A stretch of 37,195 nucleotides of DNA. Source: an uncultured Prevotellaceae bacterium. Lineage in GTDB: Bacteria > Bacteroidota > Bacteroidia > Bacteroidales > Bacteroidaceae. Location of the stretch: positions 1 through 37,195 of the forward strand of contig CACYKA010000030.1 of the NCBI GenBank assembly GCA_902774795.1. The letters run 5' to 3'. This document shows positions 1 to 37,195 of this stretch, piece after piece; the stretch's first letter is position 1; the number at the start of each line of letters is the position of its first letter. The translations under genes and the position numbers were made by a program. The notes beneath the pieces are model-generated. The model made no database searches and was not told where the DNA came from. It was given only the letters and a program-made list of their open reading frames with translations.

Positions 1-515
1 GTGTTGTCACCAGTGTTGGTGCCAGTGTTCTCACCAGTGTTGGTGCTGCCATTCTCGTCGTCGTTGTCTTCAACGGTGCCGTCGTCGGCTGATGTAACAC
101 GCTTCACCTCTTCGCCGTTACGGTCAAAACAGGTAATCTGGATTGCTGTACCTGCCAGCTCGTCCTTCAGGTCAACGGCAGGAGTGAAGATGATGCGTCG
201 GCTGGTGATGAGCGATGTCTTCACCTTGTTAACGTCCTCTACGCTCTTCGCACGGAGTCCGAAGCGCATGGTGCCGAGTCCAGGCAGAGCCACGCTGTGA
301 CCTTCTGTCGCCCACGCCTTGATGACTTCGCCAGCTGCATCCCAGCAAGCCTGCATCACACCCTTGCTCACGCCGCTGCGGAGTGCTGCCTCCTTGATAA
401 CCTTGTCCTGTGCCAGGCTGGTGTACAGCTCAGGCTGCATAACATAACGATAAGTACCTGCGTCAGTCTTGCTGAACTTTACGAGTCTTTCTACTGCTTT
501 TACTTTAAGTGCCAT
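1..515 (-). CDS. HU-related histone-like DNA-binding protein (C-terminus cut by window edge)
   Basis: A nucleoid-type DNA-binding protein of the HU/IHF superfamily, in the longer Bacteroidales variety. Reading the minus strand from the ATG at 515-513, the protein begins MALKVKAVERLVKF and continues through an HU-like body with VIKEAALRSGVSKG (about residues 40-53) and a GHSVALPGLGTMRFGLR stretch (about 73-89) that corresponds to the HU beta-sheet and arm region. After about residue 140 it enters a low-complexity acidic tail built from T-N-T-G-E/D-N repeats, still open at the left edge (171 codons seen). The start is supported by a good promoter about 190 bp upstream and by the family's usual N-terminus. 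It is transcribed divergently from the antiporter. DNA bending or packaging is inferred from the family; the acidic repeat tail is unusual and its role is unknown. Confidence 0.8.
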   Translation of the reverse strand, partial: MALKVKAVERLVKFSKTDAGTYRYVMQPELYTSLAQDKVIKEAALRSGVSKGVMQACWDAAGEVIKAWATEGHSVALPGLGTMRFGLRAKSVEDVNKVKTSLITSRRIIFTPAVDLKDELAGTAIQITCFDRNGEEVKRVTSADDGTVEDNDDENGSTNTGENTGTNTGDN

Positions 516-623
516 AGTCTTTAGTTTTTGTGTTTGTGTTGTTGTTAATGTTAATTAGTTAATAATAGTTTTGTGTTTTGGGGCTGTTTAGTGAGATTTT
601 TTATTGTGCTTTTGTCAGGTCAT

Positions 624-645
624 TTTTCCTCGTGCACTAGGAAAA
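624..645 (-). other. Hairpin in the HU mRNA leader
   Basis: TTTTCCT (624-630) and AGGAAAA (639-645) form a 7-bp stem around an 8-nt loop. A second CCT..AGG pair (CCTAACTAGG) lies just beside it at 654-663. The hairpin lies inside the predicted long leader of the HU-like mRNA, so it may affect translation or mRNA stability. It has no U-tract on the minus strand, so it is not a clear terminator. Confidence 0.35.
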
Positions 646-704
646 TCTTTTTTCCTAACTAGGGCGCAAATTTTTCCTCCCTATGTAGCCTTATTTTCAC
701 GATG

Positions 705-735
705 CAAAGGTACTCATATTTTAGCGCTCTACAAA
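705..735 (-). promoter_or_regulatory. Bacteroidetes-type promoter for the HU-like gene
   Basis: On the minus strand there is a TTTG (-33 element, 735-732), a 19-bp spacer, and TACCTTTG (-7 element TAnnTTTG, 712-705). Both boxes and the spacing match the Bacteroidetes housekeeping promoter. It predicts a 5' leader of roughly 185 nt for the HU-like gene. Confidence 0.75.
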
Positions 736-805
736 AAATCCTGACTTAAACCTTTTGTTAAAATATGTAAACAATTTTATGCTTTACAGATACAACTCAT
801 TAGAC

Positions 806-1024
806 CGTCTTAAACGTCTTAAACGTCTTTTGCATTTTTTTGTAAATGCACAAAAAAGATGGTCAAACACCGCAAAGTTCGCGTACCTTATATATAATAT
901 ATAATAATATTAATATATATTAACAATTCTCTCCCTCTTTCTCTCTCAAAAATGTGTGTTTTGCAAAAAAGACGCTGAGGCGTTTGAGGCGTTTGAGGCG
1001 CTTAAGACACTTGTTAAGACGCTT
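806..1024. repeat. Inverted sets of 9-bp iterons in the 516-1413 intergenic region
   Basis: The 898-bp gap between the divergent HU-like and antiporter genes has no convincing coding sequence. It holds an AT-rich run near 890-922 and two groups of 9-bp direct repeats. The left group is CGTCTTAAA twice plus a partial third (806-831). The right group is GAGGCGTTT twice plus GAGGCGCTT (977-1003), followed by two more AAGAC words. Read on the opposite strand, the right group is AAACGCCTC, which matches the left group's AAACGTCTT with G:U-compatible differences, so the two arms could pair in RNA or DNA across about 150 bp. The function is unknown. Confidence 0.5.
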
Positions 1025-1345
1025 TTCTGCTATCAAAAGGATGATTGTAAACTGGCTGTAAGCAACCCCTGTTATCAACTCACCCAAACGGAGTACTTCA
1101 AAAACAACAAAAAATGACGATTTCTCCGTGTTTTTTGATGTAAAAATCTTTAGCTGCTGTTTTATTTGATAAAAATTAAAAACAATAAAAGTATTTGCGA
1201 GTGAAGGAATATGTTCTTTACCTTGGGGCGTTTCTTTTCTATCAAAATAACAGTTCTGAGTTTCAAAATATGCAATTTTTGTTTCAGAATATGCAAAAAA
1301 TGAACACTTTTAACATTAAAATGTGTTTAATTTTTTTTTTTTTCT

Positions 1346-1353
1346 TATCTTTG
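1346..1353 (+). promoter_or_regulatory. Putative -7 element for the antiporter gene
   Basis: TATCTTTG matches TAnnTTTG and follows a long T-tract (1331-1343), about 60 bp before the antiporter ATG. The expected TTTG 19 bp upstream is poor (GTGT), so this is a one-box match. Confidence 0.5.
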
Positions 1354-1413
1354 TCGAAAATTTTGTGACCTGTGCAAACTAGATAATAGATAATTATAAA
1401 TATTTTTTCAAAG

Positions 1414-2763
1414 ATGGTACAAGATTTGTACATTTTGATGATCACGGCAGCTGTGGTCAGTATTGTGTTTAAGTTGTTGAAGCAACCAGTTGTGCTCGGT
1501 TATATCGTAGCCGGTGTGCTGGTTGGTCCTCATCTGGCTGGTGGGAATCTTGTGAATCCTGACAACGTTAAGGCATGGGGCGACATCGGCGTACTGTTTG
1601 TGTTGTTCTGCATCGGTCTGGAGTTCCGTCTCAAAAATCTCATCAGCAGCGGCAAAGTGGCAGCCGTTGGTGCATTGACAATCATCTTGGGCATGATGGT
1701 GCTGGGCTACTGCGTGGGAATGGATGCCAATTTTGATATGATTAACTCGCTGTTCTTGGCAGGCATGCTCTGCATGTCGAGTACCACTATCGTGATGAAG
1801 GCCATTGACGAGGCTGGCATGAGCAAGGAGCGTTTCGTCAAGGGTGCAACCAGCATCCTGATTGTGGAGGACGTAGTGGCAGTAGTGCTGATGGTATTGC
1901 TCTCTAGCATTGCCATCCGTCATCAGTTCGAAGGTGCCGAACTGGCCAGCAAGGTTGTCGATCTCGCAATTACACTCGCTGCATGGTTTGTTTGCGGTAT
2001 CCTGATTATCCCGACGCTGATACGCAAAGTGAAAAATCATCTGAATGACGAGACACTTATCATCCTCGCCCTGGGTCTGTGCCTAGGTATGGTGCTGACG
2101 GCAGAGGAAGCAGGGTTCAGCAGTGCTCTCGGTGCTTTCGTGATGGGTTCAATACTTGCCGAGACTGTGGAGTCACACCGTATCGAAAAACTGATGACAC
2201 CGCTGAAGAATGTCTTTGCAGCTATCTTCTTCATCTCTGTTGGTATGATGATTGATCCGGCTTCATTGGCAGAATACTGGATGAGTGTCGTTTATGTCAG
2301 CCTGGTGATTATCGTCGGAATGATTATCTTTGCCACCTTGGGTTGCTGGTGGGGCGGTCAGACGATGCGTGACTCCATGCTTACCAGCTTCTCGTTTGTG
2401 CAGATAGGTGAATTCTCATTTATCATCGCTGGACTGGGTACCAGCCTGGGCGTTCTCAATCCTATCATCTATCCTATCATCGTGGCATCGAGTGTGGTGA
2501 CCACATTCCTCACACCTTATATTATGAAGGCTGCTGTGCCTTGCTATACATTCCTTTACAACCATGCTCCGGAGGGCTTGCGTGCTAAGATTGACCAGCG
2601 CGAGCAGCAGATGGCCGAGGCTGAGACTGCTACCGCTTCAGGCGGCAAGTCAATTGCCGACAAGGCACGCCATGCTGTCAGACATACTTTCTTCCTGAAG
2701 CATTTGGTTAACCTGTTTATCAAGAACATGAGTGCTCATGACGAAAACAAGAAAAAAGAATGA
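1414..2763 (+). CDS. CPA2-family cation/proton antiporter (KefB-like), membrane domain only
   Basis: A polytopic inner-membrane antiporter of the monovalent cation:proton antiporter-2 family, expected to exchange Na+ or K+ for H+. The 449 residues contain about 12 hydrophobic segments between residues 5 and 395. The GYIVAGVLVGP motif near the N-terminus is typical of KefB/NapA-like transporters. The conserved acidic pair in the transport core is E152-D153, within ILIVEDVVAVVL. After the last segment there is only a short charged cytoplasmic tail ending in DENKKKE. No TrkA-N/RCK nucleotide-binding domain is present, unlike KefB/KefC, so ligand gating through such a domain is not expected. It sits 30 bp upstream of the RND efflux genes on the same strand. 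The transported ion cannot be told from sequence. Confidence 0.85.
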   Translation: MVQDLYILMITAAVVSIVFKLLKQPVVLGYIVAGVLVGPHLAGGNLVNPDNVKAWGDIGVLFVLFCIGLEFRLKNLISSGKVAAVGALTIILGMMVLGYCVGMDANFDMINSLFLAGMLCMSSTTIVMKAIDEAGMSKERFVKGATSILIVEDVVAVVLMVLLSSIAIRHQFEGAELASKVVDLAITLAAWFVCGILIIPTLIRKVKNHLNDETLIILALGLCLGMVLTAEEAGFSSALGAFVMGSILAETVESHRIEKLMTPLKNVFAAIFFISVGMMIDPASLAEYWMSVVYVSLVIIVGMIIFATLGCWWGGQTMRDSMLTSFSFVQIGEFSFIIAGLGTSLGVLNPIIYPIIVASSVVTTFLTPYIMKAAVPCYTFLYNHAPEGLRAKIDQREQQMAEAETATASGGKSIADKARHAVRHTFFLKHLVNLFIKNMSAHDENKKKE

Positions 2764-2793
2764 AATAACATAAAACTAAAAAACTCAAAAAAT

Positions 2794-3918
2794 ATGAGAA
2801 TGAAATCGTTGAAATGGACTTTAATGCTCGGCGCTTTGGTTGGGCTTGGGTCGTGCGGCATCGACATGCCGAAGGAGACAAAGTCATCGTTTGAGACAAT
2901 GACAGTGAAGAAATCAGACATTGAGCTTCCTTATAAGTTCAGTGCCAGGATGAAGGGTCAGAACGACGTAACGGTAACGCCACAGGTGAGTGGACAGTTG
3001 ATGAAAATTTGTGTATCTGAAGGTCAGCAGGTGAAGAGAGGACAGACGCTCTTTGTCATCGACTCACGCAATGCCCAGTTGGAACTGGAAGCTGCACAGG
3101 CTAACCTGCAGGCTGCACTGGCTTCAGAGAACTCTGCCAAGCTGGAGTATGAGTCAAACAAGAACCTGTTTGACAAGAAGATTGTGAGCAGCTATATGCT
3201 GAACAACTCAGAGAATGCCTACAAACAGGCTCAGGCTGCAGTGGCTCAGGCACGTGCTGCTGTGAACCGCGCAAGGGTGAACCTCGGTTTCTGCACCATC
3301 ACGGCAAATGTTTCGGGCGTTATCGGTGAGATTCCTGTGCGTGTCGGTGACCAGGTGTCGCCAGCTACACAGCTGACCATCCTCAGCGGCAATACTGCGA
3401 TGTATGCTGAGATTTCAGTTACCGAGGCTATTATCGAGAATATGGTGAAGGAGGGCGTGAAGGCTTCTGATATAGACAAGCATATTGCAAAATCGCCTGA
3501 TGCTACATTTGTCATGAAGAATGGTACGGAGTATCCTCACAAGGGTCGCGTTATCTCTCTGACAGGTGTCGTGAATGCTGCTACCGGCTCACTGACCGCC
3601 AAGGTGGCGTTCCCTAACCCTGACGGACATCTGTACTCTGGCATACAGGGTAACGTAGTGATGAACTTCGCTGAGAAGGGAGTGATTGTCATTCCTCAGA
3701 ATGCTGTGGTTCGTCTTCAGGACAAGTCTCAGGTTTACATGGTCAAGGCCGACAGCACTGCTACCGCTGTTGAGGTTACGACAGAAGATACTGGCAACGG
3801 TAAGGAGTTTATCGTGCTCACTGGTCTGAAGGCCGGCGACCGTATCGTGACCACAGGAGCCAACAACGTGACGGAAGGTCAGAAGGTGCTCTTTCCTGAA
3901 GTGAAAAGTGAAAAGTGA
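2794..3918 (+). CDS. RND efflux periplasmic adaptor (membrane fusion lipoprotein)
   Basis: The adaptor subunit (AcrA/MexA, HlyD_D23 type) that bridges an inner-membrane RND pump and an outer-membrane channel. The N-terminus is a lipoprotein signal ending in a VGLGSC lipobox. Next come a barrel-sandwich (lipoyl-like) half (GQLMKICVSEGQQVKRGQTLF), a long alpha-helical hairpin rich in Ala/Gln (about residues 105-165), the second lipoyl half, and beta-barrel and membrane-proximal domains to the C-terminus. Its length of 374 aa is normal. The next gene is its cognate pump, 22 bp away. The last codons (EVKSEK) are written by a 7-bp tandem repeat that overlaps the stop codon, and the pump gene ends in the same residues. 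Confidence 0.92.
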   Translation: MRMKSLKWTLMLGALVGLGSCGIDMPKETKSSFETMTVKKSDIELPYKFSARMKGQNDVTVTPQVSGQLMKICVSEGQQVKRGQTLFVIDSRNAQLELEAAQANLQAALASENSAKLEYESNKNLFDKKIVSSYMLNNSENAYKQAQAAVAQARAAVNRARVNLGFCTITANVSGVIGEIPVRVGDQVSPATQLTILSGNTAMYAEISVTEAIIENMVKEGVKASDIDKHIAKSPDATFVMKNGTEYPHKGRVISLTGVVNAATGSLTAKVAFPNPDGHLYSGIQGNVVMNFAEKGVIVIPQNAVVRLQDKSQVYMVKADSTATAVEVTTEDTGNGKEFIVLTGLKAGDRIVTTGANNVTEGQKVLFPEVKSEK

Positions 3919-3928
3919 AAAGTGAAAA
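3901..3928 (+). repeat. Four tandem GTGAAAA heptamers across the adaptor stop codon
   Basis: Four exact copies of GTGAAAA lie at 3901-3907, 3908-3914, 3915-3921 and 3922-3928. They encode the adaptor's last residues and stop codon and fill most of the gap before the pump gene. The same heptamer recurs at 7083-7110. Confidence 0.9.
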
Positions 3929-3940
3929 AAGAACTTCCGC

Positions 3941-6900
3941 ATGAAGAACAATATTTTCATTAACAAATACGTGATGGCGTGTGCCATCTCTATTGTGATA
4001 GCGCTGGTGGGCTATATCTCTATGAGCACACTGCCAGTAGAGCAATATCCTGATATCGCGCCACCAACGGTGAATGTCTCAACCAGCTACACCGGTGCTG
4101 ATGAGAACACTGTGATGAAGTCGGTCATTCAGCCGCTGGAAGAAGCCATCAACGGTGTGAACGACATGACCTACATGACCTCAAAAGCATCGTCGAACGG
4201 TGATGTAGATATCAACATATACTTCAAGCAAGGCAGCGACCCCGACATGGCGACGGTGAACGTGCAGAACCGCGTAACCCGCGCACAGTCTCTTCTGCCT
4301 GCAGACGTGAACAAGGTCGGCGTGAAGGTTGAGAAACGCCAGAACAACATCTTGCAGATTTTCGCCGTGAAGAGTACCGACGGCAAGTATGACGAGGACT
4401 TTGTGTCTAACTATGTAGATATCAACGTCAAGCCGCGTCTGATGCGTATAACCGGCGTAGGTAACGTACAGAGTCTCGGTAACACCTATGCGCTGCGTAT
4501 ATGGCTGAAGCCCGACGTAATGGCGCAGTATGGCCTGACACCTAACGATGTCTTCAATGCCATTGGCGGACAGAGCTTCGTGGCAGCTGTGGGAACACTG
4601 GGTGAGTTGTCGGAGAACTCTTACCAATACTCCATGCAGTACAAGGGTACTCTGAAGAGTGTCGAAGAGTTTAATGATATCGTGCTTCGCACCAGCGGTG
4701 GCGGCATGTTGCACCTGAGTGATGTTGCCGAGGTACAGATTGGTGCCATGAGCTACAACTTCACCTCGAACATTCAGGATAAGCCGGGTGCCCTGTTCAT
4801 GGTATTCGCAGCCCCAGGTGCCAACGCTACCGAGGTAAACGCACGTATCAACAAGACGTGTGAGGAGATGAAGAGCAGCATGCCGGCAGGACTGGAGTTC
4901 GTGACCATGATGACCAGTGATGACTTCCTCTTCGCTGCCATCCACAACGTGGTGGAGACACTTGTCATCGCCATTATCCTTGTGGTTCTTGTGGTGTTCT
5001 TCTTCCTGCAGAACTTCAAGGCCACCATTATTCCTTCTATCTCGATTATCGTGTCACTGCTGGGCACCTTCGCCGTTGTCTCGATGGCAGGCTTCTCGCT
5101 CAACATCCTGACGCTGTTTGCGCTGGTGCTCGCCATCGGTACGGTTGTGGATGATGCCATCGTGGTTGTCGAGGCCGTAATGGCGAAGATGGAGAATGGC
5201 ATCAGCGATGCCCGCGAGGCTACCCGCCAGGCTATGAACGAGGTGTCTGTAGCCGTAGTATCATGTACACTGGTATTCATGGCGGTGTTTATCCCTGTGA
5301 CCTTCATGCCGGGTACCTCAGGAACGTTCTTCACCCAGTTCGGTGTGACGATTGCTTCTTCTGTAGGTCTGTCATGTGTATCAGCCCTCACACTCTGTCC
5401 CGCACTTTGTGCTATCATGATGAGAGTGACGGAAGGCAAGAAGGAGGGCAAGGGTCTGACTTACTACACCAAGAAAGCCTACACCATAAGCTATAATGCC
5501 ATATACAACAAATACAGCGGCAGCGTTCAGAAGTTTATCAAGCGCCCCTTCTTGGCGTGGACAGTACTGGCAATCGCTGCTGTGCTGTTAGTGTTCTTCA
5601 TGAAGAGCCTGCCATCAGGTCTTGTGCCACAGGAAGACCAGGGTGTATTCCTTGCTGAGGTGCGTGCACCGGAAGGAACCACGCTGATGCAGACCCGTGA
5701 AATCATGAAACAGGTGGAGGCAAAGGTGAAGAAGATTCCTGAACTGGAGAGCTTCGCCGTATGCTGCGGCTACGGTATGGTATCGGGTCAGGGTTCAAAC
5801 TTCGCTACGCTGATTGTTCGTCTGAAGAACTGGGACGAACGTCCAGGCATGAACCACCTTATTGACCTCGTTATCGGTCGTTTCTACTATGACTGTATGG
5901 ATATCAAGAACGTACAGGTGCTGCCATTCCAGATGCCGCAGATTCCAGGCTATGGTACCAGCAACAGTGTGAGTCTTGTGGTGGAAGACCCCACCGACGG
6001 CAACCTGTCAGAATTTGCAAAGCATACAGAGAAATTCCTGGCTAAGTTGTCTGAGCGCCCTGAGATAGGCTCTGCTATGTCATCATACTCTGAGCGCTAT
6101 CCGAAGTATCAGGTTGATGTCGATGCTGCCCAGTGCGACCGTGCCGGCGTGTCACCATCCGACGTGCTTAACACACTTGGTTCTTTCTGTGGCGGCGCTT
6201 ATATCGGTAACTTCAACCAGTTCGGTAAGGTTTACCGCATCATGGCGGCTGCATCACCAGAGTATCGTCTTGACCCATCATCTCTGCACAATATCTTCGT
6301 ACAGGTAAAGGGTGGTAAGATGGCTCCGATTTCAGAGTTCGTCTCAATGAAAGAAATCGTCGGTCCGCCGAACATCGAGCACTTCAACCTGTTCCAGAGT
6401 ATTTCATGTTTCGTGACGCCGGGCAGCGGATATACCGAGGGTGATGCCCACAAGGCTATTGCTGAGGTGTTCAAGGAGGAGATGCCTGCTACTGCTACCT
6501 ATGAGTATAGTGGTATGTCGCGTGAGTTGGAGGAAGCTGCAGGCTCTAATGCCACCGCATTCATCTACATCATCTGCGCAATCCTTATATACCTCATTCT
6601 GGCATCGCTCTATAACTCATGGTTCACACCGTGGGCTGTGCTCTTCAGCGTACCTTTCGGACTGATGGGAGCCTTTATATTCGCATATTTTGGCAACCAG
6701 CTCGGCTTACCTGGTATGGACAACAACATCTACCTGCAGACGGGTGTCATCATGTTGATAGGTCTGCTTGCCAAGACGGCCATCCTGATTACAGAATTCG
6801 CTACAGAGCGCCGTGCTCAGGGTCTTAGTATCGCCGATGCAGCCTTCGAGGCTTGTAAGGAACGTTTGCGTCCTATCTTGATGACTGTTGCCACGATGAT

Positions 6901-7093
6901 TATCGGTATGATACCTCTTGTTATTGAGGGTGGTGCCGGTGCCAATGGTAACCGTGCCCTCGCTCTGGGTGTCATCGGCGGTATGAGTGTCGGCACTGTT
7001 GCCCTGCTCTTCGTCGTTCCAGCCTTCTTCATCGTGTTCCAGACACTGCATGAGAAGTTCCAGGGGGCTCCTGAAGTTAAGAGTGAAAAGTGA
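3941..7093 (+). CDS. RND multidrug efflux pump, HAE-1 family (AcrB-like)
   Basis: The inner-membrane, proton-driven trimeric pump of a tripartite efflux system. At 1050 aa it has the normal AcrB length. TM1 is at the N-terminus and is followed by the STLPVEQYPDIAPP signature and a large periplasmic porter loop. TM2-TM6 follow from about residue 335, then a second periplasmic loop, then TM7-TM12. The proton-relay residues are present: the aspartate pair D404-D405 in GTVVDDAIVVVEAV, and K945 in LLAKTAILITEF, equivalent to AcrB D407, D408 and K940. It has an adaptor upstream and a TolC-type channel downstream, so the system is complete. Substrates cannot be predicted; HAE-1 pumps usually export amphiphilic drugs, bile salts or dyes. 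Confidence 0.95.
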   Translation: MKNNIFINKYVMACAISIVIALVGYISMSTLPVEQYPDIAPPTVNVSTSYTGADENTVMKSVIQPLEEAINGVNDMTYMTSKASSNGDVDINIYFKQGSDPDMATVNVQNRVTRAQSLLPADVNKVGVKVEKRQNNILQIFAVKSTDGKYDEDFVSNYVDINVKPRLMRITGVGNVQSLGNTYALRIWLKPDVMAQYGLTPNDVFNAIGGQSFVAAVGTLGELSENSYQYSMQYKGTLKSVEEFNDIVLRTSGGGMLHLSDVAEVQIGAMSYNFTSNIQDKPGALFMVFAAPGANATEVNARINKTCEEMKSSMPAGLEFVTMMTSDDFLFAAIHNVVETLVIAIILVVLVVFFFLQNFKATIIPSISIIVSLLGTFAVVSMAGFSLNILTLFALVLAIGTVVDDAIVVVEAVMAKMENGISDAREATRQAMNEVSVAVVSCTLVFMAVFIPVTFMPGTSGTFFTQFGVTIASSVGLSCVSALTLCPALCAIMMRVTEGKKEGKGLTYYTKKAYTISYNAIYNKYSGSVQKFIKRPFLAWTVLAIAAVLLVFFMKSLPSGLVPQEDQGVFLAEVRAPEGTTLMQTREIMKQVEAKVKKIPELESFAVCCGYGMVSGQGSNFATLIVRLKNWDERPGMNHLIDLVIGRFYYDCMDIKNVQVLPFQMPQIPGYGTSNSVSLVVEDPTDGNLSEFAKHTEKFLAKLSERPEIGSAMSSYSERYPKYQVDVDAAQCDRAGVSPSDVLNTLGSFCGGAYIGNFNQFGKVYRIMAAASPEYRLDPSSLHNIFVQVKGGKMAPISEFVSMKEIVGPPNIEHFNLFQSISCFVTPGSGYTEGDAHKAIAEVFKEEMPATATYEYSGMSRELEEAAGSNATAFIYIICAILIYLILASLYNSWFTPWAVLFSVPFGLMGAFIFAYFGNQLGLPGMDNNIYLQTGVIMLIGLLAKTAILITEFATERRAQGLSIADAAFEACKERLRPILMTVATMIIGMIPLVIEGGAGANGNRALALGVIGGMSVGTVALLFVVPAFFIVFQTLHEKFQGAPEVKSEK

Positions 7094-7110
7094 AAGGTGA
7101 AAAGTGAAAA
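7083..7110 (+). repeat. Second GTGAAAA heptamer array across the pump stop codon
   Basis: Four tandem heptamers (GTGAAAA, GTGAAAG, GTGAAAA, GTGAAAA) overlap the pump's C-terminal codons and run into the gap before the outer-membrane factor. They also create a spurious in-frame GTG at 7097 upstream of that gene's likely ATG. Confidence 0.9.
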
Positions 7111-7120
7111 GAATAGCATT

Positions 7121-8542
7121 ATGAAAATCAAGAATATCATTGCATTCGCAGTCGTGGGCTTTATGCTCACGGGCTGCGGTATATATAACAAGTACGAGCA
7201 GAATACGCCTACGCCTGCCGATGTCTTTGGTAGCGACGAGAACGTAAAGGTTGCCAATACTGAGACGACTATTGCCCAGATGTCGTGGCGTGAGTTCTTC
7301 ACAGACCCTCTGCTCCAGCAGCTTATAGAGCAGGTGCTGGCGAACAATACCGACCTCAACTCTGCACGCATCGCCGTCGAGAAGAGCGAGGCTTCGCTGA
7401 AGGCTGCAAAGATGGCCTACCTGCCATCACTGGCTTTCGCACCTCAGGGTACAATCTCCAGCTTTAACAATAATGCTGCCGTAAAGACCTATAACGTGCC
7501 GCTGCAGCTGTCGGTGGACCTTGATGTGTTCGGTTCTATCACCAACAAGAAGCGTGCAGCGAAGGCTGTGCTCCTCCAGGCTCAGATGCAGGAGGAGGTA
7601 GTACGTACCAACCTCATATCAATCACGGCTCAGCAGTATTTGATGCTGCAGGTGCTTGACCGTGAGCTTGAAATCCTCATGCAGACCGACAGTCTGTGGA
7701 ACAAGTCACTCGAAACGGAGGAGTCGCTGTGGGAGAACGGTAAGGCTTACAGTACCGCTGTCAACCAGATGGAAGCTTCATACCTGAGTGTGAAGACGCA
7801 GATTGTCGATACTCGCCGCAACATCCGTGCCGTCGAGAATGCTATCTGCAAGTTGCTGGCAATCAGTCCGCAGCCCATCAAGCGCCAGAAGTGGGGCAGT
7901 TCCATCCTGCATTATGCTGATGAGACGGGTGACGAAGCAGCGCGCATGTTCACCGACAAGTACTTGAGAATCGGAATACCAGCCCAGATGCTTGAGAACC
8001 GCCCTGACATTCTCATGGCAAACCACGCCATGGAGGAGGCCTTCTACAATACGGCAGCAGCACGCTCTGCTTTCTATCCTTCCATTACGCTCAGTGGCGC
8101 AGCAGGATGGACCAATAATTCAGGCGTGAGCATCGTTGACCCTGGCAAACTGCTGTTGAATGCTGTAGCACAGCTCACACAGCCTATCTTTGCACGTGGC
8201 AAGCTGACAGCAAACAAGAAGATAGCTCAGCTCACTGAGGAAGACCTGCAGAAGAAATATGTGCAGATGGTCATCAATGCCGGAAACGAGGTGAACGAGG
8301 CTATGGCCGACTGCATGACAGCCCGCGATAAGCACGGCTACTATCAGCGTCAGGTGCAAGTGCTTCATGAGGCATACATAGGTACCCATGAGCTGATGGA
8401 TAATGGTAAGGCCAGCTACATCGAAGTACTGAGGGCTCAGGAGTCTCTGCTTGATGCACAGCTTAATTCTGCTATGAACATGTACTACGGTGCCGAATCC
8501 ATCATAGCACTTTATATCGCTCTCGGCGGTGGATCGAAGTAG
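7121..8542 (+). CDS. Outer-membrane efflux lipoprotein (TolC/OprM/NodT type)
   Basis: The outer-membrane channel of the RND system. I place the start at the ATG at 7121 because it directly gives a lipoprotein signal (MKIKNIIAFAVVGFMLTGC); the in-frame GTG at 7097 is part of the heptamer repeat. The 473-aa protein shows the two repeated OEP halves (about residues 50-245 and 275-470) with long coiled helices. Typical features are WREFFTDPLLQQLIEQVLANN, ENRPDILMANHAMEEA and, near the end, SYIEVLRAQESLLDAQL. It lies 27 bp after the pump gene and is presumably co-transcribed with the adaptor and pump. Confidence 0.93.
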   Translation: MKIKNIIAFAVVGFMLTGCGIYNKYEQNTPTPADVFGSDENVKVANTETTIAQMSWREFFTDPLLQQLIEQVLANNTDLNSARIAVEKSEASLKAAKMAYLPSLAFAPQGTISSFNNNAAVKTYNVPLQLSVDLDVFGSITNKKRAAKAVLLQAQMQEEVVRTNLISITAQQYLMLQVLDRELEILMQTDSLWNKSLETEESLWENGKAYSTAVNQMEASYLSVKTQIVDTRRNIRAVENAICKLLAISPQPIKRQKWGSSILHYADETGDEAARMFTDKYLRIGIPAQMLENRPDILMANHAMEEAFYNTAAARSAFYPSITLSGAAGWTNNSGVSIVDPGKLLLNAVAQLTQPIFARGKLTANKKIAQLTEEDLQKKYVQMVINAGNEVNEAMADCMTARDKHGYYQRQVQVLHEAYIGTHELMDNGKASYIEVLRAQESLLDAQLNSAMNMYYGAESIIALYIALGGGSK

Positions 8543-8560
8543 CATTGAAAGAATGAAAGA

Positions 8561-10441
8561 ATGAAAAAACTTTTTATTACCTGTGCTTTGGCAGCTATTG
8601 GCTGCGGAGCTTTTGCGGAGGAACTGCAGGACAGCGTTGCTCTTGCTAATGTGACTGTTACCGGAGTGCGCAGCGCGTCTGACGTAAGGCAGTTGCCATT
8701 TACTATTACCACTATCGGCAAGGATGTGCTCAGAGAGAACTACAGGCTTAATATTCTGCCAACGCTGATGGAACAGGTGCCGGGCCTTACCGTTACGTCA
8801 CGTGGTATGTTGGGTTATGGCGTGAGTACAGGTGCTGCAGGAGGTATGACGATGCGTGGTGTATCGAGCAGTGCAGGACAGCTGATGGTGCTCATAGACG
8901 GACATCCGCAGTATAATGGCATATATGGTCACAGTATCGCTGACAGCTACTATACAATGATGGCAGAGAGGGTCGAGGTGCTGCGAGGACCTGCTTCGCT
9001 GCTGTACGGCAGCAATGCTATGGGCGGTGTGATAAACATCGTGACTGACGAAGCTGGTGCCGGCGACAAAGTAGAGACAATGGTAAACGTTGGAGCCGGC
9101 AGCTGGGGAACAGTGCAGGCTGAGGCTATGAACAGACTCAGAAAGGGCAAGTTCTTCAGTTCTGTAGGAGGACAGTATGCACGCAGTGACAACCACAGGC
9201 CGAATATGGGCTTTGAGCAGTATGGCGGATTCTTAAAACTGGGATATGACTTCTCTGAGCATTGGAAGTTGATGGGAGATGCTTCGGTGACACATTTCAA
9301 TGCCAGCAATCCGGGTACCGTAACTGTGCCGAAGATAAGCAACGACCAGTGGATTACACGTATCGCTGCCAATGTGGTGCTTGAGCATAACTTTGACAGG
9401 GTGAAGGGCGCTATCAGCGTATATGACAACTTCGGCATCCATAAGATTGACGATGGATATAACGCTAATGGCGGTAAGCCACAGACAGACCTTTTCCGCA
9501 GCAAGGACGCCCTGGCTGGTGTGTCATGGTATGAGACAATTACTGCATGGGAAGGTGCTAAGTGGACTCTCGGAGTAGATTACCAGCACATCTACGGCAG
9601 GGCGTGGTACACAGACAAGGTGACAGGCGACGTAGTGACTACCAAGCAGCGTCAGATGCAGAGTTGTCACGTGCATGACAACGAGGTGGCAGGTTACGTT
9701 CAGTATCACCAGAACCTGGGCGAGCGCTGGAGCCTTGATGCTGGTCTGCGTCTGGACAATCACTCACAGGCTGGAACAGAGTGGGTTCCACAGGGCGGTA
9801 TAGTATATAGGCCTATAGAGAACGGTCAGATAAAGGCTATGGTGAGCAAGGGCTTCCGCAATCCGACGACAAGGGAGATGTACCTCTACGGAACTGCTAA
9901 CAGCGACTCTCTGAAGGCTGAAAGCATGATGAATTACGAACTGTCATGGCATCATGCCCTTAAGAATGTGACTTACGGCGTAGCTGCTTTCTTCATTGAC
10001 GGCAAGAACATGATACAGACCGTTGCAGGAAGAAACATTAACTCCGGAGGCTTTATAAATAAAGGTGTAGAAGGTGATGCAGCATGGAGTGTAACACCAA
10101 ACCTGACGCTGATGACAAACCATTCATACGTATATATGCATAAACCGATAATCGGAGCACCACGATACAAAGGCTATATCGGAGCGCGTCTGAAATATGG
10201 AAAATGGGGCGTATTGGCTGGTTTGCAGCAACTGGCTCACCTGTGTACGGAAGTGGATGCAAAGAACGGTAATACCTACACGAATGCTACCCTGCTGAAT
10301 ATGACAGTAGATTATGCTGCAACAAAAGGCATAACGCTGTGGGCAAAGGGTGACAACCTCCTGGCACACAGATACGAGATAAACAAAGGCTACGTGATGC
10401 CAAGGGCAACATTTATGGCCGGCGTGAAGGTGAAGTTTTAA
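8561..10441 (+). CDS. TonB-dependent outer-membrane receptor
   Basis: A 626-aa ligand-gated outer-membrane beta-barrel energised by TonB/ExbBD. A signal peptide (cleavage near GAFAEE) is followed by a short TonB-box-like stretch. The plug domain spans about residues 30-150, with the conserved RGVSSSAGQLMVLIDG, RVEVLRGPASLLYGSNAMGGVINIVT motifs. A 22-strand barrel ends in the terminal aromatic MAGVKVKF. It lacks the N-terminal carboxypeptidase-like domain of SusC proteins and no SusD follows, so it is closer to siderophore, haem, cobalamin or metal receptors (FecA/CirA class). It starts 18 bp after the efflux channel gene and is closed by a hairpin terminator. The ligand is not evident. Confidence 0.9.
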   Translation: MKKLFITCALAAIGCGAFAEELQDSVALANVTVTGVRSASDVRQLPFTITTIGKDVLRENYRLNILPTLMEQVPGLTVTSRGMLGYGVSTGAAGGMTMRGVSSSAGQLMVLIDGHPQYNGIYGHSIADSYYTMMAERVEVLRGPASLLYGSNAMGGVINIVTDEAGAGDKVETMVNVGAGSWGTVQAEAMNRLRKGKFFSSVGGQYARSDNHRPNMGFEQYGGFLKLGYDFSEHWKLMGDASVTHFNASNPGTVTVPKISNDQWITRIAANVVLEHNFDRVKGAISVYDNFGIHKIDDGYNANGGKPQTDLFRSKDALAGVSWYETITAWEGAKWTLGVDYQHIYGRAWYTDKVTGDVVTTKQRQMQSCHVHDNEVAGYVQYHQNLGERWSLDAGLRLDNHSQAGTEWVPQGGIVYRPIENGQIKAMVSKGFRNPTTREMYLYGTANSDSLKAESMMNYELSWHHALKNVTYGVAAFFIDGKNMIQTVAGRNINSGGFINKGVEGDAAWSVTPNLTLMTNHSYVYMHKPIIGAPRYKGYIGARLKYGKWGVLAGLQQLAHLCTEVDAKNGNTYTNATLLNMTVDYAATKGITLWAKGDNLLAHRYEINKGYVMPRATFMAGVKVKF

Positions 10442-10481
10442 TTCATAATTCATAATTTTGGGACAAAATGTGAATAATATG

Positions 10482-10505
10482 GGGGGAAAAGTAAGATTTT
10501 CCCCC
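10482..10505 (+). terminator. Hairpin after the TonB-dependent receptor
   Basis: GGGGGAAAA (10482-10490) and TTTTCCCCC (10497-10505) form a perfect 9-bp stem with a 6-nt loop. The trailing sequence is TAAAAATTT rather than a clean U-run. It sits between the receptor stop and the next promoter, which fits a transcription stop. Confidence 0.65.
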
Positions 10506-10511
10506 TAAAAA

Positions 10512-10543
10512 TTTGGAATTTATAGTATTTTTACATATATTTG
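10512..10543 (+). promoter_or_regulatory. Promoter for the 10.6-kb outer-membrane protein gene
   Basis: TTTG (10512-10515), a 20-bp spacer, and TATATTTG (10536-10543, TAnnTTTG). The ATG of the downstream gene lies about 40 bp further on, which gives a short leader. Confidence 0.75.
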
Positions 10544-10582
10544 CACCCAGATTTATATTTATTAACAAAACAATTCTGAGTT

Positions 10583-11524
10583 ATGAAGAAATTATTAATT
10601 GCTTGTTTAATGTTTGCCGGCATGCAGACAGTGTCTGCTCAGGAGGCAACTTGGGTTCCTAAGAATCTAGCTGTAGGTGTTGGCGTAGGTACTACAGGTA
10701 TCGTTATTGATGCTTCTACCACCATCCACAATTATTTTGGCGTACGCTTTGGTGTAGATATCTTCCCAAAGATAAAGATTAATAAGGATATAGACCTGAA
10801 GACAGAGACGGCTAATAAGCAACTCTCTCAGTTGACTGGCGAAATCAACGAATTGAACACACAGTTGGTTGCTGCAGGTATGCCGGCAGTTGATTTGAGC
10901 CAGTATCCTGACGGAAATCTTCCAAACAAGATGGCAGTACAGGGAAAATGGTCAAATACTACATGGCACTTCCTGATTGATGTATATCCATTTGGTGCTG
11001 CTCACAGCTTCCATGCTACTGTAGGTGCATACTTCGGCTCTTCAGAAATAGTTACTTTGTATAACAGGGAGGATGGTTTCCTGAGCCCAATCAATTCATA
11101 CAATGAAGCTTATCTGTATTCTCGGAGTGCAGCAGCTGATCCTAGCGTAAGGAATGTTATTGATAAGTATGGACTGTCAATGATTGGCGCTGAGATGGGT
11201 GACTATTTCGTAACTCCTAGTCCGGCAGAACAAGGTAATTTTAAAGCTTATGCAAAGGTTAACAGCTTCCGCCCATATCTTGGTATAGGTTTTGGACGTG
11301 CTGTGCCAAAGAACCGCATCGGATGTCAGTTTGACTTAGGTGTTCAGTTCTGGGGAAAGCCTGATGTATATGCTCCTATCTATGACAAGCTTATTGGTGA
11401 GTATCGATATGAGAAAATTGATGGTGACAGAGCAGGCAATGATGCTGGTAAAGTGCTTAAGACCATTTCAAAGATTTCTGTCTATCCAGTGCTGAATTTC
11501 CGCCTTGTAGGTCGCATCCTGTAA
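10583..11524 (+). CDS. Secreted outer-membrane beta-barrel protein of unknown role
   Basis: A 313-aa protein with a signal peptide (MKKLLIACLMFAGMQTVSA, cut before QEA). It has alternating amphipathic strands typical of small Bacteroidetes porin-like barrels, for example NYFGVRFGVDIFPKIKI, WHFLIDVYPFG, FRPYLGIGFGRAV and the C-terminal VYPVLNFRLVGRIL. A polar insertion with a short coiled segment (about residues 70-100, rich in Lys/Gln/Glu) probably forms an extracellular loop. It has its own promoter and a strong terminator, so it is a single-gene unit between the efflux/receptor cluster and the histidine genes. I do not recognise a specific family or ligand. Confidence 0.75.
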   Translation: MKKLLIACLMFAGMQTVSAQEATWVPKNLAVGVGVGTTGIVIDASTTIHNYFGVRFGVDIFPKIKINKDIDLKTETANKQLSQLTGEINELNTQLVAAGMPAVDLSQYPDGNLPNKMAVQGKWSNTTWHFLIDVYPFGAAHSFHATVGAYFGSSEIVTLYNREDGFLSPINSYNEAYLYSRSAAADPSVRNVIDKYGLSMIGAEMGDYFVTPSPAEQGNFKAYAKVNSFRPYLGIGFGRAVPKNRIGCQFDLGVQFWGKPDVYAPIYDKLIGEYRYEKIDGDRAGNDAGKVLKTISKISVYPVLNFRLVGRIL

Positions 11525-11547
11525 GAAAATTTTCGATAAAACTGTAC

Positions 11548-11588
11548 AAGTGTGCTGCTTTTCTTTCAAAAGCGGCACACTTTTTTTT
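11548..11588 (+). terminator. Strong rho-independent terminator
   Basis: A 15-bp stem (11548-11562 with 11568-11582, one G:U pair) carries a 5-nt loop and is followed directly by a run of T to 11588. It closes the outer-membrane protein gene. Confidence 0.9.
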
Positions 11589-11595
11589 CTTTTTC

Positions 11596-11626
11596 TTGCA
11601 TATCTCAAAACAATTTCGTAATTTTG
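11596..11626 (+). promoter_or_regulatory. Promoter for the his-ftsE-lysC-rib gene run
   Basis: TAATTTTG (11619-11626) matches TAnnTTTG; 20 bp upstream is TTG (11596-11598), a partial -33 box. It lies between the preceding terminator and hisH and is the only convincing promoter I see before the next 10 kb of co-directional genes. Confidence 0.6.
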
Positions 11627-11676
11627 CGGCCTGTATCATCATGCGTACGTCTGTGTATGCGCACACGTAAGAAACA

Positions 11677-12270
11677 ATGAAAGTTGCAATAGTAAAATAT
11701 AATGCAGGTAATATCTTCTCGGTTATCAATGCCGTGAAGCGTCTTGGTATTGATCCGTTGTGGACGGACAACGCTGAGGAACTGCTGTCTGCCGACAAGG
11801 TTATTTTTCCTGGTCAGGGAGAGGCAAGTCACGCTATGGCATATCTCAGAGAAAGGGGATTGGATAATGTCATACGCGATATGAAGCAGCCCGTGCTGGG
11901 TATATGTATCGGTCAGCAGCTGCTGTGCAAGCATTCAGAAGAAGGTAATACCGACTGCATCGGCGTCTTCCCGATGGAAGTGAAACGTTTTCAGCCAGAG
12001 AGGCACGAGGACAAGATACCGCAGATGGGATGGAACAGCCTTTACGACCTTAAGAGCCCATTGTTCAAGGGACTGAAGGAAAAGGACTTTGTGTATTTTG
12101 TACATAGCTACTATGTGCCCCTGCATGAGGAGTTCACAATAGCAAAGACTGATTTCATACTGCCTTATTCTGCTGCAATCAATAAGGATAATTTCTACTC
12201 TACGCAGTTCCACCCTGAGAAATCGGGCAGCGTGGGAGAAACGATAATAAAGAATTTCTTGGATATATGA
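11677..12270 (+). CDS. hisH: Imidazole glycerol phosphate synthase, glutamine amidotransferase subunit
   Basis: The class I glutamine amidotransferase that hydrolyses glutamine and channels ammonia to HisF in histidine biosynthesis. The 197 residues carry the nucleophile C77 in GICIGQQLLC and the H179/E181 pair in FHPEKSG. The oxyanion loop is PGQGEAS, where PGVG is more common. It is the first gene of hisHAF-I-E and overlaps hisA by 4 bp. hisG, hisD, hisC and hisB are not in the window, so this is the distal half of the pathway only. Confidence 0.96.
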   Translation: MKVAIVKYNAGNIFSVINAVKRLGIDPLWTDNAEELLSADKVIFPGQGEASHAMAYLRERGLDNVIRDMKQPVLGICIGQQLLCKHSEEGNTDCIGVFPMEVKRFQPERHEDKIPQMGWNSLYDLKSPLFKGLKEKDFVYFVHSYYVPLHEEFTIAKTDFILPYSAAINKDNFYSTQFHPEKSGSVGETIIKNFLDI

Positions 12271-12983
12271 TAGAACTGATACCCGCCATAGACCTCATCG
12301 ACGGTAAGTGCGTACGCCTTACCAAAGGGGAATATGACAGCAAGAAGATATATAACGAAGACCCTGTGGCACAGGCAAGGGAGTTTGAGGCTTTGGGCTT
12401 CAAGCGTCTGCATGTGGTTGACCTTGACGGGGCAAAAAGCAAGCACGTGGTGAATGACGGCGTGCTGAGACGTATTACGGAGGCTACCAGCCTGACTGTT
12501 GACTTCGGAGGCGGCATAAAGACCGAAGAGGACATAGAAAAGGCCTTCAATGCCGGAGCAGCAATGGTGACTGTTGGCAGTATCGCTGTTACCGAGCCTG
12601 AACTGTTCATGGGATGGATGGAGAAATACGGTGCTGAGAGAATGATACTTGGAGCCGACGTGAGACAGGGCAAGGTGAGCATCAACGGATGGCTTGAAGA
12701 TTCGGAAGAAGACCTGCTGCCTTTCCTGAAAAAATATGTTGACAGAGGCGTAAGGAATGTGCTGTGTACAGAGATTTCGAAGGATGGTACGCTGCAGGGA
12801 CCTGCTACTGCGTTGTATGTGGAGATAATGAAGGCCTATCCTGAACTTCACCTGATAGCATCAGGCGGCGTGGCCAGCAATAAGGATATCGAGGAACTGG
12901 ATGCAAAGGGTATTCCAGCCGTCGTGTTCGGTAAGGCTTATTACGAAGGAAAAATAAAGGTTGAAGGGCTCAAGTTATGTTAG
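12267..12983 (+). CDS. hisA: ProFAR isomerase
   Basis: The (beta/alpha)8-barrel isomerase that converts ProFAR to PRFAR, the fourth step of histidine synthesis. The start [18 protein letters not shown] contains the catalytic base D9, and the second catalytic aspartate D131 is in LGADVRQGK. Phosphate-binding glycine loops are visible in both halves (DFGGGIKT and IASGGVAS). The length (238 aa) is normal. It overlaps hisH by 4 bp and hisF by 7 bp, indicating translational coupling. Confidence 0.96.
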
Positions 12984-13729
12984 CAAAACGTATAGTTCCA
13001 TGTCTGGATGTCAAAAACGGTGAAACCGTAAAGGGAACCAATTTTGTCAATCTGCGCTCTGCCGGAGACCCGGTGGAGTTGGGAAGGACATACAGCGACT
13101 GCGGTGCTGACGAGCTGGTGTATCTTGATATCACAGCATCGCATGAGGGCAGAAAGACATTCACCGATATGGTTACCCGTGTGGCATACGAGATTAACAT
13201 ACCGTTCACAGTAGGTGGCGGCATAAATGCCATAGAGGATGTTGACAGGATGCTGGCTGCCGGTGCTGATAAGGTTAGCGTGAACAGTGCCGCCCTCCGC
13301 AGACCTGAGTTTATTGATGAGATAGCAAATAAATACGGATCACAGGTATGTGTCTGTGCCATTGATGCCCGTAATGACGAAGACGGATGGCACTGCTATG
13401 TGAACGGTGGAAGAATAAGAGTTGAACGCACGCTGATGGATTGGGCTAAGGAAGTGGCCGACAGAGGGGCAGGGGAGATACTGTTTACCTCCATGAACCA
13501 CGATGGCGTGAAGCAGGGATTTGCCAACGAGGCGCTGGCAATGCTGGCTGACGCACTCCCTATACCAATCATCGCAAGTGGCGGAGCCGGAACAAAGGAA
13601 CATTTCCGTGATGTATTCCAAATCGGACATGCTGATGCAGCCTTGGCAGCAAGCGTATTCCATTTTGGAGAGATTCCCGTGCCGGAACTGAAAGATTATT
13701 TACGAAAAGAAGGAATAACAGTAAGATGA
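12977..13729 (+). CDS. hisF: Imidazole glycerol phosphate synthase, cyclase subunit
   Basis: The barrel partner of HisH that uses channelled ammonia to cyclise PRFAR to imidazole glycerol phosphate and [25 protein letters not shown] carries catalytic D11, and D130 lies in CAIDARND. Phosphate-binding motifs TVGGGI and IIASGGAG are intact. It is 250 aa, a standard length. Its start lies inside the hisA end, and its stop overlaps the hisI start by 4 bp (ATGA). Confidence 0.96.
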
Positions 13730-14037
13730 AGATAGACTTTGAAAAAGGCGGCGGCCTTGTGCCGGCCATCATACAGGATGCAGTAACCAAGAATGTGCTG
13801 ATGCTGGGATATATGAACGAGGAGTCGCTGAAGAAGACCCTTGAGACCAAGAAGGTGACATTCTGGAGCCGTGGGCGAAAGTGCCTGTGGACAAAGGGCG
13901 AGACAAGCGGAAACTTTCTCGACTTGGTTGACATCAAGGTAGATTGCGATAATGACACCCTGCTGGTGAAGGTTCACCCTCATGGACCTACTTGCCATAC
14001 AGGAACGGATACCTGCTGGGGAGAGGAGAATGTTTGA
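13726..14037 (+). CDS. hisI: Phosphoribosyl-AMP cyclohydrolase (HisI domain only)
   Basis: Opens the adenine ring of phosphoribosyl-AMP. The 103-aa protein is a single HisI domain with the expected [22 protein letters not shown] core, the metal-binding DCDNDTLL stretch, and zinc cysteines in [14 protein letters not shown]. In Bacteroidetes this domain is usually followed directly by a HisE domain in one HisIE polypeptide. Here it stops right after CWGEENV, where the linker should be. The HisE part is a separate gene 74 bp downstream in another frame, and the gap is filled with heptamer repeats. The domain itself looks fully functional. Confidence 0.95.
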
Positions 14038-14092
14038 CGGTTAACGGTTAGCGGTTAGCGGTTAAAGGTTATAGTTTAAAGGTTATAGGTTA
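14037..14092 (+). repeat. Eight tandem heptamers splitting hisI from hisE
   Basis: Eight consecutive 7-bp units of the form nnGGTTA (acggtta twice, gcggtta twice, aaggtta, tagttta, aaggtta, taggtta) begin in the last base of the hisI stop codon. They occupy most of the 74-bp gap to hisE. Confidence 0.9.
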
Positions 14093-14111
14093 TAGAAAAA
14101 GAAAAAATATA

Positions 14112-14426
14112 ATGGAAGAGAAAAATCCACTTTTGTTCCTGAGTGAGCTTCAGGACTTTATCGAGAAAAGACACGAAGAGATGCCTGAGGGCAGTTATAC
14201 CACATCATTGTTCAAGGACGGTCTGAACCGCATGGCTCAGAAAGTCGGCGAGGAAGCGTTGGAACTTGTCATCGAGGCTACTAACGGCACTAATGAGCGT
14301 ATGATATACGAAGGCTCTGATATGCTTTATCATCTCATAGTACTCCTTACAAGCAAGGGACTGCGCATAGAAGATATGGCACGCGAGCTGATGGAGCGCC
14401 ATAATCCGGGTTGGAAGAAACACTAA
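14112..14426 (+). CDS. hisE: Phosphoribosyl-ATP pyrophosphohydrolase (HisE domain only)
   Basis: Releases pyrophosphate from phosphoribosyl-ATP, the second step of histidine synthesis. The 104-aa all-alpha MazG-like fold shows the Mg-binding glutamates E47, E48 and E51 in KVGEEALELVIEA, and downstream acidic residues in YEGSDMLYHLIVLL. The sequence following the start (LLFLSELQDFIEKRHEEMP) corresponds to the second half of fused HisIE proteins. It begins with its own ATG 20 bp after the heptamer array. It is expected to act as a free enzyme alongside HisI. Confidence 0.94.
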   Translation: MEEKNPLLFLSELQDFIEKRHEEMPEGSYTTSLFKDGLNRMAQKVGEEALELVIEATNGTNERMIYEGSDMLYHLIVLLTSKGLRIEDMARELMERHNPGWKKH

Positions 14427-14448
14427 TGCTCAAATAACGTAAGAAACG

Positions 14449-15120
14449 ATGCTGATAACATACAAGAATGTTTCCATACGTCATAAAGATGACGATTACG
14501 TATTGAAAGGAGTAGATTTTGAGGTGGCTGCCGGTGAACTCATCTATCTCATCGGAAAGGTGGGCTCTGGTAAGAGTTCGCTGCTTCGCTCAATGTATGG
14601 CGAGGCTGAGATTGATGAATGTGACGAGGCAACGGTATTGGGTTGCGATATTTTCTCTATCAAACGTAAGGACTTGCAGCCTCTTCGCCGCGAACTGGGT
14701 ATCATCTTCCAGGATTTCAAACTGCTTACCGACCGTAGCGTACGCAAGAATCTGGAATTTGTGCTGAAGGCAACAGGCTGGGATGACAAGACAGACAGGG
14801 ACCACAGAATCTCTGAGGTACTGCGCGACGTCAAGATGGAAGGCTGCGAAGACAGAATGCCAAACGAACTGTCAGGCGGTGAACAGCAGCGTATTGCCAT
14901 AGCACGAGCATTGCTTAACTCTCCCAAGGTGTTGCTGGCTGATGAGCCTACAGGAAATCTTGACCCAGAGACAACCGACCAGATTATGAGCGTGTTCAGC
15001 GAGATAGCACAGACAGGAACGGCTGTGATAATAGCAACGCACAATATGGCTATCCTCGACAGGTTCCCTGGAACGGTGTATCAGTGTGACGAACAGAATT
15101 TTACAAAATACGAAGATTAA
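14449..15120 (+). CDS. ftsE: FtsE-like ABC ATPase of cell division
   Basis: The ATP-binding subunit of the FtsEX complex, which couples ATP hydrolysis to activation of peptidoglycan hydrolases at the septum. The 223-aa protein has Walker A GKVGSGKSS (36-44), Q-loop IIFQDFKLL, ABC signature LSGGEQQRIAIARAL (from about residue 141), Walker B VLLADEPTGNLD and the H-loop ATHN. The KVGSGKSS variant of Walker A and the FQDFKLL segment are typical of FtsE rather than of other ABC exporters. No ftsX is adjacent; the flanking genes are hisE and lysC, an arrangement that separates it from its partner. Moderate caution: LolD-type ATPases are similar. Confidence 0.85.
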   Translation: MLITYKNVSIRHKDDDYVLKGVDFEVAAGELIYLIGKVGSGKSSLLRSMYGEAEIDECDEATVLGCDIFSIKRKDLQPLRRELGIIFQDFKLLTDRSVRKNLEFVLKATGWDDKTDRDHRISEVLRDVKMEGCEDRMPNELSGGEQQRIAIARALLNSPKVLLADEPTGNLDPETTDQIMSVFSEIAQTGTAVIIATHNMAILDRFPGTVYQCDEQNFTKYED

Positions 15121-15141
15121 ATACGAATACAAATAAAGACT

Positions 15142-16458
15142 ATGAAAGTAATGAAATTTGGCGGAACCTCAGTTGGTTCTGCAGAAAGAATGAAGGGCGT
15201 AGCTGATCTTATCACACGCTCAGGAGAACCAACCTTTGTTGTGCTCTCTGCTATGTCAGGAACTACAAATTCTCTTGTTGAGATTTGCGACTATCTTTAC
15301 AAGAAAAACCCAGAAGGAGCCCAGGAGGTCATCAACCAGCTTGAGAAGAAATATATGGGTCACGTGGAAGAACTCTATTCTAAGGAAGAGACGAAGAAGA
15401 AGACAACAGAATTTCTTCGTAAGGAGTTCAATTACCTGCGTACCTTCACAAAGGATACCTTCACCTCTTTCGAGGAGAAGATTGTCGTAGCCCAGGGTGA
15501 GGTGATGAGCACCAACATGGTGACAAACTACCTCAATGAGCAGGGTGTGAAGACAATACTTCTTGATGCTCTTACATTTATGCGTACTGACAAGAACTCT
15601 GAGCCTGATATGCCATTTATCAAGGAGAATCTTGACAGAGTGATGCGCACTCATCAGGGCTATCAGATTTATATCACACAGGGCTTCGTATGTAAGAATG
15701 CTTACGATGAGGTTGATAACCTGCAGCGTGGCGGTTCTGACTATACAGCTTCTCTGATAGGTGCTGCAATGATGTCTGACGAGATTCAGATTTGGACCGA
15801 CATCGACGGCATGCATAACAACGACCCGCGTATTGTTGATAAGACAGATGCCGTACATCAGCTGAATTTCGAAGAGGCAGCTGAGTTGGCTTACTTTGGT
15901 GCAAAGATTCTGCATCCTACATGCGTTCAGCCTGCCAAGTATGCCGGCGTTCCTGTTCGTATCAAGAACACTATGGATCCTGATGCAGAGGGAACAGTTA
16001 TCGACAACGTTCTCGTTCGTGGCAAGATTAAGGCTGTTGCTGCAAAGGATAATATCACAGCCATCAAGATTAAGTCTTCTCGCATGCTGCTGGCTACAGG
16101 CTTCCTGCGTAAGGTATTCGAAATCTTCGAGACCTACAATACACCAATCGACATGGTGACAACATCTGAGGTGGGCGTCAGCGTTACGATTGACAAGACA
16201 GCCAATCTCACAAAGATAATGGATGAGCTGAAGAAGTACGGTACTGTTACTGTTGATTCTGATATGTGTATCATCTGTGTCGTTGGTGACCTTGACTGGA
16301 GCAATGTCGGCTTCGAGACTCTCGTTACTGATGCTATGCAGAATATCCCTGTACGTATGATTTCTTACGGTGGTTCAAACTACAATATCTCATTCCTCAT
16401 CCGCGAACAGGACAAGAAGAGGGCTCTGCAGAACCTCAGCGCAAAACTGTTCAGCTAA
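15142..16458 (+). CDS. lysC: Aspartate kinase (monofunctional)
   Basis: Phosphorylates aspartate, the entry to lysine, threonine and methionine synthesis and diaminopimelate for peptidoglycan. The catalytic kinase domain starts at MKVMKFGGTSVGSAERM and includes the RGGSDYTASLIGAAM substrate motif. Two ACT domains fill residues from about 305 to the end (ITAIKIKSSRML..., VGVSVTID, and the C-terminal SYGGSNYNISFLI). At 438 aa it has no homoserine dehydrogenase domain. The ACT domains predict feedback control by an amino acid end product, probably lysine or threonine. It begins 21 bp after ftsE. Confidence 0.94.
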   Translation: MKVMKFGGTSVGSAERMKGVADLITRSGEPTFVVLSAMSGTTNSLVEICDYLYKKNPEGAQEVINQLEKKYMGHVEELYSKEETKKKTTEFLRKEFNYLRTFTKDTFTSFEEKIVVAQGEVMSTNMVTNYLNEQGVKTILLDALTFMRTDKNSEPDMPFIKENLDRVMRTHQGYQIYITQGFVCKNAYDEVDNLQRGGSDYTASLIGAAMMSDEIQIWTDIDGMHNNDPRIVDKTDAVHQLNFEEAAELAYFGAKILHPTCVQPAKYAGVPVRIKNTMDPDAEGTVIDNVLVRGKIKAVAAKDNITAIKIKSSRMLLATGFLRKVFEIFETYNTPIDMVTTSEVGVSVTIDKTANLTKIMDELKKYGTVTVDSDMCIICVVGDLDWSNVGFETLVTDAMQNIPVRMISYGGSNYNISFLIREQDKKRALQNLSAKLFS

Positions 16459-16501
16459 AAACTTTTTTCCAATAACTCCACCCATTAAACAAAAAGAAAA
16501 C

Positions 16502-18646
16502 ATGAGACGGCTATTCTTCACAGCACTCCTTGCAGTTCTCACAACATTCTCTGCACTTGCGCAGAACAGTTGGACAGCAGATAATGGCAATGGTACATTT
16601 ACCAATCCGCTTTTCTATGACGAGTTCAGCGACCCGGATGTCATCCGTGTGGGTGACGACTATTATCTGGCTGGCACGACAATGCATACTGTGCCTGGCT
16701 TGGTGATACTTCACTCTAAGGACCTTGTGAACTGGGAGTTCGCTTCTTATTGTTTTGACCGTTTCGATTTTCCTGAGGACAGGTTTGCGCTGAAGAACCA
16801 TCAGGAGATTTATGGACAGGGTATATGGGCTCCATGTATCCGTTATGCCAACGGACAGTTCTACGTTTTCAGTAACGTCAACGGCAAGGGACTGCAATGC
16901 TATACAGCCAAGGATATCAAGGGACCGTGGACACACCATAATATGAAGGGTGACATCTACGACCTTGGCGTGCTCTTCGATGATGACGGCAAGATATATG
17001 CTATCCATAAGTATGGCGAGGTGCATTGTACAGAGTTAAAGCCCGACATGAGTGGTCCTGTCGAGGGTACTGATCGTGTCATTATCCCTGAAGGTAATGG
17101 CGTTGGCGAGGGACACCATATGTACAAGATTGATGGTATGTACTACCTCATCTCGACGGATTACAAGCCTAACGGCCGCACCCTCTGCTCTCGTTCAAAG
17201 AGCATCTGGGGACCATACGAGACCCGTGTTATACAAGCTGATGAGACCTATGGCTATCATGCGGCATCATTGACACAGTTCAAGGGACGTATTCAGCCAG
17301 ATGGATATAAATTCGAGCTTGGTCCGCTCGACAAGAACGCCACCGCCTGCTCTAATGCCCATCAGGGTGGTATCGTACAAGCTAAGGACGGTTCATGGTG
17401 GGCACTCTTCATGCAGGACTTCCACTCTATTGGACGTACTGTCTGCCTGATGCCTATGACATGGGAAGATGGCTGGCCAATGGTAGGACTGAAAGGCAAC
17501 CTTGGTCGTGCTCCTCGTACATGGTTCAAGCCCGACACAAAGCAGGGCTGCTATGCTATCGGCGAGGAACCGCAGCCTATGCGTGCTCCATACGAACGCA
17601 GTGATGATTTCAATGGAAAGGTTCTGAAGCCTATCTGGCAGTGGAACCACAACCCTGATGATAAGATGTGGAGCCTCAAGGGTGGTAAGTTGCGCATCCA
17701 GGCACAGCCTGCAGAACAGTTGATGTGGGCTCGCAATACCCTCACCCAGCGTGTTATAGGTCCAAAGAGCATTACCACAGTGGAGCTGTACGTCAACGGA
17801 ATGAAGGATGGTGATGTGTGCGGTCTGGGCAATATCAATATTCCCTGTTCATGGATAGGTCTGGTCAAGGAAGGTAAGACATTATCCTTACGTTGTTTCG
17901 AGCAACTTAACAATGATACCATTGATATGTCAGTAAGTTTGCCAAACGGAAAGATATGGCTTCGCAGCATCGGTGAATACGACGATGACCAGGCTCAGTA
18001 TGCCTATTCGCTCGATGGCAAGGAATTCAAGACCCTTGGCCGTATGATGCCGCTATCGTATCAGCTCGTCACCTTCCAGGGTTCGCGCCACGCTCTCTTC
18101 GCTTTCAATGTAAAGGGCCAGCAGGGCGGATATGCCGAGTTTGACAACTTTACTGTCGAGGAGCCTTGTGCCGACCGTTCAAAGAACATCCCTTATGCTT
18201 ATGGTAAGACCATCCGTATCATCAACAAGGCGACGGGCCGTCCGATGATTGCCCTGAAACATGGTGTGCTCCACGATACTCATGCTGGTGACAAGAGCGA
18301 GCTGACAAAATTCAAAGTTATTGACCGTGGACAGGGCATGGTTGCTTTGCAGTGTGCTGATGGCCGCTATGTGAAGGTCTATGGCGACGGATTGCCCGGC
18401 GACGTGCGCTTCTTTACCGATGATGCACCTTTTGCTGGAGGGGCACGCCTCTCTGATGAAGATTTCTACCGCACAACATTCCTCTGGCAGGATTTCCTCG
18501 ACCATGACTTTATGCTTCTGTCGATGAAGAATCATAAGTACCTGGGCAAGAGCCCTACCACAGGAAGTTCTTATTCATGTGATTATGCCGGTTCTGATCC
18601 TGCAAGGAAGAATGGTGCTGTATTCACGTACGAAGTAGTTGAATAA
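16502..18646 (+). CDS. Secreted glycoside hydrolase family 43 protein
   Basis: A predicted beta-xylosidase/alpha-L-arabinofuranosidase type enzyme acting on plant polysaccharides. The start at 16502 gives a clear signal peptide ending in SALAQ. The five-bladed propeller spans about residues 30-340: the catalytic base is D44 (SDPDVIRVGDDYY), the pKa-modulating aspartate D154 (YDLGVLFDDDGK) and the proton donor E203 (GVGEGHHMYK). A concanavalin-like module (about 360-550) and a C-terminal beta-trefoil-like or fascin-like domain follow (about 560-714). It sits 43 bp after lysC and 12 bp before ribD, far from any recognisable polysaccharide utilisation locus. Substrate is inferred only at the level of the family. 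Confidence 0.88.
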   Translation: MRRLFFTALLAVLTTFSALAQNSWTADNGNGTFTNPLFYDEFSDPDVIRVGDDYYLAGTTMHTVPGLVILHSKDLVNWEFASYCFDRFDFPEDRFALKNHQEIYGQGIWAPCIRYANGQFYVFSNVNGKGLQCYTAKDIKGPWTHHNMKGDIYDLGVLFDDDGKIYAIHKYGEVHCTELKPDMSGPVEGTDRVIIPEGNGVGEGHHMYKIDGMYYLISTDYKPNGRTLCSRSKSIWGPYETRVIQADETYGYHAASLTQFKGRIQPDGYKFELGPLDKNATACSNAHQGGIVQAKDGSWWALFMQDFHSIGRTVCLMPMTWEDGWPMVGLKGNLGRAPRTWFKPDTKQGCYAIGEEPQPMRAPYERSDDFNGKVLKPIWQWNHNPDDKMWSLKGGKLRIQAQPAEQLMWARNTLTQRVIGPKSITTVELYVNGMKDGDVCGLGNINIPCSWIGLVKEGKTLSLRCFEQLNNDTIDMSVSLPNGKIWLRSIGEYDDDQAQYAYSLDGKEFKTLGRMMPLSYQLVTFQGSRHALFAFNVKGQQGGYAEFDNFTVEEPCADRSKNIPYAYGKTIRIINKATGRPMIALKHGVLHDTHAGDKSELTKFKVIDRGQGMVALQCADGRYVKVYGDGLPGDVRFFTDDAPFAGGARLSDEDFYRTTFLWQDFLDHDFMLLSMKNHKYLGKSPTTGSSYSCDYAGSDPARKNGAVFTYEVVE

Positions 18647-18658
18647 AAAGAAGAATAA

Positions 18659-19777
18659 GTGATAACAGACGACGATATATACTTAATTCATGAGGCGATG
18701 GTAGTTGCCCAGCAGGGTGAGGGAGCAGTAAATCCCAATCCTCTCGTTGGTGCTCTCATCGTAAGAGATGATGATGTCATCGCCTCCGGCTACCATATGA
18801 AGTATGGTGACCTGCATGCAGAGCGCATGGCTTTCAAGGATGCTGACGAGAAAGGTGTTGACTGCGCTGGTGCTACGATGTATGTTACCCTTGAGCCATG
18901 TTGCCATCAGGGAAATCAGCCCCCTTGTACGGAGGCCATAATAGAACGAAAGATAGCTCGTGTGGTAGTGGGTCTTATGGATCCGAATCCGCTGGTGGCT
19001 GGTAAGGGAATAGCCCAGCTGCGTGAGGCAGGAATAGAGGTTGATACTCTTGAGTCTGAGCCTAAGGCAGCACAGGTGGTGGAACAGCTGAAGATACAGA
19101 ATCGTGTGTTCCTGAAATATATCACTACTGGTATGCCTTGGGTAACGCTGAAATGGGCTATGACACTCGACGGTAAGATTGCCTCTCACGTTGGAGACAG
19201 CAAATGGGTGACAGGAAAGAAGGCACGTGAGCGCGTTCATCAGGTTCGCCACAACAATATGGCAATAATGACGGGCATAGGAACAGTCCTTGCTGATGAC
19301 CCGATGCTTAACGTTCGTCTTGATGATGCATGGCGCCAGCCAGTCCGTATTGTTCTCGACAGAAGAGCACGTATTCCGATGGAGTCGCAATTGGTGAGAA
19401 CTGCCAACGAACAGCCGCTCATTGTAGTATTTGCAGAGGGAGCAGACGGTGAGAAACTGGAAGAGCTGCAGGAAGCAGGCGTGGTACTGTGGGAGTATGA
19501 TAACGTTGAGGAACTGATGCAGCGTATCGGAGCCGAGAAGATAGACAGCGTACTCGTAGAGAGTGGAGGCACACTGAGTGAATCGCTCCTGATGAAGGGA
19601 CTCGTTGACGAGGTGATGGCCTTTGTTGCTCCAAAGATAATAGGCGGCAAGACTGCCAAGACTCCAGTAGAGGGCGAGGGCATAGAGCTGATGAATGAAG
19701 CAATAAAACTAAAGAACAGAATAGTAGAGCAAATAGGTGAGGATATACTCATCTCTGGATTATGTTCACAGGAATAG
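18659..19777 (+). CDS. ribD: Bifunctional riboflavin deaminase/reductase
   Basis: Carries out the second and third steps of riboflavin synthesis. The N-terminal deaminase has the zinc site H53-A-E55 plus C81 and C90 (PCCHQGNQPPC). The C-terminal reductase begins near residue 150 (WVTLKWAMTLDGKIA) and includes GIGTVLADDPMLNVR and VESGGTLSESLL. I use the GTG at 18659, which directly follows an in-frame stop and yields the expected N-terminus; there is no nearby ATG that keeps the first helix. No FMN riboswitch precedes it, only 12 bp after the glycosidase stop. The 3' end overlaps ribE by 16 bp. Confidence 0.94.
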   Translation: MITDDDIYLIHEAMVVAQQGEGAVNPNPLVGALIVRDDDVIASGYHMKYGDLHAERMAFKDADEKGVDCAGATMYVTLEPCCHQGNQPPCTEAIIERKIARVVVGLMDPNPLVAGKGIAQLREAGIEVDTLESEPKAAQVVEQLKIQNRVFLKYITTGMPWVTLKWAMTLDGKIASHVGDSKWVTGKKARERVHQVRHNNMAIMTGIGTVLADDPMLNVRLDDAWRQPVRIVLDRRARIPMESQLVRTANEQPLIVVFAEGADGEKLEELQEAGVVLWEYDNVEELMQRIGAEKIDSVLVESGGTLSESLLMKGLVDEVMAFVAPKIIGGKTAKTPVEGEGIELMNEAIKLKNRIVEQIGEDILISGLCSQE

Positions 19778-20430
19778 TAGAGGAGATAGGTCGTATCAAG
19801 AACATCCGTCGTGGTGTCAGGAGCATCACTCTGGATATTGAGGCATCCAAGGTGCTGGAAGATGTTCACGTGGGTGACAGCATCTGTACCAACGGCGTGT
19901 GCCTGACTGTTACGGAGGTGTCTGCTGCATCCTCTGCCGACGGGCTGGGATGCTTCAAGGCCGATGTGATGCCTGAGACGATGCGTATGACTTCCCTCTC
20001 ACAGTTGCAGACAGGCTCAGAGGTGAATCTGGAACGTGCCCTTACGCTGAACACCCGCCTTGGCGGACATATCGTTTCTGGACATATCGACGGCACTGGC
20101 CGCGTAGTCAGGAGAGAGCAGGATGATAATGCCATCTGGCTGTGGATAGAGTGCGACAGACCCTTGATGAAGTACATCGTGACTAAGGGAAGTATTACGA
20201 TACAGGGTATAAGCCTTACTGTTGCAAGGGTTGAAGAGACCCGTTTTGCCGTAAGTCTGATACCTCATACTCAGGAGGTTACCACGTTGCATTCAGCAAA
20301 GGTGGGCAGTATGGTAAATCTTGAGACTGATATAATAGCAAAGTATGTGGAGAAACTGCTTGCTGCCTCCGACGGCAAGGACGACAAGACAGAACTCTAC
20401 AGACAATTCATGAAGAAGAATGGAATATAA
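19762..20430 (+). CDS. ribE: Riboflavin synthase, alpha subunit
   Basis: Dismutates two molecules of 6,7-dimethyl-8-ribityllumazine to riboflavin. The protein opens with the diagnostic [10 protein letters not shown] and contains two homologous lumazine-binding barrels (residues 1 to about 95, and about 97 to 200). Each carries the conserved segments, including NGVCLTV in the first and GISLTV in the second. The 222-aa length includes a short charged C-terminal tail. It overlaps ribD by 16 bp and ribBA by 11 bp. Confidence 0.95.
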
Positions 20431-21646
20431 TTACAATACTATAGACGAGGCCCTTGAAGCTCTGAGAGCTGGTAAGTGCATACTGGTCATTGACGACCCT
20501 GACCGCGAGAACGAGGGTGACCTTATCTGTGCTGCACAGTTTGCGACGACAGAGAATGTGAATCTTATGGCAACCATTGCCAAGGGATTGATTTGTATGC
20601 CTATGAGCAGGGAGCTGTGTGAGCGTCTTGACCTGCCGCAGATGGTGATGCACAACAGCGACAACCACCAGACGGCATTTACGGTCAGCGTAGATCATAT
20701 TTCAACAACAACAGGCATCTCTGCTGTTGAGCGTGGTATTACGGCACGTGCTATTGCCGACCCAAACAGCAAACCGATAGACTTCCGCCGCCCAGGTCAC
20801 ATGTTCCCTTTGCAGGCTCGTGATGGAGGTGTACTGGTACGTACAGGCCATACGGAGGCTACTGTTGACCTGTGCCGTCTTGCAGGACTTACTGAGGCAG
20901 GTCTGTGCTGCGAGATAATGAGAGAGGACGGTACCATGATGCGTACCAAGGAACTCATGGAACTGGCTGCCAGGCACAGCCTTGTCTGTGTGACAATAAA
21001 GAGTCTTGTGGAATACCGTCGTCGTACGGAGAAGCTGGTAGAATGCGTCACAGAGGCAGAACTTCCGACTAAATATGGTTCCTTCCGTGCGTACGGATAT
21101 ATAAATAAGGTGACGGGCGAGCATCATGTGGCTCTCGTGAAGGGCGATGTGACAACTCCTGAGCCTGTTCTTTGCCGAGTGCATTCTGAATGCCTTACGG
21201 GCGATGCCTTTGGTTCGCTGCGCTGTGACTGCGGTGAGCAGTTGGCAGAGGCCCTGAAACGCATAGAGCAAAGGGGTAGGGGAGTACTGCTCTATCTGCG
21301 TCAGGAAGGCAGGGGAATAGGACTCATCAACAAACTGAAAGCCTACAAACTGCAAGACCAGGGCATGGATACTGTTGAGGCTAATATAGCCCTCGGCTTT
21401 GCTGCCGACCTCAGGGAATATGGCACAGGTGCAAGCATACTTGCTGACCTTGGTATTCATGAGCTGATACTGATGACCAATAACCCTCTTAAGATTTCTG
21501 GTATTGACGGATTCGGCCTTAAGGTCGTCAGCCGCGAACCTATTGAGATGACGTGTAATGAGAAGGATGAATTCTATATGTACACGAAATATGCTAAAAT
21601 GGGACATTTGCTACATATTAAAAAGCCAAATAAGAAAGACGAATAA
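20420..21646 (+). CDS. ribBA: Bifunctional DHBP synthase / GTP cyclohydrolase II
   Basis: Supplies both riboflavin precursors. The N-terminal domain (about 1-203) makes 3,4-dihydroxy-2-butanone 4-phosphate and has the [11 protein letters not shown] metal/substrate loop and the RPGHMFPL and TGHTEA motifs. The C-terminal GTP cyclohydrolase II domain (about 205-400) has zinc cysteines C258, C269 and C271 in [18 protein letters not shown] and the [11 protein letters not shown] active-site loop. Both halves look catalytically intact. It overlaps ribE and precedes ribH by 16 bp. Confidence 0.96.
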
Positions 21647-21662
21647 GATAAACAACAAAACA

Positions 21663-22124
21663 ATGAAGAAGATTGAAGGACAGCTGGTTGCTACCGGCAT
21701 GAAGATTGGCGTTGTTGCCTCTCGTTTTAATGATTTTATAGTTGAGCATCTGGTAAGCGGTGCAGAAGACTGTTTCGTACGTCATGGAGGTAATACCGAT
21801 GACATCACACTTGTTCTCGTGCCTGGAGCATTCGAGATTCCTCTCACTGCTCAGAAGATGGCTGAAAGCGGCAAGTACGATGCTGTTGTTTGCCTCGGTG
21901 CTGTGATACGCGGTGCTACACCTCACTTCGATATGGTTGCCAACGAAAGTGCCAAGGGCATTGCAGCTGCTGCGCTGAAGACAGGTGTGCCTGTGATGAA
22001 TGGCATACTTACTACCGACTCTATAGAGCAAGCCGTTGAGCGTGCCGGCACAAAGGCAGGCAACAAGGGCGCCGATGCTATGATTTCGGCTATCGAGATG
22101 GTAAACCTCAACAAGGCGTTGTAA
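21663..22124 (+). CDS. ribH: 6,7-dimethyl-8-ribityllumazine synthase
   Basis: Condenses the RibBA and RibD products to lumazine, the substrate of RibE, usually as a 60-mer capsid in bacteria. The start at 21663 ([18 protein letters not shown]) gives a normal 153-aa protein. Motifs present: [34 protein letters not shown] (with the catalytic histidine) and [12 protein letters not shown]. It completes riboflavin synthesis in one D-E-BA-H block. A hairpin-containing gap follows. Confidence 0.95.
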
Positions 22125-22206
22125 TTCATAATTGTTTGGCGCCTTTCTTTGTCAATATTTCGTTATTTTGACTTTTCGATATTTCGATAGGCGCCTTTAT
22201 TTCTGA

Positions 22207-22223
22207 ACTCCGCCTCGCGGAGT
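22207..22223 (+). other. GC-rich hairpin after ribH
   Basis: ACTCCGC (22207-22213), loop CTC, GCGGAGT (22217-22223) form a perfect 7-bp stem. The following sequence is AT-rich rather than a U-run, so a terminator is possible but not clear. The rest of the 127-bp gap contains two GGCGCCTTT words (from 22139 and from 22191) and the repeated TTTAATA words just before the next start codon. Confidence 0.4.
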
Positions 22224-22251
22224 GAATTTAATATTTAATATTTAATTTTTA

Positions 22252-23718
22252 ATGCAAAAGATTGGTTTTGATAACGAGAAATATATTCGTGTACAGTCAG
22301 AACACTTAAAGGAGCGCATAGCGAAGTTTAAGGGTAAGCTGTACCTTGAACTTGGTGGTAAGCTCTTTGACGACCATCATGCCAGCCGAGTGCTGCCGGG
22401 CTTCCAGCCTGACAGCAAGCTGCGTATGTTCAGCAAGATTAGCGACCAGATAGAGATTGTCATCGTTATATCAGCCGAGGACATCGTCATGAACAAGGTC
22501 AGGGCAGACCTCGGCATTACTTACGATGAGGATGTGCTGCGCTTGCGCGATGCCTTTATTGAAAGAGGCTTTATGGTTGGCAGTGTCGTCATAACACACT
22601 ACAACGGTCAGCATGCAGCCAATGATTTCAGAGTGCGCCTTGAGCGTTTGGGCATAAAGTCGTATGTCCACTATCTCATCGACGGCTACCCTCATAATGT
22701 ATCACTTATCGCTTCCGACGATGGCTTCGGAAAGAACGACTATGTGGTGACGCGGCGCCCGCTGGTTATCGTTACGGCACCTGGTCCTGGCTCAGGCAAG
22801 ATGGCAGTATGTCTCTCTCAGCTCTATAATGAGCACAAGCGTAATATCGAGGCAGGCTATGCAAAGTTCGAGACCTTCCCCGTATGGTCTCTGCCCCTGA
22901 AGCATCCTGTCAATATTGCCTACGAGGCAGCTACTGCCGACCTTAACGATGTGAATATGATTGACCCGTTCCATCTTGAGGCTTATGGCAAGACAGCCAT
23001 CAACTATAACCGCGACATAGAGATATTCCCTGTCCTGAATGCTCTCTTCGAGGGCATCTACGGCGAGAGTCCGTATAAGTCACCTACCGATATGGGTGTT
23101 AACATGGTAGGCTTCTGCATCAGCGACGATGCTGTATGTGCCGAGGCTTCCAGACAGGAGATAATCCGCCGTTATTATGAAGCTACCAACAAGTTCGCCA
23201 ACGGTGCCAACAACGAGGCAGAGATAAACAAGATTCGCCTGCTGTTCAATCAGGCAAAGATTGACAAGAACTATCGCAAGGTTGTAGGTGCTGCATTGCG
23301 CAGAAAGGAAGAGACAGGCCATACCAGTGCTGCCATCGAACTGGCTGACGGCACCATCATCACGGGTGGCTCGTCACCGCTTCTGGGAGCCTCTGCTGCC
23401 CTGCTTCTCAATACCACGAAATATCTTGCCGGCATCGACCACGAGCTGAAGCTTATTCCGCAGGAGATGATTGAGCCGATACAGAAGACAAAAGTGGAAT
23501 TCCTCAAGGGTCGCAATCCGCGTCTGCATACTGATGAGGTGCTTGTTGCCCTCAGTGTTCTCAGCGAGAGCGACGAGCGTTGTGGAAGGGCTTTAGCTAC
23601 GCTGCCGCAGCTTGAGGGCTGTCAGGCGCATGCCACCGTCATGCTCTCCGAAGTCGATAGGAAGATATTCAAGAAACTTGGTGTAAACCTTACATGTGAA
23701 CCAGTAAAGAAAAAGTAA
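22252..23718 (+). CDS. DUF1846 / UPF0371 family protein
   Basis: A conserved cytoplasmic protein of unknown biochemical role. The 488 residues match the family from end to end as I remember it: MQKIGFDNEKYIRVQSEHLKERI at the start, LYLELGGKLFDDHHASRVLPGF, the glycine-rich VTAPGPGSGKMAVCLSQLY at about residue 178 (a P-loop-like element), FETFPVWSLPLKHPVNIAYEAATADL, and SPTDMGVNMVGF. The length is normal and no residue looks damaged. It follows the riboflavin genes after a 127-bp gap and so may be a separate unit. I give no function. Confidence 0.88.
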   Translation: MQKIGFDNEKYIRVQSEHLKERIAKFKGKLYLELGGKLFDDHHASRVLPGFQPDSKLRMFSKISDQIEIVIVISAEDIVMNKVRADLGITYDEDVLRLRDAFIERGFMVGSVVITHYNGQHAANDFRVRLERLGIKSYVHYLIDGYPHNVSLIASDDGFGKNDYVVTRRPLVIVTAPGPGSGKMAVCLSQLYNEHKRNIEAGYAKFETFPVWSLPLKHPVNIAYEAATADLNDVNMIDPFHLEAYGKTAINYNRDIEIFPVLNALFEGIYGESPYKSPTDMGVNMVGFCISDDAVCAEASRQEIIRRYYEATNKFANGANNEAEINKIRLLFNQAKIDKNYRKVVGAALRRKEETGHTSAAIELADGTIITGGSSPLLGASAALLLNTTKYLAGIDHELKLIPQEMIEPIQKTKVEFLKGRNPRLHTDEVLVALSVLSESDERCGRALATLPQLEGCQAHATVMLSEVDRKIFKKLGVNLTCEPVKKK

Positions 23719-23750
23719 TTTATAATTAAAGTTTGGAGTATTGTCCTTTT

Positions 23751-23786
23751 CACTCCCTTATTTCACTCCCTTATTTCACTCCCTTA
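23751..23786 (+). repeat. Three 13-bp repeats in the leader of the TSCPD gene
   Basis: CACTCCCTTA followed by TTT occurs three times with a 13-bp period (23751, 23764, 23777), ending four bases before the ATG of the downstream gene. Confidence 0.9.
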
Positions 23787-23789
23787 TCT

Positions 23790-24056
23790 ATGATGAAGCA
23801 CATTCAATATCAAACCACTGGCACCTGCTCAAAGCTCATCGACGTCACAGCCGATGAGAACGATGTCATACAGCAAGTCTTCTTCGTAGGCGGCTGTAAT
23901 GGCAACCTGCAGGGAGTCAGCAGACTCGTTGAGGGACAGAAAATCGACGATGTCATTTCTCGCGTAAAAGGCATCCGCTGTGGTGCCAAAAGCACCTCCT
24001 GCCCCGACCAGCTAAGCTGTGCTTTGGAGCAACTAAAACAAGCTCCGTTAGAATAG
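23790..24056 (+). CDS. Small TSCPD-domain protein (TIGR03905-like)
   Basis: An 88-aa protein whose C-terminal half contains the name-giving TSCPDQLSCAL (about residues 71-81). Earlier motifs are GTCSKLIDV, VFFVGGCNGNLQGVSRLVEG and IRCGAKS. Six cysteines suggest metal binding; related TSCPD modules occur near the C-terminus of some B12-dependent ribonucleotide reductases. I start it at the ATG at 23790 (ATGATG, so 23793 is equally possible), because the longer in-frame reading from a TTG is just translated 13-bp repeat. The function of free-standing members is unknown. Its 3' end and terminator are duplicated about 780 bp downstream. Confidence 0.8.
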   Translation: MMKHIQYQTTGTCSKLIDVTADENDVIQQVFFVGGCNGNLQGVSRLVEGQKIDDVISRVKGIRCGAKSTSCPDQLSCALEQLKQAPLE

Positions 24057-24120
24057 TTAGAATAAATAAAAAATCCTTGAGCAGCAATGTTCAAGGAATT
24101 TTTTTCAATCAGCCCCTGCT
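24021..24120 (+). repeat. Direct repeat copy A: TSCPD gene 3' end plus terminator
   Basis: From GCTTTGGAGC to GCCCCTGCT, this 100-bp stretch recurs, nearly identical apart from a small indel, at 24801-24891. The copy includes the last ten codons of the gene and its terminator hairpin. Confidence 0.85.
24074..24105 (+). terminator. Terminator of the TSCPD gene
   Basis: TCCTTGA (24074-24080) pairs with TCAAGGA (24091-24097) around a 10-nt loop, with a T-run at 24099-24105. It lies 17 bp after the stop codon. Confidence 0.85.
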
Positions 24121-24144
24121 GTCCTAAGACCCCAAAGTTTAAAA

Positions 24145-24215
24145 GAGTTTAAAGGAATGTCAGTATTGTTTAAGGGAGTTTAAAGGATTGTCAGTATTGT
24201 TTAAGGGAGTTTAAA
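24145..24215 (+). repeat. 31-bp tandem repeat, 2.3 copies
   Basis: The unit starting GAGTTTAAAGGA and containing TGTCAGTATTGTTTAAGG begins at 24145 and 24176, and a partial third copy begins at 24207. The repeat is non-coding and lies between the TSCPD terminator and the hsp20 leader. Confidence 0.85.
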
Positions 24216-24267
24216 ATCAGTGCCAGCAGAACCTCGGAAATTGTCATTTTGGCACAGATTACTACAT

Positions 24268-24283
24268 AGGCATGCACTTTGCA
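24268..24283 (+). promoter_or_regulatory. Candidate sigma-54 promoter upstream of the hsp20 remnant
   Basis: AGGCATGCACTTTGCA matches the sigma-54 consensus TGGCACRNNNNTTGCW at 14 of 16 positions, with the required GG and GC separated by exactly 10 nt (24269-24270 and 24281-24282). It predicts a leader of about 140 nt before the hsp20 ATG. No classical TAnnTTTG box is evident in the same stretch. Confidence 0.4.
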
Positions 24284-24434
24284 TTATACTAAGTGAAAAT
24301 CGCGAGTGAGCGAGAGCAATTCAAGCCAGATTGGATGGCAGAGCGCAAGCGATTTATTGAAAGCTGAAGCAAACAGGCTGAGGCGATCAAAAACAAACAT
24401 GTTAAACTAAAAGTATAATTAGGAGGTAAAAATT

Positions 24435-24744
24435 ATGTTGAACGGATTGACAAAAAGCAATGGTTGGTTCCCAACAATGTTTGATGATTTCTTTAACACT
24501 GATTTCATGCCTCGTGCCAACAGTACAGCACCCGCAGTCAATGTCAAGGAGCAAGCATGAGGACAAGCATCATCACTATCTGCGCCGCGAGTTCAGCTAC
24601 TCTAACTACGAGCAGAACTATGTGCTGCCTGACGATGTAGAGAAAGACCAGATATCAGCCAAGGTGGAGGACGGCATACTGACCATCACCATGCCGAAGA
24701 CCGAGTCTAAGAAGAAGGTCACCAAAGCCATTGAGGTTTCATAA
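24435..24744 (+). pseudogene. Internally deleted and frameshifted hsp20 small heat-shock protein
   Basis: The start at 24435 has a strong AGGAGGT ribosome-binding site (24421-24427), rare in this phylum. It encodes MLNGLTKSNGWFPTMFDDFF and on to TAPAVNVKE, the typical N-terminus of Bacteroidales Hsp20 chaperones. The reading frame then stops at 24558-24560. The C-terminal half of the alpha-crystallin domain resumes in the +1 frame (YLRREFSYSNYEQNYVLPDDVE, VEDGILTITMPK, ending KAIEVS at 24744). About 40 codons between these parts, including the first half of the alpha-crystallin domain, are missing compared with a normal ~140-aa family member. A CAAGCAT direct repeat straddles the junction. 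The product cannot be a normal chaperone. Confidence 0.85.
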
Positions 24745-24771
24745 GATATAGATGGTTCAAAAAAAATAATC

Positions 24772-24805
24772 AAAGCCCGACCTGCAGAAATGCAAGCCGG
24801 GCTTT
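24772..24805 (+). terminator. Hairpin after the hsp20 remnant
   Basis: AAAGCCCG (24772-24779) pairs perfectly with CGGGCTTT (24798-24805). No T-run follows directly; instead the right arm merges into the duplicated TSCPD sequence that starts at GCTTTGGAGC, which suggests a recombination junction cut off the terminator tail. Confidence 0.6.
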
Positions 24806-24891
24806 GGAGCGACTAAAACAAGCTCCATTAGAATAAAAAGAAAATCCTTGAGCAGCAATGTTCAAGGATTTTTTTTCAACCTGCCCCTGCT
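24801..24891 (+). repeat. Direct repeat copy B: duplicated TSCPD 3' end plus terminator
   Basis: Second copy of the sequence at 24021-24120. The codons of the gene end are still readable (LKQAPLE then stop) but no gene precedes them here. Confidence 0.85.
24842..24876 (+). terminator. Duplicated terminator
   Basis: AAATCCTTGA (24842-24851) pairs perfectly over 10 bp with TCAAGGATTT (24862-24871), followed by T to 24876. It is the copy of the TSCPD terminator and could now serve the hsp20 transcript. Confidence 0.85.
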
Positions 24892-24952
24892 TAACAATAA
24901 CGCACGCTTATTCAGCGACAGAGGCAGGCTATTGAAAAATAGAGGTTTTATC

Positions 24953-25028
24953 GAAACGCCGTATCGTGCCCATTGAAACGCCGTATCGTTGGCTTTAGTA
25001 CGCCGTCTCGTGAAGAGCCGTACGCCGT
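24953..25028 (+). repeat. Degenerate ~22-bp-period repeat array
   Basis: GAAACGCCGTATCGT at 24953 and 24975, then TACGCCGTCTCGT at 24999 and TACGCCGTT at 25021, give four diminishing copies spaced 22-24 bp apart. The array runs into a T-tract at 25028-25037. The spacers differ and are too short for a CRISPR. No coding function is visible. Confidence 0.75.
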
Positions 25029-25052
25029 TTTTTTTTTGACGGAATTTTGTGA

Positions 25053-25449
25053 TTTCCCCTCACCCCTCACTCAATGTGGCCGCAAGTCCCAGCCAGCAAG
25101 GGATTAAAGGCAGTGAGGGGTGTCGTCAACCCCTCACTTGCCCCTCACTACAACCCTCATTTACATTTCTCAATATTTTTCGGACACTTATTGTCTTAAA
25201 GCTGGATTGTTTTCCTAATACAAATTGTTTATCCGTCTCTACGGACTGCGAGTCCGCTCTTGACGTACTAAGAGTTTGCTCGTTACGGACTGATGACAAA
25301 TATTTGTGGCCTTATTTGTTTTGTAATTTATTTATAAATAAGGTTGTGAAGTGAGGGGTTGAGTGAGGGATCAAAAACACCCCTCACTGGGCACGAGCCC
25401 AGTATTCATGGGCTTTCCGCCCATATCAAGTGAGGGGTGAGGGGTAAAA
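25053..25449. mobile_element. ~400-bp non-coding element with terminal inverted repeats (MITE-like)
   Basis: The left end (25053-25071: TTT, CCCCTCACCCC, TCACT) is matched in reverse complement by the right end (25429-25448), and the similarity continues inward for about 20 bp (ATGTGGCCGCAAG against ATATGGGCGGAAA on the other strand). Each end also forms a hairpin of exactly 62 nt with stem CACCCCTCACT/AGTGAGGGGTG (25061-25122 and 25378-25439). Extra copies of the CCCCTCACT word lie just inside both ends. The interior has a CGGACT-GCG-AGTCCG hairpin (25242-25256) and no credible gene. No transposase is present, so mobility is inferred from structure only. Confidence 0.55.
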
Positions 25450-25520
25450 CGGAAAAAACTATTTTTCTGAAAGAACAGAATCTTCGCTGCAGCTTCTGAA
25501 ACAAAAATTTGCCCTTTTCT

Positions 25521-25551
25521 TTTGGAGATTGAGAAATTTTGCTTAACTTTG
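25521..25551 (+). promoter_or_regulatory. Near-perfect Bacteroidetes promoter left over from a lost gene
   Basis: TTTG (25521-25524), a 19-bp spacer, TAACTTTG (25544-25551). It is followed about 90 bp later by the start of the hsdM-like remnant and is the best promoter in the defence half of the window. Confidence 0.8.
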
Positions 25552-25641
25552 TGGCAATAATTCCGCGATACTGATTTTGCAGCATAGTTGATAATATATA
25601 AAACTAACCGAAGAAAAGTAAATACACAATATATTGCGAAT

Positions 25642-25686
25642 ATGAATGAACGTGCAGAACAGCACAAGACGATATGGAAGATATAA
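25642..25686 (+). pseudogene. 5' remnant resembling hsdM (type I restriction methyltransferase subunit)
   Basis: Fourteen codons from the ATG at 25642 read MNERAEQHKTIWKI and then stop. From memory, many HsdM subunits begin with a very similar E-x-H-K-T-I-W-x-I-A-D-x-L-R-G segment, so this looks like the first codons of such a gene, with everything after them lost. The intact promoter upstream and a dinD gene downstream (a frequent passenger of Bacteroidetes type I loci) support the idea. The following 190 bp (25687-25872) holds only a 15-codon reading frame at 25700 and no recognisable protein. The short match makes this tentative. Confidence 0.5.
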
Positions 25687-25872
25687 AATGACTCAAAATA
25701 TGCTAGGGATTCAAGTCGCAGATAAGCTGATGCGTTTAAATTGGTGAGAGATTAATTCAGAAATAATAATAAAAATGGTGCTTTTGAGACGTGAAGAAGT
25801 AAATAAAGTGCTTTTTAGTAGGGGGAATTGTTAATTAACGTGATTTTTTGCATTTTGTTCCGAAAAAAAGAG

Positions 25873-25880
25873 TATCTTTG
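25873..25880 (+). promoter_or_regulatory. Putative -7 element for the ATPase/TOPRIM genes
   Basis: TATCTTTG (TAnnTTTG) lies 28 bp before the ATPase ATG. TTTG boxes occur 15 and 22 bp upstream (25854 and 25847) but not at the ideal 19 bp. It would give a short leader for the defence genes. Confidence 0.5.
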
Positions 25881-25907
25881 CAAAGTATTGTCTACATAAC
25901 TATAGAT

Positions 25908-26990
25908 ATGGAAGGATTTAAGAATATAGAAATCAAGAATTTTAGGGGTATTGACCATCTGAAGATAGATAATTTTTCGCGTGTTAATGTGTTCTTGGGA
26001 CAAAACAGTTCTGGTAAAAGTACAATATTGGAAGCAATCCTGCTTCTTCTTGGTATGTCCAGCCCTGATCTTCCACAAACCCTCAATAAAATAAGGTCTC
26101 GCAATAATTTTAGTGTGGTTGGGGATGTACGTTATATGTTTAACAATCTGATACTTTCTCGTTCTCCAGAGATTAGTGCAGAACTTGCAGATAACGTAAA
26201 ACGTTATCTCAAACTAAATCTGTCGTATGTTTTTAACGAGAATGAGGATATAGCCCGAGAAAATGCCCCCCTTCCAATTTCCGACAACACTGCCTATATC
26301 AATACGTTGGAGATGCTCTTCGATATAGTTGAAAAGGAAGTGAAGAATAGTTATCGTAGTTCCTTAACCTTTAATCAGGGAGGGGCAATTACAGGAAGGA
26401 AACTGGCTGATGGCTACATTGAAAAGGTTTATGTTAGCCTAATAACTGCAGACTTGCTGGCAGGAAGTCTTGTAAACGACCTGTCTGAACTTTTCAAGCG
26501 CAAGCAAAAGGACCTGATTGTGGAGCGTCTGGCTAATTTTGATAAAAATATAAACACAATTGATATTTTAAATAATGATGTGTATATCGGTTTTGAAGGT
26601 ATCAATGAGATGTTGCCACTTGGCATGTCTGGCGATGGTCTTCGCAGATTCCTTAACATAGTGGCCTGTTCTGCCAATCCGATGACGAACATTATTCTGA
26701 TAGACGAAATCGACAATGGGCTGCACTATTCTGCCTACAAGAAATTATGGGAGGCCATATTTGCCTTAGCAACTTCCACGAATAAACAGGTTTTTGTGAC
26801 GACTCATAGCAAGGAAACGCTTTATAAGCTCAATGAAATGCTGGAAGAAAATACCGACTATCAGAAAGAATTGAGGTTATATACCATTGAGAGGACTTTA
26901 AAGAAGGGGATTCAGGCATATAAATATACTTATGAGGGGCTGTCAGGGGCTTGTGAGAATGACATTGAGATTAGAAGTACAGTCCTATGA
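25908..26990 (+). CDS. OLD/ABC-type ATPase (AAA_15/AAA_21), defence-associated
   Basis: An SMC/ABC-like ATPase of the kind used in phage-defence pairs. I start at 25908 because MEGFKNIEIKNFRGIDHLKI is the canonical first strand of this family; the upstream in-frame ATG lies before the promoter box. The 360-aa protein has Walker A GQNSSGKST (near 32-40), an ABC-like signature GMSGDGLRR (about residue 240), Walker B IILIDEIDNGLH and a switch histidine in VTTHSKE. Like OLD-family ATPases it lacks its own TOPRIM domain, which is instead supplied by the next gene, overlapping by 4 bp. The layout recalls the AriA half of PARIS, but the family is not certain. Confidence 0.82.
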   Translation: MEGFKNIEIKNFRGIDHLKIDNFSRVNVFLGQNSSGKSTILEAILLLLGMSSPDLPQTLNKIRSRNNFSVVGDVRYMFNNLILSRSPEISAELADNVKRYLKLNLSYVFNENEDIARENAPLPISDNTAYINTLEMLFDIVEKEVKNSYRSSLTFNQGGAITGRKLADGYIEKVYVSLITADLLAGSLVNDLSELFKRKQKDLIVERLANFDKNINTIDILNNDVYIGFEGINEMLPLGMSGDGLRRFLNIVACSANPMTNIILIDEIDNGLHYSAYKKLWEAIFALATSTNKQVFVTTHSKETLYKLNEMLEENTDYQKELRLYTIERTLKKGIQAYKYTYEGLSGACENDIEIRSTVL

Positions 26991-27616
26991 AAAGATTCTT
27001 GATTATTGTAGAGGGTGAAGCCGATAAGAAGTTCTTATGGGACTACTTCCATCATTTGTTTGATGAACAGGCACCGAAAGACAGCATCATACATTCTGGC
27101 AAAGACAGTGATACTGGTGGTTATACCAAGTTGAAGTCCGAGGAGGCATTGCAAGCGATGCGCAAAAACACCAACCAAGGCGGTGTAAACCTTGTTATAT
27201 TCGATGCAGACGAGAACCCAGAGGGTCGTCGCAAAGAATTGCTTGCCATCAAAGAAGAGTTTGGCGTGGAATTCGAGTTGTTTCTTTTGCCCAACAACAA
27301 AGATGCTGGTGAGTTAGAAGATATGCTGGAGCAAATCATAAACCCTAACAATCAGCCCGTGATGGATTGTTGGCAGACTTACGAATGTGAACTTGAAAAT
27401 GTGAGAATTCCGACCAAAACACCTCCAACGCTGACTATTCCTGCCAAAAAGACCAAGATATATGCCTATCTTGAAACTTTGTTAGGAAAGTCGAGAAGTC
27501 AGAAGAAACTGATTAAGGATGCCAACCGCAATTACGAGAACACCCAGCACTGGAATCTGGATGCAGAGTATCTGGAGCCGTTGAAAGAGTTTTTGGAAAA
27601 CAAGATTTCGGATTAA
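26987..27616 (+). CDS. TOPRIM-like DUF3226 family protein, partner of the ATPase
   Basis: A 209-aa candidate nuclease or effector. The TOPRIM fold is suggested by a first strand ending in an acidic residue ([14 protein letters not shown]9), the D73-A-D75 metal motif in LVIFDADEN, and the [14 protein letters not shown] helix typical of DUF3226. Overlap with the ATPase (ATGA) points to a tight two-gene unit resembling OLD/TOPRIM or PARIS-type systems, though the PARIS effector belongs to a different family (DUF4435). The last 25 codons are duplicated, with mostly synonymous changes, immediately before the methyltransferase gene downstream of dinD. Confidence 0.78.
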
Positions 27617-27620
27617 GCGT

Positions 27621-28451
27621 ATGAAAAAGGGTGAGATATTAGCATTATTTCAAGAATATGAGCAGGCCGCTTGCGAAGTAAACCAAGTAGAATGTTGGAG
27701 TGCAAGAGATTTGCAAAAGTTACTTGGCTATAGCCTTTGGCAGAACTTCACGAAAGTTATTGAAAAGGCTAAAATGGCATGTGAGAATGTTGGCCAAAAT
27801 ATAGTTGACCATTTTATTGACGTCAATAAAAAGGTCGAGTTAGGTAGTGGCGCTTTTCGTGAAGTTGATGACATCATGTTGACCCGATACGCATGTTATC
27901 TTGTGGCGCAGAATGGTGACCCACGAAAGCCTCAGATTGCATTTGCACAGACCTACTTTGCCGTGCAGACCCGTCGGGCTGAACTCATAGAACAGCGTTT
28001 GTTAGAGGTAGAGCGAGTAAAGGCTCGTGCCAAACTGCAAGAAACAGAGAAGAAACTGTCAGGCGTGTTGTACGAACGTGGTGTCAATGACAAAAGCTTT
28101 GCTGTCATCCGTTCTAAAGGCGATCAGGCCCTCTTCCGTCTCAGTACCAATGTGATGAAAAGTAAGATGGGTGTTCCTGCTTCTCGTCCTTTGGCTGATT
28201 TCCTGCCAACCATCAGCATCAAAGCCAAGGACTTTGCTGCCGAGATGACCAGCGTTAATGTGCAGGCGAAAGACTTGAAAGGTGAAACACAAATCATCCG
28301 TGAGCATGTTGACAACAACGCAGCTGTTCGCCAAATGCTCGTCCAACGTGGCATCGTCCCTGAAGACCTGCCACCTGCTGAGGATGTTAAGAAGGTGGAA
28401 CGCAGATTAGCAAGTGAAAGCAAAAAGGCGTTAGAAAACAAAAAGAAATGA
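27621..28451 (+). CDS. dinD: DNA-damage-inducible protein D (DinD)
   Basis: A 276-aa DinD-family protein. E. coli DinD is an SOS-induced protein that antagonises RecA filaments. The N-terminal Bro-N-like part reads [28 protein letters not shown], followed by [33 protein letters not shown]. The central part is coiled, and DinD-typical [28 protein letters not shown] precedes a basic tail (KKALENKKK). In Bacteroidetes, dinD often travels inside type I restriction loci, which fits the hsdM-like remnant upstream. It begins 5 bp after the TOPRIM gene and is flanked on both sides by copies of that gene's 3' end. Codon use is less AT-rich than in the genes that follow. Confidence 0.88.
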
Positions 28452-28452
28452 T

Positions 28453-28551
28453 ATGGTCCAGAATCGTAATTACGAGAACACCCAGCATTGGAATCTGGAT
28501 GCAGAGTATCTAGAGCCGTTGAAGGGATTTTTGAATGAACATTTATTATAA
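28453..28551 (+). pseudogene. Orphan 3' end of a second TOPRIM (DUF3226) gene
   Basis: A 32-codon frame reads [20 protein letters not shown] and on to LNEHLL. From NRNYENTQ to the region of EPLK it matches the end of the TOPRIM protein (27524-27597) at about 90% nucleotide identity. Nearly all differences are synonymous (AAC/AAT, CGC/CGT, CAC/CAT, CTG/CTA). The stop overlaps the methyltransferase start as TAATG, so the lost parent gene was probably translationally coupled to the methyltransferase. The initial ATG is probably incidental. Confidence 0.75.
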
Positions 28552-29813
28552 TGCGCTATATTAATTTCGATAACATACCAGAGAATCGGGAATGGGCATT
28601 TGAAAGTGTTCGTTCTACGGAGCAATGGACTCATGGATACCATCGCTATCCTGCTAAATTCCTGCCCGATGTTGTAAGAAAGATAATAGAAGATTATGCA
28701 CGAGGCAGCAATTTGATAGCAGATTTATTTGCCGGCTGTGGGACAACATTAGTTGAAGCCAAAGTTCATGGAATATCTTCTGTGGGTACGGATATTAATC
28801 CTGTTGCTCAACTAATAACTAAGGTAAAAACTACGGCACTATCTCCCATTGCTCTTCAACAAGCATATGATGCGCTGGTAAAGTTGTTTGATGAATATAG
28901 TGAGTGTGATTATGCTGGCATACAAAAACATGATAGAATAGACTATTGGTTTACCCAACCGCAGAAAGCAAAGATAGCCTTTTTATATGATAAGATTTTC
29001 CATTTGGATGTTAATGATGACATAAAGGATTTCTTCTATGTTTGTATTTCTCACATCCTAAAAAATTGTTCATGGTGGTTGCAGACTAGTACAAAACCAC
29101 AAAAAGACAAGGAGAAGAAACCGGAAGACCCGTTTGAGGAATTCTGTCGTCATTGCAAGAAAATGATAGGTTGGAACGAGAAATTCTACAATGAACTGAA
29201 CGAGAAAGGGCGTTTGGATACTCCTTGTGAAATCCATTTGGAAGATGCTCGTCATACATCAATTCAGGCAGGAAGTATAAATGCAATTATTACCTCTCCA
29301 CCTTATGTGACATCTTATGAATATGCAGATATCCATCAGTTGACAGCATATTGGATGGAGTATATGTCAGATATTCAAGAGTTCCGCAAAAAATTCATAG
29401 GCTCTTCCTATTCTGGCAATACATCTCTGTCGGTTTCAGAGAGCAAGCAGGCCCAAAAGATTGTCAATGCTTTGGCAGAAAAGAGTATGCATATAGCACG
29501 TGATGTTGCACAGTATTTTAACGACATGCAAGAAGTTGCCAAGGAAATGTCAAGAGTGCTTGCTCCCAATGGTCGTGCCTGTATTGTTATAGGCAATACT
29601 AAGATAAAGGAAGTACAAATAAAGTCTGCAGAAGTGTTCTTTGAGTTCCTGCGAAATGCAGGATTACGGAAGGTAAATGTTATAAAACGAAGTATTCCTC
29701 ACAAGTTGATGCCTACTTTGAGAGACAAGAATACTGGGAAATTTACGAAACTGGATAATCCTAATTGTAAGAAGGTTTATCCAAATGAGTATATCATTAT
29801 AATGAAAAAATAA
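28551..29813 (+). CDS. DNA methyltransferase (SPPY-type amino-methyltransferase)
   Basis: A 420-aa SAM-dependent methyltransferase acting on the exocyclic amino group of cytosine or adenine. The order of motifs is a motif X-like HGYHRYPAKFLP (28-39), then motif I DLFAGCGTTLVEA (58-70) for SAM binding, then the catalytic motif IV TSPPYVTSYEY (T248-SPPY252), and near the C-terminus RACIVIGNTK. A lysine/tryptophan-rich insertion between motifs I and IV (about 150-230) may be the target-recognition part. SPPY is commoner in N4-cytosine enzymes, but N6-adenine is possible. It starts inside the stop of the TOPRIM remnant and ends 3 bp before the GHKL ATPase gene, so it probably protects host DNA from the downstream nuclease. 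Confidence 0.9.
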   Translation: MRYINFDNIPENREWAFESVRSTEQWTHGYHRYPAKFLPDVVRKIIEDYARGSNLIADLFAGCGTTLVEAKVHGISSVGTDINPVAQLITKVKTTALSPIALQQAYDALVKLFDEYSECDYAGIQKHDRIDYWFTQPQKAKIAFLYDKIFHLDVNDDIKDFFYVCISHILKNCSWWLQTSTKPQKDKEKKPEDPFEEFCRHCKKMIGWNEKFYNELNEKGRLDTPCEIHLEDARHTSIQAGSINAIITSPPYVTSYEYADIHQLTAYWMEYMSDIQEFRKKFIGSSYSGNTSLSVSESKQAQKIVNALAEKSMHIARDVAQYFNDMQEVAKEMSRVLAPNGRACIVIGNTKIKEVQIKSAEVFFEFLRNAGLRKVNVIKRSIPHKLMPTLRDKNTGKFTKLDNPNCKKVYPNEYIIIMKK

Positions 29814-29816
29814 GAT

Positions 29817-32036
29817 ATGGCTATTATAGAACAAAGCAGTATGCCATTCAGACCTTATGCGAGGTTAATGAATGTGATTGGCGATCAACTGATAACTGAT
29901 AAAAAAGTTGCAGTGATTGAAATCATTAAAAATAGTTACGATGCTGATGCAAGTATCGTAAAGGTAAGGTTTTGTAATATGTCTAATGTAGGATTTAATA
30001 GCCTGCCAAAGGAAGAACAAGCTTACATTGAGATTGAAGACAATGGCTGCGGAATGTCGTTAGATGTGATTAAAAATGTCTGGCTTCGTCCTGCGACACC
30101 AAATAAGTTTGATAAGAAAAAAAGAAAGAACCTAACAACAGAGAAAGGAAGAATAATTCAAGGTGAGAAAGGAATAGGAAGATTCGCAATCCACAAATTA
30201 GGCGAAAAGATAGAACTCTATACAAAAGCAAAGGGGGAAAATGAGGTCAAGTTAGAAATGAACTTTGTTGACTTTAATCCTGATGATGCCAATTTGTTTA
30301 ATCAGCCTTCAGATTACAAGTTGTTAGATGAGGTGACCAACAATTGGTATGTGCAGGATCCATCCGAAAGAGTGATGAATGAATCAGGCACTATAATTCG
30401 TATCTATAATCTTAGAGAGCAATGGTCTTTAAATGACTATAAAGAGTTATATCAGAATATACAACGCATGATGCCTCCCGTTGATGATAATGCACGGTTA
30501 TTAGGTGTTGATTTTGTCCAGGACTTCTCCATTGAAATGTATAAAGAGGGCAAACTTTATGTAGATGAAGATGTTAGAACTTTTGCAGATGTCATCGAAC
30601 GTGCTCAATTCTCAATGATAGGATCTGTTGATAAGAATGGAAATGCCCATTTCCAATATAAGTCATTATCTCCAAGACGCATTTTTAGCGATGATGTTAA
30701 TTTGTTGGATGAAAACGCGTTATCCATAAGAAATTATTCTTTATATGGAACGAAGTGGTTTAAAGATAATGACAGGAAACCACAATGTGGCCCATTCCGT
30801 TTTACATTTTATGCTTTCGACTTGAAGAATAAGGATTTAACAATATTAGACAAAGACTTGGAAAAATTCATCAAAGATAACTTCGTCTTTGTTATGAGGG
30901 ATGGGATACGTGTTTATCCATACGGCGAGAAAGGTATAGACTGGTTGGATTTGGATAAATTGAGGTCAACTTATCGGGCAGGCCAGTTTATTAGTTACAA
31001 TGATTTAACAGGATTCGTTTATATATCTCAAGAAAACAACCCATTGTTGAGAGATGCAACAAACAGGCAGGGACTTGTTAATGACAAGGGCTGTTATAAT
31101 GATTTCAAGTCATTAGTAACGGCGGTGACTGAAATTTTTAATTACGAAATCAAGATAGACAAGAATAAAAAAGCGATACAAAGAAGGATGCCAATTAAGC
31201 AATCAAATGAAGCCTTACAAGCTTCTCTGATAAGATTGCAAAAGTCTTTAGAGAAATCTGAGAATCTGGAAACTCTTGAATTGTCAAATAAGTTCTTTGA
31301 TGCATATAAGAAACACATAGACATTATAAAGGATAGAATGGAAACCGTTGAGGATTTGGCAGGCTTAGGTATGGCAGTCGAAAAATCCTCTCACGATTCT
31401 ATTCGTATACTTTCATTAATGACTCAAAATGTGAAGTCATTCAAGAAGAAAATGCTTAGTCATAATTATCAAGAGCAGGATTTGACAGAGTTATTTGATG
31501 ACTTGGAAGAGAACTTAAGCATTGTTCATGAAGACATGCAAATGATTCAGCCTTTATTTAAGATTCAGCGTCAGAGTATTAAGGATGTTTCTATTAAGGA
31601 GTGTATTGTTAAAGTCGTTAGATATTTCAGAAATGATATAGATGGGAAGATTCTGACGAATATAAATAAGATAGGAGAAGACCTAATCATTAAAACTAAT
31701 GCAGGTCTCATTTTACAGGTATTGATAAATCTGATTGATAATTCAATATACTGGCTTGGCAAGTCTGGTATTCCCGATAAGAAAATCCATTTTGCAATAT
31801 CACCAACTGACAGAACGCTTATTATTGGGGATAATGGAAATGGAATACGTGAAGATATTGTTCCTTTGGTATTCAACGAATTCTTTTCAATGAAGTCAAA
31901 TGGCAGAGGTTTGGGATTATATATTGTGAGAGAATTACTATTACGCATAAATGCCCAAATAGAGGTGATAGAGAATCCAACAGGTAAGATACTACCTGGG
32001 GCAAATTTCATCATCAAATTTGACGTGGAGGAATAA
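29817..32036 (+). CDS. Protein with two GHKL ATPase modules: MORC/HSP90-like N-terminus, histidine-kinase-like C-terminus
   Basis: A 739-aa soluble protein with no membrane segments. The N-terminal module has the GHKL boxes E35..N39..D42 (VIEIIKNSYDADA), D75-NGCGM80 and GEKGIGRFA (116-124), as in HSP90, MutL and MORC clamps. A long middle part resembles a transducer domain, then a helical region has a candidate H-box around EKSSHDSIRI (about residue 525). A second GHKL module follows, with N-box LINLIDNSIYWL (about 635), G1 IGDNGNGI, F-box FNEFFSMK and G2 GRGLGLYIV. The tail is thus a cytoplasmic histidine kinase, and the next gene, 2 bp away, is receiver-like. It lies between a methyltransferase and an McrB gene, so a regulatory or DNA-clamp role in restriction is inferred. 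Codon use is strongly AT-rich. Confidence 0.85.
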   Translation: MAIIEQSSMPFRPYARLMNVIGDQLITDKKVAVIEIIKNSYDADASIVKVRFCNMSNVGFNSLPKEEQAYIEIEDNGCGMSLDVIKNVWLRPATPNKFDKKKRKNLTTEKGRIIQGEKGIGRFAIHKLGEKIELYTKAKGENEVKLEMNFVDFNPDDANLFNQPSDYKLLDEVTNNWYVQDPSERVMNESGTIIRIYNLREQWSLNDYKELYQNIQRMMPPVDDNARLLGVDFVQDFSIEMYKEGKLYVDEDVRTFADVIERAQFSMIGSVDKNGNAHFQYKSLSPRRIFSDDVNLLDENALSIRNYSLYGTKWFKDNDRKPQCGPFRFTFYAFDLKNKDLTILDKDLEKFIKDNFVFVMRDGIRVYPYGEKGIDWLDLDKLRSTYRAGQFISYNDLTGFVYISQENNPLLRDATNRQGLVNDKGCYNDFKSLVTAVTEIFNYEIKIDKNKKAIQRRMPIKQSNEALQASLIRLQKSLEKSENLETLELSNKFFDAYKKHIDIIKDRMETVEDLAGLGMAVEKSSHDSIRILSLMTQNVKSFKKKMLSHNYQEQDLTELFDDLEENLSIVHEDMQMIQPLFKIQRQSIKDVSIKECIVKVVRYFRNDIDGKILTNINKIGEDLIIKTNAGLILQVLINLIDNSIYWLGKSGIPDKKIHFAISPTDRTLIIGDNGNGIREDIVPLVFNEFFSMKSNGRGLGLYIVRELLLRINAQIEVIENPTGKILPGANFIIKFDVEE

Positions 32037-32038
32037 AT

Positions 32039-33280
32039 GTGAATGGAGTTGTTATTTTTGCTGATAATAGAATTTTCACAAAGGGGAAAGAAAATGAACT
32101 TTTCAAGTTATTCCTCAATGATTCCGATTTTTCTGTTTTGCCTATAGATAGTCTTGAATGTTTAGAGTCAACGATTAAGTCGGCATCTACGTTTAGAGCA
32201 TGTATTATTGACTGGGATTTCGAGAACAATGACATGAAGGATGAAGACTTTGATGGAGTTGAACTTCCACAGAGAACACCAATGTCCATACTCACAGAAC
32301 TCACATTATATACCCTTGTATATGTTTATTCTGAAAAAGAGATTCCTGAGACAGAAAAGAAAGAGTTGCAGAGCAAATACGGAAAAAAAATCCGATTTAA
32401 AACAAAACAAGGAAATGTCGATTCAGAATATAATAATATTATAAATGATATAAGGATATTTGAGGCAAATAATAGTCACATGAATATTCCTTTTATGTGG
32501 AGCCAATCTATCAACCAATCTGCACAGAAGATTTTTAGTGAGTTGGAAGATGCAAATTCTTATTGGATTAAGGAAATCAGAGATACAGCTATTAAAGACG
32601 GAGGGGATGCCACGTCAGAAGTTATAGATGTCTTTAATAACCTTCTGAATGAAGATTTAATTCAAAATAAAGCTCTGAGAAATCTTTTAGACTCTTTTGA
32701 ATGTAATGAAAATGAGCATAAGGAAGAAAATACTGCAAAACTATATAGGAGGATTTATTACTCAAATATAGTCGACACAAGCCCTATTATGACTGGAGAT
32801 ATTTTCAAACTTGATGAGGATCATTATGGTATTCTTATCACTCCTGAATGTGAAATAGCTGATAAGCAAAAAGAAAAGGAGAAAGACTACTATGATTTTT
32901 TAGTGATAAGCAAATCTGCTTCTAAGAAATATCAGGAAGAAAAACAAAAGAAATTTTCCAAGGACGCAAAAAATGCAAAAGAGATATTTAACAATGGTGT
33001 GATAAGCCGCCATGTCTTGATTTCTTTCCCTTTTGAGGATACCTTTTACAATCAAATCGGTTTGATAGAATTTAATACGGCTTTTAGAACTTATGCCAAA
33101 ATAAATGATGACAACACTTCTATTGCTGAATGTAGAACAAAGTACAAATTGAATGCGCCATATATTCACCAGTTAAGGCAGCGTTTCGTTTCATATTTCG
33201 GGAAATATGGTGTACCGGCAATTCCTGATAGTTTAAGAGTGTATAATCTCAAAAAGCAATCAGATGGAGTTTGTGGGTAA
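32039..33280 (+). CDS. Receiver-like protein with a C-terminal domain of unknown family
   Basis: A 413-aa protein starting at a GTG (32039); an overlapping ATG two bases earlier hits an immediate stop. Residues 1 to about 130 look like a degenerate response-regulator receiver: strand VVIFADN with D9, then a strand ending in IIDWDF, where D58 is in the phosphoacceptor position, and a later LYTLVYVYSEK strand. There is no DNA-binding output domain. The C-terminal half contains GDIFKLDEDHYGILITPECEIADK (about 254-277), with C271 in a T-P-E-C-E context, and a highly charged Lys/Glu stretch. It is tightly linked to the kinase-like GHKL gene, so the two probably form a signalling pair. The role of the C-terminal part is unknown to me. 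Confidence 0.65.
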   Translation: MNGVVIFADNRIFTKGKENELFKLFLNDSDFSVLPIDSLECLESTIKSASTFRACIIDWDFENNDMKDEDFDGVELPQRTPMSILTELTLYTLVYVYSEKEIPETEKKELQSKYGKKIRFKTKQGNVDSEYNNIINDIRIFEANNSHMNIPFMWSQSINQSAQKIFSELEDANSYWIKEIRDTAIKDGGDATSEVIDVFNNLLNEDLIQNKALRNLLDSFECNENEHKEENTAKLYRRIYYSNIVDTSPIMTGDIFKLDEDHYGILITPECEIADKQKEKEKDYYDFLVISKSASKKYQEEKQKKFSKDAKNAKEIFNNGVISRHVLISFPFEDTFYNQIGLIEFNTAFRTYAKINDDNTSIAECRTKYKLNAPYIHQLRQRFVSYFGKYGVPAIPDSLRVYNLKKQSDGVCG

Positions 33281-33325
33281 CTGTATATACTTGATGGGTA
33301 ACTCGGTACAATTAGGGGGTAAGTC
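33275..33325 (+). repeat. Three ~21-bp degenerate repeats before mcrB
   Basis: GGGTAACTG, GGGTAACTCGG and GGGTAAGTCGG occur at 33275, 33296 and 33317. The first overlaps the receiver gene's stop codon. The 71-bp gap they fill is the only real gap within the methyltransferase-to-nuclease block, so they may be an operator or an mRNA element controlling the restriction genes. Confidence 0.6.
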
Positions 33326-33351
33326 GGAATATTAATTTTGAAGTAAAGAAT

Positions 33352-34962
33352 ATGGAATATAATCTTAAGGAACTCGTTGCTTCAATGTGGGAGCATAGAA
33401 AGAATAAAGATTTTGAGCGTAAAAGCTTGATGACCTCATATCGTGGATTATCTGTGAAAGCTAGTATAGGTATGACAGGGGTTATATCAAGGATACCTTG
33501 GATTTCATATTGTGCAGAAGGCCAAGAAACTCAAAAAGGTATATATCCCGTTTTGCTATTCTATGGGACACCGGAATTCTTAGAGAAAAACAAAAATAAA
33601 ACCATAATTAAGAAGATAGTCTTAGCATATGGGGTAAGTGCAACTAAAATACCAGATGTTTTGTGGGGAGCAGAAGTTAAATACAAGAAGACAATAGGAG
33701 ATTCATTTGTAGATTGGGGGTATGAAACATCTGATAACGGAATTAAAAAATATAATTCTTCTTATGTCTATAAAACATATGATTGGACAGATAACATAAA
33801 TTTTGATAATATCCAGAAAGATGTTGACCAATTAATTGATATCTATAAAAAGATAATATCAGGCCCAAATTTGAATTCAATGGAGAACAATGATAATATG
33901 AAAAAGGTTTCAGGACAATTAACAGATAATAATAAGACTGTTATCAACTTCTTGAAAATAAATCCCTCTCAGATTATTTATTATGGAGCTCCTGGAACGG
34001 GAAAGTCATATACAATTAGGAAGAAAGAAAAAGCAGGACTCTGCTGCATTCGTACAACATTTCATCCTGATTGCGATTACGCAACTTTCGTTGGCTGCTA
34101 TAAGCCACATCTTAATCAAGAGCTAAATAAGTTGACATACGAGTTCGTAGAGCAGTCATTTCTGTCGACGTATATAAAAGCATGGCAGAATCCTCAACAG
34201 GAAATAGCGTTGGTAATAGAAGAAATAAATCGAGGTAATTGTGCTCAGATATTTGGTGATTTATTTCAGCTTTTGGACCGTGATGAAGATGGATGGAGTA
34301 CTTATCCAATAAAGGCTGATACAGATATCTGCAATTTTCTATCATCTTTGTCTATAATAGGCTACTCAGAAACAATGAAAGCACGTTATGGCAGTGATAA
34401 AGAAGGATATATTTATTTGGCTCTTCCACCAAATATGAGCCTATTGGCCACAATGAACACCAGTGATCAAAGCCTGTTCCCCATTGACTCGGCCTTCAAG
34501 CGCCGTTGGGAGTGGAAGTACATCAAGATAAAGGAAGGTCGAGACGAGAATGGCAATAAGCTTGACTGGAAAGTTAATGTTAAGATGGACGAATCGGGCA
34601 CATTGTTGTCTTGGTGGGATTTCATCAAGAAAATCAACGAGATTATTGCCTCTATGACATCGAGTGCTGATAAGCAGTTGGGCTACTTCTTCTGCTGTGC
34701 CAAAGATGGTGTGATAGACGAAGAGACATTCGTTTCGAAGGTGATATTCTATCTGTGGAATGATGTGTTCAAGGACTATGGCTTTGAAGATGTTTCGCTG
34801 TTCCGCTACACCACAAAAGATGAGGATGGAAAGGATGCGGAAAAGGATCTGACTTTCCCAGACTTCTATGATGAAGAAGGTGAGAAGGTGAATACTGAGC
34901 GACTGACCGACTTTGTAAAGAAAGTGATGTCGTGGAAGAAGACAAATGCTGAACAAGACTGA
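33352..34962 (+). CDS. mcrB: McrB-type AAA+ GTPase with MrcB_N (DUF3578)-like DNA-recognition domain
   Basis: The motor subunit of a type IV-like (McrBC) restriction complex. The N-terminal ~175 residues resemble the MrcB_N/DUF3578 module (SYRGLSVKASIGMTGVISRIPWISY, KGIYPVLLFYG), which in relatives recognises modified or specific DNA. The AAA+ domain has Walker A GAPGTGKSY (212-220), Walker B LVIEEINRGN (287-296), the McrB GTPase motif MNTSD (368-372), and a following AFKRRWEW. Length is 536 aa. It overlaps the nuclease gene by one base (TGATG). Base use changes abruptly near 34440: AT-rich before, C/G-ending codons after, as if the 3' part came from another allele. Confidence 0.92.
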   Translation: MEYNLKELVASMWEHRKNKDFERKSLMTSYRGLSVKASIGMTGVISRIPWISYCAEGQETQKGIYPVLLFYGTPEFLEKNKNKTIIKKIVLAYGVSATKIPDVLWGAEVKYKKTIGDSFVDWGYETSDNGIKKYNSSYVYKTYDWTDNINFDNIQKDVDQLIDIYKKIISGPNLNSMENNDNMKKVSGQLTDNNKTVINFLKINPSQIIYYGAPGTGKSYTIRKKEKAGLCCIRTTFHPDCDYATFVGCYKPHLNQELNKLTYEFVEQSFLSTYIKAWQNPQQEIALVIEEINRGNCAQIFGDLFQLLDRDEDGWSTYPIKADTDICNFLSSLSIIGYSETMKARYGSDKEGYIYLALPPNMSLLATMNTSDQSLFPIDSAFKRRWEWKYIKIKEGRDENGNKLDWKVNVKMDESGTLLSWWDFIKKINEIIASMTSSADKQLGYFFCCAKDGVIDEETFVSKVIFYLWNDVFKDYGFEDVSLFRYTTKDEDGKDAEKDLTFPDFYDEEGEKVNTERLTDFVKKVMSWKKTNAEQD

Positions 34963-37195
34963 TGTATATCCTATTTGAAGAACACCAATATGAAAGCCGC
35001 CTTGTTGAAAAGGTCCTAAAGGACATCTACGTTCTGCAAGATGTCAACAAGAAGGTGAGCGTGCAGTATGTAGGATATTTCTATAATCCGCATCTGCATG
35101 ATTGTGTGTTCATTCTGCCGAAGGTGTTGCTGACGGAGCAGGAAACGTTAGTCGGCATGGAATTGCCAACAGGTGAACAGGTAAGTCCCGAGCAAGTACT
35201 GACACCAGAGGAACAGAAGAAACTGAGTAAAGAATATCGAAAGTTTATTTACGAATTCTCTGTATGGATATATCGTGCATTGAGTGTTTTCTATAAGGCT
35301 AATCCTGACAGTAAGGCCATCCTTTACAAACATCTGCCGCAGGCTGGCAGGGGCAGACGCTATCGGGCCAACACTTACCTGGATATTGTGTTGTCGCTAA
35401 TCTCTTTTAATCAAGAGAATAGGGACTTTGTTTTGTTTACCATCAAGAACTTGCATAGGGGTAACAACAAAATCAACTGGACGCGAACTATCAGCCACTC
35501 TCAGGCTTTTGTACAAGATGACGACGTGGTCTATCTGAATCCTGTCAACAAGAAGCGAATTGTCAACTATGAGGAAGAGCTGTTCGTTATCTTCTATAGC
35601 ATACTGAACTATCTGAATAATGAATATGGTTTTCATACGCCCATCAATATTCAGTATGAATTGATAACTGGTAAGCAGTTCTTACAGTATTTACATGGTA
35701 TGGGCAAGGCAAGGCTCATGCAGATCAAATATAAATACTTCTCTGACAAAGCCTTGCAACTATGGGATTTGTGCTATGCCTTCTTTGAAAACTCGTACCG
35801 TATCGCTATCAATACCCATGCCCAGGAGTATATCCTGGCCAAGAGTTTCAACGTGGTATTTGAAGCCATGATTGACGAACTGATAGGCACACCACACAAT
35901 AGAATACCTAAAGGACTGGCAGATCAAGACGATGGCAAGCGGGTTGACCACATGTACGCAGACCTGGCCTTGACATCGGCTGATGCCCAGAAGAACAGAG
36001 AGGTATATTATATAGGGGATAGTAAGTACTATAAGAGTGGACATCCGCTGACTTCAGAATCTATCTATAAACAATACACTTATGCAAGAAATGTAATTCA
36101 GTGGAATGTCAATCTGTTTGCTGCGGATGATTCACGATTTGACAAGAAAGAAAAGGAAGCACGCAATGAAGACAAAAAGCATTTCGACAATATTCATTTG
36201 CAAGACAATTGTCTGACGGAAGGATATGATGTGATTCCAAACTTTTTTATCAGTGCTTTTGTCTATAAAGACCATCGGTATAACGATGGAGAGAACAACA
36301 TACGTAAGCATACCAAAAACGGGGAACATTGCACAAGGGTTTCTTATCAGTTTCCTGACAGACTTTTTGACAGAGACACACTTTTCCTTTCTCAATATGA
36401 CGTCAACTTCCTCTATATTCTCTTCTTGTATGGCCGTAATAAATCCAATGAGAAAGCGCAATGGAAGCAGCATGTGCGGAAGATTTTCCGTGACGAAATA
36501 CGTGCTGTGATAGAAAAAGAATTCAAAATCTATGCTATGCGTGCCCGATTGGGGGTAGATGGAGCACTATATCTGCAACAACATTTCTATGAGTTAAATG
36601 GTCGGGTGTTCCAACCATATGGAGAAAATAGGGAAATGTATTTTGCATACGCTCGCCCTCAGAAAAATCTGGAAGGTACACAGCAGCAATATGATGAGTT
36701 GTCGAAGTACTTTGTTATCACAGAATGTGGCATGGGAAAAGATCCTCAAGAGGAATTGAAGTCTAGGGTTGATGCAGAAATGGGTAGAACCGTCGTTACG
36801 CCTCAATGGCTGACCCTGCACTATCTGGAAAGAAATGCTGATGGAGGAATTATGGTGGGCTATTATAGGTCTGAGGAACACTTGAAGTGGATTATGGGCA
36901 ATAACGATAAAGGGAGCCTAGTGTATAATGCGCGTCTGAAACTAAAAGGTGAAGAACCAAGAGATGGCGCTCACTCTGCTGACTTTTATAAAAAGAAAAA
37001 TGTTCAATTCGTTATTCTTTATACTGATGGTGTGGAAGAAACAGGAGAGTATCATGTGTTCCATGTAAAGGACACAGCCAGCAAGGTAACAGAGGAGCGT
37101 ATGAAAGGTACGTGGTATCCATTCGAAGTAAAAGGCCCTCATTTCTTCTTCCGCTTCGACGAGGAGATAACCTTGGGGAAATTAAATATAGTAGG
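34962..37195 (+). CDS. McrC/LlaJI-like PD-(D/E)XK restriction nuclease subunit (cut by window edge)
   Basis: Open from the ATG at 34962 to the right edge (744 complete codons, no stop), so it is much larger than E. coli McrC (about 350 aa). The first ~250 residues match the style of McrC/LlaJI partners that contact McrB. The nuclease core has E301 (FNVVFEAMIDELIG), D329 (KRVDHMYADL) and D353-S-K355 (YYIGDSKYYK), a good PD-(D/E)XK set. A long C-terminal region beyond about residue 400 is of unknown fold and has no McrC counterpart that I know. Coupling to the GTPase gene identifies it as the cleaving subunit. The family name (McrC versus LlaJI) is my best guess from motif layout. Confidence 0.8.
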   Translation, partial: MYILFEEHQYESRLVEKVLKDIYVLQDVNKKVSVQYVGYFYNPHLHDCVFILPKVLLTEQETLVGMELPTGEQVSPEQVLTPEEQKKLSKEYRKFIYEFSVWIYRALSVFYKANPDSKAILYKHLPQAGRGRRYRANTYLDIVLSLISFNQENRDFVLFTIKNLHRGNNKINWTRTISHSQAFVQDDDVVYLNPVNKKRIVNYEEELFVIFYSILNYLNNEYGFHTPINIQYELITGKQFLQYLHGMGKARLMQIKYKYFSDKALQLWDLCYAFFENSYRIAINTHAQEYILAKSFNVVFEAMIDELIGTPHNRIPKGLADQDDGKRVDHMYADLALTSADAQKNREVYYIGDSKYYKSGHPLTSESIYKQYTYARNVIQWNVNLFAADDSRFDKKEKEARNEDKKHFDNIHLQDNCLTEGYDVIPNFFISAFVYKDHRYNDGENNIRKHTKNGEHCTRVSYQFPDRLFDRDTLFLSQYDVNFLYILFLYGRNKSNEKAQWKQHVRKIFRDEIRAVIEKEFKIYAMRARLGVDGALYLQQHFYELNGRVFQPYGENREMYFAYARPQKNLEGTQQQYDELSKYFVITECGMGKDPQEELKSRVDAEMGRTVVTPQWLTLHYLERNADGGIMVGYYRSEEHLKWIMGNNDKGSLVYNARLKLKGEEPRDGAHSADFYKKKNVQFVILYTDGVEETGEYHVFHVKDTASKVTEERMKGTWYPFEVKGPHFFFRFDEEITLGKLNIV

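Follow-up and report, generated by a model that had tools for sequence, protein, structure and literature searches.

A recurrent trio of methyltransferase, double-GHKL kinase and receiver-like genes, and its McrBC-like neighbour, in an uncultured Prevotellaceae bacterium

Five genes follow each other almost without interruption at the end of a contig from an uncultured Prevotellaceae bacterium, which raises the question of whether they make up a single restriction system. The window, that is, the whole stretch of DNA that was analysed (37,195 nucleotides), corresponds to the entire contig. A sequence-only reading had proposed that a DNA methyltransferase (MTase), a double-GHKL protein (HK, for histidine kinase), a receiver-like protein (RR), an McrB GTPase and a PD-(D/E)XK nuclease (McrC) form one operon. 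ORF calling placed all five genes on the + strand and confirmed the close spacing described there, with gaps of 3 bp between MTase and HK, 2 bp between HK and RR and 71 bp between RR and McrB, followed by a 1-bp overlap of McrB and McrC. The McrC reading frame leaves the contig end, so the fifth gene is truncated. The features are as follows:

25848..26990, + strand: AAA ATPase neighbour, AbiLi/PDC-M38A-like; the ATG at 25908 is the likely start
26987..27616, + strand: DUF3226 TOPRIM-like neighbour, partner of the AAA ATPase
27621..28451, + strand: DinD-like (PDC-S13) neighbour
28551..29813, + strand: MTase, DNA methyltransferase of N6_N4 type with a TSPPY motif; exchangeable module
29817..32036, + strand: HK, with an N-terminal HSP90/MutL-type GHKL ATPase, a middle region, H-box His526 and a C-terminal HATPase_c
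32039..33280, + strand: RR, response-regulator-like, with a receiver (D9, D58, K123) and an output domain
33352..34962, + strand: McrB-like GTPase, LlaJI R1-like; system probably separate, neighbouring
34962..37195, + strand: McrC-like nuclease (LlaJI R2-like), cut off by the contig end; locus L018 shares its C-terminal extension

The pair formed by the AAA ATPase and the DUF3226 protein also adjoins the trio MTase-HK-RR in locus L058, and a DinD-like gene is also found upstream of the trio in L018. The GC3 values (0.30-0.35 for the trio genes, 0.38 for McrB, 0.46 for McrC and 0.49-0.62 for six backbone genes) give no clear separation of the trio from McrBC. A promoter scan returned 36 promoter-like sites vs 39 in shuffles, and 9 terminator-like sites vs 6.9.

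The MTase matches N6_N4_Mtase (1.9e-19) and carries TSPPY at residues 248-252, a motif that takes the form [T/S]SPPY in all 72 rows with letters at that place; the protein is thus the SPPY methyltransferase that had been announced. Its target is presumably N4-cytosine, following the rule for TSPPY-type enzymes. The HK matches both HATPase_c_3 (3.9e-18) and HATPase_c (8.2e-19) within one protein, which bears out its description as a double-GHKL protein, and it has the layout of HEF_HK proteins: HATPase_c_3, a histidine followed by an acidic residue, and HATPase_c. H526 is kept in 74/74 aligned loci, as are the principal residues of the two ATPase sites, and position 527 is D or E in all of them. 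The PF19191 (HEF_HK) profile was unmatched by the window HK and by six other HKs (L016, L065, L058, L102, L010 and L009). In locus L015, labelled Lachnospiraceae, the HK shares 88% identity with the window HK. The latter otherwise has its close relatives in Bacteroidales, so that mis-binning or transfer may lie behind the Lachnospiraceae label.

The window RR has a single Pfam match, at chance level (E 0.14). The residues expected of a two-component receiver (phospho-acceptor Asp, acidic pocket and Lys) are present nonetheless, D9 being conserved in 84/85, D58 in 85/85 and K123 in 84/85 aligned relatives; position 10 is D in 65, N in 15, as in the window, and E in 5. Matches to PF00072 were obtained with three RRs of more distant loci (1e-3 to 2.6e-6, under its cut-off), and together these observations uphold the receiver-like assignment. 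PF19192 (Response_reg_2) does not match the window RR and matches three of the 75 RRs scanned (74 of the 79 RRs listed, plus the window), with a best value of 1.6e-5. The output domain contains two invariant residues, G253 and C271 (83/83 for C271), and three near-invariant ones, D254, D272 and R389, the last two being E and K, respectively, in the window; a MazF-like barrel is a conceivable fold for its GD...P.CD region. No recognised nuclease motif was found in the RR, and the comparison of its sequence with solved structures returned a single chance match (E 0.53). A PD-(D/E)XK nuclease was considered for this protein and rejected, as the listed conserved columns, inspected by eye, show no D...(D/E)xK. 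Among the current defence models, PADLOC-DB 2.0.0 returned only REase_II (1.6e-5) and MzaB (0.0032) for the HK and nothing at 0.01 for the RR; the check suggested by the sequence-only reading therefore reveals no model that covers HK and RR.

Out of 110 confirmed relatives, the best 80 by similarity of the HK were retained to study the distribution of these genes, together with the loci found earlier, so the counts describe that set. MTase, HK and RR occur in this order in 77/88 HK loci, and an adjacent RR is present in 85/88; the median overlap at both junctions is 4 bp. An arrangement of MTase, HK and RR that is repeated so often is not due to chance: MTase, double-GHKL kinase and receiver are a single unit that keeps its predicted phosphotransfer residues. 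The proposed operon is supported as regards these three genes and not supported as regards McrBC, whose family is found near the trio in 2/89 loci. The counts of 88/89 and 77 include L011 and L014, which duplicate L024 and L057, as well as L013, whose RR is truncated; all three were removed to obtain the 74-locus set used for conservation and correlations, from which the MTase and RR trees retain 67 and 72 loci once short rows were dropped. The trio is found across many kinds of bacteria; L040, for example, comes from the isolate Flavobacterium filum DSM 17961. Within the phylum its spread is patchy, as the RR search matched 4/296 genomes, including that of the window. A direct RR search of plasmids and viral contigs returned nothing, and HK searches of the same sources do return loci with an RR. 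The viral-contig HK loci (L117-L122), which stand outside the 88/89 counts, have MTase, HK and RR in order in five cases; L117 starts at the HK, with no labelled RR after it, and L122, which equals L068 in length, probably represents that contig again. No fourth gene shared by the trio loci was found, nor was a constant nuclease partner of the kind that defines classical Type II restriction-modification (R-M) systems.

The three genes do not share a single history. HK and RR distances are strongly correlated (0.918 vs 0.475 between MTase and HK), and the labels of the HK clades change once on the HK tree, once on the RR tree and 8 times on the MTase tree, where shuffles give a mean of 10.4 changes and a minimum of 7. 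Six separate MTase clades, each with a support of at least 0.993, are mixed, and closely alike MTases (up to 90%) accompany HK pairs that are only ~31% alike. HK and RR have descended together, and MTases were exchanged between HK clades. At the DNA level, the homology of seven pairs of loci stops between -1 and +9 bp from the MTase stop codon in three and reaches ~400 bp into the HK gene in four; it returns at the RR end in three (pieces of 77, 309 and 1720 bp). In the two L017 pairs the similarity of the HK ATPase region does not exceed that of L065 controls, whereas HK residues 61-135 are ~0.10 more alike than these controls in L016/L077 and L025/L036. Some co-transfer of this domain along with the MTase may therefore have taken place in the last two pairs; the L017 pairs lend it no support. 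Plasmid relatives of the MTase adjoin MvaI/BcnI REases in two of the three cases viewed; the search of the window's own genome for a MvaI_BcnI nuclease found none, with a control query that also matched nowhere. The repeated transfer of MTases onto deeply different HK-RR pairs suggests that the latter are an engine probably devoid of a fixed sequence specificity of its own, the specificity coming from the MTase; if all MTase groups marked one site, the swapping would be uninformative in this respect.

Several scenarios may explain these observations. We tentatively favor, with a probability of about 0.47, a self-contained defence unit of R-M character made up of MTase, HK and RR, McrBC being a separate neighbour. 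The MTase would mark the host DNA, and the N-terminal GHKL ATPase of the HK would form a clamp, driven by ATP, with which DNA is inspected, possibly at those sites that the MTase presents. Unmarked DNA would induce autophosphorylation of the HK at His526 and transfer of the phosphate to Asp58 of the RR, which could then attack the foreign DNA or halt the cell through its novel C-terminal domain, which bears the invariant Cys and the near-invariant Asp/Glu and Arg/Lys. In favor of such a unit, R-M families occur among the immediate neighbours of the trio and none was found, at the threshold used, among the genes six positions out; the labels fall on at most ~25/117 immediate neighbours, from the best 25 of 141 families listed (one low-complexity ORF of L069 was omitted from the 118). 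A more specific version, possible but doubtful, is a phosphorelay restriction in which an interchangeable MTase sets the specificity, a GHKL clamp-kinase reads the mark and the receiver, once phosphorylated, is the effector through a new Cys-Asp output domain. This would be a new mode of self/non-self discrimination, in which kinase-receiver cassettes are swapped under a kept MTase and vice versa, which might serve to evade phage inhibitors while host protection is kept. If so, restriction would be decided by histidine-aspartate signalling, joining two fields, and the MTase exchange would mean that specificity can be separated from the engine, a property shared with Type I or III systems, whose engine is unrelated.

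Alternatively, the HK-RR pair could be a regulator that detects foreign DNA or DNA damage and in response switches the adjoining R-M system as well as the MTase, through transcription or protein contact, the neighbour supplying the nuclease. Regulation is the usual task of two-component systems, and the available text of PMC8011034 already speculated on such a role for a kinase-regulator pair. The surroundings of the trio are also compatible with it: three loci have it inserted between Type III Mod and Res, it adjoins C5-MTase genes in L016 and L018 and it is followed by McrBC in the window, while McrBC adjoins an HK-RR pair of another type in L102. Nevertheless, of the 75 loci where the contig leaves room for a further ORF past the RR and has one, 17 show an ORF of at least 120 aa close behind on the same strand, and these are of mixed kinds; the other 58 show none, an upper figure because small mechanical ORFs can mask a genuine gene (L018 is an example). 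The neighbour varies by locus, and no HTH or other known DNA-binding family was found in the RRs at E 0.01, which makes this regulator rather unlikely. Another McrB-like AAA protein (PDC-M26A), outside the McrB family of the window, comes after the trio in L058.

The original proposal, one gated system in which the MTase protects, HK-RR gates and McrBC cuts, would now require that the trio replaced the C5-MTase of a LlaJI-like system. The identity of the last two genes is not at issue: McrB matches MrcB_N (7.5e-6) and AAA_5 (5.7e-6), and McrC, which has no Pfam match, carries D329 and GDSK (352-355), invariant in 5/5 aligned relatives, so that the GTPase and PD-(D/E)XK nuclease assignments hold. 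McrB starts 71 bp past the RR with no C5-MTase in between, unlike the 13 other labelled loci of this McrBC subfamily, which all have C5-MTases and thus the LlaJI plan (McrC matches in G453, a 3.8-kb contig, and G411, a weak one, are left out). The window's own genome (79% complete) has a single C5-MTase fragment, located elsewhere, and the McrBC census, as excerpted, remarks that some McrBC operons include MTase and two-component genes (PMC11090510). In L102, an independent locus of the same class (genome G517), two C5-MTases, another gene, McrB, McrC, HK and RR stand in a row, so that kinase-receiver pairs and McrBC may be linked. Yet, in flanks of up to 10 kb, many contigs being shorter, McrB/McrC of the window family is near the trio in only two loci and directly adjacent in the window alone. 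Homologues of the trio are therefore usually found apart from McrBC, the very outcome named beforehand as refuting, which rules out the five-gene system as the default. Moreover, L016, whose HK is 89% identical, has no McrBC in the 8.7 kb beyond the RR, the McrBC of L018 has its own C5-MTase ~370 bp beyond the RR, and Vsr, a companion of m5C systems, probably comes after McrC; the downstream sequence is known through contig C18 of the same genome only, at whose end the last 32 McrC residues recur. The five-gene reading is accordingly improbable: McrBC is probably a LlaJI-like neighbour within a shared island, the adjacency probably an accident of that island, and a single locus is a poor basis for defining a defence operon. 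Finally, as no nuclease is recognised in the trio and MTases can be orphan regulators, the trio could be an epigenetic module, its kinase-receiver pair adjusting methylation in the service of gene regulation, a very improbable reading given that the patchy spread, the Type III Mod/Res position and the frequent module exchange resemble defence genes.

The self-contained unit that we favor can be compared with several known systems. The statement that McrBC normally acts alone was too strong, since LlaJI is, in the consulted description, a Type II R-M system with McrB/McrC-like subunits associated with MTases (PMC1459862), as are part of the McrBC family (PMC11090510) and the window subfamily. 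The window McrBC resembles LlaJI, compared by description, in its McrB-like GTPase and PD-(D/E)XK partner, its similar orientation and the C5-MTases carried by its relatives; it differs in that it has no adjacent C5-MTase and sits after the trio. In the NxD-branch McrBC, as excerpted from PMC11090510, MTase, McrBC and two-component genes share one operon as in the window, whose McrB motif NTSD is, by eye, the NxxD of the other branch. GHKL ATPases likewise accompany MTases or nucleases in paraMORC R-M operons (PMC2292703) and VcSduA (PMC12137116), whose defence requires the ATPase; an H-box, a second ATPase and a receiver are not among the features described in the available parts of these sources. 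Among published systems, the nearest relative is the R-M-associated HEF_HK/Response_reg_2 pair, for which the available text gives a linkage of 91.6% in 644 regions (PMC8011034, 2021). Both share a kinase with HATPase_c_3, a His region and HATPase_c, an adjacent RR-like gene near an MTase (85/88 here, 77 with the MTase) and MTases and Vsr nearby. The MTases of the HEF_HK pair are mostly C5-MTases, whereas an N6_N4-type MTase is regularly the first gene here. MTase swapping and Type III nesting are seen here and are not among the features given in the consulted parts of PMC8011034; what is new is the co-segregation of HK and RR set against the swapping of their MTases.

The sequence-only reading joined five genes at the end of the window into one restriction system gated by a kinase/receiver pair. 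Their layout is as it described, all on the forward strand with gaps of 3, 2 and 71 bp followed by a 1-bp overlap:

28551..29813, +, N6_N4-type methyltransferase (MTase)
29817..32036, +, double-GHKL histidine kinase (HK)
32039..33280, +, response-regulator-like protein (RR)
33352..34962, +, McrB, LlaJI-like GTPase
34962 onwards, +, McrC nuclease, incomplete at the contig end (the window is one whole contig)

Family scans backed the identities of the MTase, the double-GHKL kinase and McrB, and gave no credible match for RR or McrC. Upstream of the MTase-HK-RR trio lie an AbiLi-like ATPase, its DUF3226 TOPRIM-like partner and a DinD-like gene, the last also found in L018, a locus discussed below. 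GC content per 2-kb step is 0.43-0.52 up to 24 kb and 0.33-0.42 beyond, a drop resembling that of an acquired island. The window (25848-27616) and L058 (7039-8732), which have different HK-RR, both carry the AbiLi-like ATPase and DUF3226 pair upstream of the trio.

The three-gene core is real and widespread. An HK alignment gave 80 loci from species genomes (the best 80 of 110 confirmed relatives); the window and eight loci found earlier bring the total to 89. Our HMMs labelled HK in 88 of them, RR in 86 and MTase in 83. The MTase lies directly upstream and the RR directly downstream of HK in 77 of the 88 HK loci, and the genes overlap by a median of 4 bp at each junction; the three genes form one unit. 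The exceptions are three distant plasmid relatives (L008-L010, the last adjoined by a C5-MTase), three loci at contig ends (L015, L021, L090), two Flavobacterium loci with a second GHKL gene of ~820 aa between MTase and HK (L022, L023), two in which the MTase overlaps the mechanically called HK start (L067, L074) and one without a labelled MTase (L094). Two second copies and one truncated locus were then dropped, which left 74 of the 77 ordered loci. The record titles span Bacteroidota, Bacillota-type, Pseudomonadota-type, Actinomycetes, Planctomycetota, Verrucomicrobia, Nitrospirales, Holophagales, Omnitrophota, Cloacimonadota and Patescibacteria; viral contigs contributed six more loci, five with the trio in order.

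The trio is also conserved at the residue level. In the RR receiver, D58 is found in 85/85 aligned relatives, and D9 and K123 in 84/85; in its output domain, G253 and C271 are found in 83/83 and D254 in 80/83. Position 272 is D in 77/83 and E in four, and position 389 is R in 78/81 and K in three, the window being among the minority each time. HK is invariant (74/74) at E35, N39, D42, D75, G77, G79, K118, G119 and G121 in its N-terminal part and at H526, N638, D641, N642, D672, G674, G676, G698 and G700 in the remainder, with E117 in 71/74 (otherwise D) and R697 in 72/74 (otherwise K). The MTase carries [T/S]SPPY in all 72 rows with letters at that position; SPPY is the usual motif of N4-cytosine MTases. 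RRs of the distant type seen in plasmids and L102 align with the trio RRs over 310 columns (hhalign probability 98); since this covers most of their length, including the C-D and the RxGxP end, this type and the trio type share the output domain. MvaI/BcnI endonucleases lie beside two of the three plasmid MTase relatives viewed outside the trio.

The scan of the trio's surroundings covered 117 nearest neighbours of at least 150 aa. Among the 25 of 141 matched families listed are N6_N4_Mtase (11), ResIII (6), C5-MTase (4), RE_endonuc (2) and Eco57I (2). At 1e-20, 154 PADLOC families were matched among nearest neighbours versus 23, without an R-M model, among 59 genes six positions away, two sets that differ in size, the far one being drawn from long contigs. 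In L017, L019 and L072 the trio lies between Type III Mod (E 8.5e-176 to 6.1e-198) and Res; these nested trios hold HK-RR cassettes from two different clades. A second MTase of 295-401 aa lies upstream of the trio in L007, L041, L046, L052, L068, L089, L090 and L093; seven of the eight are encoded on the opposite strand, and six share 55-77% identity with the one in L007.

The data do not support a five-gene system, as McrB and McrC are labelled in just two of the 89 trio-type loci (within flanks of up to 10 kb, on many contigs less), and McrBC is most likely a distinct neighbour. McrC relatives occur in 6 of 395 genomes of the phylum, its own included (E 1e-10). In all 13 other labelled McrBC loci (L018, L101, L102, L105, L114-L116, L123-L128) a C5-MTase lies upstream, directly adjoining McrB in ten and with one gene between in three. 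Two of the 13 also hold an HK-RR pair: in L018 the trio is followed after ~370 bp by C5-MTase, a further gene, McrB and McrC, and in L102 an HK and RR of another type lie downstream of McrC. No C5-MTase lies between RR and McrB in the window, and its genome (79% complete) shows one C5-MTase fragment, on contig C53. The end of contig C18 of this genome repeats the final 32 residues of McrC, with a Vsr gene beyond, and judging by this repeat McrC likely continues into C18. The Vsr endonuclease adjoining this likely continuation (L104, 15883-16482) scores 128.6 bits against TIGR00632 (cut-off 97.85). McrC residues ~580-744 form a C-terminal extension common to the window and L018 and absent from three shorter relatives; it is perhaps a target-recognition part. 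In L101 (4970-9506), two genes beside the LlaJI-like system resemble, by eye, a short Argonaute-type operon.

Within the trio, HK and RR travel together and the MTase is exchanged. Distances correlate at 0.918 for HK-RR, 0.475 for MTase-HK and 0.439 for MTase-RR, none reached in 999 permutations. Single linkage at 41% splits the HKs into clades with 65, 15 and 2 members, the window being in the second. Among 52 MTase pairs at 70% identity or more, HK identity is at least 60% in 26, 40-60% in three and below 40% in 23, and four of ten MTase groups span both large HK clades; the window and L058 share 84% in MTase, 33% in HK and 23% in RR. Conversely, among 182 HK pairs sharing at least 60%, RR identity is at least 30% in 174, with no hit in eight, and MTase identity is at least 60% in 97, 45-60% in 43 and below 45% in 20, 22 not being compared. 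In FastTree phylogenies the HK-clade label changes once on the HK tree, once on the RR tree and eight times on the MTase tree, where 500 shuffles gave a mean of 10.4 and a minimum of 7; with six separate mixed-clade groups (support at least 0.993), the MTase tree thus keeps almost no memory of HK clade. Many of the 80 fetched records are metagenome bins, but binning error does not explain mixed clades in general, because in the one uniting L020 with L084, L087 and L088, records not titled as bins (L020, L084, L087) stand on both sides.

Of seven pairs compared, three lose nucleotide homology close to the MTase stop (at +1, -1 and +9 bp) and the other four ~400 bp further on. L065 served as control (other HK clade; MTase no close relative, 0.38 to the window): in protein comparison it matches the two L017 pairs in likeness over the HK ATPase region and, over HK residues 61-135, is ~0.10 less alike than L016/L077 and L025/L036, in which an exchange boundary may therefore lie inside HK. 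Homology restarts at the RR end in L016/L077 (77 bp), L017/L081 (309 bp) and L017/L072 (1720 bp). The last pair has Mod, MTase and Res in common and most of HK-RR not, as if HK-RR had been exchanged in place.

In the mechanism that these data suggest, the HK clamp would sense DNA, phosphotransfer would run from HK to RR, and RR would act as the effector, with specificity given by the MTase. Alternatively, all MTases could share one target. MTase-given specificity is proposed because in a two-enzyme R-M pair a nuclease combined with an MTase of foreign specificity should be lethal, yet these engines changed MTases repeatedly.

Among the titles and abstract starts listed by the literature search (for one query 15 of 269 papers, with subscription papers and preprints largely outside its scope), none dealt with the MTase-HK-RR trio or with exchange of its MTase. 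The core was partly foreseen in print; a HEF_HK/Response_reg_2 pair linked to R-M (PMC8011034) is a published relative of HK-RR. HATPase and REC are among the domains of predicted, unvalidated defence systems in PMC13092281, of which the trio may be one. Other papers treat paraMORCs (PMC2292703), GHKL Shedu (PMC12137116) and BREX relatives (PMC12839542). MTase-associated McrBC exists, its NxD branch often with two-component genes, according to PMC11090510, and the gene plan of LlaJI (PMC1459862) has the upstream C5-MTase seen in all 13 other McrBC loci.
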